The notes: generated by a model not told the origin, from the letters alone. Shown: positions 1-64,000, counted from the first letter of the stretch. The stretch is 64,000 nt of DNA from Candidatus Thermoplasmatota archaeon (GCA_035540375.1 DATLGO010000069.1:1-64000); one strand, 5' to 3'. Made by a program: numbers and translations.

Positions 1-2
1 GG

Positions 3-131
3 CAGACGCCGGCCACGCCCCCCACCACGACGCCCAATCCGGCCCTCCGCCTCCCCGGCTTCGAGGCCGCGGCCCTCGCCCTGGCCCTCGTCGGCGTGGC
101 GCTCCTCGCGCGCGGGCGCAAATCCTTATAG
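3..131 (+). CDS. C-terminal end of a PGF-CTERM surface protein (partial)
   Basis: An open frame entering from the left edge ends at a TAG at 129-131. Its 42 visible residues are a Thr/Pro-rich linker, then Pro-Gly-Phe, a hydrophobic Ala/Leu/Val stretch of about 16 residues, and a basic tail (RGRK). That is the tripartite PGF-CTERM signal, which archaeosortase A cleaves in Euryarchaeota while the protein is transferred to a lipid anchor. The body of the protein lies outside the window, so its function cannot be told. The stop codon overlaps the TATA box of the next gene, so the two are transcribed separately. Confidence 0.75.
125..130 (+). promoter_or_regulatory. TATA box of mcmA2-meaB
   Basis: CTTATA is centred 26.5 nt before the ATG at 154. 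This is the archaeal leaderless geometry, with transcription starting at or next to the start codon. No Shine-Dalgarno sequence precedes the ATG. Confidence 0.65.
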
Positions 132-153
132 GCCGCGACTCGGGTGGCGCCGC

Positions 154-567
154 ATGGCCCCCGAGAAGCGCATCCGCGTCCTCGTCGCCAAGCCCGGCCT
201 CGACGGCCACGACCGCGGCGCGAAGGTCATCGCGCGCGCCCTCCGCGACGCCGGCATGGAGGTCGTCTACACGGGCCTCCGCCAGACGCCCGAGCAGGTC
301 GCCGAGGCGACGATCCAGGAGGACGCCGACGTCGTCGCGCTCTCGTGCCTTTCGGGCGCCCACATGACGCTCTTCCCGCGCATCGTGAAGCTCATCCACG
401 GCGCGGGCGCCCGCGACGTCCTCATCCTGGGCGGCGGCATCATCCCGCCCGACGACGGCGCGGCGCTCAAGAAGGAAGGCATCGCCGAGGTCTTCGGCCC
501 CGGCACGCCGACCGACGACATCATCGCGTACATCCGCGCGCACGCGCGGAGCCGCGTCGCCGCGTGA
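154..567 (+). CDS. mcmA2: Methylmalonyl-CoA mutase, B12-binding small subunit
   Basis: This 137-residue protein is a free-standing cobalamin-binding domain. It carries the DxHxxG signature as GLDGHDRG, with His19 the expected lower axial cobalt ligand, and a Gly-rich GGG turn near residue 94. In archaea the mutase is split; this subunit pairs with a catalytic TIM-barrel subunit, here encoded 59 kb away at 59036-60808. Together they interconvert methylmalonyl-CoA and succinyl-CoA. The mutase chaperone meaB follows after 4 nt, so the two are surely cotranscribed. The length matches family members. Confidence 0.93.
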
Positions 568-571
568 CGCC

Positions 572-1525
572 ATGAGCGCCGCGGACCTCGCCGAGCGCCT
601 CCTCGCGGGCGACCGTCTCGCCGTCGCGCGCGCGATCAGCCTCGCGGAGGACCGCGACCCGGCCGGCCGCGAGATCCTGAAACGCGTCTACGCGCGCACG
701 GGGCGCGCGCACGTCGTCGGCGTCACGGGCCCGCCGGGGTCCGGCAAGTCCACGCTCGTCGACCAGCTCGTCGGCGTGTACCGCAAGGCCGGCGCGACGG
801 TGGGCGTCGTCGCGGTCGATCCGACCTCGCCCTTCACGGGGGGCGCCCTCCTCGGCGACCGCGTCCGGATGCAGTCCCGCGCGACGGATCCCGGCGTCTT
901 CATCCGCAGCATGGGGAGCCGCGGCCACCTCGGCGGTCTCGCGCGCGCGGCCGTCGACGCGGTCCGCATCCTCGACGCCTCCGGCAAGGACGTCGTCATC
1001 GTCGAGACCGTCGGCGTCGGGCAAGGCGAGGTGGACGTCGTTCGCCTCGCGGATTCGGTCATCGTGGTCGCGGTGCCGGGCCTCGGCGACGAGATCCAGA
1101 ACATCAAGGCCGGGCTCATGGAGATCGCGGATCTCTTCGTCGTGAACAAGGCCGACCGCGAGGACGCGGACAAGACCGTCGCGGAGCTCGCGACGTGGCT
1201 CGAGATCGGCATGACCGCGGGCTGGAACGCGCCCGTCGTGAAGACGGTGGCCTCGAGGGGCGAGGGCGTGGCGGACCTCGTGAAGGCGATCGCCGAGCAC
1301 CGCGCCTGGCTCGACGGGGAGGGCCGCCTCGAGTCGCGCCGCGCGGAGCAGGGCCAGCACGAGCTGCTCGAGGCGCTCAAGGAGCGCGTCGAGACGATGG
1401 TGCTCGGCGGCCGCGACGGCAAGCGCGCCTTCGCGGACCTCGCGCGCGCGATCGCGCGGCGGGAGACGGACCCATACTCCGCGTCCGAGGACCTCTTCGA
1501 CCGCCTTCCCGCGGGCAAGGGATAG
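572..1525 (+). CDS. meaB: Methylmalonyl-CoA mutase-associated GTPase MeaB/ArgK
   Basis: This is a 317-residue G3E-family P-loop GTPase. The Walker A motif GPPGSGKST is at residues 53-61, and NKAD supplies the guanine-specificity motif. MeaB gates loading of adenosylcobalamin into methylmalonyl-CoA mutase and protects the radical enzyme. It follows mcmA2 by 4 nt. The name ArgK (an older arginine/lysine transport kinase annotation) refers to the same family; the mutase neighbour settles the role. Confidence 0.93.
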   Translation: MSAADLAERLLAGDRLAVARAISLAEDRDPAGREILKRVYARTGRAHVVGVTGPPGSGKSTLVDQLVGVYRKAGATVGVVAVDPTSPFTGGALLGDRVRMQSRATDPGVFIRSMGSRGHLGGLARAAVDAVRILDASGKDVVIVETVGVGQGEVDVVRLADSVIVVAVPGLGDEIQNIKAGLMEIADLFVVNKADREDADKTVAELATWLEIGMTAGWNAPVVKTVASRGEGVADLVKAIAEHRAWLDGEGRLESRRAEQGQHELLEALKERVETMVLGGRDGKRAFADLARAIARRETDPYSASEDLFDRLPAGKG

Positions 1526-1567
1526 CGCCAAAACCTCTTTCCCCTCGCGCGCGGCTTCCCGTCGCGC

Positions 1568-2128
1568 ATGTCGTTCCACCTCGTCGTGATCCCGCTCGCG
1601 ATCGTGGTCCTCCTCGTCGCGTGGATCGTCGCGATCTACAACAAGATCATCACGCTCGAGAACCGCATCGACAACGCCTGGGGCCAGATCGACGTGCAGC
1701 TGAAACGGCGCGCGGATCTCATCCCCAACCTCGTCGAGACCGTGAAGGGCTACGCGTCGCACGAGAAGACCGTCCTCGAGAACGTCACCCGCGCGCGCGC
1801 CGCGCTCATGTCCGCGGGCTCGCGCGAGGAGGCGAACGCCGCCGACAATCTTCTCACGGGCGCGCTCAAGTCGCTCTTCGCGGTCGCCGAGGCATACCCC
1901 GACCTCAAGGCGAACCAGAACTTCCTGCGCCTGCAGGACGAGCTGACGCACACCGAGAACAAGGTGAGCTTCGCGCGGCAGCACTACAACGACTCGGTGC
2001 TGGAATACAACAACACCGTCGAGACCATCCCGAGCCGCTTCGTGGCGGGCCCCATGGGCCGCGCGGAGAAGAAGATGCTCGAGATCGAGCCCGCCGCCCG
2101 CGAGACGCCCCGCGTGTCCTTCGGATGA
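1568..2128 (+). CDS. lemA: LemA family membrane protein
   Basis: The protein has 186 residues. One N-terminal membrane helix (residues about 5-25) is followed by the conserved LemA segment with ENRIDNAWGQIDVQLKRR and DLIPNLV, then a long helical bundle. LemA proteins sit in the cytoplasmic membrane with the helical domain outside or periplasmic; their biochemical role is unknown. The stop codon overlaps the ATG of htpX (ATGA). The lemA-htpX pairing also occurs in bacteria, where it suggests a link to membrane protein quality control. Confidence 0.9.
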   Translation: MSFHLVVIPLAIVVLLVAWIVAIYNKIITLENRIDNAWGQIDVQLKRRADLIPNLVETVKGYASHEKTVLENVTRARAALMSAGSREEANAADNLLTGALKSLFAVAEAYPDLKANQNFLRLQDELTHTENKVSFARQHYNDSVLEYNNTVETIPSRFVAGPMGRAEKKMLEIEPAARETPRVSFG

Positions 2129-3045
2129 CGATGGCGACCCGGCAGCCGAAGTGGAGCTTCGCGGACCAGATCGCGCACAACCGGCGCCAGACGGTGCTCG
2201 TCGTCGGGCTCATGGGGGCGATCCTCTTCGCGCTCGTCTTCGCCCTCGGGCTCCTGCTCGACGCGCCGCCCGTGTTCACGGGCGTCGGCACGCTCCTCGT
2301 CGTCGGGATCTACCTCGCGATCACGTGGAACCGGAGCGTCGATTTGGTGATCCGCGCCGCTCGGGCGCGGCCCGCCAACCCGGCCGTCCGCGAGGAGCAG
2401 CTCCTGCTCCACCGCGTCGAGGAGATGGCGATCGCATCGGGCCTCCCGACCCCGCGCGTCTACGTTCAGGAATCCGACGGCATCAACGCGTTCGCGGCGG
2501 GCCGCGACCCCAAGGAGGCGGTCGTGTGCGTCACCACGGGCGCGCTCCGCAAGCTCGACCAGGAGGAGCTCGAGGGCGTGATCGGCCACGAGATGTCGCA
2601 CATCCTGAACTACGACGTCCGCCTCGCGACGGTCACGGTCGCGGTCGTGGGCGCGATCGCGATGCTCTCCGAGATCGCGATCCGGGCCTTGTGGTTCGGC
2701 GGCGGGCGGCGCGGGGGCGGCCGCGGCGGTGGAGCCGGACCGCTCATCATCGTCGCGCTCGTCCTCATCGTGCTCGCGCCCGTCTTCTCGCGCCTCGTCC
2801 ACCTCATGCTGTCGCGCCGCCGCGAATACCTCGCGGACGCGACGGGCGTGCGCCTCACGCGCAATCCGGAGGGTCTCGCGCGGGCGCTCCTCAAGATCAA
2901 GGGGGATGTCGCGGGCGAGCCGCCGGGGTCGAAGACGGTCGCGGGGCTCTACATCTCGAACCCGTGGCGGAGGATGGATCTCTCGAGCGTGCTCTCGAGC
3001 CACCCGCCCCTCGACGAGCGCGTCGCCCGCATTCGCCGGATGTGA
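2125..3045 (+). CDS. htpX: HtpX-like M48 membrane zinc protease
   Basis: A 306-residue integral membrane metallopeptidase. Two N-terminal helices precede the catalytic HEMSH at residues 155-159, with His155/His159 as zinc ligands and Glu156 as catalyst. The third ligand is the Glu of the REYLADATG segment. Two further hydrophobic segments flank a Gly/Arg-rich loop. HtpX degrades misfolded membrane proteins. The start is the ATG overlapping the lemA stop, which implies translational coupling. The gene meets the next, convergent gene with one base between stops (TGA-C-TCA). Confidence 0.92.
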   Translation: MTMATRQPKWSFADQIAHNRRQTVLVVGLMGAILFALVFALGLLLDAPPVFTGVGTLLVVGIYLAITWNRSVDLVIRAARARPANPAVREEQLLLHRVEEMAIASGLPTPRVYVQESDGINAFAAGRDPKEAVVCVTTGALRKLDQEELEGVIGHEMSHILNYDVRLATVTVAVVGAIAMLSEIAIRALWFGGGRRGGGRGGGAGPLIIVALVLIVLAPVFSRLVHLMLSRRREYLADATGVRLTRNPEGLARALLKIKGDVAGEPPGSKTVAGLYISNPWRRMDLSSVLSSHPPLDERVARIRRM

Positions 3046-3046
3046 C

Positions 3047-4027
3047 TCATCTTTCCAGCAAGTCGGTCGGCGGCCCCGCGAGGAGGAGCGTGAAGGTGGT
3101 CTCGCCGCGGTTGTTCGTTTCGTCGGACTCCGCGACGGCGTTCGCGGGATCGCCGACGACGCTCACGACGAACGTGCCGATCTTGCCCTTGGCGTCGAGC
3201 GTCGCGGTGAGCGGCATCATGGAATGGCCCGCAAGCGAAAGGGGCCATACGGAGCGGAAGACGCGGTCCTCGTCGTCGACGCGGTAGCTGAAGGTCGCGG
3301 TGAACACGCCCGTCGGCGCGTTGCCGCGGTTCGAGACCTGCGCGTTCACCCGCACCTGGGTCGCCTCCTGCACGTGGGTGACGTTCGTGATCGCGATGTC
3401 CTTGTGGAGAGGATTCGCGAGCGTGACGTTCAGGCGGACCTCGGATCCAAGGTGGCCGTCGGTGGCCTGGATCCGGAGGCTGGTCTTGCCATTGTGGAAG
3501 GTCCGCGTGTCGAGGTCGAAGCTCCACGCCCACCCGCTCGACGCGTTGGTCTGGATCCCGTATCCCTGCACGACGCCCCGGTTCGCGAGGAAGATGCGCA
3601 CCCACGCGTTCGGGCCCTCGGCGTCGGGGGCCGTCCCTTCGAGACGCACGATGCCCGCAAGGGGCGTGGAGTTGTCGAACGTCGTCGCGACCGCGGGCGC
3701 GCTGTTGGGACCGACCACGATCGTGCCCTTCATGACCGGATGGAGGCGGCAGAGGTACGGGTACGTGCCGGCGGTCGCAAACGCGAGGTCGGTCGACGCG
3801 AGCCGCCCGACGCCGGCGTCGAAATGGCGCGGCCACGCTTCGCTCGTGACGGTGTGGTTCACGGTCGCGTTCGGGTTCGTCCAGCGCACGACCTCGCCCG
3901 TGCCCGCGAGAAGGACGATCTTTGGCGAGAAGGCGAAGTCCGCGGTCGAGATGACTGCTGAGGGCGTCGTCGCGGCGCCGGCCGGCAGGAGGATGGCAAG
4001 CGCGAGCAGGACCGCGGCGCGGCGCAT
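3047..4027 (-). CDS. Secreted cupredoxin with CARDB-type domain
   Basis: A 326-residue exported protein with a signal peptide ending near residue 19. The N-terminal domain (about 20-110) is plastocyanin-like, with a complete type 1 copper set: His58 in NPNATVNHT and Cys93, His96, Met99 in CRLHPVM. The C-terminal part has a CARDB-like adhesion fold ending in ESDETNNRGE. Several N-glycosylation sequons (NHT, NAT, NVT) agree with an extracytoplasmic location. It is probably an electron carrier at the cell surface; no partner oxidase is visible nearby. No lipobox or C-terminal anchor is present. Confidence 0.85.
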   Translation of the reverse strand: MRRAAVLLALAILLPAGAATTPSAVISTADFAFSPKIVLLAGTGEVVRWTNPNATVNHTVTSEAWPRHFDAGVGRLASTDLAFATAGTYPYLCRLHPVMKGTIVVGPNSAPAVATTFDNSTPLAGIVRLEGTAPDAEGPNAWVRIFLANRGVVQGYGIQTNASSGWAWSFDLDTRTFHNGKTSLRIQATDGHLGSEVRLNVTLANPLHKDIAITNVTHVQEATQVRVNAQVSNRGNAPTGVFTATFSYRVDDEDRVFRSVWPLSLAGHSMMPLTATLDAKGKIGTFVVSVVGDPANAVAESDETNNRGETTFTLLLAGPPTDLLER

Positions 4028-4101
4028 GCGACGCGACCGGCCGGGCGCGGGATAACGTTTCTCCTGAAAGCCTCTTGACGGGGGACGCGCTTCCCGAGCG
4101 T

Positions 4102-4944
4102 ATGCGCCGCGCTTTGCTCCTTGCCGCCGCCCTCCTCGCCGCCGTCGCCCTCTCCGGCTGTCTCGCGGCTGTCGTGGAGCGCGACGGGAGCGTCGCCCCG
4201 TACGTGGACGTCGCGCACGTCGAGCCGGGGGGCGTCGCCTCGTTCGGGCTCTACGTCGCGAACGCGGCGACCGTCCGGCAGTCCTACGACGTGACCTTCC
4301 CCGACACGCCCTCGGGCTGGCGGCTTGCGGCCGAGGAGGCCCGCTTCGCGCTCGAAGGCGGCGAGGCGCGCGCGCTCTTCCTCACGGCCCAGCCGCCCAT
4401 CGACGCGCGCCACGGCCACACGCCCTTCGTCGTCTCCGTGGGCGGCGCGCGCGTGACGCTCCACGCCATCGTCGAGAAGGCCCCGGGCGAAGCCGCGCGC
4501 AAGGGCGTCGGGATGCAGCTCCACACGGTGGGCGTCTGGCCGAACGGGACCATCTTCTACACGAACTGGAAGGCGGTGGTCGACGGCGGGGCCGCGCCCG
4601 ACGTGGACCTTTCCCCGGACGAGCCCGCCGACTACGAGCCGCTCAAGGTGTATGTGGGCGGCGAGCGCGGGAAACGTCCGCCGGAGCCGTACAACCGGTC
4701 GGGTTACGTGAACGTCATTCCGGGCTTCGACGCCGCGCTCCCCGGCCTCAAGGCCGGCCACGTCCGCGCCGTCCGCATCGCGCCCGAGGACGCCTACACG
4801 CGCGCCGGCAACGAGAAGCACCGCCTCTTCGGCGACCCGCTCGCGTTCATCATCCGCGCGGCCTCGGTGGACGTCCTGCCGCCCGACGCGACGCTCCCGC
4901 TCCCGATCCGTCCGCCGGTCGGAGGGGCGCCCGCGTGGCGTTGA
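4102..4944 (+). CDS. Lipoprotein with FKBP-like domain
   Basis: The protein has 280 residues and a lipoprotein signal peptide ending in LSGC, with Cys19 the lipidated residue. Residues about 20-135 look like an Ig-like or DUF11-type fold. The C-terminal half matches the FKBP-type prolyl isomerase pattern: a GTIFYTNW strand, VIPGFDAALPGLKAG, IAPEDAYT, then a final beta strand. It could help fold exported proteins in the pseudoperiplasm. Several FKBP active-site aromatics cannot be confirmed by eye, so isomerase activity is inferred. I chose the ATG before the signal peptide over an upstream TTG. The 3' end overlaps the next gene by 10 bases. Confidence 0.7.
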   Translation: MRRALLLAAALLAAVALSGCLAAVVERDGSVAPYVDVAHVEPGGVASFGLYVANAATVRQSYDVTFPDTPSGWRLAAEEARFALEGGEARALFLTAQPPIDARHGHTPFVVSVGGARVTLHAIVEKAPGEAARKGVGMQLHTVGVWPNGTIFYTNWKAVVDGGAAPDVDLSPDEPADYEPLKVYVGGERGKRPPEPYNRSGYVNVIPGFDAALPGLKAGHVRAVRIAPEDAYTRAGNEKHRLFGDPLAFIIRAASVDVLPPDATLPLPIRPPVGGAPAWR

Positions 4945-5825
4945 AGCGGGTCGCGCTCTCGGACCGCGCCTGGTGCGTCGACCACGCGACGTCCGTCGCC
5001 GTCGTCGAGAACGATCGCCGCGCCTTCATGGTGGACGCGGGGCTCGACGAGAACCTCGCGCGAAAGATGGTGAACGACCTCGCGCAGCGCGGAATCGCGC
5101 TCGAGGCCGTCGTCGTGACGCACGCGCACGCGGACCACTTCGGCGGCGCGGCCTTCGCGGCCGCGCGGACGGGGGCCCGCGTGCTCGCGCCCGCCGTGGA
5201 CGCCCTCACCCTCGGGCATCCCGACCTCGAGCCGTGGACGCTCTGGGCCGCGGCCCCGCCGCCCGACGTCGTGAACAAGTTCCTGCGCGGCCCCGAGACG
5301 CCCGTAAACGCGACGCTCGCGCCGGGACCCGCGACGCTCGCCGGCCTCGACGTGACCGTCCACGCGCTGCCGGGCCACACGCCGGGACAGATCGGGGTCG
5401 GCGCGGACGGCGTCCTCTTCGTCGCGGACGCGCTTCTCGGCGAAGCCGTGCTCGCGAAGCATCCCGTGCCCTTCTCGGTGGACCCGGACGCGGCGCGGGC
5501 CTCCGCGGCCCGCGTCGCGGGGCTCGGCTACGACGTCGTGCACGCCTATCACGGAGGCCGCGTTTCGGACGTCTCGGCGCTCGTCGCGATGAACGTCGCG
5601 GCCTATGACGCCGCCGAGGCCGCGGCCCTCGAGGCCTTCGACGCGCCGCGCGGGGTCGAGGAGGCCTTCGCGCGCGTCGCGTCGCGCTGGCCGTCGCCCC
5701 CCGGAACGGTCGGCCAATGGGTCCTCGACGCGGCGTCCTTCCGGGGGACCGTCGCCGCCCTCGCCCGGCGGGGACGGCTCGCGCCCGTCCTCGAGCGCGG
5801 CGCGCTCCTCTGGAAGCGGGCCTGA
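4935..5825 (+). CDS. Metallo-beta-lactamase-fold hydrolase
   Basis: A 296-residue MBL-superfamily enzyme. THAHADHFGG gives the HxHxDH metal site (His63, His65, Asp67, His68), followed by GHTPGQIGV and a VADALLG segment with later His/Asp ligands. The C-terminal 100 residues are helical with a winged-helix feel, as in the glyoxalase II / LACTB2-like branch. Substrate is unknown; thioester or phosphodiester hydrolysis is typical. The GTG start lies inside the end of the upstream lipoprotein gene, so the two are coupled. Confidence 0.85.
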   Translation: MALKRVALSDRAWCVDHATSVAVVENDRRAFMVDAGLDENLARKMVNDLAQRGIALEAVVVTHAHADHFGGAAFAAARTGARVLAPAVDALTLGHPDLEPWTLWAAAPPPDVVNKFLRGPETPVNATLAPGPATLAGLDVTVHALPGHTPGQIGVGADGVLFVADALLGEAVLAKHPVPFSVDPDAARASAARVAGLGYDVVHAYHGGRVSDVSALVAMNVAAYDAAEAAALEAFDAPRGVEEAFARVASRWPSPPGTVGQWVLDAASFRGTVAALARRGRLAPVLERGALLWKRA

Positions 5826-5853
5826 CGGGCCAGGGATCCCTCCAAGAAGAAAC

Positions 5854-5861
5854 CATTAAGG
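5854..5861 (+). promoter_or_regulatory. TATA-like promoter element and RBS of livK
   Basis: CATTAAGG is centred 46 nt before the livK ATG. That predicts a leader of about 20 nt carrying the purine-rich AAGGGGG (5890-5896) as ribosome-binding site. The gene is therefore leadered, unlike most in this window. Confidence 0.5.
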
Positions 5862-5902
5862 GTCGCGCGACGGGTTTCTGGGCGTCATCAAGGGGGAAAA
5901 CG

Positions 5903-7300
5903 ATGAAACATCACGCGTCATGGTCCCTGGTCGTCGCGGTCGTTCTCGCGTCCGGCTTCCTCGCGGGCTGCGTCCAGCAGGAGGGCGGCGACGGCGCCGG
6001 CGGCATCAAGACCCAGTGCGGCGGAACGAGCGCCGCGACCTTCTCCGGGGCGGGCGCAGGCCTGCTCCGCGAAGCCGCGTCCGCTCCCTCCGCGATCGGG
6101 AGCGAAGTCGGAGAGGCGGCGCAACCGTCCGGCGGGCTCGTGATCGGCACCCTCGTGCCGCTCACGGGGAGCCTCGAAGCCTACGGCGGCGACATGGAGC
6201 GCGCGGTCGAGATGGCGGTCGACGAGATCAACCGCGCGGGCGGCGTGAACGGTCAGCAGGTCCGCGTCGTGAAGGAGGACAGCCAGAGCAACGCCGCGAC
6301 CGCGCCGCAGGCCTTCCAGCGCCTCGTCTCGGAAAAGGTCTCGGGCGTCGTCGGCGCGGCGGGTTCCGCCGTGACGGGCTCGATCCTCGAGGCGGCGAAG
6401 AACAACAACGTGATGGTCGTGACGCCCGCGTCGACGAGCCCCACGCTCACGCTCGACCGCGACAACGGCGGCTACTTCCTCCGCATTCCGCCTTCGGACG
6501 CCCTCCAGGGCAAGGTCCTCGCGCAGACGGTCTACCAGGACGGATGCCGCTCGGCCGTGCTGATCGCCGTCAACAACGACTACGGCGTGGGCCTCTCGCG
6601 CGTGTTCGAGGAGACGTTCAAGAGCCTGGGCGGCACGATCAAGGCGGAGACCGTCAAGTTCCCGGCCAACGCGCAGACGTTCAGCTCCGAGGTCCAGAAA
6701 GCCGCCTCCGCGAACGCGGACGCGATCGTCCTCGTCGGCTATCCCCAGGAGGGCGTTCCCCTCATGAAGGAGGCCTTCCAGCGCGGCGCGATGGGGAAGA
6801 GCGTGTTCTTCTTCAGCGAGGGCGTGCGGGCCCCCGCCTTCGTGACGGGCGTCGGAAAGACCTCGGACGGCAAGTTCGTGCTCGCGGGTCTCAAGGGCAC
6901 GGCCCCCACGGGCGTCGCCTCGCCGGGTTTCGAGCACTTCAACCGCACCTTCCACGAGAAGCACGGCCGGGCCCCCGGCCTCTTCGCGGCCGAAAGCTAC
7001 GACGCGACCTGGATCATCGCGCTCGCGGCGCAATGCGCGGGCGCGAACACCGGGAGCGGCATCAAGGACAACGTCCTCAAGGTCGTGAACCGGGACGGGC
7101 CCGCCGACGTCGCGGTGAGCGGCTCGAACGCCGTTCTCGCGCTGAACTCCGCGAAGGCCGGGTGCGGCATCAACTATCAGGGCGCCGCGCACGACTTCGA
7201 CTTCGACACCCGCGGCGATCCGAAGGAGGGCGTCTACTCGGTCTGGCAGGTCGGACCCGACGGCGCCATCACGACGGTGCGCAGCGACGTGCGACCCTAG
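5903..7300 (+). CDS. livK: Branched-chain amino acid ABC transporter, substrate-binding lipoprotein
   Basis: A 465-residue type I periplasmic-binding protein. The signal peptide ends in the lipobox LAGC, so it is anchored to the membrane. The core begins at GTLVPLTGSLEAYGGDM and continues through GGVNGQQVRVV, AGSAVTGSI and the NNDYGVGLS lobe. The spacer between lipobox and core is unusually long (about 65 residues, Gly/Ala-rich). It captures Leu/Ile/Val or similar ligands for the LivHMGF machinery encoded convergently next door. It is encoded apart from that operon on the opposite strand, which allows separate, higher expression. Confidence 0.92.
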   Translation: MKHHASWSLVVAVVLASGFLAGCVQQEGGDGAGGIKTQCGGTSAATFSGAGAGLLREAASAPSAIGSEVGEAAQPSGGLVIGTLVPLTGSLEAYGGDMERAVEMAVDEINRAGGVNGQQVRVVKEDSQSNAATAPQAFQRLVSEKVSGVVGAAGSAVTGSILEAAKNNNVMVVTPASTSPTLTLDRDNGGYFLRIPPSDALQGKVLAQTVYQDGCRSAVLIAVNNDYGVGLSRVFEETFKSLGGTIKAETVKFPANAQTFSSEVQKAASANADAIVLVGYPQEGVPLMKEAFQRGAMGKSVFFFSEGVRAPAFVTGVGKTSDGKFVLAGLKGTAPTGVASPGFEHFNRTFHEKHGRAPGLFAAESYDATWIIALAAQCAGANTGSGIKDNVLKVVNRDGPADVAVSGSNAVLALNSAKAGCGINYQGAAHDFDFDTRGDPKEGVYSVWQVGPDGAITTVRSDVRP

Positions 7301-7309
7301 GCCGCGGGC

Positions 7310-7339
7310 GGGGGGCGGAAGCCCCCCTCCTCCTATTTT
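7310..7339. terminator. Hairpin terminator between livK and livF
   Basis: A 7-bp G/C stem (7310-7316 with 7321-7327) closed by a GGAA tetraloop is followed by TCCTCCTATTTT. It lies 9 nt after the livK stop and runs into the last codons of livF, so it could serve both convergent transcripts. Confidence 0.55.
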
Positions 7340-8040
7340 CCGCCGAGATAGAGCTTCGCGACGTCCGGGTTCGCGAGGACTTCGGGCCCGCGACCCTCGA
7401 AGCGGTTGCGGCCCATGTCGAGGACGAGACCGCGGTCGCTCATCGCGAGGGCCTTCCGGGCGTTCTGCTCGACGAGGAGGACCGGCGTGCCCGCGTCCGC
7501 GATGCCGCGGATGTGGCGAAACACCTCGTTCTGGAGCGTGGGCGCGAGGCCCGCGGACGGCTCGTCGAGAAGCAGCACACGGGGCGCAAGCATGAGGGCG
7601 CGTCCGATCGCGACCATCTGGCGCTGACCGCCCGAGAGTCGGCCCACCTTCTCCCCGCCTCGCTCCCGACAGAGGGGGAAGAGCCCGTAGACGCGCTCGA
7701 GCGCGTCGTCGACGCCGTCTTCGAGCGTGAACGCTCCCATCTCGAGATTCTCGCGGACCGTGAGGTTGGGGAACACGTTCGCGACCTGCGGCACGTAGCC
7801 GACGCCCGCGCGGACGATCGCGTGCGGCGGTCGGCCCGCGAGGTCCTCGCCTTCGAGCGCGACGCGGCCTTCCCGCAGCGGAATGAGGCCGACGATGGCC
7901 TTGAGGAGGGTGCTCTTCCCGGCGCCGTTCGGCCCGATGATGGTGACGACCTCTCCCCGGCGGATGCTCACGCTCGCGCCATGGAGGATGACGGCCTCAT
8001 CGTAGCCCGCGACGACGCTCTCGGCGACGAGGACGCTCAC
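7333..8040 (-). CDS. livF: Branched-chain amino acid ABC transporter ATPase LivF
   Basis: A 235-residue ABC ATPase of the LivF type. It has Walker A GPNGAGKST, the Q-loop PQVANVFPNLT, signature LSGGQRQM and Walker B LLLDEPSAGL. It powers amino acid uptake together with LivG on the cytoplasmic face of LivHM. The GTG start overlaps the livG stop (GTGA). It is the last gene of the livHMGF operon. Confidence 0.95.
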   Translation of the reverse strand: MSVLVAESVVAGYDEAVILHGASVSIRRGEVVTIIGPNGAGKSTLLKAIVGLIPLREGRVALEGEDLAGRPPHAIVRAGVGYVPQVANVFPNLTVRENLEMGAFTLEDGVDDALERVYGLFPLCRERGGEKVGRLSGGQRQMVAIGRALMLAPRVLLLDEPSAGLAPTLQNEVFRHIRGIADAGTPVLLVEQNARKALAMSDRGLVLDMGRNRFEGRGPEVLANPDVAKLYLGGK

Positions 8041-8807
8041 GGCTCGCGGCCCCCGAGATAGGCCTCGATGACGCGCGGATCGTTCCGCACGGTCTCGGGA
8101 TCGCCCGCGGCGAGCGTCGTGCCCTCCGCCATGACGATCACGCGATCGGAGTTCGCCATGATGGACTCGATGTCGTGCTCCACGATGAGGATCGCGGCGC
8201 CGCGCTCGTCGCGGATCGCGCGGATGCGCTCCATGATGCCTTTCGCGAGGGTCGGATTCACGCCCGCCATCGGCTCGTCGAGAAGGAGCACCTTCGGTTC
8301 GAGCATGAGGGCGCGCGCGATCTCGAGAAGCTTCTTCTGGCCGCCGGACAGGCTTCCCGCGTAATCGTCGAGCTTGGCGGAGAGGCCCACGAAATCGAGC
8401 ACCTCCCGCGCGCGGTCTTCGACCGCCTCCTCGCGTTTCCTCCAGAACGGGGTGATCGCCACCGCGAGGCGTTCGCCCGGCTGGTCGGGCGCCGCGAGCG
8501 CCACGTTGTCGAGCACGCTCATCCGGTTGAGCGCCCGGGAGAGCTGGAAGGTGCGCGCGAGCCCGCGCTTCGCGAGCGCGTGCGCGGGAAGGCCCGTCAC
8601 GTCCTCGCCCGCGAGCGTCACGCGCCCCCCGTCCGGCTCGAGCGCGCCGGCGACGAGATTGAAGAGCGTCGTCTTGCCGGCCCCGTTCGGTCCGATGAGA
8701 CCCACGATCTCGCCGGGCGCGACCGCGACGTCCATATCGGCGACCGCGACCGCGCCGCCGAACGCCTTGCGCAGCCCCTTCGCCTCGAGGATCGCCTCAG
8801 CGGCCAA
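8037..8807 (-). CDS. livG: Branched-chain amino acid ABC transporter ATPase LivG
   Basis: A 256-residue ABC ATPase with Walker A GPNGAGKTT, the long LivG-specific insertion between Walker A and signature, LSGGQKKL, and Walker B LLLDEPMAG. It forms the heterodimeric motor with LivF. The best start is TTG at 8807, inside the 3' end of livM (11-nt overlap); this keeps the N-terminus in register with the family. Confidence 0.94.
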   Translation of the reverse strand: MAAEAILEAKGLRKAFGGAVAVADMDVAVAPGEIVGLIGPNGAGKTTLFNLVAGALEPDGGRVTLAGEDVTGLPAHALAKRGLARTFQLSRALNRMSVLDNVALAAPDQPGERLAVAITPFWRKREEAVEDRAREVLDFVGLSAKLDDYAGSLSGGQKKLLEIARALMLEPKVLLLDEPMAGVNPTLAKGIMERIRAIRDERGAAILIVEHDIESIMANSDRVIVMAEGTTLAAGDPETVRNDPRVIEAYLGGREP

Positions 8808-9876
8808 AGCGAAGCTCCTCCCTACGGCCGACGATGCCTTGCGGACGGTGCAGCATGACGAGGACGAGGAGCACGCCGATGAGGAGCTCCTGCCCGGGAC
8901 CGGGACGGGTGAGGAAACCCACGACGCTCTCCAGGGGACCGCCCACGACGGGGATCGTCTCGAGCCGGAGCACCCGCGCGAAGGCCGTGAGGCCCCAGAA
9001 GGCGATCGAGCCCGCGAGGGCGCCGCGGAGGGTCGTCACGCCGCCGACGACCACGATGGTCCACGCGTAGAACGTGACGAGGGGGACGAACAACGCGGGA
9101 ATGATCTGCGCGAAGGCCCACGCGTAGAGCATGCCGTAGAGCGCCGCCGGCACCGCGCCGAGCGCGAGCGCCTGGAGCTTGAACCGGAACGGGTTCTTCC
9201 CGACCGCGCCGGCCACGTCCTCGTCCTCGCGGATCGCTCGCAGGACGCGGCCCCACGGCGAGCGCGCGAGCCGCGAGAACGTCCAGTACAGGACGCCGAA
9301 GAGAACGAGCGCGAGGACGGCCACGAAGAACGGCGAGTAGGGCACGACGCCGAGGGAGGCCGCGAGGGCCGCCCACGGCCCGCTTGTCGCGAAGTCTCGG
9401 CCCGGAAGCGGGAAGCTGTAGATGCCGAACGGTCCGCGCGTGAGCCAGACCTCGGAGAGCGCGATCGTCCGAACGATCTCGGCGACGCCGATCGTCGCGA
9501 TCGCGAGATAGTCCTCCCGCAGGCGCAGGGTCGGGATGCCGACGACGATGGCGAGGGCGACGGCGCCGAGAAGGCCGAGGGCGACCCCCGCGAACCACGG
9601 CCACCCGTTGAGATGCGCGAGCCCCACGCCGTAGGCGCCGATCGCCGCGAAGCCGATGTGGCCGAAGTTGATGAGTCCCGCGAGGCCGAACTGCAGCGAG
9701 AGGCCGAGGGCGAGGAGCGCGAAGAGCGCCATCGTGAGCGCGACGCCGACGAGGAATTCTCCCGAAACGGAGCCGTTGCGCGCGGAGATGAGGGTCAGGA
9801 GGAGGAAGACGCCCGAGGCGAGCGCCGCGACGACGGCCCACTCGCGCCCGTCCCGGGAGAGCGCGGGAAGCTTCAC
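8797..9876 (-). CDS. livM: Branched-chain amino acid ABC transporter permease LivM
   Basis: A 359-residue polytopic permease with about nine to ten hydrophobic segments. It shows the family's conserved cytoplasmic loop (SPWGRVLRAIREDEDVA) that contacts the ATPases, plus GLINFGHIGFAAIGAY. The GTG start overlaps the livH stop (GTGA). It forms the transmembrane channel with LivH. Confidence 0.94.
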   Translation of the reverse strand: MKLPALSRDGREWAVVAALASGVFLLLTLISARNGSVSGEFLVGVALTMALFALLALGLSLQFGLAGLINFGHIGFAAIGAYGVGLAHLNGWPWFAGVALGLLGAVALAIVVGIPTLRLREDYLAIATIGVAEIVRTIALSEVWLTRGPFGIYSFPLPGRDFATSGPWAALAASLGVVPYSPFFVAVLALVLFGVLYWTFSRLARSPWGRVLRAIREDEDVAGAVGKNPFRFKLQALALGAVPAALYGMLYAWAFAQIIPALFVPLVTFYAWTIVVVGGVTTLRGALAGSIAFWGLTAFARVLRLETIPVVGGPLESVVGFLTRPGPGQELLIGVLLVLVMLHRPQGIVGRREELRFGR

Positions 9877-11108
9877 GTCGCCCGCCCCCCGAGGATGCCC
9901 TGCGGCCGGACGAGGAGGACGAGGATCAGCACCGCGAAGCTCGCCGCGAACTTGTAGTCGGGCGAGGCGAGCCCCGCGACGAGCTCCATGACGACGCCGA
10001 TCACGAGGCCGCCCGCCATCGCGCCGTAGGCGCTTCCGATGCCTCCGAGGATGACCGCCGCGAAGAGGGTGAGGAGCAGCGTGAATCCGACGCCGGGGCT
10101 CACGGCGAAGTTGTTCAGGGGAAGGAGCGCGCCCGCGAGGCCCGCGAGGCCGGCGGCGAGGATCCAGAGCGCGACCACCAGGCGGTTCACGTCCATGCCG
10201 GAAAGGCGCGCGAGGTCGGGGTTGTCGGCGAGGGCGCGGAGCGCTTTGCCGGTGCGCGTGAAGGCGAGGAACGCGTGCACGCCCGCGATGGCCGCGGCGG
10301 CGACAACGAGCGTCGTCGCCTGGTCGACGGTGAAGATCGCCGGTCCGACGCGCCACGGCAGCTCGAGGGGACGCGCGTAGTTCAGGAAATCGGATCCGAA
10401 GCGGATGGCGATCGCGTTCCGCACGATGAAGGCGACGCCGATGCTCACGATGAGGAGCGTGAGGATGGTCGCGCGGCGGGCCCTGAGGGGGCGCCAGACG
10501 ACGGCCTCGAAGAGGACGGCGACCACGACGGCCGCGGCGGCGCCCAGCGCGGCCGCGAGGAAGAACGGCGAGGCGAGCGCCCAGGCGGCGAGGGCCGTCC
10601 CGCCTCCTCCGAGGGCCCACGCGACGTCGGACCCGCGGCCGCGCGCCGTGCGGCGGCGGGCGACGACCAGGGCGGCCGCCCCGAGGGCGAGGGCGCCCGC
10701 GAGGGCGGGCAGCGCGAGGCCGCGCGCGGGAAGGGACAGACCGAGGACGGCGGCTGCGAGCGCCGCCGCGCCCACGACGGCGGCGCGCGCCTCCGAGGGC
10801 TCGAGGAGGCCGGCGCGCCATGATCCCGCGGATCGCCCGCGCGTTGGGGGCGCGAGCAGCCCCGCGACGCCGACGGCGGCGAGGACGACGGCGAGGCCGA
10901 GGGCCCAAAAGGCGGCTTCGACGGGCGGGACCGAGACGGAGAAGAAGAAGGCTCCGTACGCTCCGACCGCGAGGAGATCCCCGTGCGCGAAATTCGCGAG
11001 ATTGAGGATGCCGTAGATGAGCGTGAGGCCGATGGCGGCGAGCGCGATCACGGATCCGAGCGCGACGCCGTTGACGCCGTACTGGATCACGTCCGCGATG
11101 GACGCCAT
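9873..11108 (-). CDS. livH: Branched-chain amino acid ABC transporter permease LivH, with large insertion
   Basis: A polytopic permease of 411 residues; typical LivH has about 290-300. The N-terminus (YGILNLANFAHGD) and C-terminal half (FTRTGKALRALADNPDLA) are canonical. Between them, at roughly residues 50-160, is an extra Ala-rich block with about three additional membrane-spanning segments and a short charged loop. I chose the ATG at 11108 because a TATA box lies 28 nt upstream and an upstream in-frame start would add a basic, non-family N-terminus. Confidence 0.92.
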   Translation of the reverse strand: MASIADVIQYGVNGVALGSVIALAAIGLTLIYGILNLANFAHGDLLAVGAYGAFFFSVSVPPVEAAFWALGLAVVLAAVGVAGLLAPPTRGRSAGSWRAGLLEPSEARAAVVGAAALAAAVLGLSLPARGLALPALAGALALGAAALVVARRRTARGRGSDVAWALGGGGTALAAWALASPFFLAAALGAAAAVVVAVLFEAVVWRPLRARRATILTLLIVSIGVAFIVRNAIAIRFGSDFLNYARPLELPWRVGPAIFTVDQATTLVVAAAAIAGVHAFLAFTRTGKALRALADNPDLARLSGMDVNRLVVALWILAAGLAGLAGALLPLNNFAVSPGVGFTLLLTLFAAVILGGIGSAYGAMAGGLVIGVVMELVAGLASPDYKFAASFAVLILVLLVRPQGILGGRAT

Positions 11109-11133
11109 GAGACAAGGAAGGATGCGGGCCGGC

Positions 11134-11139
11134 CTATAT
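11134..11139 (-). promoter_or_regulatory. TATA box of the livHMGF operon
   Basis: On the minus strand this reads ATATAG, centred about 28 nt before the livH ATG. It overlaps the stop codon of the upstream amidase gene, so liv transcription can start independently of that gene. Confidence 0.6.
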
Positions 11140-12006
11140 CGTTTCCTCCTTGGATCGCGCGGGAGCGCGGCTGAGGTCCGCGTAGACCTCCGGGCGACGG
11201 TCGACAAGCCCGCGCGAGCGCGTGCGGAACCTCGCGAGGAGGTCGAAGTCGAGGGTGGCCCGGACGATCGCGGGCTCGAAAGGATCTCCGTAGCGCGCGA
11301 GGATCCCCCACGGCGCCGCGATGAAGCTCCGCCCCGCGACGGCCGGGTCGACCCTCGAGAAGCCGCCCGCCTTGAGCACGAACGCGCCCGCGTCGTACGC
11401 GCGCGCGACGAACAGGGCCTCGCGCGCCTCGCGCGTGGGGTCGGGCTCGAGGTGCGGGCTCATCACGGGGACGAGGAGGATCTCGGCGCCATCGAGGGCG
11501 AGGACGCGCGCCGCTTCCGGATAGAGGACGTCCGCGCAGACGAGGATGCCTGCTCTCCGGCCTGCGACCTCGAAGGTCGCGAGGCGATCGCCGCCCACGA
11601 TGCCGTTCGCCGCCTCGCGCGGCATCGGGTGGATCTTCGTCTGAGCGCCGACGAGGCGGCCATGGTCGTACACGATGCCCCGGTTGTTCAACGCGGCGCC
11701 GCTTTCCACGAGGGTCGTGCCGGCGACGGCGCAGCCGAGGTCGCGGGAGAGATCGGCGACGAACCGCTCGGCCTCCGGAACGGTCCGGCGCGGCGACTCC
11801 CCCTCGGCGTGGCCCCGGGGGACGAAAAAGTATTCGGGGAGCGCGATGAGGCGCGGGGGACCCGCCGGATCGCGGGTCGCCGCGCGCGCGAGATCCGCGA
11901 CGCCCGCGAGGGTCGCCTCGACGGTGGCGCGGTGCTCGGTCTGGAGGCAGGCGACGTCGAAACGCACGCTCCGCGAGGCGCGGCGGCGGGCGTCAAGCTT
12001 TCTCAT
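11134..12006 (-). CDS. Carbon-nitrogen hydrolase (nitrilase superfamily)
   Basis: A 290-residue nitrilase-fold amidase with the catalytic triad in place: Glu58 in LPEYFF, Lys124 in QTKIHPMP and Cys157 in VCADVLYPE. It hydrolyses a C-N bond of an amide or N-carbamyl compound; the substrate cannot be told. Its position just upstream of livHMGF makes an amino acid amide or a related amine plausible. The ATG overlaps the stop of the PRC-barrel gene (ATGA). Confidence 0.88.
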   Translation of the reverse strand: MRKLDARRRASRSVRFDVACLQTEHRATVEATLAGVADLARAATRDPAGPPRLIALPEYFFVPRGHAEGESPRRTVPEAERFVADLSRDLGCAVAGTTLVESGAALNNRGIVYDHGRLVGAQTKIHPMPREAANGIVGGDRLATFEVAGRRAGILVCADVLYPEAARVLALDGAEILLVPVMSPHLEPDPTREAREALFVARAYDAGAFVLKAGGFSRVDPAVAGRSFIAAPWGILARYGDPFEPAIVRATLDFDLLARFRTRSRGLVDRRPEVYADLSRAPARSKEETI

Positions 12007-12290
12007 GAGGGCGCGAGATCCTCGAGGTCCGCCGCGAGGACGATCCGGCCGGGCTCGACCTCCGCCACGTCGTCGAGCCGCACCTCGAGCATCGGGCCGA
12101 AGTTTCCGTCCGGGTCGACGCGCAGGGCGACGATCTCTCCGCGGTCGACGAGGAGCGCGACGACGCGACCGACCCGCGTGTGACGGGCGTCCACGACGTC
12201 GCACCCGAGGAGGATGCCGGCGAGGCTCGCCGTGCGCCCCCGGAACACCGAGGGCAGGCGACTCACGTCGGCCGGAGTGAGTTCGAGCAC
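12003..12290 (-). CDS. PRC-barrel domain protein
   Basis: A 95-residue protein consisting mostly of one PRC-barrel: ASLAGILLGCDVVDARHTRVGR followed by short beta strands and a C-terminal VRLDDVAEVEPGRIVL. PRC barrels occur in photosynthetic reaction centre H subunits, RimM and many small archaeal proteins that bind RNA or other proteins. It is translationally coupled to the downstream nitrilase-fold gene. Start is GTG at 12290. Function unknown. Confidence 0.75.
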   Translation of the reverse strand: MLELTPADVSRLPSVFRGRTASLAGILLGCDVVDARHTRVGRVVALLVDRGEIVALRVDPDGNFGPMLEVRLDDVAEVEPGRIVLAADLEDLAPS

Positions 12291-12345
12291 GCGATCCTCG
12301 CGGAGGGTCGCGTGGAAAAGGATTGTGGCCGTGTGATCGGGATGA

Positions 12346-12699
12346 TCACGCCGAAGGCTCGGAGGCCTTCTTCTGCTTCCCGATCCGCTCGGCGCGGAGG
12401 TTCACGTCACGGGTCGCCGTCACGTTCGTCTTCTCCATGCGGTACTCGACCGCCGTGAGGGCGCCGGCGGGGAGCTTGACGTAGGAGATGAGCGCCGTCA
12501 CGCCGCCCGGCAGGAGCTTCGGGGGCTCGCGCGCGATGACCTCGGCGCGCGCGTCCGTCGGGACCGTGAGCGTCGAGCTTTCGAGGCTGATCGTGTCCGT
12601 GATCTTGACGATGGCCTCTCCCTCGCTGAGGTTCTGCTCCGCAGCGGCGAGGAGTCGGTCGCGGCCCTTCGTCGTCTCCACGATCAGGATCGTCTTCAT
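12346..12699 (-). CDS. Conserved-looking hypothetical protein
   Basis: 117 residues, beginning MKTILIVETTKGRDRLL and ending in a Lys-rich tail. It appears to be an alpha/beta protein with an Ig-like beta region in the middle (strands rich in Val, Thr and Ile). I do not recognise the family. The ATG has a good ribosome-binding site (GAGGTGA, 6-12 nt upstream), so the mRNA probably has a leader. Neighbours are an unrelated PRC-barrel gene downstream and moaA upstream on the same strand. Confidence 0.6.
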   Translation of the reverse strand: MKTILIVETTKGRDRLLAAAEQNLSEGEAIVKITDTISLESSTLTVPTDARAEVIAREPPKLLPGGVTALISYVKLPAGALTAVEYRMEKTNVTATRDVNLRAERIGKQKKASEPSA

Positions 12700-12917
12700 C
12701 CGTTCACCTCGAACCCCGCCTGGACCCCTGGGTAAGGGACGTCGCAGGAACAAGAACAGGAGCCTGCCCCGTTCGTGTGCCGGTGCGACGAGCACCGGGC
12801 GGGGCTCGTCGAGCCAACAGGGGCGGTTCGATGTCTTAAGGTTTGTTTTTCTTACAAAGCGGCTCAGAGGAGGAGGCCCGTTGCGCGAGGGACGCAGGAG
12901 GTCCGCTCCGGGACGGG
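12700..12917 (-). other. Intergenic region with candidate structured leader
   Basis: No gene is visible here. On the minus strand an AT-rich element (ACCTTAAGAC, about 12833-12842) could be a promoter for the 12699 gene, giving a leader of about 110 nt. The leader contains a 7-bp hairpin (12787-12793 with 12804-12810, GACGAGC/GCTCGTC). Roles are inferred. Confidence 0.35.
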
Positions 12918-13940
12918 TCAAGGCGGGGCAAGAGGGCTCTCCGGCGAGGTCGCGGACGGTCTGCGGAGCGCCTTGTACAGTGCCGACGCGCCCGCGGCGG
13001 GCGCAAACGCGCGCCCCGAGCGCGCGTCGGCGACGTAGTACGGGACGCGATCGCGCACCACGGACCTGTACGCGGCGCGCACGCCCTCGTCGTCGAGGCC
13101 GCGCGTGGGCACGGTGTCGTCGAGCCGGTTCAGGCACCCCTTCAGCCGGCCGTCGTGCGTGATGCGGATGCGGCTGCAGTGCGCGCAGAACTCGGCGTTG
13201 CCGACCGGGTCCACGACCTCCACTTTCGCGTGGCCGACGCGGTAGATCCGGCGATGGTGCATCGCGCGGACCTCCACGCGGTCGGCCCGGCCCGCGAGCC
13301 ACGCCTTGACCTTCGCCATGTCGGCGCGCGCGCCCGCGAGGTCGTGCCGGATCTCGGGCATGAGCTCGATGAGCTGAAGCTCGAGGCCGTCGCGCGAGGC
13401 GACGAAATCGAGGAGCGACGGGAGCGCATCGAGCGTGTCGTCCATCACGACGGCGTTCACCTTGACGGGCGCGAGGCCGGCGGCGAGGGCCGCCTCGAGG
13501 CCGTCGAGGACCGGCTCGATGGAGCCGCGTCGCAGGCGCCTGAAATGATCGGGGTCGAGCGTGTCGAGGCTGACGTTCACGCGGGCGAGGCCCGCGTCCG
13601 CGAGGGCGCGGGCGCGGCTCGCAAGAAGCGTGCCGTTGGTCGTGAGCGACACCTCCATGAAGGTCGCCACCCTCGCGACGATCGACTCGAGGTCGCGTCG
13701 GAGCATCGGCTCCCCGCCCGTGAGCTTGACGTTCACGATGCCGAATTCCCGCGCGATCGTGAGCAGACGAACGACCTCGTCCGCCGTCATCTCGTCGGGG
13801 CTCGGGTCGCGGGGTCCGAGCGTGTCCCCGAGGCCCTCGTTGTGGCAGTAGACGCACGCGAAGTTGCAGCGGTTCGTGAGCGACACGCGAACGTCGGTGA
13901 CGCCGCGGCCGTACCCGTCGACAAGCAGGGGGCCCGCCAC
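12918..13940 (-). CDS. moaA: GTP 3',8-cyclase MoaA (molybdenum cofactor biosynthesis)
   Basis: A 340-residue radical SAM enzyme that makes the first molybdopterin intermediate from GTP. The N-terminal cluster motif is CNFACVYC (Cys25, Cys29, Cys32). The C-terminal auxiliary cluster motif is CAHC plus a Cys in GRLKGCLN. It supports Mo/W cofactor synthesis, in keeping with the tungstate-type transporter at 17984-20159. The C-terminus ends in a Ser/Pro-rich tail without the terminal Gly-Gly usual in bacterial MoaA. Start is GTG. Confidence 0.92.
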   Translation of the reverse strand: MAGPLLVDGYGRGVTDVRVSLTNRCNFACVYCHNEGLGDTLGPRDPSPDEMTADEVVRLLTIAREFGIVNVKLTGGEPMLRRDLESIVARVATFMEVSLTTNGTLLASRARALADAGLARVNVSLDTLDPDHFRRLRRGSIEPVLDGLEAALAAGLAPVKVNAVVMDDTLDALPSLLDFVASRDGLELQLIELMPEIRHDLAGARADMAKVKAWLAGRADRVEVRAMHHRRIYRVGHAKVEVVDPVGNAEFCAHCSRIRITHDGRLKGCLNRLDDTVPTRGLDDEGVRAAYRSVVRDRVPYYVADARSGRAFAPAAGASALYKALRRPSATSPESPLAPP

Positions 13941-13964
13941 GCGGCGCCTAGCCCGTCGGCCTCC

Positions 13965-14261
13965 TTAACGTTTGCCGGGGGACGCGCCCTCGCGCGCGAA
14001 TTCCAGATACCGCGCCTCCCCGAGGAGACGGTCCGCGTGGGCCTCCGTGCGTCCGTAAAACCGCCGCACGAGGTCGTCGCGCGAGACGTGCCGACCGATC
14101 GCCTCCATGCGCGCGAGAAGGTCCGCGGCCCACCGCTCGCGGACGATGCGCTCGCCGCCGGCGAGCTGGGCCGAGAGGATGGCTTCGGCCCTCGCCCGCG
14201 CCGAGCGGCGCACGGCGTCCGCGTCGAAGGCGGGACGACGGGAAGGCGTGTCGAGCGCCAC
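13965..14261 (-). CDS. Hypothetical helical protein upstream of moaA
   Basis: 98 residues, Arg/Ala/Glu-rich and predicted almost entirely helical, with no membrane segment and no recognisable motif. It precedes moaA by 24 nt on the same strand and likely shares its promoter, a TATA-like sequence (CTAATAGG on the minus strand, about 14282-14290) 20-30 nt before the GTG start. Function unknown. Confidence 0.55.
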   Translation of the reverse strand: MALDTPSRRPAFDADAVRRSARARAEAILSAQLAGGERIVRERWAADLLARMEAIGRHVSRDDLVRRFYGRTEAHADRLLGEARYLEFAREGASPGKR

Positions 14262-14292
14262 GCGCGACCTTCGCGCGGCACCCTATTAGAAG

Positions 14293-14658
14293 GTGTCGCG
14301 CCACTCGGCCAACGTACAAGTCGGAGGCGGGCGCGAGCGCACGCGCTTGCTCGACGCCGCCCCGCGAAGACCCTCGCTCGACGTCGCAAGCGACGTGCTC
14401 GGCCGCAAGTGGCGGGCCGCCGCGCTCAGGGCCCTTGCCGAGGCTCCGCTCGGATTCAACGCCCTCAAGCGCGCGATGCCCGGCGTCACCGCGAAGGTGC
14501 TCGCCTCCGCGCTCGCCGACCTCGAAAGGCGCGGCCTCGTCGAGCGACGTCGCGCAGACGGGGCCCTGGCGCGCGTCGAGTACCGGTTGACGCCCGCCGC
14601 GTGCGACCTCGCGCCCGTGCTCGAGGCGCTCGCGGCGTGGTCGCGCCGCTGGACGTGA
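14293..14658 (+). CDS. HxlR-family winged-helix transcription regulator
   Basis: The core matches HxlR: DVLGRKWRAAALRAL, FNALKRAMPGVTAKVLASAL, LERRGLVERR and EYRLTPA, which together make one winged helix of about 90 residues. HxlR regulators usually act as dimers and sense redox or reactive electrophiles through a Cys. Here the N-terminal Cys is absent and Cys occurs only in the last helix. The start is uncertain: GTG 14293 gives 121 residues, but a TATA at about 14283 would favour TTG 14347. The 3' end overlaps the next gene (GTGA). Confidence 0.8.
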   Translation: MSRHSANVQVGGGRERTRLLDAAPRRPSLDVASDVLGRKWRAAALRALAEAPLGFNALKRAMPGVTAKVLASALADLERRGLVERRRADGALARVEYRLTPAACDLAPVLEALAAWSRRWT

Positions 14659-15440
14659 AGGTCCGGCAGCTTGAAGTCCGCGCGCTCCCGTGGCGGACCG
14701 TGCAGAATCCGTGGGAGACCTGGCTCGCCAACGCGATGGCCGGCGCCGCGGACGCCCGCGAACGGCTCGCGAGCCCGCGCGTCGCGTTCGAGGCGCGACG
14801 GAAGGCCATCCACGTATTCGGCGCGATCGTGGCGGTCCCGGTCTTCCTGCTCCTTCCCTTCGAGGCGGCGCTCCTCTTCGCGCTCGCGATCATGGCTCTC
14901 ATTGTGGTCGTGCACGTCGCCGAGCGGCGCCGCATCGCGTCGGGCCTTCCGGCCTTCCTCCACAAGCCCGTCGCGACGGCCCTCGAGGTCACGCGGCGCC
15001 CGCACGAGAGTTTCCCGTGGCCGCCCATCCTCTTCCTCGTGGCGCTCATCGTGATCGGGACCGCGAACACGTGGGCGGGTTTCTCGAAGGCGTACGCGTT
15101 CGCCGCCTTCGGCATCCTGGGGGTCGGCGACGCGGCGAGCGCCCTCATCGGGGTGGCCTACGGCCGGCGGATGCTTCCGTGGAATTCGCGCAAGAGCTTC
15201 GAGGGGACGCTCGCGGGCTTCGTCGCGTCCTACGTGGCGGCCGCGCTCCTCGCGTCCATCGCCTACACCGTTCGCCTCGAGGTCATGCCGCCCGCGATGC
15301 ACGGGGTCGTCGCGCTCGGCGCGCTCGCGGGCGCGCTCATCGAGACGCTCCCGCGCGTCGAGGACAACCTGTTCGTCCCCCTCGGCGCCTACGCCGCGAT
15401 GATCGGCGCGGCCTTCGCGCTCGGGTCGCCTCTCGCGTGA
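14655..15440 (+). CDS. Phytol/dolichol kinase-like CTP-dependent polyprenol kinase
   Basis: A 261-residue integral membrane protein with about seven hydrophobic segments. It matches the SEC59/DGK1/VTE5 cytidylyltransferase-like kinase family: ARRKAIHVFGAIVAV near the start, GVGDAASALIGVAYGRR and SRKSFEGTLAGFVAS. Members phosphorylate long-chain isoprenoid alcohols or diacylglycerol with CTP. Its place beside carS suggests lipid recycling or dolichol supply for glycosylation. Start GTG 14655 overlaps the regulator's stop. Confidence 0.82.
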   Translation: MKVRQLEVRALPWRTVQNPWETWLANAMAGAADARERLASPRVAFEARRKAIHVFGAIVAVPVFLLLPFEAALLFALAIMALIVVVHVAERRRIASGLPAFLHKPVATALEVTRRPHESFPWPPILFLVALIVIGTANTWAGFSKAYAFAAFGILGVGDAASALIGVAYGRRMLPWNSRKSFEGTLAGFVASYVAAALLASIAYTVRLEVMPPAMHGVVALGALAGALIETLPRVEDNLFVPLGAYAAMIGAAFALGSPLA

Positions 15441-15480
15441 GGGCAAAAGGGCTTTGTGAGGCTCGCCGCATGCGGGCGCG

Positions 15481-16080
15481 ATGGCCACGGCGGGCGAGAT
15501 CGGAGCGATCGTCCTCACCGCGCTCTGGCTCTTCCTCCCGGCCTTCCTCGCGAACATGGCGCCCGTCTTCGTCGGCGGGCCGCCCCCGATCGACGGCGGG
15601 CGGGTCTGGAGGGACGGCCGCCGGATCCTCGGCGACGGGAAGACGTGGCGCGGTCTTTTCCTCGGACCGCTCGTCGCAAGCGCGATCGTCCTCGGCCTCA
15701 GCGTCGTGCCGCCGTCGGAAGCCGGCCGCGCCGCGGGCCTCGTCGGGTGGGGAAGCGCCGCCGAGACGTTCGTCTTCGCGTACGTCATCGGATTCGGCGC
15801 GCTCGTGGGCGACGCCGTCAAGTCGTTCTTCAAACGGCGCAGCGGCCGCGACCGGGGCGCCCGGTGGCCCGGTTTCGACCAGCTCGATTTCGTCGCGGGA
15901 GGGCTCCTCTTCGCGGCCGCGGCCTCGGCCCTCTGGGGGCTTGCGGGCGGGAACGGGGCCTGGTTCTCGGAGCGATTCACCCTCGAGCGGATCGTCGCCC
16001 TCGTCATCCTGACGCCCGGCCTCCATCTTCTCGTGAACATCGTCGGATACAAGCTCGGCAAGAAGGACGTGCCCTGGTAA
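15481..16080 (+). CDS. carS: CDP-archaeol synthase
   Basis: A 199-residue membrane enzyme with four to five helices. The family signatures are clear: LPAFLANMAPVF, a long PPPIDGG/GKTWRGLF region and GDAVKSFFKRR. CarS transfers CMP from CTP to 2,3-di-O-geranylgeranylglyceryl phosphate, committing it to archaeal polar lipids. This is one of the best indications that the organism is an archaeon. It sits 40 nt after the polyprenol kinase-like gene, and its start may have its own weak TATA (CTTTGTGA, about 15451-15458). Confidence 0.95.
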   Translation: MATAGEIGAIVLTALWLFLPAFLANMAPVFVGGPPPIDGGRVWRDGRRILGDGKTWRGLFLGPLVASAIVLGLSVVPPSEAGRAAGLVGWGSAAETFVFAYVIGFGALVGDAVKSFFKRRSGRDRGARWPGFDQLDFVAGGLLFAAAASALWGLAGGNGAWFSERFTLERIVALVILTPGLHLLVNIVGYKLGKKDVPW

Positions 16081-16098
16081 GGGGCCGACCCGGAGAAG

Positions 16099-16106
16099 GT
16101 TTATCG
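16099..16106 (+). promoter_or_regulatory. TATA box of pyrE-purD
   Basis: GTTTATCG is centred at about 16102, directly after carS. With the usual 26-28 nt spacing, transcription would begin near 16129. That argues that translation of pyrE starts at GTG 16135 rather than GTG 16114. Confidence 0.55.
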
Positions 16107-16113
16107 GACCTTC

Positions 16114-16662
16114 GTGGCTTCAGCGACGGCCGAGGTGGGCACGTTGGATCTCCGGGAACACATCCTCGCCTGCGGGGCCGTCAAGTTCGGCGACTTCGTC
16201 CTCGCGTCGGGCGCCCGCTCCAGCTATTACGTCGACATCAAGAAGGCGAGCGGCAGCCCGTCGGTGCTCCGGGCGATCGGCGAGCGCATCGCCCCCCTCG
16301 CGCGGCCGTACGACGCCGTCGCCGGGATGGAGCTCGGCGCGGTGCCCATCGCCGTCGCGGCCGGCCTTGCCGCGGACAAACCCATCCTCATCGTCCGCAA
16401 GCAGGCGAAAGCCCACGGCACGGGCTCGCGCATCGAGGGCGAGGTCAGGTCGGGCCTCCGCGTGCTCCTCGTCGAGGACGTCACCACCTCGGGCGGATCG
16501 AGCCTCGAAGCCGTCAAGGTCCTGCGCGAGGCGGGCGCCGTCGTCGACCTCGCCGTCGTGGTCGTCGACCGCGAATCCGGCGCCGAGAAGCTCCTCGGCG
16601 ACGCGAACGTCAAGCTTCTCCCCCTCGTGCGCGTGAGCGAGCTCATGGGGGCCCGCCGTTGA
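16114..16662 (+). CDS. pyrE: Orotate phosphoribosyltransferase
   Basis: The enzyme adds PRPP to orotate to make OMP in pyrimidine synthesis. The PRPP-binding motif is VLLVEDVTTSGGS, with the RKQAKAHGTG segment upstream supplying the catalytic Lys loop. As written it has 182 residues from GTG 16114. The TATA position and family length favour GTG 16135 (175 residues) as the true start. The TTGA overlap with purD couples the two nucleotide-synthesis genes. Confidence 0.93.
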   Translation: MASATAEVGTLDLREHILACGAVKFGDFVLASGARSSYYVDIKKASGSPSVLRAIGERIAPLARPYDAVAGMELGAVPIAVAAGLAADKPILIVRKQAKAHGTGSRIEGEVRSGLRVLLVEDVTTSGGSSLEAVKVLREAGAVVDLAVVVVDRESGAEKLLGDANVKLLPLVRVSELMGARR

Positions 16663-22943: not shown

Positions 22944-25640
22944 ATGGCGACGAAGTCGGACGTGGAGGCGCTCATCCATCGGCTCGTTCCGGATCCCGAG
23001 CTGCGGAAAACCGCGGTGGATCTCAGGAATCGCGGCCACGTCGAGCGGACCGTGGTGGGTCCGAAGGCGGCCCAGGGTCGCGTGCGGGGCCGTCGGGGGG
23101 ACACGGGCTACAACGTCCGGGTGTCGTTCGAGGACGGGTCGTATTCGTGCGGCTGCGCGCAGAGCCGGGTCAAGGCGTGCGAGCACGTGGCGGCGTTCCT
23201 CGTCGCGGTCATCGCCTTCGTGCCGGCGGTCGCGAGCGAGGAGGGCACGAAGGTCGCCGCGACGCGGAGCATCGCGCCCGATCCCGCGGTCGAGAAGTTC
23301 CTCACCGATCTTTTCCCGGGCATCGGCCCGAAACGCGCGCGCGAGGTGGCGCGCGTCTTCCGCAACGTGCCGGATCTTCTCGCGGCGACGGAGCGGCAGC
23401 TGCGCGATCTTCCTGAGATCGGGCCGTGGGCCGCCTCGGCGCTGCGCGAGCGGCTCGACCGGTACAGCCGCCTCTCCGACGCGAAGGCGCCCGCCCCGAA
23501 GCGCGACGACGACGAGCGGAAGGCGCCCGCGGTCGCGGTCGACATGACGTTCATCGAGCATTGGCGCGGCGCGCTCCCGGAACCGCAGGAGGAGGCGCCC
23601 GTCGCGGAGGCGTCCGCGATCCCGCGCGGCAAGGCGCGACCTCAACCGCTCGCCGGCCAGCGTCTCCTCGTGCAGGCGACGAAGGCGGGGCCGATCTTCT
23701 TTCGGCCCGAGAACGCGGCGAACCCCGTGTTCCGGCGCGTGCTCACGAAGCTCACCGAGGAGGATCCCGGCGCCGCGCGGGCGAGCCCGCGCCGCGTGTG
23801 GGTCTCGCCGCCCGACGCGTACCCGCGCTTCGTGGGCCGCCTGGAGGCCCTCGGCGCGCGGCAGGAGCCCGCGAAGCTCGTCGACCTCCCGTTCGACGGC
23901 CTCGCGCTCTACGTCGACGCGACGGGCCGCCGCGCGCGCTTCCAGGCCGTGACCGAAGGCGCGGAGGAGGCCTTCCCCGGCTTCGTCGAGATCCTCCAGC
24001 GCACGGGGTCGCACGTCTTCGACGAGGTGAGCGACCTCCACCTCATCCTCCCGAAGGACTATCCGTCGGTGCGCCAGGCGCTCACCGACCAGGGCGCGCT
24101 CCTCGTGCGCAAGCGTCTCCGTCCGGTGAAGGAGATCACCGAGTGGAAGGAGCCGAGCGAGGAGGAATGGGCGCCCGGCACGCCGAAGAAGCGCGCGACG
24201 CCCGACCTCGCGCCGTTTATCGGCGCGCCGCGCCCGCCCGGCCTCCGGCCGCACGTCCAGCTGTATCATTATCAGGAAGAGGGCGTGGCGTTCATCCGCG
24301 CGACCAACTACGTCGCGTACCTCGGCGACCAGCCGGGCCTCGGGAAGACCCTGCAGGCCATCGTCGCGGCGCTCCACCTTCCGGGCCGCATCCTCGTCGT
24401 CTGCCCCGCGGGCGCGAGGAACGTGTGGAAGCGCGAGATCAACGCGTCGACGACGGAGGACGTCTTCGTCGTGCAGCCGAGCCACGCGGCGCGCAAGGGC
24501 GGCCTCGACTTCGGCGATGCCAAGTTCGTGATCGCGAGCTACGACGGCCTCCTCACGCAACGCGACGCGATCCTCCGCCAGCCCTACGACCTCGTCATCC
24601 TCGACGAGGCGCACTACGTGAAGAACAAGGAGGCGGAGCGCACGAAGGCCGTGCACGAAGGCCTCCGCGCGATCCCCCGCCGCGTCCTCCTCTCGGGCAC
24701 GCCGGTCATGAACCGGGCCGAGGAGGTGCGCAAGCAGCTCGAATTCCTCTACCCGGACGAATGGGGCAACGAGATGTGGTTCCGCGCCCGCTTCGTCCAG
24801 CCGCTCGTGCAGGGCGTGCCGGAGGTGCGGCGCCTCGCGCTCCAGAGCCTGCGCGGCTATCTCGAAGGCATCATCCTGCGCCGCCGCAAGGCGGACGTGC
24901 TGCGCGACCTGCCGGAGCGGCACGTCCTCACGGAGCACGTGCGCCTCTCGCCGGTGTGGCGCAAGGAGTACGAGGCCGAGGCGGCGCTCCTGCGCGAGCA
25001 CATGCGCACGCACCGCGACACCGCGTTCGGCGCCGAGTACGAGACGACGCGCGGCCACGTCATGCGCCTGCGCCAGCTCGCCTCGAACGCGAAGGGCGAG
25101 CACGCGGAGCGCTACGTGCGCGACCTCCTCAAGACGCCCGGCGAGAAGGTCGTCGTCTTCGCCGTGTACCTTCAGCACCTCGAGGCGCTCGAGAAGTCGC
25201 TCGCCGAGTACGACCCCGTGAGCGTGACGGGGAGCGTGAACGACAAGGACCGCGCGACCGCCGTGAAGCGGTTCCAGGAGGACCCCGGGTGCCGCGTGTT
25301 CCTCGGTCAGCTCGTCGCGGCGGGCACGGCCCTCACCCTCACCGCGGCGCGGCACGTCGTGTTCGTGGACCTCGACTGGAACCCGGCGAACCACGAGCAG
25401 GCCGGCGACCGCGTGCACCGCATCTCGCAGACGCGCGAGGTGTTCCTGCACTACCTCATCGCGGGCCGCACCGTGGACGAGGACGTCGCGAAGCTCCTCG
25501 ACATGAAGTCGCAGGACACGGCGCTCCTCCTCGACGGCGACGAGGACGCCCTCGGCCTCCTCGCGCGCCGGCGCCAGGCCCGCCTTGTTGCGCGGCTTGC
25601 GCTCCAGACGGCGATGACGGCCGACGCCCCCACCCCGTGA
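22944..25640 (+). CDS. SNF2-family helicase with SWIM zinc finger and HhH domain
   Basis: 898 residues. A SWIM zinc finger is at the N-terminus (Cys69-x-Cys71-x7-Cys79-x-His81). A helix-hairpin-helix module follows at about 120-165 (LFPGIGPKRAREV, LPEIGPWAASAL). After a poorly conserved stretch comes the SNF2 ATPase: Walker A GDQPGLGKT near 461-469, DEAH at 554-557, LSGTPVMNR, and C-terminal motifs with AGTALTLTAARHV and DRVHRISQTREV. It resembles SMARCAL1/HepA-type translocases that remodel DNA or protein-DNA complexes; SWIM and HhH would bind DNA. ATG 22944 is preferred over TTG 22911 because a TATA-like GGATAGGA lies at 22902-22909. Confidence 0.88.
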   Translation: MATKSDVEALIHRLVPDPELRKTAVDLRNRGHVERTVVGPKAAQGRVRGRRGDTGYNVRVSFEDGSYSCGCAQSRVKACEHVAAFLVAVIAFVPAVASEEGTKVAATRSIAPDPAVEKFLTDLFPGIGPKRAREVARVFRNVPDLLAATERQLRDLPEIGPWAASALRERLDRYSRLSDAKAPAPKRDDDERKAPAVAVDMTFIEHWRGALPEPQEEAPVAEASAIPRGKARPQPLAGQRLLVQATKAGPIFFRPENAANPVFRRVLTKLTEEDPGAARASPRRVWVSPPDAYPRFVGRLEALGARQEPAKLVDLPFDGLALYVDATGRRARFQAVTEGAEEAFPGFVEILQRTGSHVFDEVSDLHLILPKDYPSVRQALTDQGALLVRKRLRPVKEITEWKEPSEEEWAPGTPKKRATPDLAPFIGAPRPPGLRPHVQLYHYQEEGVAFIRATNYVAYLGDQPGLGKTLQAIVAALHLPGRILVVCPAGARNVWKREINASTTEDVFVVQPSHAARKGGLDFGDAKFVIASYDGLLTQRDAILRQPYDLVILDEAHYVKNKEAERTKAVHEGLRAIPRRVLLSGTPVMNRAEEVRKQLEFLYPDEWGNEMWFRARFVQPLVQGVPEVRRLALQSLRGYLEGIILRRRKADVLRDLPERHVLTEHVRLSPVWRKEYEAEAALLREHMRTHRDTAFGAEYETTRGHVMRLRQLASNAKGEHAERYVRDLLKTPGEKVVVFAVYLQHLEALEKSLAEYDPVSVTGSVNDKDRATAVKRFQEDPGCRVFLGQLVAAGTALTLTAARHVVFVDLDWNPANHEQAGDRVHRISQTREVFLHYLIAGRTVDEDVAKLLDMKSQDTALLLDGDEDALGLLARRRQARLVARLALQTAMTADAPTP

Positions 25641-25655
25641 TCCGGCCCCGCGTTA

Positions 25656-25663
25656 CCTATATG
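25656..25663 (+). promoter_or_regulatory. TATA box of the zinc-ribbon/EF-1beta operon
   Basis: CCTATATG is centred 43 nt before the ATG at 25703. That predicts a short leader of about 17 nt with a GAGG ribosome-binding site. Confidence 0.55.
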
Positions 25664-25702
25664 AAGGGGAAGGCGGTTCAGCGACTCCCCTGAGGTTCGT
25701 CC

Positions 25703-25873
25703 ATGCCTCGACTCACCGAAACCTGCACCTCCTGCGGCACCCGGCTCATCGGGAAGGCCACGACGTCGTTCCCCTGCCCGGGCTGCGGCGACGGCGCCGT
25801 CGGCCGCTGCGCGCAGTGCCGCGACCAGGGCGTCGCGTACGTCCACGAAGCCTGCGGCTACGCGGGGCCTTGA
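25703..25873 (+). CDS. Small zinc-ribbon protein (HVO_2753-like)
   Basis: A 56-residue protein with four metal-knuckle half-sites: CTSCG (Cys8, Cys11), CPGCG (Cys25, Cys28), CAQC (Cys36, Cys39), and a final H48xxC51G in place of the usual CPxCG. It ends CGYAGP, close to the CGF-GP ending of the archaeal family. Members lie directly upstream of EF-1beta in many archaea, as here (1-nt gap). In Haloferax a relative is needed for swarming and biofilm formation; its molecular role is unclear. Confidence 0.88.
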   Translation: MPRLTETCTSCGTRLIGKATTSFPCPGCGDGAVGRCAQCRDQGVAYVHEACGYAGP

Positions 25874-25874
25874 C

Positions 25875-26144
25875 ATGGGCAAGCTCGTCGCGGTCTTCCG
25901 CGTCATGCCCGAGGACGCCGACGTCGACCTCGAGACGATCAAGGCCGGCGTGAAGGCGAGCGTCCCGAAGGACGCGGAGCTCCAGGGCTGGCAGGTCGTC
26001 CCCGTCGCCTTCGGCCTCAAGGCGCTCGAAGTGACGGTCGTGATGGAGGACGAGTCCGGCGCGGGCCCCGACGGCGTCGAGCTGGCCTTCAGCGAGATCG
26101 CGGGCGTCGGCTCGGTCCAGATGACCGACGTCGGCCGCATCTGA
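25875..26144 (+). CDS. Archaeal translation elongation factor 1-beta
   Basis: 89 residues: the compact ferredoxin-like guanine-nucleotide exchange domain that recharges EF-1alpha with GTP. VAVFRVMPEDADVD, PVAFGLKALEVTVVM and GVGSVQMTDVGR are family landmarks. It is cotranscribed with the zinc-ribbon gene one base upstream. A perfect hairpin follows the stop. Confidence 0.94.
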   Translation: MGKLVAVFRVMPEDADVDLETIKAGVKASVPKDAELQGWQVVPVAFGLKALEVTVVMEDESGAGPDGVELAFSEIAGVGSVQMTDVGRI

Positions 26145-26161
26145 AACACACCCTTCGTTTT

Positions 26162-26179
26162 CGGGCGAACCTTCGCCCG
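26162..26179 (+). terminator. Hairpin after EF-1beta
   Basis: A perfect 8-bp stem (CGGGCGAA/TTCGCCCG) with a 2-nt loop lies 18 nt after the stop and is preceded by CGTTTT. No T-tract follows, so termination is plausible but not certain. Confidence 0.4.
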
Positions 26180-26209
26180 CCATTCTCGAACGCGACAGCG
26201 CAGCCTCCG

Positions 26210-26482
26210 CCGGTCCCGGACCCGGTCCCGGACCCGGACCCGGACCCGGACCCGACGCCCGGACCCGGCCCCGAATCCCGGCGCCCGGTCCCGGCTCCCG
26301 GTCCCGAATCCCGGCGCCCGGTCCCGGCTCCCGGTCCCGAATCCCGGCGCCCGGTCCCGGCTCCCGGCTCCCGGTCCCGAATCCCGGCGCCCGGCTCCCG
26401 GCTCCCGGTCCCGAATCCCGGTGCCCGGTCCCGGCTCCCGGCTCCCGGCTCCCGGCGCCCGGTCCCGGTTTCCTGGCGCCCG
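26210..26482 (+). repeat. Array B of CCCGG-N(1-2) modules
   Basis: About 270 bp of the same modules as array A, in the same orientation. It opens with CCCGGT/CCCGGA 6-mers. Then a 33-bp unit (CCCGAAT, CCCGGCG, CCCGGT, CCCGGCT, CCCGGT) is repeated about three times before degenerating. The minus strand is again G-quadruplex-prone. It separates EF-1beta from sufS. Confidence 0.85.
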
Positions 26483-26550
26483 TGCCGCCGTTCGAGGATC
26501 CTCGGCGTTGCCGCGACCCCAAATCATCTGAAGGGGCGGGCCTTACGATT

Positions 26551-26558
26551 CTTATACC
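26551..26558 (+). promoter_or_regulatory. TATA box of sufS-sufU
   Basis: CTTATACC is centred 37 nt before the sufS GTG. Transcription would begin about 10 nt ahead of the start codon. Confidence 0.55.
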
Positions 26559-26590
26559 GTGAGCGAGTACGGAGGAACCGGGGTGTCGTC

Positions 26591-27817
26591 GTGAGCTTCG
26601 ACGTCGAGCGCGTGCGGAAGGATTTCCCGATCCTGGACCGCATGGTGAAGGGCCGCCGTTTGGTGTATCTGGACAGCGCGGCGACGACGCAGAAGCCGAC
26701 GCCGGTGCTCGAGGCGATGGCGCGCTACTATGCGCGCTCGAACGCGAACGTGCACCGGTCCATCCACACGCTCGGGGAGGAGGCCACGGAGGCGTACGTG
26801 GGCGCGCACGAGACGGTGGCGCGCTTCATCGGGGCGCGCGGTCTCGAGGAGATCGTGTTCACGAAGAACTGCACGGAGGCCATCAACACCGTGGCGTACG
26901 CATGGGGCCTCACGAACCTCGAGCGCGGCGACGAGGTCGTCGTGACGCGGATGGAGCACCACGCGAACTTCGTTCCGTGGCAGCAGATCGCGCGCGCGAA
27001 GGGCGCGACGCTGCGCATCGCGCCGCTCGACGCCGAGGGACGCGTGGACCTCGAGGCCTATGGCGCCCTCCTCGGGCGCCGCACGAAGATCGTGGCGTTC
27101 ACGGGCATGTCGAACGTGCTCGGCACGATCACGCCCGCGCGCGAGATGATTCGGATGGCGCACGACGCGGGCGCGGTCGCGCTTGTGGACGGCGCGCAGA
27201 GCGTGCCGCACACGAAGACGGACGTGCGCGCGCTCGACGCGGACTTCCTCGCGTTCTCCGGCCACAAGATGCTCGGCCCGACGGGCATCGGCGTTCTCTA
27301 CGGCAAGATGGACCTCCTCGAGCGCATGCCGCCCTTCCAGTTCGGCGGCGAGATGATCCGCCGCGTCGAGGACGAGAATTCGTCGTGGAACGATCTCCCG
27401 TGGAAGTTCGAGGCCGGGACGCCCATGATCGCGGAGGCGATCGGCCTCGCCGCGGCCGTCGACTACCTGAACGGGCTCGGCATGGACAACGTGCGCGAGC
27501 ACGAGGAGAGGCTCGTCGCGAAGGCCTATGCCGCGCTTGCGGCGGTCCCGGGCGTCACGCTCTACGGCCCGAAGCCGGGCCCCGAGCGCGGCGGCGTCGT
27601 CGCGTTCAACGTCGAGGGCGCGCACGCGCACGATCTCGCGTCGCTCTTCGACGACGCGGGCATCGCGGTGCGCGCGGGCCACCACTGCGCGCAGCCGCTC
27701 ATGCGGGAGCTGGACGTCCCGAGCGCGGCGCGCGCGTCCTTCTACGTCTACAACACCGAGGCGGAGGTCGAGGCGCTCGCGTCCGCGGTCGCCCGCGCCC
27801 GGGAGGTGCTTGCGTGA
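26591..27817 (+). CDS. sufS: Cysteine desulfurase SufS
   Basis: A 408-residue class V PLP enzyme that takes sulfur from cysteine for Fe-S clusters. The PLP-binding Lys226 is in SGHKMLGPTG. The catalytic Cys366 is in RAGHHCAQP, the SufS (group II) form with a short active-site loop. EHHANFVPW is the His-containing cofactor motif. It overlaps sufU by GTGA, and the SufS-SufU pair is the standard donor and sulfur acceptor. Confidence 0.95.
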   Translation: MSFDVERVRKDFPILDRMVKGRRLVYLDSAATTQKPTPVLEAMARYYARSNANVHRSIHTLGEEATEAYVGAHETVARFIGARGLEEIVFTKNCTEAINTVAYAWGLTNLERGDEVVVTRMEHHANFVPWQQIARAKGATLRIAPLDAEGRVDLEAYGALLGRRTKIVAFTGMSNVLGTITPAREMIRMAHDAGAVALVDGAQSVPHTKTDVRALDADFLAFSGHKMLGPTGIGVLYGKMDLLERMPPFQFGGEMIRRVEDENSSWNDLPWKFEAGTPMIAEAIGLAAAVDYLNGLGMDNVREHEERLVAKAYAALAAVPGVTLYGPKPGPERGGVVAFNVEGAHAHDLASLFDDAGIAVRAGHHCAQPLMRELDVPSAARASFYVYNTEAEVEALASAVARAREVLA

Positions 27818-28224
27818 CCGAATTCGGCGGCGACGCGGAGGCGATGTACCGCGAGCACATCCTCGACCACTACAAGCACCCGCGCAACTTCGGCGTGCTC
27901 GAGGGCGCGGACATCGACCACCGCGAGGACAACCCGCTCTGCGGCGACGACATCCGCATGATGCTCAAGCTCGACGGGGACGGGCGCGTCGCGGACGTCC
28001 GTTTCCACGGCCGGGGCTGCGCCATCTCGCAGGCCTCGGCCTCGATGCTCACGGAGCGCGCGAAGGGGCTCACGCTCGAAGCGATCAAGGGGCTCCAGCG
28101 CGACGACCTCCTCCAGATGCTCGGCATCACGGTATCGCCCGTGCGCCTCAAGTGCGCCATCCTGAGCCTCGTCGTCCTGCGCGACGGCGTCGAGCTCTAC
28201 GAGAAATCGCACGCCCCCGGTTGA
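27814..28224 (+). CDS. sufU: SufU-type Fe-S assembly protein
   Basis: 136 residues. The three conserved cysteines are Cys43 (NPLCGDD), Cys69 ([10 protein letters not shown]) and Cys114 (LKCAILS), with Asp45. The insertion between the second and third Cys is the SufU rather than IscU type. SufU binds zinc and accepts persulfide from SufS in bacteria; an Fe-S scaffold role is possible in archaea. Start GTG is coupled to sufS. No sufBC genes are in the window. Confidence 0.92.
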
Positions 28225-28250
28225 GTTCCACCGGAAACGGGCGGGCATGG

Positions 28251-28257
28251 CTTTTAG
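28251..28257 (+). promoter_or_regulatory. TATA box of the dCMP deaminase gene
   Basis: CTTTTAG is centred 26 nt before the ATG at 28280. It overlaps an upstream in-frame ATG at 28247, which is therefore unlikely to be the start. Confidence 0.6.
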
Positions 28258-28279
28258 CCGGCCCGGGGCATCCGCGCCC

Positions 28280-28882
28280 ATGCAGCCCGGGCGGATCGAC
28301 CCGAAAGCCCTCATCGCGGCCCGGCCCGCCTGGGACACGTATTTCATGGAGATGGCCCGCCTCGCGGCCCGCCGCGCGACGTGCCACCGCCGGCAGGTGG
28401 GGGCCGTCCTCGTCCGGGACAACCGCGTCCTCGCGACGGGCTACAACGGCAACCCCGCGGGCTTCGAGCACTGCGCGGAGATCGGATGCATCCGGGAGAT
28501 GCTCCAGGTCCCCTCCGGCCAGCACCACGAGCTGTGCACGGGCCTGCACGCCGAGCAGAACGCCATCATCCAGGCCGCCGTGACGGGCGTGTCCATCGCC
28601 GAGTCGACGCTCTACACCACCACGTTCCCGTGCGTGACGTGCGCGAAGATGATCCTCAATGCGCGGATCGTCGAGGTCGTCTTCGAGGAAGGCTACCCAG
28701 ACGAGCTCGGGCGATGGATGCTCGCGCAGGCGCCCGCGCTCAAGCTCCGGCGCTTCGGCGAGAAGGGCGAGACGACGATCGCGGGCCGCGGCGAGCCGCT
28801 CGAGAGCGTCATCGCGTCGATGCCCATCGTCCCGGACCCTCGGGGGAAGGCCTCGCGGGGCGCGGCGTCCTCGACGCCGTGA
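28280..28882 (+). CDS. Deoxycytidylate (dCMP) deaminase-family zinc enzyme
   Basis: A 200-residue cytidine-deaminase-fold enzyme. HAEQNAI provides one zinc ligand and the catalytic Glu; PCVTCAK provides the two Cys ligands. The [20 protein letters not shown] and CTGLHAEQ layout matches ComEB/dCMP deaminase, which supplies dUMP for thymidylate synthesis. The C-terminal extension of about 50 residues is Gly/Arg-rich. Start is chosen by the TATA box. Ends on the shared TGATCA with the convergent UPF0200 gene. Confidence 0.9.
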
Positions 28883-29452
28883 TCAGCGCGAATAGCGGAG
28901 CACCGCGGCGACTTCCCGGCGGATGCCCTCGACCGAGCCGTGGTTCACGAGCATCACGTCCGCGAGCGCGAGGACCGCCCCGAGGCCCCAGCCGAGCTCG
29001 CGCGTGTCGCGCGCCTCGAACTCGGCCTCGTTGCGGACGTCGTCCTCGCGGTGGCGCGCGAGCAGCCGCGCGAGGCGCAGCCTCGGCGCCGCGTGGATCC
29101 CGACGAGGATGAAGTCTTCGCCCAGCCGCGCGCGGAAGACGCCCACCTCGTCCATGCTGCGCACGCCATCGATCACGACGACGGGCGCGCCGGAGGCGAT
29201 CGCGCGGTCGGCCGTGCGGTCGGCCCAGACGCCCCTGCCGTGGCGCTCGCGCATCTCGGAGGCGACCTTCCCGACGACGTCGGGCGCGAGCGCGAGGCCC
29301 CGCGCGCGGACCTCGGCCCACACGGCGTCGCCCATGCGGAAGACGGGGAAGCCCATCTCCGTCGCCACTTCCACGGCGATGGTCTTGCCCGCGCCCGGCA
29401 TGCCGGCGAACGCGATGGCGCGCACGCCGCGGGGCGGGGCCTGTTCCGTCAT
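28883..29452 (-). CDS. UPF0200-family nucleotide kinase-like protein
   Basis: A 189-residue P-loop protein with Walker A GMPGAGKT and later VVIDGVRSMDEV and LLARHREDD motifs typical of the archaeal UPF0200 family, which is related to dephospho-CoA and nucleoside monophosphate kinases. Substrate unknown. The ATG follows a 370-nt spacer. Convergent with the deaminase gene with no gap. Confidence 0.82.
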   Translation of the reverse strand: MTEQAPPRGVRAIAFAGMPGAGKTIAVEVATEMGFPVFRMGDAVWAEVRARGLALAPDVVGKVASEMRERHGRGVWADRTADRAIASGAPVVVIDGVRSMDEVGVFRARLGEDFILVGIHAAPRLRLARLLARHREDDVRNEAEFEARDTRELGWGLGAVLALADVMLVNHGSVEGIRREVAAVLRYSR

Positions 29453-29823
29453 GGGCGCGGGTACGCGGGAGGGGGAGAAAACCGTTGCGCTCGCGCCCGC
29501 GCGCCGCGGGAGCGGAGCCCAGATCGCGTCCGCGCGCGCCGACGGCGGAGGCGACGCGCGAAGCTCGTTTTGATCGCGGTCGCCAAGATTCAACCACGAT
29601 CGTCAAAATCGGGGCCGTCCATTGTCGATCAGCCCGGCGGCCGCGGTTGACTCGGTCAAAACCGGTGATCGAGAACCCCGCACGGTAGAGGCGATACTGA
29701 TTAGTCGAATGGGGGCAGTCGTCGCCCAGAGACCGGACCCAGCCGATCCCGCTCCGAATATTCCATCTTGGAAGGGGGCGAGCGGGCGAAACCAGGTCGG
29801 GAACTCACTAGGGGGTGCCATGA
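29453..29823. other. Intergenic region of lower G+C content
   Basis: About 370 nt without a convincing gene. The stretch 29560-29820 is visibly richer in A/T than its surroundings. It contains AATATTC (about 29756-29762), which could act as the promoter for the 29824 gene about 65 nt downstream. No tRNA, repeat or terminator was recognised. Confidence 0.4.
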
Positions 29824-30420
29824 ATGGATCAACTGTCAGTGCTCACACTGGACTCGCGCCGGCGGGTCTACGAATATGTCCGGCAAAATCCGGGATCTCA
29901 TCTGCGCATGATCGCGCGGAGCCTCAAGCTGCCTCTCGGGACCGCGCTCTACCATCTCGACTTCCTCGCGTCGAGCGACGTGCTCGTCGTGCGGCGGGAC
30001 GGTCGCTACAAGCGCTTCTTCGTGCGACACATGCTCGGCCGGCGCGAGAAGGACTACGTGTCCGCTTTCCGCCACGGGGTGCCGCGGAAGGTCGTGACGC
30101 TGCTTCTCTCGGACGGCGGCCGCCGCACGCAGCGCGAGCTCGCGCGCGAGGTGGGGGTCTCGCGCTCGACGCTCTCGTTCCACGTGGGCAACCTGGTGGG
30201 CGCCGGCATCCTCACCTGCGAGGAGGCCTGGCCAGAGAACCACTACGGGATCGCGGAGCCCGAGATCGCGACCAAGATCCTCGTCATGTTCAACGAAAGC
30301 CTGGGCGACGACGCCGACGACCGCTGGAGCCGGATCGTCGAGACGCTGCGGCAGGGGGCCGCGACCGTCGACGACCGCGCGCCGCGTTTCGCGGAAGCGG
30401 ACGATGCGGCCTGGAGCTGA
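29824..30420 (+). CDS. Transcription regulator with two winged helices
   Basis: 198 residues. The first ArsR-like winged helix (about 1-70) has NPGSHLRMIARSLKLPLGTALYHLD. The second (about 75-145) has RTQRELAREVGVSRSTLSFHV. Tandem winged helices of this kind are common in Thermoplasmatota and haloarchaeal regulators that respond to unknown signals. The ATG follows AGGGGGTG, a likely ribosome-binding site. It is followed after 9 nt by a small Cys-rich gene, probably in the same operon. Confidence 0.8.
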   Translation: MDQLSVLTLDSRRRVYEYVRQNPGSHLRMIARSLKLPLGTALYHLDFLASSDVLVVRRDGRYKRFFVRHMLGRREKDYVSAFRHGVPRKVVTLLLSDGGRRTQRELAREVGVSRSTLSFHVGNLVGAGILTCEEAWPENHYGIAEPEIATKILVMFNESLGDDADDRWSRIVETLRQGAATVDDRAPRFAEADDAAWS

Positions 30421-30429
30421 AGCAAGGGG

Positions 30430-30735
30430 GTGTTCGATACGACGACGACCGGAACGGAAGGAACGATCCCGACGATGCCTCTCAGGGGGCATCTCGGTAA
30501 CTGGGAGAACGGCGCCAACGTGGTGTTCTTCGGGAACAGTCTTCCCGTCGAGTGCCAGCGTTGCGGCGCGTTCTGCGGCACGAGCACGGGACACAAGTAC
30601 TGCGGGCACGTGACGTGCCCCATCGCGCTGCGCGAATTCAAGCGTCGGCGCCGCAAGAGGACCTCGACGCTCGAGCAGGTGTACATCCCCCGCAAGCGCC
30701 AGGAGATCGCGGCGGGAAGCGACGAGGCGCCCTGA
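30430..30735 (+). CDS. Small Cys-rich zinc-binding protein
   Basis: 101 residues from GTG 30430, or 86 from ATG 30475. A metal site is likely: CQRCGAFC, then HKYC and HVTC within 25 residues. A strongly basic stretch (KRRRRKR) follows, which could touch nucleic acid. Family not recognised. GTG 30430 lies just after the upstream stop, but ATG 30475 has a GGAAGGA about 10 nt before it; I cannot decide. Ends on a shared TGATCA. Confidence 0.6.
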   Translation: MFDTTTTGTEGTIPTMPLRGHLGNWENGANVVFFGNSLPVECQRCGAFCGTSTGHKYCGHVTCPIALREFKRRRRKRTSTLEQVYIPRKRQEIAAGSDEAP

Positions 30736-31713
30736 TCAGCGCGTGCGGCCCCGCCGCTCCTTCAGGAGCTCGGCGAACTCGGTCGGGCCGTCGAGCTTCG
30801 CAAGCTCGTCGCGCCCGACGATGGCGGTTCCCTCGATCGAAAGACGCGTCGTCCGACGCTCGACGATGAAGACGCCGGTCGCGAGCGTGACGTCCGCGAG
30901 GTCCGCGAGCGCCGCCGCGCGGGGTCGCGCGTCCGCGCCCTTGGGCACGACGCCGGCGAGGATCGCCGCCTGGTTCGAGGGTTCGGCGTTCTCGCGCGCG
31001 ACCGCGTTGAACGGCAGGCGCCCGAGGGGCGCCACGCGGAATCCGATCCCCGCCATGAGGCTCAGGGCCTCGCGCTCGAAGCCCGCCTGCAGCCGCTCGA
31101 GGTCCACGACGGCCTCGCGGCTCGGAGCGCCCTCCTCCCCGCGCTTCGCGAACGGGTCGAGCGGCTTCACGAGCGGCTCCGCGAGGAAGTCCTCAAGCTT
31201 CGCCGCGACGTCCACCATCGCGGCCATGCCCTCCTCGTACATCGCGATCGCGCGACGCGAGACGCCCGCGACCTCCGCGAGTTGGCCAAGGCTGAGGCCG
31301 CGGGCTTCGCGCAGACGCCTCAGCGCGACGCCGTCGAGATTCACGTAGAATCCGCCGGGCGCCGCGTAGACGAGCGGCTCGACGCCGTCCTCGACGACCT
31401 CGCCGAGCGTGCCGAGCGTGAGGATGTTGATGCCGTGGCGCTGGTACATCGCGCCGTCCTCGAGCTCGCGCGAGGAGGAACGCTCGCCGACGAGGAGGGG
31501 GGTCGCGCCGAGGAATCGCGCGAGGACCTTCATCTCGTCCGCGAGCGCCTCGCTCAGCGAGTCGACGTTGGTGAGGACCTTCACGATGAGCAGCCGTTCG
31601 TCGCGGCGCGCGATGACGTCAAAGGTGACGGGGCGCGCGTCGGCGGATTCGCTCAGGCGGAACCCGGCGCGGGCGAGCGTCGCGCGGACCGCTCCGACGA
31701 GGTCGCTCCTCAT
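30736..31713 (-). CDS. Archaeal XRE-type HTH regulator (MTH_967-like)
   Basis: 325 residues. The N-terminal about 110 residues form a conserved alpha/beta domain (FDVIARRDERLLIVKVLTNVD, then ATPLLVG). Next comes a Cro/C1 helix-turn-helix (LRRLREARGLSLGQLAEVAGVSRRAIAMYEEG, about 125-180). The C-terminal half resembles the first domain in style. This architecture is an archaea-specific family annotated as putative HTH-type regulator. The TATA (AGCCTTATT on the minus strand, 31741-31749) lies about 32 nt before the ATG. Divergent from an exported protein gene it may control. Confidence 0.85.
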   Translation of the reverse strand: MRSDLVGAVRATLARAGFRLSESADARPVTFDVIARRDERLLIVKVLTNVDSLSEALADEMKVLARFLGATPLLVGERSSSRELEDGAMYQRHGINILTLGTLGEVVEDGVEPLVYAAPGGFYVNLDGVALRRLREARGLSLGQLAEVAGVSRRAIAMYEEGMAAMVDVAAKLEDFLAEPLVKPLDPFAKRGEEGAPSREAVVDLERLQAGFEREALSLMAGIGFRVAPLGRLPFNAVARENAEPSNQAAILAGVVPKGADARPRAAALADLADVTLATGVFIVERRTTRLSIEGTAIVGRDELAKLDGPTEFAELLKERRGRTR

Positions 31714-31801
31714 GGGCAGGGTCCATGTGGAATTTCCCGAAATAAGGCTTCCGGGGTGGGTCGGGGGACACCCCGTCTCCCTCCCGGGTGACAAGGGGCG
31801 A

Positions 31802-31809
31802 CTTATTTG
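31802..31809 (+). promoter_or_regulatory. Promoter and strong RBS of the 31873 gene
   Basis: CTTATTTG is centred about 67 nt before the ATG, giving a leader of about 40 nt. A perfect GGAGGT lies 9-14 nt before the ATG. This is one of the clearest Shine-Dalgarno sites in the window. Confidence 0.55.
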
Positions 31810-31872
31810 AGGTCCCGGGAACCCTCCCGCGCTGGAGCCGCCGGGGACCCCCCGGCTTGGAGGTCTGAATTC

Positions 31873-32379
31873 ATGAATCCGCTCACGAAGAAGCTCGCGG
31901 CCGCCGTTCTCGCGGTCGCGTTCGCGCTGCCCATGGGCGCGGTGGCCACGAACCACACGCCCTGCCCGAACAACCGCCCCTACTACGATTCGACCGTCCT
32001 CGAGAGTCAGTCGCAGTGGCAGGACCCGAAGGCGAGGAACGACTCCCTCCGGAGCCTCGTCGTCCGCTTCGACAAGGACACGAACCGCGAGCTCGAGCCC
32101 GGGAAGACCGTCTACCTCTGGACCCTCGTCGGCTACACGGCGGGCCCCAAGGTCTCGGATTCGGTCAAGGACCAGAACGGTCGGCCCGTCCAGGAGCCCA
32201 AGCCGAACACCGAGAATCTCTCGCGCTTCAAGGGCCCGACGAACACGGGGATGTGGTATGTCGAGTCAAACGGCCTCGCCGGGTTCCAACCCCTCCCCAA
32301 CCAGTGCCTCGCGCCCGACGGCGTGTGGGTCACCATCTACCACGCCGACACGGCGTGGTCCAAGGCGCCGCTCGCGTGA
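31873..32379 (+). CDS. Small exported protein of unknown function
   Basis: 168 residues with a Sec signal peptide (KKLAAAVLAVAFALPMGAVA, cleavage near residue 26). The mature part has two Cys (in TPCPNN and NQCLAPDG) that could form a disulfide, and aromatic-rich beta segments. No lipobox, membrane anchor or known domain was seen. It has its own leadered promoter and a strong terminator, so it is expressed alone and perhaps highly. A function cannot be assigned. Confidence 0.75.
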   Translation: MNPLTKKLAAAVLAVAFALPMGAVATNHTPCPNNRPYYDSTVLESQSQWQDPKARNDSLRSLVVRFDKDTNRELEPGKTVYLWTLVGYTAGPKVSDSVKDQNGRPVQEPKPNTENLSRFKGPTNTGMWYVESNGLAGFQPLPNQCLAPDGVWVTIYHADTAWSKAPLA

Positions 32380-32387
32380 GCCCGCCC

Positions 32388-32419
32388 CGGGCGCCCTGGC
32401 GCCCGTTTCCTCTTTTTTT
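32388..32419 (+). terminator. Hairpin plus T-tract terminator
   Basis: A perfect 8-bp G/C stem (32388-32395 with 32398-32405) with a 2-nt loop is followed by TTTCCTCTTTTTTT. It starts 9 nt after the stop of the exported protein gene. This is the best terminator in the window. Confidence 0.75.
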
Positions 32420-32572
32420 GTCGAACATGTCCAGCGACCGCGCCGGGCGGTCGCCGACCCCGCCCGCGCGGGGCCCGGTCAAGCCGCCGCTCCACAACCC
32501 TTAACTCGCTTGAAGCGGACGGGCGGACGCTGGAGCCCGCGCGACGCCACGCTCTACCGCGAATTCGAGAGC

Positions 32573-32580
32573 TTTATATA
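32573..32580 (+). promoter_or_regulatory. Strong TATA box of the large surface protein gene
   Basis: TTTATATA is the most canonical TATA box in the window. It is centred 49 nt before the ATG, so the mRNA would have a leader of about 20-25 nt. High expression is likely. Confidence 0.7.
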
Positions 32581-32624
32581 GCGACGTAGGCGTCCAAGCG
32601 GCCATCCGGCGGATCCGTGGTACC

Positions 32625-35600
32625 ATGCGTCTCGCCTTTTCGAGGTTTTCCGCTCTCGCCCTGACCGCGATGCTCCTGCTTGGAGCCCTCTCCGGTCTCT
32701 TCGTTCCCCTCGCGAGCGCCCAGTTCGGAAACTCCGACCTCGCCGTCGTCCAGGATGAGATCGCCTTCTTCCGGCCCTCGGCCGGCACCTCGGGCGACCC
32801 CATCGACCTCACCGAGCGCGGCAGCCAGGTGAAGGTCCGGGTGAACGCCACCCGCACCTCCACGAACGACAACCCGCCGCTGCGGGTCACGCTCGTCGTC
32901 GAAGGCGTGCTCGGAAGCGTCCGCGTCGGCCCCGCGGTCTGCACGTACATGGAATGGGACCAGGGCCAGCTCAAGGCCTCGCGCGAGCTGTTCTACAACA
33001 TCCGTCCCGACGCGACGAACGCGACGTACACGTTCACGGCCTATCTCAACACGCTCACGAAGACGGAGCTCAACACGAAGTGCGGCGCCAACTACGCGAA
33101 CAACGCGCCCGAGTACAGCGAGGAGTTCCTCACCCAGCCCCGCGACGAGAACAACCGCGGGACGCGCAAGCTCAACGTCGGTCTGCTCCCCGACTTCCGC
33201 GTCGGCGAGATCCGATGGTGCGCGGGCGTCCCGCCGCAGAGCAACCGCAACTGCAGCCCGATCGGCAACTGGATGGACGAGGCCGGCGGCGCGTCGCTCT
33301 ACTACAACCGCACGTACTACTCGAACGCGCCGACGCACTTCGACGCCGTCATCTACAACGGCGGGCACGCGTTCGTCAACCCGAACACCAACGCGCCCTC
33401 CTCGTTCTACGTCAACTTCACGCTCAGGCACAACGGCTCGGGCGCGGCCGTCCTGTCGCACAACGTCAAGTGGAACCGCCTCGGCGACGCGACGACGGCG
33501 GACCGCGTGCCGTCGGGCGTCTTCAACCTGCTCGCCGCGGCCGGCAACTACACGCTCACCGTGAAGGTCGACCCGTTCGGTGACACGTTCGACTCGAACT
33601 TCACGAACAACACGAAGCTTCGCTTCATCGAGGTCGTCGGCGCCGACATCGCCGCGAACCTCACCACCGCGAACCTCTTCGGCGGCAAGGGCGCGACCCC
33701 GCAGAACCCGCTCCCGAAGACGGGCACCTTCACGTTCTGGGCCGGCATGAAGAACGTCGGCCGCGTGACTCCGCCCTCGGGCGTCGACCCGGTGCGCTTC
33801 GGCATCTATCTCGACGAGGTCGACCCGGCGAACCTCATCTGCAACGCCGCGGGAGACCGCCAGGTCTTCGACGTCGCGGCGTCTTCGCTTTCCCCCGGAA
33901 GCGCCGTCTGGGGCATGCCGAACGGCGCGCAGCGGAAGGCGTTCGAGTGGCACATCAAGACGGACGGTTCGGCGTGCGCCGTCACGCCGGGCAAGCACAC
34001 GCTCCTCATCGTGGCCGACGCGCCGGAGACGGACCCGCTCGGCTCGGTCTACGAAGGCAACGAGCTGAACAACACCATCGCGCTCGTCATCTACATCAAG
34101 GACGACGCGCTCCCCGCGATCAACTCGCACGCGATCGCCTCCCACCCCAAGGCGAACACCGCGCGCGACACGGAGCCGGCCGCGCCCGCGGGTTGCGGCT
34201 GCTTCGCGATGCGGCCCGAGACGCGCTTCAGCATCAACGCGACCGTCACCGACAACTCGAACGTCGCGGACGTGCACGCGGTCATCCTCTATCCGAACGG
34301 CACGGTCGCGGCGAACATCTCGCTCGCGCGCGTCGGGCAGTCCTCGAACTACACGAAGGTCTTCGACGGCAAGGAGTCGTTCTTCAAGCCGGCCGGCCGC
34401 GAGAAGAAGGTCTACGGGATCTACAAGTACTACATCGCCGCGCGCGACGATTCGGGCAACTGGGTCACCTCGAAGTCCCAGCTCCGGTCCTTCAACCTCA
34501 AGGAGTGGGCGAAGACGACCGAGGTCCTCCGCCCCGCGGCGAAGGAGGGTCACGTCTATGATTACGACCCCTCGGGCACGTCGATCGTGATCACGATCAA
34601 GATCAACAACACCCGCGAGACGGGTCACCCCGACCGGGCGGACTACCACAACCCCGTCGGCAAGACGCTCTGGCTCAAGGCCCCGAAGGAGAGCGCGGTC
34701 TCGAGCTACGCCTTCGCCTCCGACCTCTCGTGCCGCGGGTCCGGGCTCCCGCTCGACGAGCGCGTCTGCACGAGCGGGCACGATGAGTACAGCGTCGCGC
34801 TCACGACCTCCGCGGACCCCAAGGAGGCGATCGGGAAGTACACCGCGTGGATCAACGTCTCGGACGTCACGGGCGAGATCAAGCGCATTCCGTACAACTT
34901 CTCGGTCCTCGACAAGGTTCCGCAGCTCGTCGACAAGACCCACGTGAAGCTGCTCGACGCGGGCCAGAACTTCACGTTCTACATGAACGCGAGCGACGAC
35001 ATGGGCCTCGCGGAAGCGCGTCTCAACATCACCATCCTGGACACGCCGTTCGTCTACAACACGTCGCTCAAGGGACCGACGAACAAGCCCAAGACCGGCA
35101 TGTGGTGGGCCAACATCCCGACCGGCTTCGGCACGAACCTCAGCCGCCAGGCGCTCTACAACGTCACGGTCCTCATCCGCGACATCAACAACAACTGGAA
35201 CAATCACGTGAAGTTCAACCTCACGCTGCGCGACAACCAGAAGGCGCCGACGCTCGCGACGGGCGTCACGCCCCCGCCGCCGTTCCAGATCGGCGAGAAC
35301 GCGACGTTCTTCGCGATCGCGCGCGACGACACCGAGGTTTCGGTGAAGATCACGCTCTTTAAGAGCGCCGCGCCGTTCCTCAACGCGACGATGACGGAGA
35401 CGTCGCCCGGCAACTGGACGTACACGTGGAGCTGCGCCGAGGCCGGGATCTTCTCGTACCGGGTGTCCGCGACGGACTCCGCGGGCTTCGAGAAGGTCGA
35501 CGTCGAGCGGCCCTTCGACTGCGTGCCGAACACGGCGCCGCGCACGACGTGGACGCCGGGGTCCTCGGAAGGCGTGTCGATCAACGGCGTCAACTACGTG

Positions 35601-37241
35601 GGCCGCTCCCCCACCTTGCACTTCCTCACCGCGGACGGAGCCGACAACGTCAACGAGTCCTCCATCTCGGTGAAGGTGAACGGCGTCGCGGTGAAGTTCG
35701 ACAAGCAGTACGACGCGGGCCGGAAAGGCTTCCGCATCACGCTTCCGCCGCAGACGCTCGGCGCGCCCCTCGCGCACAACGCGAGCATCCACGTCGAGAT
35801 CACGAGCGCGGACCTCTCCTCCGCGGAGCTTTCGGCGACGACGCCCATCGCGTTCAAGGTGGACGCGCTTCCGCCCCGCACGCGTCTCGTCTCGCTCGAG
35901 CCCTCGGTCGTCAAGGGCGACACGACGTACGTCGGTCCCTCGACGCGCTTCGTCCTGCAGGCCACCGATCCCGACGGCCTCCCGACGGGCGTCTCGGGGA
36001 CCTTCTACGAGGTCGGACGCATCTCGCTCAGCGCCCTCACGCGCTACCCGAGCGGGGGCTTCACCCTCAAGAGCCTCCCCGAGGTGTACTCGGGCCCCGG
36101 CCAGTACGTGGTGCGGTGGAACTCGACGGACGACGTCGGCAACAACGAGACGCGCGGCGTCGCGGGCACGACCTCCGCGAGCGTCTATCTCGACGAGAAT
36201 CCTCCCGCGGAGAACCTGCTCGAGAGCGACCACCAGGGCCGCTACGTGAACGTCTCCGCGCGCGACATCGAGTCCGGCAGCGCCGTCTCCGGGTCGGGCG
36301 TCAAGCGCGTGACGGTGTTCTACCGCCTCGACCGCGGCCCCGAAGTGCGCCTCGAAGCCGCGCTCGAGGACGGCAAGTGGCGCGCGGTCCTTCCCGCGGG
36401 CAAGCGCGGCGAGAACGTCACCTACTACATCGAGCTCGAGGACGAGGTCGGCAACGTCGGCCACTCGCGCTCGCCCACGAAGCCGTACTTCTACGTCGTC
36501 GGCAACAGCGTGCCCGGCCTCACGATCCGGTCGCCCGCGAGCGGCGCGACGGTGAAGGACGTCCTCCGGATCCTGTGGACCACCTGGGACGACGACGCCG
36601 ACGACCGCGTGGTCGTGACGGCCTACTACCGGCTCTCCGGCCAGTCGGTCGGCGATCGCCTCATCGGCAACGTGAGCGACGGGACCCACATCGACTGGAA
36701 CACGCTCGACGTGCCGGACGGCAAGTACGACATCACCGTCGTCGCAAGCGACGGCTTCGCGTCGACGCGCGTCGTGGTCCCGATCACCATCACGAATGCG
36801 GGCCCGGCGATCTCGAGCCCGCGCGTCGATCGCGACGAGGTCCGGCCGAAGGAGTCGATCCTCGTCACGGCGCGCATCAACAAGGCCGACGTGCGCAGCG
36901 TGAAGGCCCTCGTCCACAAGAACGGCGTCCAGGTCTCCGAAGTCGAGATGTTCGACAACGGGCAGAACGGGGACGCGCGCGCGAACGACCGCATCTACAG
37001 CGCCCGCGTCGCGGTCGACTCGACGGGCTCCTACACGATCATCGTGGAGGCGACCTACATCGAGAACAACGAGCCCGTGACGAGCCGGTCCGGCACGAAC
37101 GCGATCAAGTTCACGGTCAAGTCGACCGCGGGCGACATCGTCGCGGAGAACGTCGTCCTCCTCGTCCTCGTCGGCCTCCTCGCGGCGGCCCTCGGAGCCG
37201 TCGCTTTCGTCGCCTGGCGCAAGTGGAGGGGGGCGCCGTGA
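32625..37241 (+). CDS. Giant surface protein with CARDB and Ig-like repeats
   Basis: 1,538 residues. The signal peptide covers about 1-36 (ends LASA-Q). Two CARDB-like domains at about 230-340 and 340-495 each close with an Asn-Asn-T strand (FTNNTKL, ELNNTIAL). A series of Ig/cadherin-like beta domains follows to about 1480, with recurrent SPGNWTYTW-, YYIELEDEVGN- and DGKYDITVVASDG-type strands. One membrane helix at about 1505-1528 is followed by a short basic tail. N-glycosylation sequons are numerous. It is probably an S-layer-associated or adhesive protein. No PGF-CTERM motif is present, so anchoring is by the helix itself. The stop overlaps the next gene. Confidence 0.85.
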   Translation: MRLAFSRFSALALTAMLLLGALSGLFVPLASAQFGNSDLAVVQDEIAFFRPSAGTSGDPIDLTERGSQVKVRVNATRTSTNDNPPLRVTLVVEGVLGSVRVGPAVCTYMEWDQGQLKASRELFYNIRPDATNATYTFTAYLNTLTKTELNTKCGANYANNAPEYSEEFLTQPRDENNRGTRKLNVGLLPDFRVGEIRWCAGVPPQSNRNCSPIGNWMDEAGGASLYYNRTYYSNAPTHFDAVIYNGGHAFVNPNTNAPSSFYVNFTLRHNGSGAAVLSHNVKWNRLGDATTADRVPSGVFNLLAAAGNYTLTVKVDPFGDTFDSNFTNNTKLRFIEVVGADIAANLTTANLFGGKGATPQNPLPKTGTFTFWAGMKNVGRVTPPSGVDPVRFGIYLDEVDPANLICNAAGDRQVFDVAASSLSPGSAVWGMPNGAQRKAFEWHIKTDGSACAVTPGKHTLLIVADAPETDPLGSVYEGNELNNTIALVIYIKDDALPAINSHAIASHPKANTARDTEPAAPAGCGCFAMRPETRFSINATVTDNSNVADVHAVILYPNGTVAANISLARVGQSSNYTKVFDGKESFFKPAGREKKVYGIYKYYIAARDDSGNWVTSKSQLRSFNLKEWAKTTEVLRPAAKEGHVYDYDPSGTSIVITIKINNTRETGHPDRADYHNPVGKTLWLKAPKESAVSSYAFASDLSCRGSGLPLDERVCTSGHDEYSVALTTSADPKEAIGKYTAWINVSDVTGEIKRIPYNFSVLDKVPQLVDKTHVKLLDAGQNFTFYMNASDDMGLAEARLNITILDTPFVYNTSLKGPTNKPKTGMWWANIPTGFGTNLSRQALYNVTVLIRDINNNWNNHVKFNLTLRDNQKAPTLATGVTPPPPFQIGENATFFAIARDDTEVSVKITLFKSAAPFLNATMTETSPGNWTYTWSCAEAGIFSYRVSATDSAGFEKVDVERPFDCVPNTAPRTTWTPGSSEGVSINGVNYVGRSPTLHFLTADGADNVNESSISVKVNGVAVKFDKQYDAGRKGFRITLPPQTLGAPLAHNASIHVEITSADLSSAELSATTPIAFKVDALPPRTRLVSLEPSVVKGDTTYVGPSTRFVLQATDPDGLPTGVSGTFYEVGRISLSALTRYPSGGFTLKSLPEVYSGPGQYVVRWNSTDDVGNNETRGVAGTTSASVYLDENPPAENLLESDHQGRYVNVSARDIESGSAVSGSGVKRVTVFYRLDRGPEVRLEAALEDGKWRAVLPAGKRGENVTYYIELEDEVGNVGHSRSPTKPYFYVVGNSVPGLTIRSPASGATVKDVLRILWTTWDDDADDRVVVTAYYRLSGQSVGDRLIGNVSDGTHIDWNTLDVPDGKYDITVVASDGFASTRVVVPITITNAGPAISSPRVDRDEVRPKESILVTARINKADVRSVKALVHKNGVQVSEVEMFDNGQNGDARANDRIYSARVAVDSTGSYTIIVEATYIENNEPVTSRSGTNAIKFTVKSTAGDIVAENVVLLVLVGLLAAALGAVAFVAWRKWRGAP

Positions 37242-37648
37242 GCATTCCCGGCCGGACGCGGCGCATCCTCATCCTCGCCGCGGCGGGGGCGGGCCTCGTG
37301 GGTCTCCTCCTTGCCCTCTCGGCCGTGGTCCTCGCGCTCGACGACGCGGCGATGTGGATCGTCGCCGGGCTCGTCCTCCTCGCGCTCGCCGTCGCCGCGG
37401 AGCTTGCGCTCCTCGTCGCGGGCGAGGCCGAGGCTTTCGACGAGGCCGGCGAATGGCACGACTGGGAAGCGCAGGCCGCGACCCCCGCGGGCGAGCTGGT
37501 CCTGCGCTGCGCCGGCTGCGGCGAGACGTTCACGATGGCCGACACCGGCGCGCGCCCCCTGACGGGCGCGTGCCCCCACTGCGGCCAGAGCGGCGTGCTC
37601 CGCGGCGAACCCGTCGCGGAGCGACCCCCCGCGCCTCACCGACGGTGA
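37238..37648 (+). CDS. Membrane protein with cytoplasmic zinc ribbon
   Basis: 136 residues: two adjacent membrane helices (about 8-28 and 33-55), an acidic linker, then a CAGCG-x(n)-CPHCG zinc ribbon near the C-terminus. The start GTG overlaps the stop of the giant surface protein (GTGA), so the two are cotranslated. A role in its export, assembly or sensing is an inference from that coupling alone. Confidence 0.78.
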   Translation: MSIPGRTRRILILAAAGAGLVGLLLALSAVVLALDDAAMWIVAGLVLLALAVAAELALLVAGEAEAFDEAGEWHDWEAQAATPAGELVLRCAGCGETFTMADTGARPLTGACPHCGQSGVLRGEPVAERPPAPHRR

Positions 37649-37740
37649 GGAATCGGCGTCACCCCCGACCGGACACACAGAGCCGATTTGGAAAAACTTC
37701 AAGGGGGGTCCCGCGGGCTTCGGGCGCGGAGTTGCTGACC

Positions 37741-38121
37741 TTGAAGTCGCTCGGTATCTGGATCCTCGCCACCGCCGTCCTCGTCGCCTACAGCGGCGCG
37801 GCCGCGGGAAGCTACGCGAAGGACGACTGCGAGAAGTACTGGTACGTCCCCGGGACGGCCCCCTCGGCCGAGAACGCGAAGGGCCACTTCTGCATCAAGC
37901 TCGAGACCTCCAAGCGACAGGGCGAGCCCGATTCCTACTTCGTCCACATCCCGAAGTCTTCCGGGTCCCACAGCTACGGATGCAACGGCACGCTCGGCGC
38001 CAACTGCTTCACCATGTACGAGGAGACGAACAAGCAGGCCGGCCTCCAGACGCGCCCCGGCTGCCTCGTCGGCAAGATCCCCAAGATCTGCTGGGCCGCC
38101 GACACCGAGAACGAGTTCTGA
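37741..38121 (+). CDS. Small exported Cys-rich protein
   Basis: 126 residues from a TTG start. An N-terminal signal peptide ends near AAAG, and the mature part carries six Cys spread over about 85 residues, suggesting disulfides. No known domain was recognised. It follows the zinc-ribbon membrane gene by about 90 nt. A CTTCAAGGGGGG sequence lies upstream, but no clear TATA. The start is the least certain part; an upstream in-frame TTG at 37732 is possible. Confidence 0.65.
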   Translation: MKSLGIWILATAVLVAYSGAAAGSYAKDDCEKYWYVPGTAPSAENAKGHFCIKLETSKRQGEPDSYFVHIPKSSGSHSYGCNGTLGANCFTMYEETNKQAGLQTRPGCLVGKIPKICWAADTENEF

Positions 38122-38203
38122 TTCATCGCGCACCCTCCGGGGGGTTCCGGGAGGCTTTACCTTCCCGGGGGGCTGCGCAGGGCTCGCGCTCGGAAAGATC
38201 GTG

Positions 38204-38575
38204 GGCCTCGTCTCGGGAGTAAGCCCCTTTCTGTTCGCGCCCGGCGCCTTGCGGCGTCGGGGTTGACGGCATTCGCCTAGGCGTCCCACTGGCCGTTGGG
38301 GGCGCGGGCGCCCTGGGCCTTTGGACTTGCTCCGGGGCGGATGGCGCGTTTCATCAATTCCCCGCGCGTCGTCCGGGGCACCGCCCTTGACGGGCTCCCC
38401 CTTCACCCCAACGCGGGGCTGTGTCGTTTCTGCTCCTCCGTGCGGGCTCTCGCCCGCCCCGTCGCGGTGCGCGCGCTTCGAGGCGCGCGTCGCGCCGGGC
38501 CCCCTTCCCGCGTGGAGAGGGGACTTTCCTCAGCGCCCTCGAGGGGCACCGTCGGCCGTCCTCCGACTCGAGGCC
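38204..38575 (-). ncRNA. rnpB: RNase P RNA (archaeal type)
   Basis: On the minus strand all universal RNase P RNA blocks occur in order. CR-I is GAGGAAAGTCCCC; CR-II is AGCAGAAACGACAC; then GGGGTGAAGGGGG; CR-IV is GGAGCAAGTCCAAA; CR-V is ACAGAAAGGGGCTTA. CR-I and CR-V pair to form helix P4 with its bulged U. The ends pair as P1 (GGCCTCG at 38575-38569 with CGAGGCC at 38210-38204), which sets the boundaries. A TATA (CTTATC on the minus strand, 38600-38605) lies about 27 nt before the 5' end. The RNA is the catalytic part of the enzyme that matures tRNA 5' ends. Open frames crossing this stretch on either strand are spurious. Confidence 0.93.
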
Positions 38576-38599
38576 GAGCCGTCATGTGGGCTCATCCGT

Positions 38600-38605
38600 G
38601 ATAAG
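38600..38605 (-). promoter_or_regulatory. TATA box of rnpB
   Basis: Reads CTTATC on the minus strand, centred about 27 nt before the P1 5' strand. It independently supports the RNase P RNA start. Confidence 0.65.
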
Positions 38606-38656
38606 GGTGCGTTCCGGCCGGGCCTCGAGCGGCATCATGCTCGGGATGCCGCGCGC

Positions 38657-38905
38657 TCACCGCCGCCGCGCCACGATCGCGAGGATCGCCCGCGCGTGGC
38701 GCCGTCGGCGCACCGGGCCGAGGCCCGGGATGCCCGCGAGGTCCGCGCGCGTTCGCGGGCGCTCGCGCGCGATCGCGAGGAGGGTCGCGTTCGGGAGGAC
38801 CCGCCAGGGCGGCGCGCCGAGACGGCGCGCGGCTTCGCGGCGATAGGTCGCGAGGGCCTCAACGAGCGCATCGCCCGGGGGGAGGCGGACGGGAGCGGAG
38901 GGCAT
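38657..38905 (-). CDS. Stand-alone HRDC-domain protein
   Basis: 82 residues that are essentially one HRDC domain (LVEALATYRREAARRLG, PPWRVLPNATLLAIARERP, DLAGIPGLGPVRRRRHA). HRDC domains bind DNA or RNA and normally sit at the C-terminus of RecQ helicases and RNase D. A free-standing copy is unusual. It lies just upstream of rnpB on the same strand, so a link to RNA processing is conceivable but unproven. Confidence 0.75.
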   Translation of the reverse strand: MPSAPVRLPPGDALVEALATYRREAARRLGAPPWRVLPNATLLAIARERPRTRADLAGIPGLGPVRRRRHARAILAIVARRR

Positions 38906-38985
38906 GGGCCTCCCTCAACGCCGGCCGGGCCTTGGACCTGCTCCCGAGATCACGCCCGACGTGCGCCCGGCGCGGGACCAACAGG

Positions 38986-38993
38986 GCTTATCC
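38986..38993 (+). promoter_or_regulatory. TATA box of the uracil-DNA glycosylase gene
   Basis: GCTTATCC is centred about 26 nt before GTG 39015, an in-frame start 8 codons upstream of ATG 39039. Leaderless initiation at the GTG is therefore possible. Confidence 0.5.
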
Positions 38994-39038
38994 GCGCGAG
39001 GGGCTTGCGACCGCGTGCGGTCCATCCTTCCCGCGCCG

Positions 39039-39524
39039 ATGCCTCCCGGCTGCGCGAAATGCGCCCTCGCGGAGACGCGGACCCACATCGTCGTCTCGCG
39101 CGGCCGCGCGGACCGGCCGCGGCTCCTCGTCGTGGGGGAGGCGCCGGGGGCCGAGGAGGACGCCTCGGGCAGGCCGTTCGTGGGGCGAAGCGGCCGCCTT
39201 CTCGATCGCTGGCTCGCGGCGTGGGGGCTCGACGAGAACGACGTCCTCGTCACGAACGTGGTGCGATGCCGGCCGCCCGGAAACCGCAAACCCACGCCGG
39301 ACGAGCAGGCGGCGTGCGGCGCCCACCTCCTCCATCTGCTTCAAGAGGCGCGACCCGCGGCCGTCCTCGCGCTCGGGCGCACGGCCGAGCGGTGGCTGCG
39401 CGCGCAAGGCGTCGAGCCGCTGTTCATCTATCACCCGAGCTACTACCTGCGCGGCTACCGCAGGTGGGAGGGCGACGTCGCCGCCCTCGCGGCCCGTCTC
39501 CCCGCGCCCCGGTCAGAAGGTTGA
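39039..39524 (+). CDS. Family 4 uracil-DNA glycosylase
   Basis: 161 residues (169 if GTG 39015 is used). The four Cys ligands of the 4Fe-4S cluster are Cys5, Cys8, Cys77 and Cys93. GEAPGAEEDASGRPF is motif 1 with the catalytic region, and YHPSYYLR is the His motif. The enzyme removes uracil left by cytosine deamination, a strong need in a G+C-rich genome. The gene stands 22 nt before the PAC2 gene. Confidence 0.93.
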   Translation: MPPGCAKCALAETRTHIVVSRGRADRPRLLVVGEAPGAEEDASGRPFVGRSGRLLDRWLAAWGLDENDVLVTNVVRCRPPGNRKPTPDEQAACGAHLLHLLQEARPAAVLALGRTAERWLRAQGVEPLFIYHPSYYLRGYRRWEGDVAALAARLPAPRSEG

Positions 39525-39545
39525 TGCGCGACAGGGCGCGCACGC

Positions 39546-40280
39546 ATGAGCGTGGACGTCCCTCAATTCCATCCCGCGCTCGGGGCGCGCATCCGCGGCA
39601 AGCCGGTGGTCGCAGGCTTCCCGGGACCCGGTCTTGCAGGCGGCATCGCGCTCGAGGAACTCTTCCAGGCGCTCGATCCGACGCCCGTCGCGGCCCTACG
39701 ATGGGAAAGCCTCGCGCCGCACGCGCTCGTCGCGTCCGGCCGCGCTTCGTGGCCCATCGTGCTCGCGGACACGGGGTCCGTCGTGCTCCTCAAGGCCGAA
39801 ACCGACGTGCCGGGGGTCCTCGCGCACGGGTTCGCGCGCGGCGTGCTCGGGGCGCTCGCCGAAGCGGGCGCGCGGGAGCTCGTCGTCCTCGAGGGGCTCA
39901 CGGTGGACCTCGTCTCGCCTCCCGAAGGCGAGTCGAAGCCGGAGGCCTGGTACGTCGCGTCCGACGGCGGCCTCGCGGGCCGCTTCGCCGCCGCCGACCT
40001 GAAACCGCTCGAGGACGGCGTCCTCGGCGGCGTGCCGGGCGCGTGCCTTCTCTGGGGCCCCGAACTCGGGATGCCGGTCGGCGCCATCGTGGGGCCCACG
40101 CATCCCGCGCTCCCGGACCCTCGCGCGGCGAGCGCGCTCCTTGCTCCGCTCGAGCGACTCTATGGATTGCCCATCGACGTCGCGCACCTGCGGGAGCGCG
40201 CCGACGAGCTCGCGGAGGAGTTCACGCGCCTTGCGCGCCGCCTCGACGGGGACAGCCTCGAGGCCGGGATGTACACCTGA
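39546..40280 (+). CDS. PAC2-family protein (archaeal proteasome-assembly chaperone type)
   Basis: 244 residues with the PAC2 hallmarks: an N-terminal beta strand and VVAGFPGPGLAGGIALEEL, DLVSPPEG, and a central GVLGGVPGACLLWG segment. Archaeal PbaA-type PAC2 proteins assist assembly of 20S proteasome or related complexes. Convergent with a small membrane protein gene. Confidence 0.87.
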   Translation: MSVDVPQFHPALGARIRGKPVVAGFPGPGLAGGIALEELFQALDPTPVAALRWESLAPHALVASGRASWPIVLADTGSVVLLKAETDVPGVLAHGFARGVLGALAEAGARELVVLEGLTVDLVSPPEGESKPEAWYVASDGGLAGRFAAADLKPLEDGVLGGVPGACLLWGPELGMPVGAIVGPTHPALPDPRAASALLAPLERLYGLPIDVAHLRERADELAEEFTRLARRLDGDSLEAGMYT

Positions 40281-40285
40281 CGCGG

Positions 40286-40417
40286 TCAGTCGTTGCGCGC
40301 CTTCTTCCGCTGGGCCTCGCCCGGCGGGTGGTACAGGTTGTTCACGGCCCACATGGCGGCGATGCCGAGGCCGATTGCGAGGAACGTGAGGACGAGAATC
40401 ACGGTTCCCTGGTCCAT
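40286..40417 (-). CDS. Small single-helix membrane protein
   Basis: 43 residues. One membrane helix (VILVLTFLAIGLGIAAMWAV) is followed by a basic tail (RKKARND). It is too short for most gene finders, but a canonical TATA (CTTTAAAT at 40441-40448, centred 27 nt upstream) supports it. It overlaps the 3' end of the isomerase gene by 19 nt. Function unknown. Confidence 0.65.
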   Translation of the reverse strand: MDQGTVILVLTFLAIGLGIAAMWAVNNLYHPPGEAQRKKARND

Positions 40418-41394
40418 GCGGCGGCCAAGCCCGTGGATCTCTTTAAATCTTCGGGTCGGAGGATCCCCGCCTCCGTGACGTAGCCGGTGACGAGGCCCGC
40501 GGGGGTCACGTCGAACGCCGGGTTGCGCGCGGTCCCGCCGCCGAGCTCCCCGGCGTCGCGCTCCTCGATCGGGATGTCCGCGCCCGTCCGGGTCGCGGCG
40601 TCGAACGTGGTCCGCGGCGCCGCCACGTAGAACGGGATCCCGTGGCGCTGCGCGAGGACCGCCTTCGTGTAGGTGCCGATCTTGTTCGCGACGTCGCCGT
40701 TCGCGGCGATGCGGTCCGCGCCCACGATCACCACGTCCACCTCGCCGCGCGCCATGAAGTGGCCCGCCGCATTGTCGGCGATGAGCGCGTGGGGAATGCC
40801 TTCGCCCGCAAGCTCCCACGCGGTGATGCGGCCCTGCAGGCGCGGCCGCGTCTCGTCCACCCAGGCGAAGACGTGACGGCCCGACGCGTGCGCGAGACGG
40901 ATCGGCGCGAGGGCGGTCCCGACGTCCACGGCCGCGAGCGCGCCGGCGTGGCAATGCGTCAGGACGCGTGCCCCGTCGGGAATCGCGTCGAGGCCGTGTT
41001 CGCCGATCGCGACGCAGCGCGCGACCACGTCGTCGGCGTAGCCCGAGGCCGCCGCGAGCGGATCGCGCCCGTGGGCGAGGGCCAGGTCCATGTGGGCAAG
41101 CGCCGCGAAGAGATCGCGCGCCGTCGGCCGCGAGGCCGCGAGCTTCGCGCGCGACGCCGCGAGGTCCTCGCCCGCGATCGCCGCGAGGGCCATCCCGTAG
41201 GCGGCGGTCGCGCCGATCGTGGGCGCGCCCCGCACGATCATCGTCCGGATCGCGTCCGCGACGGCGTCGACGGTTTCGAGGCGCGCGAGCGCGACGCGGT
41301 CCGGAAGCATACGCTGGTCGACCGCGAGAACGGCGTCGTCCTCCCACTGCACGGCCCGCGCCTCGCGCGGATGGCCGTTCACCACGATGCGCAC
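40399..41394 (-). CDS. MtnA/aIF2B-family isomerase
   Basis: 331 residues of the methylthioribose-1-phosphate isomerase / ribose-1,5-bisphosphate isomerase family. RGAPTIGATAAYGMALA is the N-terminal loop. THCHAGALA carries the catalytic Cys, and GADRIAANGDVANKIGTYTKA carries the catalytic Asp. NPAFDVTPAGLVTGYVTE is the C-terminal signature, favouring MtnA. It would act in methionine salvage or, in archaea, in nucleoside degradation; the family alone cannot decide. Start GTG 41394 has a weak AT-rich box 27 nt upstream. Confidence 0.87.
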   Translation of the reverse strand: MRIVVNGHPREARAVQWEDDAVLAVDQRMLPDRVALARLETVDAVADAIRTMIVRGAPTIGATAAYGMALAAIAGEDLAASRAKLAASRPTARDLFAALAHMDLALAHGRDPLAAASGYADDVVARCVAIGEHGLDAIPDGARVLTHCHAGALAAVDVGTALAPIRLAHASGRHVFAWVDETRPRLQGRITAWELAGEGIPHALIADNAAGHFMARGEVDVVIVGADRIAANGDVANKIGTYTKAVLAQRHGIPFYVAAPRTTFDAATRTGADIPIEERDAGELGGGTARNPAFDVTPAGLVTGYVTEAGILRPEDLKRSTGLAAAWTREP

Positions 41395-41447
41395 GCGCGG
41401 CCACCCGCGCCGCGCGGGATGAACGTTTCCCCGCCCGTCTCGCCGGG

Positions 41448-41466
41448 GGACCCCCGACGGGGGTCC
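41448..41466. promoter_or_regulatory. Perfect palindrome between the isomerase and ku genes
   Basis: GGACCCCC-GAC-GGGGGTCC: 8-bp perfect arms with a 3-bp centre, 38 nt before the ku ATG and 54 nt before the isomerase GTG, in the divergent promoter region. It could be an operator or an RNA hairpin in the ku leader. Confidence 0.4.
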
Positions 41467-41503
41467 GCGAAGCTTCACCCCGCGTCGCGTCGGAGGAGAA
41501 CGC

Positions 41504-42295
41504 ATGCCCCAGACCGTCTGGAAGGGTAGCGTGGGCTTCGGCCTCGTGAGCCTGCCCGTCCGCATGCACACGAGCACGCGCCCGAAGGGGGTCTCGTTCC
41601 GACTGCTGCACGCCGAGGACCACGCGCCCGTGAAGAACAGGCGCGTCTGCTCAGCCGACGGGAAGGCGCTCGAAAGCGAGGAGATCGTGCGCGGCGCGGA
41701 CCTCGGCGGCGGGCGCTACGTCGAGCTCACCGACGAGGAGCTGGAGGCGATCACGCCGGCTTCCTCGAGCCTCATCGACGTCCGCGAGTTCGTCGACGCG
41801 GGCGCGATCGACCCGGTCTACCACGAACGGACGTACGTCCTCACGCCCCAGGCGGGGGGCGAGAAGGTGTACGAGCTGCTCCGGCGCGTCCTCGCGCGCG
41901 AGAATCGCGCGGCGATCGGTCTGGCCACCCTGCGCGAGCGCGAGCATCTCATCGCGATCCGGGCGACCGAGGACGGTCTTTTCGCGGACATCCTCCGGTT
42001 CGCGGACGAGGTCGCCGATCTGCCGAAGGTCGAAAGCCAGGCGGAGATCAGCGACGAGGAGGAGGAGCTTGCCGAGATGATCGTCGGCCGCATGACGAAA
42101 GGATTCGATCCCTCGAAGTACAAGGATTCCTACGAATCGCGCGTCCGCAGCCTCATCGACGCCAAGATCTCGGGCGGGGCCGTTCCCGTGGAGGCCGCGC
42201 CCGCGGCTCCCCGGCCCACCGCGGATCTCGTCGCGGCGCTGCGCGAGACGCTCGCGTCGGCCGAGAGCGGGGAGCATGCCCGTTCCGTTCATTAA
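41504..42295 (+). CDS. ku: Ku protein (bacterial-type, NHEJ)
   Basis: A 263-residue homodimeric Ku. It starts with the hallmark VWKGSVGFGLVSLPV, has KNRRVC, the DVREFVD and DPVYHERTYVL bridge region, and the MTKGFDPSKYKDSYE core end, then a short Ala/Pro tail. Ku rings thread onto double-strand DNA ends and recruit ligase and polymerase. The ATG has a GGAGGAG ribosome-binding site. It overlaps polX by 20 bp. Such genes are scarce in archaea and usually thought to come from bacteria. Confidence 0.95.
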   Translation: MPQTVWKGSVGFGLVSLPVRMHTSTRPKGVSFRLLHAEDHAPVKNRRVCSADGKALESEEIVRGADLGGGRYVELTDEELEAITPASSSLIDVREFVDAGAIDPVYHERTYVLTPQAGGEKVYELLRRVLARENRAAIGLATLREREHLIAIRATEDGLFADILRFADEVADLPKVESQAEISDEEEELAEMIVGRMTKGFDPSKYKDSYESRVRSLIDAKISGGAVPVEAAPAAPRPTADLVAALRETLASAESGEHARSVH

Positions 42296-43991
42296 CGAGT
42301 CCGTCTCGGCGTTCCTCCTTTCGTACGCCGACGTCGAGAGCGCCTGGTACGAGCGCTATCGTCCCCGCGCGTACACGCGCGCATCCCAGGCCTTCCGGGC
42401 GCTCGGCGAGAGCGCCGACGACCTGCTCGCGCGCGAGGGAATCGACGGCCTGAGACGGCTCCCGGGCGTCGGGGCCTCCATCGCCGACGAGGTCGCGGAG
42501 TTCCTGCGCGAGGGCCGCGTCGCCGCCTACGAGGTCCGCCGCGAGGGGCTTCCACGGGGCTTCGACGATCTCGTCGCGCTCGAAGGCATGGGCGGCAGGC
42601 TCGCGCGGCGCCTCAAGGAGGAGGCGGCCATCGAGACGGTCGCGGACCTCGCGCGCGCGCTCGACGACGGTCGACGACTGCCGGGCGTCGATTCCGGGAA
42701 GGCGACCGCGCTTCGCGAGGCGATCCGCCTCGCGCCCTTGCGCCGGGGTTCGATCCCGCTCCCGGAGGCCCGCGCGCTCGCGGAGGCGATCCGGGACGCC
42801 CTCGCGACGGTCCCAGGCGTCGAGGAGATCCACGTCACCGGGAGCGTGCGCCGCGGCAAGCCGCTCGTCGGCGATCTCGATTTCGTCGCGCGCGCGACGG
42901 ATCCGCGGCCCGTCATGCGCGCGTTCGCCTCGCTTCCCGTGGTCCGCCGCGTCTTCAGCCTCGGCGCGACGCGCACGCTCGTCCTGCTCGAGAACGGCGT
43001 CGACGCCGATCTCGTCGTCGCGCCCGAGGCGGGGTTCGGGCCGGCGCTCCAGTATTTCACGGGCGCGCTCGAGCACACCGTCGCGCTTCGCGAACGCGCG
43101 AACCGCATCGGCCTCGAGGTCGCGAACGTGTCGATCGCCAAGGGCGGCGTCCCGATCGCCGCGCCCGACGAAGCCGCGTTCTACCGCGCGCTCGGCCTTC
43201 GATGGATGCCGCCCGAGATCCGGGAGTACACGGGGGAGATCGAGGCGGCCGAGCGCGGGACGCTTCCGCGGCTCGTGGAGCGGACGGATCTCCGGGGCGA
43301 CCTCGTTCGCGTTCCTCTGCCGGAGGAGGGGGTCACGGTTCCGGATTTCGCGCGGGAATCGCGCGCGCTCGGACTCGCGTGGCTCGCCGCAGTCCTCACC
43401 GCCGCCGAATGGGGGCCGGAGAACGCAAGCCGTTTCCTCGACGGCATCGACGCGCCCGAACGCGGCGAATTCGGGATCGCCTACGGGATCGAAGCCGCCA
43501 TCCTCCCCGACGGGAGCCTCGACGCGCCCGCCGCCGCGCTCGATCGCGCGGACTTCGTCGTCGCCGCGCTTCCCGACGACGCGGCGGGCGGAAAGTCCGA
43601 GCTCACGGCGCGTGTCGTCGAGGCGCTCGCCGACCCCCGCGTCCGCGTCCTCGCGCACCCCTCGGGACGGCGGCTCTCGACCCGGACGGAGGCCGGCATC
43701 GATCTCCGGAGGGTCTTCGAGGAGGCCCGCGAGCGAGGCGTCCTGCTCGAAATCTCGGGGGAACCCGACCGACTCGACCTCGACGGTCCGCGGGTGCGGC
43801 TCGCGCGAGGCGTCGGGGCCCGTTTGATCCTCGCGAGCGGGGCGCGCGCGCCCGCCGAGATGCGTCCGAACGCGCGCGAGGCGCTCGTCCAGGCCCGACG
43901 GGGCTGGGCGGGCCCCCGCGACATCGCCTCGACCGGTCCGCTTCCGTTCCCGCGGCCGCCGCGCGCCGCGCGCATCGCGCAGGAGGGGTGA
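42276..43991 (+). CDS. polX: Family X DNA polymerase with degenerate PHP domain
   Basis: 571 residues, the full PolX length. The N-terminal 8-kDa domain has an HhH motif (RRLPGVGASIADEVAEFL). The nucleotidyltransferase core shows GSVRRGK with GDLD and a later DADLVV, so the three catalytic Asp are present. The C-terminal region follows the PHP exonuclease domain strand by strand, but the metal ligands are mostly lost: GDLHxHT is GDLVRVP, the TDHS motif is LTAAE, and the final DAH is SGA; HPSGR and LEI remain. It is inferred to be a gap-filling polymerase without 3'-5' exonuclease activity. Coupled to ku and to the ligase. Confidence 0.92.
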   Translation: MPVPFINESVSAFLLSYADVESAWYERYRPRAYTRASQAFRALGESADDLLAREGIDGLRRLPGVGASIADEVAEFLREGRVAAYEVRREGLPRGFDDLVALEGMGGRLARRLKEEAAIETVADLARALDDGRRLPGVDSGKATALREAIRLAPLRRGSIPLPEARALAEAIRDALATVPGVEEIHVTGSVRRGKPLVGDLDFVARATDPRPVMRAFASLPVVRRVFSLGATRTLVLLENGVDADLVVAPEAGFGPALQYFTGALEHTVALRERANRIGLEVANVSIAKGGVPIAAPDEAAFYRALGLRWMPPEIREYTGEIEAAERGTLPRLVERTDLRGDLVRVPLPEEGVTVPDFARESRALGLAWLAAVLTAAEWGPENASRFLDGIDAPERGEFGIAYGIEAAILPDGSLDAPAAALDRADFVVAALPDDAAGGKSELTARVVEALADPRVRVLAHPSGRRLSTRTEAGIDLRRVFEEARERGVLLEISGEPDRLDLDGPRVRLARGVGARLILASGARAPAEMRPNAREALVQARRGWAGPRDIASTGPLPFPRPPRAARIAQEG

Positions 43992-44923
43992 GCACGCTCG
44001 ATTTCGCGCGCCTCCAGCCGATGCTCGCGCTCGAGGCCAAGGCGCCTTTCGACGATCCTCTCTGGGGATTCGAGCCGAAGATCGACGGATTCCGCGCGCT
44101 CGCGCGCGTCGTCGACGGCCGGGCGCGACTCAAGAGCCGGCGCGGCCTCCCGCTCGACGATCGGTTTCCCGAGGCCGCGAAGGCCCTCGGCGACGCCGTG
44201 CTTCCCGACGAAGCCGTCCTCGATCTGGAGGTCGCGGTCCTCGACGACCTCGGTCGACCCGATTTCGCGCGGACACTCGCGGGCGAAGGCGCCGTAACGT
44301 GCTTCGTCTTCGACGTCCTCGAGCGCGACGGCGTGGCGCTCCTCGATCGACCGCTCGCGGAGCGCAAGGCCCTCCTCGCGGCGTCGCTCCTCCCGACGCC
44401 GGGCGTGACCGCGCTCGAACTTCACGCGGAGCACGGGCGCGAGGTCTTCCGCGCCGCGGTGTCCCTCGGGTTCGAGGGCGTCGTGGCGAAGCGTCTCGAC
44501 GCCCCGTACCGCCCGGGCGAGCGCAGCCGCGCATGGCTCAAGGTCAAGGCCGTCCGCGAAGCGGATTTCGTCGTCGGCGGCGCCACCGAGGGCGCGGGCC
44601 GCGTCGCGGGCGGCATCGGGGCGCTCGCGCTCGGCCTCTTCTCCGGCGGGAGTTTCGTGTTCCAGGGGCTCGTGGGATCGGGCCTCTCCGAGCGCTCGCG
44701 CGCGGAGCTCGAACGCGCCCTCGCGCCGCACCGCGTCGCGGATCCGCCCTTCGCGGATCCGCCCAGGGGCGTCGCTCGCTGGTTCCGTCCGGCGGTGGTC
44801 GTGCGCGTCCGTTTCCTCGAGCGGACGCGGGACGGACGGCTGCGCGCCCCGCGCTACGCCGGGCTCAGGCCCGACCTCGATGCCCCGTCCCTCACCGTGG
44901 AAGGTGCCTTTCCGGCGCGGTAG
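43988..44923 (+). CDS. ATP-dependent DNA ligase (LigC/LigD ligase-domain type)
   Basis: 311 residues. The adenylation motif EPKIDGFR places the catalytic Lys at position 31. Further motifs are FEGVVAKRLDAPYRPG (motif IV) and AWLKVK (motif V), followed by an OB-fold with LGLFSGGSFVFQG and VVVRVRFLERT. It matches the single-domain ligases of bacterial end joining, not the replicative archaeal ligase. The GTG start overlaps the polX stop. With Ku and PolX it makes a three-gene end-joining set. Confidence 0.93.
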   Translation: MSTLDFARLQPMLALEAKAPFDDPLWGFEPKIDGFRALARVVDGRARLKSRRGLPLDDRFPEAAKALGDAVLPDEAVLDLEVAVLDDLGRPDFARTLAGEGAVTCFVFDVLERDGVALLDRPLAERKALLAASLLPTPGVTALELHAEHGREVFRAAVSLGFEGVVAKRLDAPYRPGERSRAWLKVKAVREADFVVGGATEGAGRVAGGIGALALGLFSGGSFVFQGLVGSGLSERSRAELERALAPHRVADPPFADPPRGVARWFRPAVVVRVRFLERTRDGRLRAPRYAGLRPDLDAPSLTVEGAFPAR

Positions 44924-44930
44924 TGGGATC

Positions 44931-44938
44931 GCTTATAC
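44931..44938 (+). promoter_or_regulatory. Promoter of the type III PKS operon
   Basis: GCTTATAC is centred 36 nt before the PKS GTG and is followed by GAGGAG as ribosome-binding site. The cluster therefore has its own promoter, 8 nt after the ligase gene stops. Confidence 0.6.
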
Positions 44939-44970
44939 GAAGCGACCGTCATCCCGAGGCGAGGAGTTTC

Positions 44971-46041
44971 GTGCCCGTCGTCGAAGCCGTCGCCCACGCG
45001 GTCCCGCCCACGAGGCTCTCCCAGCGTCGCGCGAAGGCCGTCGCGGAGTCCCTTTTCGCCGAGCGGGGCGCCGGCGATCGACTCCTCGACGTGTTCGACA
45101 ACGGGCGCATCCGCGAGCGCGCCCTCGCCATGCCCCTCGAATGGTACTTCGAGGACCATGGTCACGCGGACCGGGCGAAAGCCTACGCCGACGTCGGCCT
45201 CGCGCTTGCCGCGGAGGCGACCGCGCGCGCCCTCGGCCGCGCGCGCCTATCCCCTGAGGATCTCGGGGGCATCCTGTTCGTCTCCACGACCGGGTTCGCG
45301 ACGCCGAGCCTTGACGCGCGCCTCGCCGAGCGTCTCGGGTTCCGCCGCGACGCCGTGCGGCTCCCCGTGTGGGGCCTCGGATGCGCGGGCGGCGTCGCGG
45401 GGCTGAACCGCGCGGCGGATCTCGCACGGGCCCGCCCCGACGAACGCTTCCTCCTCGTCGCGCTCGAGCTGTGCTCGCTCGCATTCGACCTCCCGAGCCT
45501 TTTTAGCGCCGCCGGAAACGAAGGCCGCGCCGACGTCGACCGCAAGCACCTCGTCGCGGCGAGCCTGTTCGCCGACGGGTGCGCCGCGGTCGTCGTCGCG
45601 GGCGACGCGTCGGGCGCGCGCGGTCCGCGCCACGCCGGCGGCGCGTCCCATCTCTTCCCCGCGACCGAGCGCGTCATGGGGTGGGACGTGACGGACCGCA
45701 CGCTCGACGTCGTGATCTCCCCCGAGATCCCCGCGATCGTCCAGCGCGAGATGGCCGCCCTCGTCGAGGGGCTCGCGCGCGGTCGAACCATCCATCATTG
45801 GCTTCTCCATCCCGGCGGCGCGAAGGTCCTCGACGCCTACGCGACGAGCCTCGGTCTCGACGACAAGGCCCTCCGCCACGCCTCCGACGTGCTCGCCGCC
45901 CACGGCAACATGTCGAGTCCTACGGTCCTCTTCGCCCTCGAGCGGGCCCTCGCCGAGGGCTCGCCCGCGCCGGGCGAGCGCGCGCTTCTCGCCGCGCTCG
46001 GCCCGGGCTTCGCATCCGAGCTCGCGCTTCTCGAAGGTTGA
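44971..46041 (+). CDS. Type III polyketide synthase
   Basis: A 356-residue chalcone synthase-like enzyme. The catalytic triad is visible as Cys138 (GLGCAGGVAG), His280 (LLHPGG) and Asn313 (HGNMSS). TTGFATPSLDARL is also typical of the family. Type III synthases extend an acyl-CoA starter with malonyl- or methylmalonyl-CoA and release alkyl-resorcinols, pyrones or chromones. Sequence flavour is that of bacterial PKS III genes that sit beside an ICMT-like methyltransferase, as here. The product is unknown. Confidence 0.92.
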   Translation: MPVVEAVAHAVPPTRLSQRRAKAVAESLFAERGAGDRLLDVFDNGRIRERALAMPLEWYFEDHGHADRAKAYADVGLALAAEATARALGRARLSPEDLGGILFVSTTGFATPSLDARLAERLGFRRDAVRLPVWGLGCAGGVAGLNRAADLARARPDERFLLVALELCSLAFDLPSLFSAAGNEGRADVDRKHLVAASLFADGCAAVVVAGDASGARGPRHAGGASHLFPATERVMGWDVTDRTLDVVISPEIPAIVQREMAALVEGLARGRTIHHWLLHPGGAKVLDAYATSLGLDDKALRHASDVLAAHGNMSSPTVLFALERALAEGSPAPGERALLAALGPGFASELALLEG

Positions 46042-46045
46042 CACC

Positions 46046-46603
46046 ATGAGCCCGCCCACCACCGCATTCTGGCTGATCCTCGCCGCGATCGCCCTCCAGC
46101 GCGTCGCCGAGGTGTTCATCGCATCGCGACACGAACGAGCCCTCCGCGCGCGCGGCGGCCGTCTCGTCCCCGGCGACCGGTACCCGCTCATCGTCGCGTC
46201 GCACGCGGCTTTCCTCGTCCTCATGCTCGTCGAACACGTCGTCGCCCCGTGGGCCGGACCCCACCTGCTCACGCTCCCTCTTCTTCTCGCGTTCCTCGTG
46301 GGCGAAGGCCTCCGTTTCGCCGCGATGCACGCGCTCGGCGACCGCTGGACGACGCGCGTCTGGACCGTTCCGGGCGAGAAGCGCATCGAGCGCGGCATCT
46401 ACCGCCGACTGCGACACCCGAACTACGTCGGCGTCGCCCTCGGCGCCGTGAGCCTCGCCCTCGCGTTCGGCCTCCCGGCATCCGCGCTCGCGATGGGCGC
46501 GGCGCAGGCGTGGCTCCTTCGCGGCCGCATCCGGCTCGAGGAGTCCGCCTTCGAGGAGTCCGCGCGCGAGCCCGCGCCCCTCGCTCCGGAGCAGCCCGCG
46601 TGA
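46046..46603 (+). CDS. Isoprenylcysteine carboxyl methyltransferase-like membrane protein
   Basis: 185 residues with four to five membrane helices. The C-terminal methyl-donor region of ICMT/PEMT enzymes is present (GIYRRLRHPNYVGVALGAV and the Glu-containing RIRLEESAF). Proteins of this type next to type III PKS genes are thought to O-methylate the polyketide. It begins 4 nt after the PKS stop and overlaps the FAD reductase gene by GTGA. Confidence 0.9.
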   Translation: MSPPTTAFWLILAAIALQRVAEVFIASRHERALRARGGRLVPGDRYPLIVASHAAFLVLMLVEHVVAPWAGPHLLTLPLLLAFLVGEGLRFAAMHALGDRWTTRVWTVPGEKRIERGIYRRLRHPNYVGVALGAVSLALAFGLPASALAMGAAQAWLLRGRIRLEESAFEESAREPAPLAPEQPA

Positions 46604-47754
46604 AGCGGTTCGACGTCATCGTCGTCGGCGCAAGCCCGGCCGGTCTCCGCGCCGCCTGGGCGTCGGCGAAAGCGGGCGGCTCGACCCTCCTCGTCGAATC
46701 GCGGCCGTCGGTCGACGCGCGGCCGCCTCCCGCGACGGTCGCCTTCGATCACCTGTGGACGGCCGAAGCCCGGCCTGACCCGAAGGCGGTGCGCGCGCGA
46801 CGCGCGGGCGTCACGATCTGCTCGCCCGCAGGCCACGCGCTCGCGATCGAGGCCCCGCTTTCCGTGCTCGACCGCGCGCGCTTCGACGGTCAGCTTCTCG
46901 CCGAGGCCGAGCGCGCGGGGTCCGAGGTCGCTTTCGGCGTCGAAGGGCTCGAGGTCCTCCCGGATCGGACGCTTTCGGCGCCCGATCTCGAGGCGCGCGG
47001 CCGCGTCCTCGTGTTTGCCGACGGCGCCCGGACGCTCGCGCGCCGGTTCTTCGAGCCCGTGCGGGATCCCGGGGCGCTCGTCTGGGGCGTCGCGCTCGAA
47101 TTTCCCTGCGAGGCCCCGCTCGATCGCCCCGTCCTCACCTTCGGCGAGCATGCGCCCGGCGGTCGGAGCCAGCTCGACGCGATCGACGGGGTCGCGTTCC
47201 ACTGGACGTTCGCCCGCGGGGACGCCGAACGCGCCCGCGCGCTCGCGCCGCGCGCGCTTGGGCGCGACCTCGCGCTCTCGGACCTTCCCCTCGACCTCGC
47301 GCGCGCGGCGCGCGAGACGGCCGTCGCGGCCGACCCCGTCTTCACGGTGCCGCGCCGCCTCGTCTCGGACGGCGTCGTCGTCGCGGGGGGCGCGGGCGGG
47401 CAGGGCGGTCTCGAAGCGGGGCTTGCCGCGGGTGAACGCGCGGGTCGCGTCGCGGGCGAGGCCGCGCGTTCGGGGCGGACCGACGCGCGGTCGCTCGGCA
47501 AATACGAACGGACGTGGATGCGGGAGCACCAGGCGGGCTACCGCGCCCTCAGGCTGGCGTCGCGGCGGCTCTCCTCGCTCGATGACGCGGGCTGGGATCG
47601 ATTGCTCGCGCCGTGGCGGGGGCGGTCGCTCGCGGTCGACGATTTCGCGGGTCTCGCGGACGCGTCCGCGTGGCGGCGACTGCGCGCGGTGCTCGCCCTC
47701 GCGGCGCTCAATCCTCGCGCGCTCCCGCCGCTTGCGCGGGCCGCGTTCGCGTGA
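46600..47754 (+). CDS. FAD-dependent oxidoreductase (geranylgeranyl reductase-like)
   Basis: 384 residues. An N-terminal FAD-binding Rossmann motif is present (VIVVGASPAGLRAAWASAKAG), as is the second FAD contact near VVVAGGAGGQGGLEAGLAAG. It belongs to the broad group with geranylgeranyl reductases and squalene epoxidase-like enzymes. As the third gene of the PKS operon it probably reduces or hydroxylates the polyketide or its lipid tail. Ends on the shared TGATCA. Confidence 0.85.
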   Translation: MKRFDVIVVGASPAGLRAAWASAKAGGSTLLVESRPSVDARPPPATVAFDHLWTAEARPDPKAVRARRAGVTICSPAGHALAIEAPLSVLDRARFDGQLLAEAERAGSEVAFGVEGLEVLPDRTLSAPDLEARGRVLVFADGARTLARRFFEPVRDPGALVWGVALEFPCEAPLDRPVLTFGEHAPGGRSQLDAIDGVAFHWTFARGDAERARALAPRALGRDLALSDLPLDLARAARETAVAADPVFTVPRRLVSDGVVVAGGAGGQGGLEAGLAAGERAGRVAGEAARSGRTDARSLGKYERTWMREHQAGYRALRLASRRLSSLDDAGWDRLLAPWRGRSLAVDDFAGLADASAWRRLRAVLALAALNPRALPPLARAAFA

Positions 47755-48042
47755 TCATTCGGGACAACGGCACGGCTTCGCGCCGCAGCGCAGGCACCGG
47801 TCGGGATACTTCTCGTTGAACGCGTCCTCGAGGTCGATGCCCAGGATGTTCGCGACGGAGGCTGTCCACGCGAGCACGTCCGCGAGCTCCTCCCGCGTCG
47901 CGAAGAAGTCCTTGTCGCGGATCGCGACCGAGAGCTCGCCCACCTCCTCGACGAGCCACAGGTACGTTCCCTCGACGCCCCGCCTGCGGTCCTTCTCGAG
48001 GTAGAGGTCCGCGAGGCGGGCCTGGAGCTCGCGCACCTTCAC
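47755..48042 (-). CDS. MazG-type nucleotide pyrophosphohydrolase
   Basis: 95 residues. The all-alpha NTP-PPase core has EGTYLWLVEEVGELSVAI and ELADVLAWTASVANILGID, giving the EExxE and ExxD metal motifs. It ends with a CLRCGAKPCRC zinc-like tail seen in archaeal members. It hydrolyses non-canonical nucleoside triphosphates. Last gene of the overlapping minus-strand operon; GTG start coupled to the aldolase-like gene. Confidence 0.88.
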   Translation of the reverse strand: MKVRELQARLADLYLEKDRRRGVEGTYLWLVEEVGELSVAIRDKDFFATREELADVLAWTASVANILGIDLEDAFNEKYPDRCLRCGAKPCRCPE

Positions 48043-48560
48043 GGCGACGCACCGCCGAGAACCCCGAGCGCGGCCGCGTGGGCCTCCTTCGGGTTCGCGC
48101 CCGTCGCGACGACGTGGCGGCCCGCGAAGCCCACGACGGTGGCGGTCCGCAGAGCCTCGAGGACGCCGAGCGCGCCCTCGAGCGTCGTGCGACCGCGCGC
48201 GACCGTCGCGAGGCCCGAGGGAAGCGCGGACGAGGGCATCTCGACCTGGACGACGGCGCCGATCTCCCGCTTCGCGCGGTAGAGGAGCGCGTGGAGCCCC
48301 GCCCACGGGGACGGCTCGTGCGCGCCGAGCACCATGAGGCGGTCGCCGTGCGGATCGTAGTCCGCGACCTCGACGAAGTGCTCGACGCGGAGGGCCTCGA
48401 GCGGGACGGCCGCGGCATTGATCGTCGCCCGCAGGCCGTGGCGCGCGGAGAGCGCGCCGTGGCCGACGCCGGTCTCGACGAGCGCGCGGGCGATCGCGAC
48501 GAGGTCGCCCGTGAGCGGATTCGTGGAAGGCTCGCCCCCGAGGAAGAACGCGCGGGTCAC
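48039..48560 (-). CDS. Class II aldolase/adducin-like protein
   Basis: 173 residues. GHGALSARHGLRATINAAAVPLEALRVEHFVEV and LHALLYRAKREIGAVVQVEMP follow the class II aldolase pattern (the GNxS/D loop and HAH region). The usual zinc-binding His-x-His is replaced by QVE, so aldolase chemistry is doubtful. The start GTG overlaps the glycosylase stop. Its place in a repair/sanitation operon is unexplained. Confidence 0.65.
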   Translation of the reverse strand: MTRAFFLGGEPSTNPLTGDLVAIARALVETGVGHGALSARHGLRATINAAAVPLEALRVEHFVEVADYDPHGDRLMVLGAHEPSPWAGLHALLYRAKREIGAVVQVEMPSSALPSGLATVARGRTTLEGALGVLEALRTATVVGFAGRHVVATGANPKEAHAAALGVLGGASP

Positions 48561-49231
48561 GCTTCCCGCGAGGCCGCCCTCGGCTGAAAGCCCTTTCGCC
48601 GCCTTCCGCCCGGTCTGAACGCCGTCACGGCCGGGCTCGCCGCGTCGGCGAAGCGCAGGGGGAGGTCGACCGCGGCCGCGACGCCCACGCGGCGCGAGAC
48701 CGCGACCGCCTCGGGCGGCTCGCCCGCGAGGACGCGAAGCGGCGGCGCGTCGAGCGCGTGCCCGTTGAGTCGCCGCGTGACGCCCAGGTGGCGCGCGAGG
48801 CGTCCAGGCCCCGAAGCGGCCCGCGCGGGCGCCCCGTCGAGCGGCTCGGCCGCGCGGACGAGCACGGCCTGCGGGTCGCCCGCCCGACCGGTCACCACGT
48901 TGAGGCACGCGTGCATTCCGTACGCAATGTAGACGTAGGCGAGCGCGGGCGGCCCGAACATGATGCCCGCGCGCGGGGTCGGTCCGCGGAAGGCGTGGCT
49001 TGCGGCGTCGCCTTCCGCGACGACGGCGCGCCGCCACGGCGCGCTCGCGTGGTCGCGACGGCGCGCGAGCGCGGCGTTCGCGCGGGGCGGCCCGAAATAC
49101 GCTTCCGTCTCCACGATGCGGGCGCGCCGCGTCGACCCGTCGGGAAGCGTCGCCTCGAGGACGTCGCCGAGGAGCGCGCGGGCGACGACGTCCGCGTCGC
49201 GCGCGAAGAACGACGCGTCGCGGGGCTTCAC
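48557..49231 (-). CDS. 3-methyladenine DNA glycosylase (AAG/MPG family)
   Basis: 224 residues of the Aag/MPG fold. ARALLGDVLEATLPDGS, the catalytic-Glu motif IVETEAYFGP, YVYIAYGMHACLNVVTG and QAVLVRAAEPLDG are all present. The enzyme excises alkylated and deaminated purines. Start is GTG 49231, overlapping the DUF309 stop (GTGA). Confidence 0.93.
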   Translation of the reverse strand: MKPRDASFFARDADVVARALLGDVLEATLPDGSTRRARIVETEAYFGPPRANAALARRRDHASAPWRRAVVAEGDAASHAFRGPTPRAGIMFGPPALAYVYIAYGMHACLNVVTGRAGDPQAVLVRAAEPLDGAPARAASGPGRLARHLGVTRRLNGHALDAPPLRVLAGEPPEAVAVSRRVGVAAAVDLPLRFADAASPAVTAFRPGGRRRKGFQPRAASREA

Positions 49232-49584
49232 GCGCGCACCCCGAGGACGGGCCATTCGACGTGCTCGGCGAAAGCGTCGCCCCAGTACCGCGCCTGCGCG
49301 AGGACGCTTTCGAGGTCCGCGACGAGCGCGGGAACGTCGAGCCACGGCCAGTGCCCGGCATTCTCGACGAGGTGGGGGAGGCCCATCTCCAGCTCGCGCA
49401 CGCCGCCGCGGACGTTGCCGCGCTCGAGGTGGTGGAGCGCGACGGCGGCCTTGATGAGGCCGAGCATGAGCGACCGTTCCGCGGGGGCGCCGAGGCCCCA
49501 GTGCTCCTCCCACGCCTCGTGGGCGTCGAAGTAGCGGCGCTCGTTGAAGGCGAGGATGCCGTCGCGGACCGCGTCGGGGATCAG
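49228..49584 (-). CDS. DUF309 protein with apparent CTG start
   Basis: 118 residues. The DUF309 core is clear: AFNERRYFDAHEAWEEHW and LMLGLIKAAVALHHLERGN, an all-helical fold of unknown role, often fused or adjacent to nucleic-acid enzymes. No ATG, GTG or TTG lies between the upstream stop and the conserved core. CTG 49584 forms CTGA with the Nudix stop, has GAGGAGGA about 6 nt before it and fits the overlap pattern of the whole operon, so I take it as the start. Confidence 0.75.
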   Translation of the reverse strand: MIPDAVRDGILAFNERRYFDAHEAWEEHWGLGAPAERSLMLGLIKAAVALHHLERGNVRGGVRELEMGLPHLVENAGHWPWLDVPALVADLESVLAQARYWGDAFAEHVEWPVLGVRA

Positions 49585-50045
49585 TCGCAGTCCTCCTCGA
49601 AGAGCGCGCGCGGGTGCGACTCGAGGTGCGCGCGGACGTCGGCGAGGATGCGCGCGTGGTCGAAGGCCGTCTCCGGCGGGTCGTCGAGGGGGAACCAGCG
49701 CGCCTCGTCCGCGTCGTCGCCGGCCGAAACGGGGAGGATGCCCGAGACGGCGAGAAGGTACGTGACGCCCACGACGTGCCCGCGCGGGTCCCGGGCGGGG
49801 TCCGAGTAGACGCCGACGAGCCCCGCGACCCGCGTGAGGAGGCCGGTCTCCTCCGCGACCTCGCGGCGGACGGCGTCCTCGGTGGATTCCCCCACCTCGA
49901 CGAACCCCCCCGGGAGGGCCCAGGCGCCCTTGAACGGCTCCTTCCCGCGGCGCACGAGAAGGATCTCGCGGCCCTTGACGACCGCGCCGTCGACGGCGAG
50001 GCCGGGGGTCGGGAAGCCCGTGGGCGAGACGTGGCGGCGTTCCAC
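49581..50045 (-). CDS. Nudix hydrolase (ADP-ribose pyrophosphatase-like)
   Basis: 154 residues with a perfect Nudix box (GGFVEVGESTEDAVRREVAEETG), preceded by FKGAWALP. An ADP-ribose or oxidised-nucleotide substrate is typical. It is the first gene of a five-gene minus-strand operon. A TATA-like GCTTTTCC (minus strand, about 50068-50075) sits 27 nt before the GTG start, so the transcript is leaderless. Confidence 0.9.
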   Translation of the reverse strand: MERRHVSPTGFPTPGLAVDGAVVKGREILLVRRGKEPFKGAWALPGGFVEVGESTEDAVRREVAEETGLLTRVAGLVGVYSDPARDPRGHVVGVTYLLAVSGILPVSAGDDADEARWFPLDDPPETAFDHARILADVRAHLESHPRALFEEDCD

Positions 50046-50130
50046 GCCCGGGCATGGGCGCGTCGCGTGGAAAAGCCCTTCGCGACGTCGCCACCACGTT
50101 TATGGCCCCGCCCGGAGAATCGCCCGCCGC

Positions 50131-50904
50131 ATGCGCGCCTGGGTCGCCGTCCTCCTCGCCCTCCCCGCCGTCCTCGCCGGCTGTCTCGGGTCCTCGCCCG
50201 CCGCGGAAGGCGACGGCGAGCACCACCCGGACGGCGCGACGGACCACGCGACGGAGCGATACGTGTGGACCAACGCCTCCGGAAAGGCGACCGCGACCCC
50301 CGCGACGCCGTTCTCGCAGGACTTCCCCTTCGAGGTCCCGAAGGGCGCCGTCGAGGTGCAGGCCACCGTGACGTGGACACCGAACCCCGTCTCGGTCGTC
50401 CGCCTCGAGCTCGTCACGCCGAAGGGCGACTCCGTCGGGAAGGGTTTCCCGGAGAAGGACGGTCAGCGCTCGCTCGCGTTCGCGGACGCGCCGCCTTCGG
50501 GCACGTGGAAGCTCCGCGTCACGACCGACCGCGCCCTCGACGTCGCGTTCCAGACGTCGGCCCGCGTCGGGCTCCTCGTGCCCCAGGAGAACACGCTCAA
50601 GGACACCCTCACCGTCGTGAAGCGCGGGTTCGCCGAGGTCAACCTCATCATGGAGGAGGGCGCGACGTTCAACTACACGTGGAAGGTGACCGACGGGGCG
50701 ACCGCCTTCTACTTCAACATCCACAGCCACGAGAACGGCGAGACGACGGTGCACGAGGAGGGCGAATACACGGCCCATCAGGGCTCCTGGACCGCCCCGA
50801 AGCGCCAGATCTACTCGATCCTCTGGGAGAACCGCGGACTCGCGGACCTGGACATGGCGTACGAGGTCACGGGCCGCTTCCGCGTGCACAGCCATTCGCA
50901 GTAG
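50131..50904 (+). CDS. Lipoprotein with beta-sandwich domain
   Basis: 257 residues. The lipobox is VLAGC at the end of an 18-residue signal peptide, followed by an acidic, His-rich linker (GEHHPDGATDH). The mature part contains a prepeptidase-like beta-sandwich (GAVEVQATVTWTPNPVSVVRLEL, APPSGTWKLRVTT) and a second beta domain with N-glycosylation sequons. Function unknown. TATA (GTTTATGG, 50098-50105) lies about 30 nt before the ATG. Confidence 0.78.
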   Translation: MRAWVAVLLALPAVLAGCLGSSPAAEGDGEHHPDGATDHATERYVWTNASGKATATPATPFSQDFPFEVPKGAVEVQATVTWTPNPVSVVRLELVTPKGDSVGKGFPEKDGQRSLAFADAPPSGTWKLRVTTDRALDVAFQTSARVGLLVPQENTLKDTLTVVKRGFAEVNLIMEEGATFNYTWKVTDGATAFYFNIHSHENGETTVHEEGEYTAHQGSWTAPKRQIYSILWENRGLADLDMAYEVTGRFRVHSHSQ

Positions 50905-50938
50905 GTCCCCGGCGGACGAGGGCCGCTCGGGAAAGTCT

Positions 50939-50946
50939 CCTATAGG
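50939..50946 (+). promoter_or_regulatory. TATA box of the 57-residue membrane protein gene
   Basis: CCTATAGG is centred 26.5 nt before ATG 50969. The canonical leaderless spacing is the main support for that small gene. Confidence 0.6.
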
Positions 50947-50968
50947 ACGGGCGCCCCAACGGGCGTCC

Positions 50969-51142
50969 ATGGGCGCCCTCGCCTACGAGCACGAGACGCG
51001 CGAGACGCACGAGAAGCCGCGGGACCTGTCCCACCGCGAGGCGCTCGTCCTCCTCGGGAGCGCGGTCGTGTTCGTGTTCGCGGCGCCGCTCCTCCTGCTG
51101 GCCGCGATCCCGTGGATGACGTGGAAGCGCTTCACGCGCTGA
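50969..51142 (+). CDS. Small single-helix membrane protein
   Basis: 57 residues: a charged N-terminal part (EHETRETHEKPRD), one membrane helix of about 22 residues rich in Leu/Val/Ala, and a basic end (TWKRFTR). Likely orientation is N-out or N-in with a short tail; it cannot be settled. No homologous family was recognised. The gene is followed by CCCGG array C. Confidence 0.6.
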   Translation: MGALAYEHETRETHEKPRDLSHREALVLLGSAVVFVFAAPLLLLAAIPWMTWKRFTR

Positions 51143-51146
51143 ACGC

Positions 51147-51400
51147 TCCCGGTCCCGAACCCGGTCCCTGACCCGGACCCGGACCCGGACCCGGACCCGG
51201 TCCCGGCGCCCGGCGCCCGGTCCCGGCACCCGGCGTCCCGACGCCCGGGCCCGAATCCCGCCGCCCGGCGCCCGGTTTCGGTCCCGCCGCCCGGCACCCG
51301 ACGCCCGGTCCCGGTCCCGCCGCCCGGCACCCGGTCCCGGTCCCGCCGCCCGGCACCCGACGCCCGTCCCGGTCCCGCCGCCCGGCACCCGGCCTCGGGC
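51147..51400 (+). repeat. Array C of CCCGG-N(1-2) modules
   Basis: About 255 bp of modules in the same strand orientation as arrays A and B. It opens with CCCGGA 6-mers, then combinations of CCCGCCG, CCCGGCA, CCCGACG and CCCGGT. The minus strand shows GGG tracts with 3-4 nt spacing. It ends seven bases before the first possible start of a DNA methyltransferase gene. Confidence 0.85.
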
Positions 51401-51406
51401 TCCCGC

Positions 51407-52372
51407 GTGCGACATCCTCATGTCGCGCGGCCGCGTGGGGAGGCCGTGGCGGGTCACGACGCGAACGGTCCGGGCGCCTTCCTGCGGGCGAACCGCGGAT
51501 CGATCCGCGCGGCGCTTGCGGCGCGGGACCTCGCGCCGGGGGTCTTCTTCGGGAGCGCGACGCGCCTTCCCCTCGCGGACGCGACCGTGCAGCTCGTGGC
51601 GACGTCGCCGCCGTATCCGATGATCGAGATGTGGGACGCGACGTTCGAGGCGCAGACGGGCGTGCCGTCGTCGCGGCCGCTCGAGCATTTCGCGGCGGCG
51701 CACGACCTCCTCGGCCGCGTGTGGGCGGAGTGTGCGCGCGTCGTCGCGCCGGGCGGAATCCTCGCGATCAACATCGGGGACGCGACGCGGACGGCGGACG
51801 GCGCGTTCCGGTGCTTCGCGAACCACGTGGAGGTCGCGCGGCGACTCGACGCGCTCGGCTTGCATCCCCTTGTCCCGATCTTGTGGAAGAAGCCCACGAA
51901 CAAGCCCAACGCGTTCCTCGGGTCCGGGTTCCTCCCGCCGAACGCGTACGTGACGCTCGACTGCGAGTACATCCTCCTCTACCGGAAGGGTCCGCCGAGG
52001 AAGTACCCCGCGATGGATCCGCTGCGCTACGCGAGCGCGATGAGCAAGGCGGAGCGCGACCGGTGGTTCACGCAGGTGTGGGACGTGCGCGGCGCGCGCC
52101 AGGAGGCGGGTCGCGCGGCGGGCACCGCGCCCTGGCCGGACGAGGTCGCGGAGCGTCTCGTGCGCATGTTCTCGCTCCTCGGCGACGCGGTCCTCGACCC
52201 GTTCGCGGGCACGGGGACGACGCTGCGCGTCGCGCGCGCGCTCGGGCGGAAGGCGATCGGCGTCGAGATCACGAAGGAGCTGGAGCCCACGCTCCGCGCG
52301 GGCCTCGCCGGGCCGCCGGACGTGGACGCCGTGCTCGATGGGCTCGAGGCGCGGTATCCTACGCCGCCGTGA
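51407..52372 (+). CDS. Solitary DNA methyltransferase (N4-cytosine/N6-adenine type)
   Basis: 321 residues from GTG 51407; GTG 51446 would give 308. Motif IV TSPPYP (residues 66-71) precedes motif I DPFAGTGTT (from 264), the permuted beta-group order. TSPPY is common in N4-cytosine enzymes. WKKPTNKPN and the aromatic-rich middle form the target region. No restriction endonuclease gene is next to it. It overlaps the convergent peptidase gene by 14 bp. Confidence 0.88.
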   Translation: MRHPHVARPRGEAVAGHDANGPGAFLRANRGSIRAALAARDLAPGVFFGSATRLPLADATVQLVATSPPYPMIEMWDATFEAQTGVPSSRPLEHFAAAHDLLGRVWAECARVVAPGGILAINIGDATRTADGAFRCFANHVEVARRLDALGLHPLVPILWKKPTNKPNAFLGSGFLPPNAYVTLDCEYILLYRKGPPRKYPAMDPLRYASAMSKAERDRWFTQVWDVRGARQEAGRAAGTAPWPDEVAERLVRMFSLLGDAVLDPFAGTGTTLRVARALGRKAIGVEITKELEPTLRAGLAGPPDVDAVLDGLEARYPTPP

Positions 52373-54551
52373 ACGGCGTGACCGTGACCTCGTACTTCAG
52401 GTTCACGCCCGACCAGGCCGTGATGCGGCCCGTGCAGCTTCCTCCGCAGCGTTCGAGGCCGACGAGCACGAGCTTGTCGTAGGCGTTGTTCCACGCGCCC
52501 GTGACGTAGGTCCCATCCTCCGCGTGGATCGTGAGGCTCGACGACCAGAAGCGGTGCGTGGGCGCGGCGGCTTCCTGGAATTCGATCAGGACGGCGGTCG
52601 CGCCCTCCGGGACCTCGATCGGGAACGTCCTGGACTGCGAGCCGGCTCCGACGCTCACCGGGATGAACGGGATCGGCAGGCGGGGTCCGCCGCCCACCGG
52701 GTCTTCGCCCATCGGGAGTTCGATCGTGAACTTGACGGGCGTGCCGGGCACGCCCACCGCGGCGACGGCGAGGCTTCCGGCATCCGAAAGCCGGCGCGCC
52801 TCGACGGCGGCCGCGAGCGCGTCGGCGTAGCTGCCCGAGGCGACGAGCGCGAGGGCGCGGTCGGCCGCGGCGCGCGCATCGGCCGGCGCGGCGTCGCCGA
52901 GCGCCTTCACGTCGCGCGCGAGGTTCACGGCGTGGCCGCGCAGGAGCAGCTCCTTGTCGAACGCGTTGAACGCCGGGATCGTGTGGCGGTACGTCATGAT
53001 GCTCGACGTCGAGTCCCAGAGCCAGTTGATCTCGTAGGTGGTCCACCCGGCGCCGTCCAGGCCGCCCGTGTCGTGCGGGTGCGTGAGGCCGAAGCTGTGG
53101 CCGAGTTCGTGGAGGAGCACGCCGTTCCACCAGGCCCACCACGTCTTCTCGCTGCCGAACATCTCCTCCGTCGTGCAGAAGGGATTCGCGCGGAGACAGA
53201 GCGTGTAGTCCATGATGTTAAGGAAGACGCCGAAGCTCCGGCCATGCTCGTCGCCGTCGGCGTACGCGTAGATGCCGCTCGAGGGCGCGTCGAGGATGAA
53301 GCCGAAACTCGGATACGTGATCGCGCCGGGTTCCTGCGGAGCGTACTTTTCCCAGTTCTGGCGAATGTAACGCTTCACGACGCCGAAGTCGACGTTGGCG
53401 TTGTAGCGCGATTTCGCGTCCTCGAGCGCCGCGCCGAGGCCGGGGTCGTCCGACGGCAGCTCGATGAACGTGAGCCGGAGGTCGATCTCGGCCCACGGAA
53501 GCATGTCCTGGTAGGCCTTGAGGAGCAGCGCGCCGTCCGTGTTCTTCCGGTAGTCGTTGGGCGAGATCTTCGAGAGAAGGCCCTTGCCGTTGCTGCGGGC
53601 GTTCGTGTCGAGGACCACGTAGATGGGGAGGATGTATTTCTCGGCGTACTCGAAGGGATAGATGGGGGAGCGCGCCCACAGCATGCGGGCCGCGTCGACC
53701 ACGTTGCGGCCAAGGTTGTCGTACATCGTGTCGGGGTCCGACGCGAGGTCCCAGACGGGTCGGTCCTCGAGATCCCAAAGCGAGATGTCGGAGCGCGAGA
53801 AGTTGAGCCAGGGCCTGAAGTCGGCGCGGCTCGGCGCGGCGCCGAGGTCGAGGAAGACGAAGTCGTGGGTGCCGCCCCAGGCGCGCATGTCCGGAACGCC
53901 CTCGGTGGTGCCGTCCTCGACGACGTATTGGTGGTAGCGGTCCTGCGCGAGGTGGCCCTGGGTCCACGAATCGAGGACGAAGACCGTCTGCCCGGGCTTG
54001 CCGAAGTCGAGGCCGTGCGCCGCGCGGTTCTCGGCGATCCACTTCTCGACCGCAAAGGCGTCGATGCGGTCGACCGGCGGGCACTTCGGGCGCTGGATGT
54101 GGTTCACGACCGGGTTGCGCGGGAGGTCGATGGGGTCTTGCTTCTGGCAAAGGGGTTTCTCGCGCTTGAGATCGTACTGCATGAGCCACGTGTCGACCTT
54201 GTCCTCCTTCGACACGGTCTTCATGAACGCGAAGAGCGCCTCGGCGAAGGCGGGCGGCGCCTCGTGGATCTCGTAGCGGAGGTTGTACTGGAGCGGCTCG
54301 CTCTCGACGCGGCCCACGAGGTCGGCGCGGATGAGCGGGTAGCTCGGGACGGGCTGGACGAGGCGCGCCTTCAGGGCCTCCGCGTCGAAGGCCGAGAAGC
54401 CGACCGCGACGACGTGGATCGGGAGATCCATCGTGAGCACGGGTGTTCCGGCCTTGAACGGGACGCTCGCGGGCGGTTCGTTCACGGGCAGTTGAACGCA
54501 GCCGGCGAGCGCCGGCAGCACAAGGACGAGGGCGAGAGTCATCCCACGCAT
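52359..54551 (-). CDS. Large HExxH zinc peptidase lipoprotein
   Basis: 730 residues. The lipobox is PALAGC. The metal motif is HELGHSFGLTH (His481, Glu482, His485, His491), the extended metzincin-like form. The N-terminal 300 residues contain no known domain. The C-terminal about 200 residues are a beta-sandwich with an Ala-rich helical hairpin. It is presumably a surface-anchored protease or adhesin. TATA (AGTATATCGG on the minus strand, about 54583-54592) lies about 37 nt before the ATG. Confidence 0.82.
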   Translation of the reverse strand: MRGMTLALVLVLPALAGCVQLPVNEPPASVPFKAGTPVLTMDLPIHVVAVGFSAFDAEALKARLVQPVPSYPLIRADLVGRVESEPLQYNLRYEIHEAPPAFAEALFAFMKTVSKEDKVDTWLMQYDLKREKPLCQKQDPIDLPRNPVVNHIQRPKCPPVDRIDAFAVEKWIAENRAAHGLDFGKPGQTVFVLDSWTQGHLAQDRYHQYVVEDGTTEGVPDMRAWGGTHDFVFLDLGAAPSRADFRPWLNFSRSDISLWDLEDRPVWDLASDPDTMYDNLGRNVVDAARMLWARSPIYPFEYAEKYILPIYVVLDTNARSNGKGLLSKISPNDYRKNTDGALLLKAYQDMLPWAEIDLRLTFIELPSDDPGLGAALEDAKSRYNANVDFGVVKRYIRQNWEKYAPQEPGAITYPSFGFILDAPSSGIYAYADGDEHGRSFGVFLNIMDYTLCLRANPFCTTEEMFGSEKTWWAWWNGVLLHELGHSFGLTHPHDTGGLDGAGWTTYEINWLWDSTSSIMTYRHTIPAFNAFDKELLLRGHAVNLARDVKALGDAAPADARAAADRALALVASGSYADALAAAVEARRLSDAGSLAVAAVGVPGTPVKFTIELPMGEDPVGGGPRLPIPFIPVSVGAGSQSRTFPIEVPEGATAVLIEFQEAAAPTHRFWSSSLTIHAEDGTYVTGAWNNAYDKLVLVGLERCGGSCTGRITAWSGVNLKYEVTVTPFTAA

Positions 54552-54610
54552 AGCCTTCCCGGGGCCCGAGGCGTCGTGGATACCGATATACTTTGTTCCG
54601 AACCCCTTCA

Positions 54611-55327
54611 TCACCGGCGCCGGCCGCGGGCCACGACCCGGCTCTCCGTGAGGTTCGCGTGCCCGGCCTCGTAGGACTTCCGGAGCCCCTCCCACCGACC
54701 CGAGGCCTTCCAGTTCGCGACGACCTCGGGCGAGGAGCGGAAGTAGGCGTTTTCGAGGACGCCGAAATCGGGCGCCGTCACGATCGCGAGCTCGTGGTGG
54801 AGCGCCTCCACGTCGAAGCCCGCGCGGTCGAGGTCGCGCGCGAGGTCCGCGGGCGTCGCGACGAAGCGCGGCGGGTGGCCCGTCTCGGCCCATTGCTCGG
54901 GCCCGAGCGCGGCGACGACGAGCCGCCCGCCCGCGGGAAGCGCCTCCGCGGCGCGCGCGAGGAGGTTGCCCGTGAGGTAGAGGTGCGCGAGGACGACGTC
55001 GAGCCGCTTCGGCGCCCACGCCCGCCACGGCTCCGTCTCGAGGTCGCTTGCGACGAACTGCACGTTCCGGAGGCCGAGCTTCTTCGCCGCGCGGGCGCCC
55101 GCGACGAGCGCGGCCTCGTCCGAGTCCACCGCCCACACCTTGTCCGCGCGCTTCGCGACCGCGAGCGCGACCGCGCCCGACCCCGTGCCAACGTCGGCGA
55201 CCACGTCGCCCACGTTCACCGCCGCGAAGGCCTCCTGCATGAACGTCTCGCTCGGCTGCCCGTGGACGACGCGGAACTCCGCGCCGCGGCCGTCCACCCA
55301 CGTCACCGTTCGAGGGACGTCCGACAT
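54611..55327 (-). CDS. Class I SAM-dependent methyltransferase
   Basis: 238 residues. The SAM site is DVGTGSGAVALAVA followed by the acidic strand end VWAVDSDEAA, then FVASDLETEP. The fold resembles protein-isoaspartate, CbiT and tRNA m1A methyltransferases, but no family-specific motif settles it. A TATA (CCTACATAGG on the minus strand, 55348-55357) is centred 25.5 nt before the ATG. Confidence 0.82.
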   Translation of the reverse strand: MSDVPRTVTWVDGRGAEFRVVHGQPSETFMQEAFAAVNVGDVVADVGTGSGAVALAVAKRADKVWAVDSDEAALVAGARAAKKLGLRNVQFVASDLETEPWRAWAPKRLDVVLAHLYLTGNLLARAAEALPAGGRLVVAALGPEQWAETGHPPRFVATPADLARDLDRAGFDVEALHHELAIVTAPDFGVLENAYFRSSPEVVANWKASGRWEGLRKSYEAGHANLTESRVVARGRRR

Positions 55328-55370
55328 TGAGGGGGCAACGAGCCGTCCCTATGTAGGATTTGCCGGTCCC

Positions 55371-56219
55371 TCATTCGGGTTTCGCGGCGACGACCAAATC
55401 GTGGTGTTCAATCGCAGAGCCGTATCCGCTCCAGTCGCCCGGGTGGATCGTCTCAACGACGAGTCCTTCGCGTTCGAGGACGGCTCTCACCCATCGTTCC
55501 TCGTGCGCGACGAGCACCGTTGGATTCTCAGGTTTCCCGATGCGTGTGTCCTCGATGGTGTGATCGAAGCGGTACCTTGACTTGCCCGCTTCGATCCTGG
55601 ACTCCACTTCCTCGTTGAGGAGGAACCACGTCGATAGGAATGTCCCGCCGGGCCTCAGCGCGCGCGCTGTCTCCGCGAGATAATGAGCGGCTGCCGCGCG
55701 GAAGAGATGTGTATAGAGGCTGCCGGCGAACGCGACGTCGACCGTGCCCGATCCCACCGGAAACCGATACGATTCAGCCTTCTCGCGACCGCCCGGGTTG
55801 TATAATTCGTGGTATAGGTCGGCGTGATAGAACCTGAATGCGGGGTCGGTGGCTTCGATGTGCGCCTTGCACCACCGGATGCATTTCTCGTTCGGATCGA
55901 ACCCGGTGTAGCTCGCTCGGCCACCCTTGCGAGGAGTCCTGAGGTAGTCCTTCAAAGGCTGGGCCATGCGGCCCACTCCGCAGCCGGTGTCCAGCACGCT
56001 GGCCTCCGGTCGAAGGCGAGCGAGCGTCTTGAGGTATAGGGCGAACCTCTCGCCCGTCACGATGTGCGAGTAGATTGGCGCGCCGCCGACGAGTTCCCTC
56101 AGGGACCGCCGCGGATACGCCAATTTACCGGTGGTGGCCCGGGCGGCCCAGTCAAAGGCGTCGTAACCGACGTTTCTCACTTGCCGCACGAGAGGTCTAA
56201 GGCGGACAGGTACGAGCAT
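55371..56219 (-). CDS. SAM-dependent methyltransferase of atypical base composition
   Basis: 282 residues. SVLDTGCGVGRMAQPL is the SAM motif, TGFDPNEKCIRWCK follows, and FAGSLYTHLF and ALRPGGTFLSTWF belong to the methyltransferase 11/25 type. Such enzymes often modify sugars or lipids. Its DNA is visibly less G+C-rich than its neighbours, and it uses A/T-ending codons that are otherwise rare here, so recent acquisition is likely. ATG 56219 is preferred to ATG 56255. Confidence 0.8.
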   Translation of the reverse strand: MLVPVRLRPLVRQVRNVGYDAFDWAARATTGKLAYPRRSLRELVGGAPIYSHIVTGERFALYLKTLARLRPEASVLDTGCGVGRMAQPLKDYLRTPRKGGRASYTGFDPNEKCIRWCKAHIEATDPAFRFYHADLYHELYNPGGREKAESYRFPVGSGTVDVAFAGSLYTHLFRAAAAHYLAETARALRPGGTFLSTWFLLNEEVESRIEAGKSRYRFDHTIEDTRIGKPENPTVLVAHEERWVRAVLEREGLVVETIHPGDWSGYGSAIEHHDLVVAAKPE

Positions 56220-56257
56220 CCTTGACGACTCCGCATGGCGGTCATGGGCGAACACCC

Positions 56258-56264
56258 GTATATC
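56258..56264. promoter_or_regulatory. Shared TATA region between divergent genes
   Basis: CGTATATCAA lies about 36 nt before the plus-strand Nudix ATG and about 41 nt before the minus-strand methyltransferase ATG. GTATAT reads nearly the same on both strands, so one AT-rich element may serve both. Confidence 0.4.
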
Positions 56265-56296
56265 AATTGCCGGGCGACAGGGCCATCCGCAGCTTG

Positions 56297-56761
56297 ATGT
56301 GGCAGAACCGGCTGCCGGCCCGCGTGCAGCGCCGCGCCTTCTCCGTCGGCATCTACGCCGTCCACGACGACGCCGTCCTCCTCGTCCACCACAAGCGCCT
56401 CGCGAAGTGGCTTCCCGTGGGCGGCGAATGCGAGGCCAACGAGACGCCGCTCGAGGCCGCGCGGCGCGAGCTTTTCGAGGAGACGGGCCTCGAAGGCGAC
56501 TTCGGCCTTCCCGCCGCCCACGGCGTCGACGGGACGCCGGGGGCCCTTCTCGCCTACGAGGAGCACGAGGCGGGTTCGAAAGGCCTGCACCTGAACTTCA
56601 ACTTCGCCTGCCGCGTCCCCTCGCGCGCCGTCCGCTCGGACGGGTCGTTCTCGGACGCCCGCTGGGTCGGCGCGAAGGACCTCGACGCCCTCGGGATGCC
56701 GGCGAACGTGCGGGCGTGCGCGCGTCTCGCCCTCGAAGCGACGAAGGCGCGAAAAGCCTGA
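56297..56761 (+). CDS. Nudix hydrolase
   Basis: 154 residues with the Nudix box GGECEANETPLEAARRELFEETG and an N-terminal beta strand VGIYAVHDDAVLLVHHKRL. The substrate is unknown; LNFNFACRVPS and a final GAKDLDALGMPANV are not diagnostic. ATG 56297 is chosen over the ATG at 56222, which lies upstream of the TATA. The stop overlaps the next ATG (TGATG). Confidence 0.88.
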   Translation: MWQNRLPARVQRRAFSVGIYAVHDDAVLLVHHKRLAKWLPVGGECEANETPLEAARRELFEETGLEGDFGLPAAHGVDGTPGALLAYEEHEAGSKGLHLNFNFACRVPSRAVRSDGSFSDARWVGAKDLDALGMPANVRACARLALEATKARKA

Positions 56762-57009
56762 TGCGGGCGGCCCCGCGAGGACCCCGCATGGAGCGGACGA
56801 GCGAGTTCGAACGCCGCGCCTTTGCCGCGGCCGGACCCGTGTTCTTCATCGGTTTCGGGGTCCTCGTGCTGGTCGTCATGGCGTTCACGGCGCTCTTCGC
56901 GCTCGTGCCCGGCGAAGCGACGTTCGCGTTCATGGTCGTGGGCGGCGCCTCGCTCGCGCTCGGCCTCCTCTGGGCGGGCATGCAGCGCCGGCGCGCGCAG
57001 CGCGGCTGA
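56761..57009 (+). CDS. Small membrane protein with two helices
   Basis: 82 residues from ATG 56761, or 73 from ATG 56788. Two hydrophobic helices (FFIGFGVLVLVVMAFTALFAL and FMVVGGASLALGLLWAG) are followed by an Arg-rich tail. Coupled to the Nudix gene if the first ATG is used. Family unknown. Ends on a shared TGATCA with the convergent DUF1684 gene. Confidence 0.65.
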   Translation: MRAAPRGPRMERTSEFERRAFAAAGPVFFIGFGVLVLVVMAFTALFALVPGEATFAFMVVGGASLALGLLWAGMQRRRAQRG

Positions 57010-57546
57010 TCACAGCCGCTCGCCCGCCTCCACCTTGACGGGGAGGCGGTTGTCGGGCGGCGGGAGCGTGCAGCTCCACGCGTCGTCGTGCGCGCAGTAC
57101 GGGTGGTATGCGCGGTTGAAGTCGATCTCGTAGCGGTCGGCGACGTTCGGCTCGAGGTCGAGGTAGCGCCCCGCGCCGTACGTCCCGTCCCCGCTCGTCG
57201 CGTCGCGGAACGGAATCAGGAGATAGTCCTCGGCGGCCTCGCCGGGCGCGGGCGCGAAGACCTTGAGCGCGCACGCCTCGCCGAGGAGCGCGAAGCGGAC
57301 GACGCCGACTTCAAGCATCGCGACGGCATCGGGGCCGGTCGAACCGAGGTTGCCCGGCTTCGGCTGCGCGTGGCGCTCAAGCTTCACGTCGCGCAGGCGG
57401 AATCGGGGGTCGATGGGGTAGAACCCGAGTCCCTTGAACGCGCGCCGCGCCTCGGCCGAGAGGGGCGTGTTGCGCCCGAGGTAGGACTCGGCGCGCCACC
57501 GCTGCTCGCGCGCGACGTCCGCGCGCCACGACGTTGCGTCGTCCAC
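57010..57546 (-). CDS. DUF1684 family protein
   Basis: 178 residues. Features of the family are WRAESYLGRNTPLSAEARRAF with GLGFYPIDPRFRL, the DYLLIPFRDATSGDGTYGAGRYLDL core, and FNRAYHPYCAHD with its conserved His/Cys. DUF1684 proteins are a beta-rich fold of unknown function found mostly in actinobacteria and haloarchaea. Start is GTG at 57546. Confidence 0.85.
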   Translation of the reverse strand: MDDATSWRADVAREQRWRAESYLGRNTPLSAEARRAFKGLGFYPIDPRFRLRDVKLERHAQPKPGNLGSTGPDAVAMLEVGVVRFALLGEACALKVFAPAPGEAAEDYLLIPFRDATSGDGTYGAGRYLDLEPNVADRYEIDFNRAYHPYCAHDDAWSCTLPPPDNRLPVKVEAGERL

Positions 57547-57600
57547 GCGCGGACGAGCGCCGCCCCCGCATTGAGGATTTCGGCGCCCGCGGCCGCGGAA

Positions 57601-58854
57601 TCAGTCCTTGATGTACTGCTCGGCCCACCCGCGGATCACGGTCTTCGAGAGCGTGCTGAAGACGGGCCGGAAGCCCGGCGTGTAGCCCTGGATCATGATG
57701 GTCGCGAGGCCGCCGTCCGTTTCCACGTGGTTGCCGTAGTGGTGGTGCGCGCTGAAGATGTGGCCGAGCTCGTGCGCGAACGCGCTCGTGTGGAAGTAGA
57801 CGCTGTCGATCTCCCAGCCGAGAGGCGTGAACGTGTAGCCGATGTCCGGGATGCCCGCGCCGCCGATGCAGTTCGCCATCGCGTAGTTCGATGGGTATCC
57901 CGTGAAGACGTGCACGACGTCGCGGTCGACGTCCTTGCGTCCGTTCCAGTATTCGGCGGCCTTCGTGAGGGGCGCCTCCTTCTTCGGGTCCGGGTAGTAA
58001 TCCGGGTCCGTGTTCAGGTGGGCACCCACGAGCGAGAAGCGGATGCCGACCTCCTGCTCGTAGATGGGGTCGACCTCGTTGAGCATCGCGATCATCATCG
58101 GGAACGAGTGGTTCCCGAGCGCCTCGCCAAAGCGCGCATCGCCGTCGAGGACGATCTTCGCGGTGATCGCCTTCTGCGTGGCCGGGCGCTCGAGGACGGG
58201 CGCGACGTGCGGCGGCACGAGCTCGAGGCAGTCCTGCTGCGGCCAGTTCGGCGCGTCGAACATCCACGCGCCGTCGGGGCCCGTGCGGACTGTCGGCCCC
58301 GCGCCGGGCTTGTCGGAGGGGAGCTCCGTGCCGTAGGGGACGTTGCCTTCGAGGCCGATGCGGACCAGATAGGGAATGACGCCGCCCGCGGGCGTCATGC
58401 CGAGGACGTTGAATCGCGGCGCGAGGACGACGCCGCGCGTCCACTGGTCCGTGGTCGTGAGGCGGACCTTCCAGCCGGGACGGTTCTCGACCTCGCCTTC
58501 GTACACCTCGATCGCCGGCATCGCGACGCGGACGCCGTCGACTTCGGCCCACGTCGCGTTCGAGAGGAGGGGGCTGGGCCGGAGCTTCACCGGAAGGTCG
58601 AGCGCGCGGCCCGTGCCCGTGCTGAGGGGGAATGTCTCGACGACCGCGGTCGCGGGAATCTTGACGGTCGCGCCCGTCGCGGCGGCTTCGCGCGCGAGGG
58701 CGCGGAGCTCGACCGCGGGGGCGAAAGGCGCGAGGTCGGAAGGCAGGTCCGGGGCGGCCTCCTCCTCGAGGATCGGCGGCGCCACGGCGGCGTTGAGGCA
58801 GCCGGCGGTGACGACGGCGAGGGCGGCGAGGAGGGCGAGCGGGAGGACGCGCAT
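57601..58854 (-). CDS. Metzincin-like zinc peptidase lipoprotein
   Basis: 417 residues with a lipobox (VTAGC). The catalytic motif is HELGHIFSAHH (His361, Glu362, His365, His371), with Ser replacing the usual Gly before the third ligand. The 250 residues before it include an Ig-like part and a propeptide-like region. Six Met/Phe-rich residues after the motif could form the Met-turn. It appears unrelated in its flanks to the peptidase at 52359-54551. Confidence 0.8.
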   Translation of the reverse strand: MRVLPLALLAALAVVTAGCLNAAVAPPILEEEAAPDLPSDLAPFAPAVELRALAREAAATGATVKIPATAVVETFPLSTGTGRALDLPVKLRPSPLLSNATWAEVDGVRVAMPAIEVYEGEVENRPGWKVRLTTTDQWTRGVVLAPRFNVLGMTPAGGVIPYLVRIGLEGNVPYGTELPSDKPGAGPTVRTGPDGAWMFDAPNWPQQDCLELVPPHVAPVLERPATQKAITAKIVLDGDARFGEALGNHSFPMMIAMLNEVDPIYEQEVGIRFSLVGAHLNTDPDYYPDPKKEAPLTKAAEYWNGRKDVDRDVVHVFTGYPSNYAMANCIGGAGIPDIGYTFTPLGWEIDSVYFHTSAFAHELGHIFSAHHHYGNHVETDGGLATIMIQGYTPGFRPVFSTLSKTVIRGWAEQYIKD

Positions 58855-59035
58855 GGCGGACGTGATGCCTTGGACCCGTCAAGAGCTTTGCCGGCCGGTC
58901 GTTGAACGGAGGGCGCCGGCGGGCCTCGTCCTCGACCCCAGCGTCCGCGCGACCGCGGGCGGACCCGGCCGCGGACGGCGGGCTTTCGTCGGGCGCGAGC
59001 GGAGACGCGCGGTTCGGGCGAGCCGCGTTCGACGC
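58855..59035. other. Intergenic region upstream of the peptidase gene
   Basis: About 180 nt between two minus-strand genes. A weak AT-rich element (AAAGCTCTT on the minus strand, about 58880-58890) may be the promoter of the peptidase lipoprotein. Nothing else was recognised. Confidence 0.35.
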
Positions 59036-60808
59036 TCAGAACATGCTCGGCTCGCGGTACTCGCCGAAGACCTCGACCATCGCGGCGCGCAACTCGCCGA
59101 GCGTCGCGTAGGCGCGGGTGGCCTCGAGGAGGTGGGGCATGAGGTTCTCGCCCTCCTTCTCCTGGGCGGCCTGGAGGCGGTTGAGCGCCGTCTCGACGCG
59201 CTTCGCGTCGCGGCGGGCCTTCGTTTCGCGGAGCCTGCGGAGCTGCTTCGCCTCGAGCTCGGGGCCGATCTTGAGGATCTCCGGCGGGGGCTCGGGGATG
59301 CGGTACTCGTTCACGCCGACGATGACGCGGTCCTTGCGCTCGATCTCCTTCACGTACCGGTAGGAGGCGTCCGCGATCTCCTTCTGGAAGAAGCCCTTCT
59401 CGATGCCCGCGACGACGCCGCCGATCTTCTCGATGCGGTCGAAGTACTTGCGGGCGTCCTCCTCCATCTGGTCCGTGAGGGCCTCGACGAAGTAGGACCC
59501 GCCGAGGGGGTCGATCGTGTTCGCGACGCCCGACTCGTGGGCGAGGATCTGCTGGGTGCGCAGCGCGATGCGGACCGCCTTCTCCGTCGGGAGCGCGAGC
59601 GCCTCGTCGAAGGAGTTCGTGTGGAGCGACTGGGTGCCGCCGAGGACGGCCGCGAGCGCCTGCACCGCGGTGCGGACGATGTTGATCTCGGGCTGCTCGG
59701 CGCTGCACGAGACGCCCGCGGTCTGCGTGTGGAAGCGCAGGAGCCACGAGCGCGGGTTCTCGGCGCCGATCTCGTTCTTCATGAAGTCCGCCCAGATGCG
59801 GCGCGCGGCGCGGAACTTCGCGACCTCCTCGAAGAGGTCGTTGTGCGAGTTGAAGAAGAACGACAGGCGCGGCGCGAAGTCGTCGGGGTCCATCCCGCGC
59901 GCCTTGCCCATGCGCACGTACGTCATGCCGTTCGCGAGCGTGAACGCGAGCTCCTGCACGGCGGTCGAGCCGGCCTCGCGGATGTGGTAGCCCGAGATCG
60001 AAACGGTGTTCCAGCGCGGCACCTGCTTCGACCCGAACTCGAAGGTGTCGAGCACGAGCCTCAGGCTCGGCGCGGGCGGGAAGATGAACATCTTCTGCGC
60101 CTGATATTCCTTCAGGATGTCGTTCTGGATGGTGCCGCCGAGGCTCGCGAGCGGGAAGCCGCGCTTCTCGGCCGCGGCGAGGTACATCGCCCACACCATC
60201 GCGGCGGGGCCGTTGATCGTCATCGAGACGGTGACGTCGTCGAGCGGGATGCCGTCGAAGAGCGTCTCCATGTCGGCCATCGTGTCGATCGCGACGCCGA
60301 CCTTCCCGACCTCTCCCTCGCTGAAGCTGTGGTCGGAGTCGAAGCCCTGGAGCGTGCAGAAGTCGAACGCGGTCGAGAGTCCCGTCTGCCCCTGCGAGAG
60401 GAGGTACTTGAAGCGCTGGTTCGTCTCCTCGGCGGTGCCGAAGCCCGCGAACTGCCGCATCGTCCAGAGGCGGCCGCGGTACATCGTGGGATGGATGCCG
60501 CGCGTGTAGGGGAACTCGCCCGGCATCCCGAGCTTCTCCGCGGGGTCCCAGTCCGCGAGGTCCCACGGACCGTACAGGCGGTCGATGGGCGCGGAAGACG
60601 TCGTGACGAACGTCTTCTGGCGCTCGGGCGACTTCTTCGCGAAGGGCTCGAGCACCTCGCGCTCCCACCGTGCAAGGGCTTCGGGCGACGCGAGCGAGCG
60701 CGTCTTCGAGGCGCGCTTCGGCGCGGCGCGGGCCTTCGGCTTCGCGACGGGCTTCTTCGTCGGCTTCGCCTTCGCCTTCTTCGAGGGCCTCGCGCGCTTC
60801 GCGGCCAT
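59036..60808 (-). CDS. mcmA1: Methylmalonyl-CoA mutase, catalytic large subunit
   Basis: 590 residues of the TIM-barrel catalytic domain. [40 protein letters not shown] and [13 protein letters not shown] match the mutase active-site region, and [20 protein letters not shown] is another hallmark. It lacks a B12 domain and must pair with the subunit at 154-567. The first 40 residues are an unusual Lys/Ala/Pro-rich extension. TATA (CAAATACC on the minus strand, 60829-60836) lies 25 nt before the ATG: leaderless. Confidence 0.95.
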
Positions 60809-60828
60809 GCCTGGGGGATTCAGGCCTC

Positions 60829-60836
60829 GGTATTTG
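60829..60836 (-). promoter_or_regulatory. TATA box of mcmA1
   Basis: Reads CAAATACC on the minus strand, centred about 25 nt before the ATG. The divergent CoA transferase gene uses a separate AT-rich box (GGTACTTT, 60866-60873). Confidence 0.5.
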
Positions 60837-60899
60837 AAGCTGCCCGCGACCCGGGTCGCGGCGCGGTACTTTCATGGCCGCGCGGCCCGTTCGACGGAC

Positions 60900-62027
60900 G
60901 TGCGCCCCCTCGCCGGTCTCCTCGTGGTGGACCTCACGCGGCTCCTTCCCGGGCCGTTTGCGACGCAGCTCCTCGCGGACCTCGGGGCGCGCGTCGTGAA
61001 GATCGAGGAGCCCGACCTCGGCGACTACGCGCGATGGATGCCGCCCGAGGTCGAGGGCCACGGGCACGCGTTCACCGCGATCAACCGCGGAAAGGAATCC
61101 GTCGCGCTCGACCTCAAGGATCCGGAGGCGCAGGAGGCGCTGCGGCGTCTCGTCGCGATGGCCGACGTCCTCGTCGAGTCGTTCCGCCCCGGCGTCCTCG
61201 CGCGCCTCGGTCTCGCGCCGGACGCGCTCCTCGCCGCGAACCCGCGGCTCGTCGTCGCGTCCATGAGCGGCTACGGCGCGACGGGCCCCCTCGCGGAGGC
61301 GCCGGGCCACGACCTGAACTACCAGGCGCTCGCCGGGATCGTGGCGCTGAACGGCGACGCGCGCCCGCTTCCGCCCGCGGCGCAGACGGCGGACATGGCG
61401 GGCGCGCTCTACGCGGTCGTCGCGATCCTCGCCGCGCTCCGCGAGCGCGACCGCTCGGGCCGCGGCCGTGTCCTCGACCTCGCGCTCTACGACGCGGCGG
61501 TCGCGGTGAACGTGCTCGCCCTCGAGCGCGCGCGGGCGGGCGACGCGCAGCGTCTGGGCGAAAGCGAGCTTGCGGGCGCCCTGCCCGCCTACGGGGTGTA
61601 CGAGGCCTCGGACGGAGGCCACGTCGCCCTCGCGGCCCTCGAGGGCAAGTTCTGGGAGCGCTTCGCGCGCGCGGTCGGCCGGGAGGATTGGATCGAGCGC
61701 CACCTCGACCGCTCGGACGCGTTCCGCGCGGACGTCGCCGCCGTCTTCCGGACGCGGCCGCGCGACGTCTGGGTGGACCTCCTCGTGGGCGCGGGCGTCC
61801 CCGCAACCCCCGTGCTCGCGCCCGGGGAGGCGCTCGCGCACCCGCACGCGAGGGCGCGCGGCGTCGGGTCGCCCGGGGCCCCGCTCGGTCTTGCGCCGCG
61901 GGGCCGCGCCCCGACGCTCGGCGAGCACACGGAGAAGGTCCTCCGGGAGGCGGGCCTCGAGGGTGTCGCGCTCGACCGGCTCCTCGCGCGCGCGTCCGTG
62001 CGCGCGTCCCTTCGGGAACCTATTTAG
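60900..62027 (+). CDS. CaiB/BaiF family CoA transferase
   Basis: 375 residues of the family III CoA transferases. LTRLLPGPFATQLLADLGARVVKIEEP is the N-terminal signature, GHDLNYQALAG carries the catalytic Asp, and a C-terminal LGEHTEKVLREAGL closes the family pattern. Relatives include alpha-methylacyl-CoA racemase and formyl-CoA transferase. Next to the mutase it could move CoA between branched acids or epimerise methylacyl-CoA. Start GTG 60900. Confidence 0.9.
   Translation: MRPLAGLLVVDLTRLLPGPFATQLLADLGARVVKIEEPDLGDYARWMPPEVEGHGHAFTAINRGKESVALDLKDPEAQEALRRLVAMADVLVESFRPGVLARLGLAPDALLAANPRLVVASMSGYGATGPLAEAPGHDLNYQALAGIVALNGDARPLPPAAQTADMAGALYAVVAILAALRERDRSGRGRVLDLALYDAAVAVNVLALERARAGDAQRLGESELAGALPAYGVYEASDGGHVALAALEGKFWERFARAVGREDWIERHLDRSDAFRADVAAVFRTRPRDVWVDLLVGAGVPATPVLAPGEALAHPHARARGVGSPGAPLGLAPRGRAPTLGEHTEKVLREAGLEGVALDRLLARASVRASLREPI
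62021..62027 (+). promoter_or_regulatory. TATA box of the signal peptidase operon
   Basis: TATTTAG is centred about 28 nt before ATG 62053 and overlaps the stop of the CoA transferase gene. Confidence 0.6.
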
Positions 62028-62052
62028 CCGCCCCCGGCATCCCGACGATGAC

Positions 62053-63036
62053 ATGGCCCGGTCCCTGCCCCCGGTGGCGAAGGACGCGCTCATCCTCGTC
62101 GGCACCTTCGTCGTCGTGCTCGGGGGTCTCTACCTCTACACGGGCCTCTGGCCGCCCGCGGTCATCGTCGAGTCGGGCTCGATGATGCACCGCGAGGACG
62201 AGGTCGTGGTGGTTCCGCTCCTGCGGTCCTACGGTCGCGTCGGCACCATCGATCCCGGGGATCTCGTCTTCGTGAAGAAGGTGAACGGGAAGGACGACGT
62301 CGAGACGTGGGCCATGGGCGGCGACGTCTACTACGGCAAATCGGGCGACGTCATCGTCTACTACAAGCTCGGCAACCGGAAGACGACGCCCATCATCCAC
62401 CGCGCGATCGCGTACGTGGACGTCGTCGAGCAGTCCGGCAGGACGTACTACGACGTGAAGTGGCAGCCCGGCGCGACGTGCCCCGGAGGCTCGACGAGGA
62501 CGAAGGCCGACACGTGCCGGTTCGGCGAGAACGGCGTGAGCCTTCCCGCGGCCGGCGTCGCGAACTACCAGCCGCGGCGAAGCGGTTTCATCACGAAGGG
62601 CGACAACCCCGTCACGAATTCGCGCGCCGACCAGCAGTCGGGCCTTTCCGACATCGTGCAGCCCGAATGGATCGAGGGGAAGGCGCGAAGCGAGGTCCCG
62701 TGGCTCGGCCTCATCAAGCTCGCCATCTCGCCCGACTACAACGAACCCCAGTGCGCGACGAGCCGGAGCGGCTTCCTCCTCTTCGAGGCCTCGAAGTCCT
62801 CGGCATGCCGCGGCTGGATCGGTTTCGGGAAGGCCTACGCGCCGCAGGACCTGTGGGTCATGCTCATCCTCACGCTCGGCCTCCTCATCGGCGGTCCCAT
62901 CGCCTTCGACGCGGCGCGCGCCCACTGGCAGCGCACCCGCGGGGGCGGCGGCGCCGCGCCCGCCGTCGAGTCGACGTCGACCGCGCCTCCGCCCGCGGAA
63001 CCGCCCTCGGGCGCTCCCCCGGATCGCGAGCCGTGA
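62053..63036 (+). CDS. Signal peptidase I (archaeal Ser-His-Asp type)
   Basis: 327 residues. An N-terminal membrane helix (about 12-32) precedes the catalytic Ser43 in ESGSMMH. His116 (IIHRAI) replaces the bacterial Lys, and Asp184 lies in KGDNP, as in archaeal/ER Sec11-type enzymes. A second membrane helix sits near 262-282, followed by a Pro/Thr-rich tail. The long insert between Ser and His (about 70 residues) and the Cys pair are unusual. It cleaves Sec signal peptides of the many exported proteins seen here. Stop overlaps the next ATG. Confidence 0.93.
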   Translation: MARSLPPVAKDALILVGTFVVVLGGLYLYTGLWPPAVIVESGSMMHREDEVVVVPLLRSYGRVGTIDPGDLVFVKKVNGKDDVETWAMGGDVYYGKSGDVIVYYKLGNRKTTPIIHRAIAYVDVVEQSGRTYYDVKWQPGATCPGGSTRTKADTCRFGENGVSLPAAGVANYQPRRSGFITKGDNPVTNSRADQQSGLSDIVQPEWIEGKARSEVPWLGLIKLAISPDYNEPQCATSRSGFLLFEASKSSACRGWIGFGKAYAPQDLWVMLILTLGLLIGGPIAFDAARAHWQRTRGGGGAAPAVESTSTAPPPAEPPSGAPPDREP

Positions 63037-63362
63037 TGCCCGACCCGACCGAGGAGGAGATGCTCGCCATCCTCGCGGCGGACCTCGCCGAGGCCAAGGG
63101 CGAAGACGACCCGCGGGTAGGCCGCGAAGGCGAGCCGTGCCCGCACTGCGGCGAGCCCGCGAACGCGTTCGACGCCTGCTCCGCGTGCGGCGAGGAGGGT
63201 TGCCTGCCGCGCGACGACTGGATGCCCGGCGAGGCGGATTGCTGCCTCACGCGGTGCGCGCGGTGCGCATTCGAGATCCACCTCGACTGCGGGAGCGCGG
63301 ACCACACGGGAAACCTCCTCTGCCCGACCTGCCGGCCGCAGGGCTGGGACGAGTTGGACTGA
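63036..63362 (+). CDS. Small multi-zinc-finger protein
   Basis: 108 residues. After an acidic helix of about 30 residues come twelve Cys and two His in a PHD/RING-like spacing (CPHCG, CSACG, CCLTRCARC, HLDC, H, CPTC). It probably binds three zinc ions. The ATG overlaps the signal peptidase stop (TGATG), so the two are coupled. The family is not recognised, and the reason for pairing with a signal peptidase is unknown. Confidence 0.78.
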   Translation: MPDPTEEEMLAILAADLAEAKGEDDPRVGREGEPCPHCGEPANAFDACSACGEEGCLPRDDWMPGEADCCLTRCARCAFEIHLDCGSADHTGNLLCPTCRPQGWDELD

Positions 63363-64000
63363 TCACTCGCCCTTGAATTCGGGCTTGCGCTTCTGGAACA
63401 TCGCCGCGATGCCCTCGAGCGCGTCCTCCGAGCCCGCGAGGAGGCCGAACCCCGCGGCCTCGGCCTCCATGCCGGCGAGGATGTCGGTCGTGGGCGCCAT
63501 GTTGAGGAGCTGCTTGGTGCGGGCGAGCGCGAGCGGCGCGCGCGTCGCGAGGTCGGCCGCGAAGGCGCGCGCATCCGCGGCGAACGTCTCGTTCTCGAAC
63601 ACGCGGTGGACGAGGCCGAGGCGGAGCGCCTCCTCCGCATCGAAGCGATTCCCGAGGAGCGCGATCTCCTTCGCGCGCGCGAGGCCCACGAGCTTCGGCA
63701 GGCGCTGGGTGCCGCCCATCGCGGGAAGGAGCCCGAGCGTCACCTCGGGGAGCGCGAGCTTCGCGCGTCGAGCCGCGACGCGAAAGTCCGCGGGAAGCGC
63801 GAGCTCGAGGCCGCCGCCGAGGGCGTGGCCGTTCAGCGCCGCGACGACGGGTTTCCCGAGCTTCTCCATCTTGACGCACAGCAGGTGGCCCTTGCGCGCA
63901 AGGCGCGCCGCGTTCGCGGGCGTGAGCCCGCCGTCCGCGAGGTCCGCGCCCGCGCAGAACGCCTTGTCGCCGGACCCCGTGAGGAGCACCACGCGCACGC
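63363..64000 (-). CDS. Enoyl-CoA hydratase/isomerase family protein (partial)
   Basis: About 212 residues of a crotonase-fold enzyme, cut by the right window edge. AFCAGADLADGG and NGHALGGGLELALPADFRVAA form the oxyanion hole. LPEVTLGLLPAMGGTQRLPKLVG holds one catalytic Glu. It acts in fatty or branched acyl-CoA oxidation, in keeping with the neighbouring mutase and CoA transferase. The internal GTG at 63998 is not the real start; about 45 N-terminal residues lie outside. Ends on a shared TGATCA. Confidence 0.92.
   Translation of the reverse strand, partial: VRVVLLTGSGDKAFCAGADLADGGLTPANAARLARKGHLLCVKMEKLGKPVVAALNGHALGGGLELALPADFRVAARRAKLALPEVTLGLLPAMGGTQRLPKLVGLARAKEIALLGNRFDAEEALRLGLVHRVFENETFAADARAFAADLATRAPLALARTKQLLNMAPTTDILAGMEAEAAGFGLLAGSEDALEGIAAMFQKRKPEFKGE

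Follow-up and report, generated by a model that had tools for sequence, protein, structure and literature searches.

A ku-polX-lig operon in a Thermoplasmatota archaeon: a candidate end-joining set in which a family X polymerase may stand in for the LigD-type polymerase

The eukaryotic form of non-homologous end joining (NHEJ) combines Ku70/80, the family X polymerase Pol lambda or Pol mu, and ligase IV, with the two polymerases entering the end-joining complex through a BRCT domain. In the archaeon Methanocella paludicola, the work is done by Ku, Pol, PE, and Lig as separate proteins (PMC4797286). Family X polymerases (PolX) have also been described beside prokaryotic repair genes: noncanonical PolX adjoins LigD in Alphaproteobacteria, the end-joining-linked PolX of bacteria have been argued to be nucleases, with LigD giving the polymerase activity, and a canonical PolX lies beside an ATP ligase in Methanomicrobia (PMC9226535). 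That PolX can be tied to end joining has thus been described before, in bacteria; the archaeal operon discussed below is the reverse arrangement.

The operon lies in a 64,000-nucleotide stretch of DNA (the window) from a Candidatus Thermoplasmatota archaeon and consists of three genes on the plus strand. The first, ku (41504..42295), encodes a single-domain, bacterial-type Ku of 263 amino acids and is directly preceded by an SD-like sequence, GGAGGAG, on the same strand (41492..41498); the second, polX (42276..43991), encodes a family X DNA polymerase of 571 amino acids with a degenerate PHP domain; and the third, lig (43988..44923), directly preceded by an SD-like AGGAGG, encodes an ATP-dependent DNA ligase of 311 amino acids, made of adenylation and OB parts and carrying the active site KIDGFR. 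The overlaps described in the first-pass annotation were confirmed by the ORF coordinates, with ku and polX sharing 20 bp (42276-42295) and polX and lig sharing GTGA (43988-43991), and the three genes are presumably co-transcribed. The 5' boundary of the neighbourhood is a divergent IF-2B-family gene, and on the other side 47 bp separate the ligase stop from the start of a type III polyketide-synthase-like gene. Codon-position GC has the bias of coding sequence in each of the three genes, and in polX it extends from end to end, through the PHP part as well; together with the profile matches, this rules out chance ORFs. A contaminating segment is also ruled out, as the operon shows no shift in GC content from its surroundings and is carried on an 83-kb contig.

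With the Methanocella system the locus has in common Ku, a stand-alone LigD-type ligase, the logic of a split LigD, and co-encoded subunits, whereas its polymerase is of the PolX and not of the primase-like LigD kind, and the genome yields no convincing match to the phosphoesterase of LigD (at best E 0.43 and 11 bits with TIGR02777). With the NHEJ-associated PolX of bacteria it shares the tie of a PolX to end-joining genes, but those proteins keep the PHP nuclease, while the operon PolX has kept the palm and lost the PHP site. The PolX-ligase pair of Methanomicrobia represents the same type of archaeal neighbourhood, although no ku is mentioned and no loss of the PHP site is reported there. 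The likeness to eukaryotic NHEJ, which would be convergent, consists of Ku, a family X polymerase apparently devoid of PHP function, and an ATP ligase; the archaeal set differs in having a single type of Ku, a single-domain ligase, a presumably inert PHP domain that is still attached, and no BRCT domain detectable in the operon PolX with Pfam. An initial suggestion that the pairing of Ku with PolX follows a eukaryote-like logic is strengthened by the operon PolX having neither the PHP metal site nor a PHP domain that Pfam detects, as is the case for eukaryotic PolX.

Our main reading, to which we assign a probability of roughly 0.55, is that PolX replaced the LigD-type primase-polymerase in an archaeal NHEJ operon. 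Ku, by analogy a homodimer, would grip both broken ends, the operon PolX would fill the short gaps of the aligned ends by means of its 8-kDa/HhH domain and palm, and the single-domain LigD-like ligase would close the nick. With its PHP domain inactive, the operon PolX would add nucleotides without trimming, and a second, unlinked PolX of the same genome (L047) may provide the trimming of 3' ends. Physical cooperation with Ku, the enzyme activities, and this division of labour between two PolX proteins are all predicted here from sequence.

The Ku protein gives a full-length profile match (TIGR02772, 248 bits against an equivalog cut-off of 150, residues 4-249; PF02735, 139 bits), and in the Ku tree it is placed, with modest support (80/85), near the proteins of three phylum members discussed below (G004, G002, and G076). 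The ligase is matched by the Pfam families DNA_ligase_A_M/A_C (PF01068, 90 bits; PF04679, 75 bits) and by the ligase domain of M. tuberculosis LigD (1vs0; E 6e-48), which it resembles; it is built of adenylation and OB parts only. The label "LigD-type ligase" given at first reading is better put as LigD-ligase-like: the KxDGxR motif is present and TIGR02779 is covered in full, with a score of 211 bits that lies just below the equivalog-domain cut-off of 227.75. The ligase tree offers no settled placement for the operon ligase, and Ku, PolX, and ligase all sit on long branches in their trees.

The genome (G000; 3.13 Mb, 110 contigs, completeness 97.04, contamination 1.65) encodes one Ku, three ATP ligases, and two PolX. 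It contains no TIGR02778 match at E<=10, the profile by which the LigD-type polymerase was sought and which gives the expected match in B. subtilis; neither a second ku nor an accompanying LigD primase-polymerase, the finding that the first-pass annotation named as counting against its proposal, is present among its genes, and the proposal is not refuted on this point. Measured against the archaeo-prokaryotic NHEJ set of Ku with LigD-type Pol, PE, and Lig, the genome is wanting in both Pol and PE. It could be argued that an ordinary LigD-type polymerase is encoded on an unassembled part of the genome, which is 97% complete and divided among 110 contigs, and that the position of polX beside ku is incidental; we consider this very improbable, since the assembly leaves no gap around ku on its 83-kb contig and the polymerase gene adjoins ku in G004, G002, and G076.

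The class to which the archaeon belongs is represented by seven genomes, four of them with Ku. A member of the same family (G004) has the order lig-ku-PolDom, where PolDom stands for the LigD-type polymerase, a member of the same order (G002) has ku-PolDom, and a further phylum member (G076) again has lig-ku-PolDom; because these three carry PolDom beside ku, polX can be said to stand in the polymerase position of the operon. Another genome (G005) has a PolDom fragment beside Ku at a contig end, with another fragment on a second contig, and a PolX that is palm-dead with the triad R-H-T. The three Ku genomes of the class other than G000 thus have a LigD-type polymerase and no palm-intact PolX, and each Ku genome of the class combines one candidate end-joining polymerase, either PolDom or a palm-intact PolX, with a separate intact PHP. 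The PolX of G002 and G004 (L075 and L076) are reduced to HhH and PHP, with no palm; comparable "PolX-like" proteins have been reported almost only from Actinobacteria (PMC12926913). A class member with no Ku (G006) has an intact bifunctional PolX, and it also contains a LigD-polymerase-like stretch interrupted by internal TGA and TAA codons (L054; G006:C41:32310-32642), which is probably the remnant of a lost end-joining set.

Among Ku genomes of the phylum, 12 of the 14 that lack PolDom encode a PolX with an intact palm, versus one of the four that have it (Fisher p 0.044, kinship ignored and the incomplete genome G227 set aside), a contrast dominated by a single family (f5) that supplies 10 of the 14 genomes; the pattern is no more than suggestive. 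The palm-dead PolX of the phylum carry the triads RAE, RHT, and NMM, and one PolX split over two frames (G003) was left unscored for its palm. These comparisons also bear on a different role for the operon PolX, namely gap filling and dRP lyase activity in base excision repair, with the gene merely co-transcribed in a general break-repair cassette. For the PolX of T. thermophilus and B. subtilis, a part in base excision repair has been put forward (PMC9226535), and a uracil-DNA glycosylase family gene is located 2 kb upstream of the operon (38904-39524); however, the tight overlap of polX is with ku and lig and not with the glycosylase gene, and a LigD polymerase occupies the same place in other class members, so that we regard such a role as improbable.

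The arrangement is so far known from one genome, with no close relative sharing it. Within the phylum, Ku is found in 19 of 390 genomes, and the other 18 Ku loci comprise 12 ku-lig, two lig-ku-PolDom, and one ku-PolDom arrangements and three loci cut by contig ends, with polX adjacent to ku in none of them. Of 394 genomes from the archaeal phylum of Halosimplex, 63 encode Ku, and their 66 Ku loci, scored with profiles from small alignments that distant PolDom or PolX might escape, fall into 43 ku-lig pairs, 18 loci with PolDom, four with ku alone, and one with PolX (L219, described below). The search of archaeal genomes for ku-polX-lig neighbourhoods that had been recommended at the outset returned the operon in G000 but no palm-intact PolX beside Ku at any of 84 other archaeal loci. 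The operon is likewise absent from 20 PolX loci of the genome collection, viral contigs contain no relative of it, and among plasmid PolX (34 records) the two places inspected have no ku. Most of these archaeal Ku loci (L028-L045, L156-L245) are ku-lig pairs with no adjoining LigD-type polymerase. Three loci (L194, L195, and L203) contain single long open frames matching both Ku and ligase profiles, and these are possible archaeal Ku-ligase fusions.

The operon PolX aligns with T. thermophilus PolX along residues 27-553 (E 9e-82), matches the Pfam HHH_8, HHH_5, and thumb families, with HhH starting at residue 7, and presents the 8-kDa/HhH, palm, thumb, and PHP-fold regions in family X order, while its NCBIfam PRK08609 score of 205 bits is under the cut-off of 426. 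Its AlphaFold model (pLDDT 91.5) finds as best PDB match 3auo (TM 0.85), the T. thermophilus PolX on gapped DNA. In the palm (42753..43043, plus strand), judged by the invariant columns of a 33-sequence alignment, G189-S190, R193, D200, D202, and D245 are kept and R247 is replaced by V, so that the acidic triad D200, D202, D245 is that of a canonical PolX (PMC9226535). In the downstream polymerase segment (residues 257-333; 43044..43274, plus strand), YFTG 260-263 and R272 are kept, and S264A, K265L, N268T, and NEY283-285 to ANV are the changes. The R247 column is R in 70 of 72 other PolX, and the fingers residues R247, N268, and NEY283-285 are near-invariant in the same 72 proteins. We take R247 to occupy the Arg258 column of Pol beta, and N268 appears, on our assumption, to correspond to Asn279 of that enzyme. 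In the alignments, the operon PolX and Pol mu both have V in the Arg258 column, where Pol lambda has I. Arg258 of Pol beta is described as a gate-keeper residue (PMC3662701), and a case has been made that the rigidity of Pol mu is an asset in end joining (PMC5557891). The segment with the changed residues matches, among PDB entries, T. thermophilus PolX and then Pol mu/Pol lambda, at an E of only ~0.002. The lost fingers residues may reflect decay of the polymerase or, alternatively, a changed, Pol mu/lambda-like mode, which we note as a lead; because of their loss, the polymerase activity of the operon PolX is uncertain, and as a polymerase it may be weak or dying.

Carried further, the same losses could mean that the polymerase half is decaying along with the PHP half and that the protein survives as a non-catalytic scaffold that binds DNA ends or bridges Ku and ligase. 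Inactive polymerase subunits are known in other systems, and besides the loss of R247, N268, and NEY283-285, the operon PolX keeps fewer of the conserved positions than the PolX of another family of the phylum (f7), namely 12/17 in the palm versus 15-17/17 and 22/31 in the downstream segment (257-333) versus 26-31/31. We nevertheless judge a scaffold role unlikely: the protein retains the three metal ligands, GSxRR, and YFTG, exactly the features that the palm-dead PolX of the phylum have lost, and coding bias is even along polX.

The PHP-like domain (43275..43946, plus strand) keeps only E406, H461, and E492 of the nine ligands, HHHEHHEDH, by which the metal site is scored in canonical PolX (PMC9226535), the other six being lost; catalytic residues were compared across about 70 PolX. 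Pfam PHP gives no match in the operon PolX, although it does in the other PolX of the genome, and the nuclease of the former is most probably inactive. Published surveys report an entire PHP motif for 88-98% of prokaryotic PolX (PMC9226535) and its conservation in 95% of the main bacterial PolX group (PMC12926913), which makes the operon PolX one of the unusual cases. The second PolX (L047; contig C41, 3728-5419) is its reverse: the palm triad reads R-A-E, GS has become GE and YFTG has become ESTG, and the PHP ligands are present, as in noncanonical, nuclease-only PolX. Judged by these residues, the same genome would encode a polymerase-type PolX in the operon and a nuclease-type PolX elsewhere.

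That the operon PolX itself acts as a 3'-end nuclease, as in the published model for bacterial end-joining-linked PolX (PMC9226535), has a possible archaeal precedent in another phylum, where a palm-dead, PHP-intact PolX of the nuclease type lies beside frame-broken copies of ku and lig (L219, 2456-6149, G684); with six of nine PHP ligands lost and no Pfam PHP match in the operon protein, this explanation is disfavoured and we consider it highly improbable. At that other locus, an ORF that looks by eye like a LigD phosphoesterase adjoins PolX.

Degenerate PHP domains also occur in the PolX of family f7 (L126-L139) and of JOPF Thermoplasmata (L090, L092, and L094), which have strongly eroded PHP domains, although published surveys of PolX describe the PHP site as extremely conserved. 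These proteins share with the operon PolX an intact palm triad and lost PHP ligands, but their PHP domains are far more eroded and their genomes are without Ku; the existence of such proteins in Ku-less f7 genomes means that a lost PHP site is no particular mark of end joining. In the polymerase-part tree, the operon PolX groups with the f7 and JOPF proteins (100/99) and is nested in f7 (97/84), whereas the full-length tree, in which the PolX of named Thermoplasmata MAGs fall within f7, makes it sister to the f7/JOPF PolX (94/98), and the PHP-part tree places it between f7 and all others. A simple f7 origin was set aside in view of these conflicting trees, and PHP conservation (32/46 positions kept versus 11-20/46 in f7) makes it hard to derive the protein simply from inside that family. 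For an origin in the PolX of the class itself, the PHP part gives no rejection (AU test, p 0.11) and the polymerase part no support. Because the operon PolX sits on a long branch, of 1.7-1.9 changes per column, and differs in base composition, we favour no particular origin for it.

A wider version of our main reading, which we offer more tentatively, is that in one lineage PolX displaced the primase-like polymerase and the activities of PolX were split between two genes, yielding a convergent counterpart of Ku-Pol lambda/mu-ligase IV. The operon is the opposite of the bacterial case, in that the LigD polymerase is absent, the polymerase site of PolX is kept, and the nuclease site is lost. Whether PolX can act as a polymerase in prokaryotic end joining thereby becomes a test-tube question of three proteins, for which L047 is a matched nuclease-only partner from the same genome. 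The wider gap to which it belongs is that, as the many ku-lig pairs illustrate, archaeal end joining frequently lacks an obvious gap-filling polymerase.
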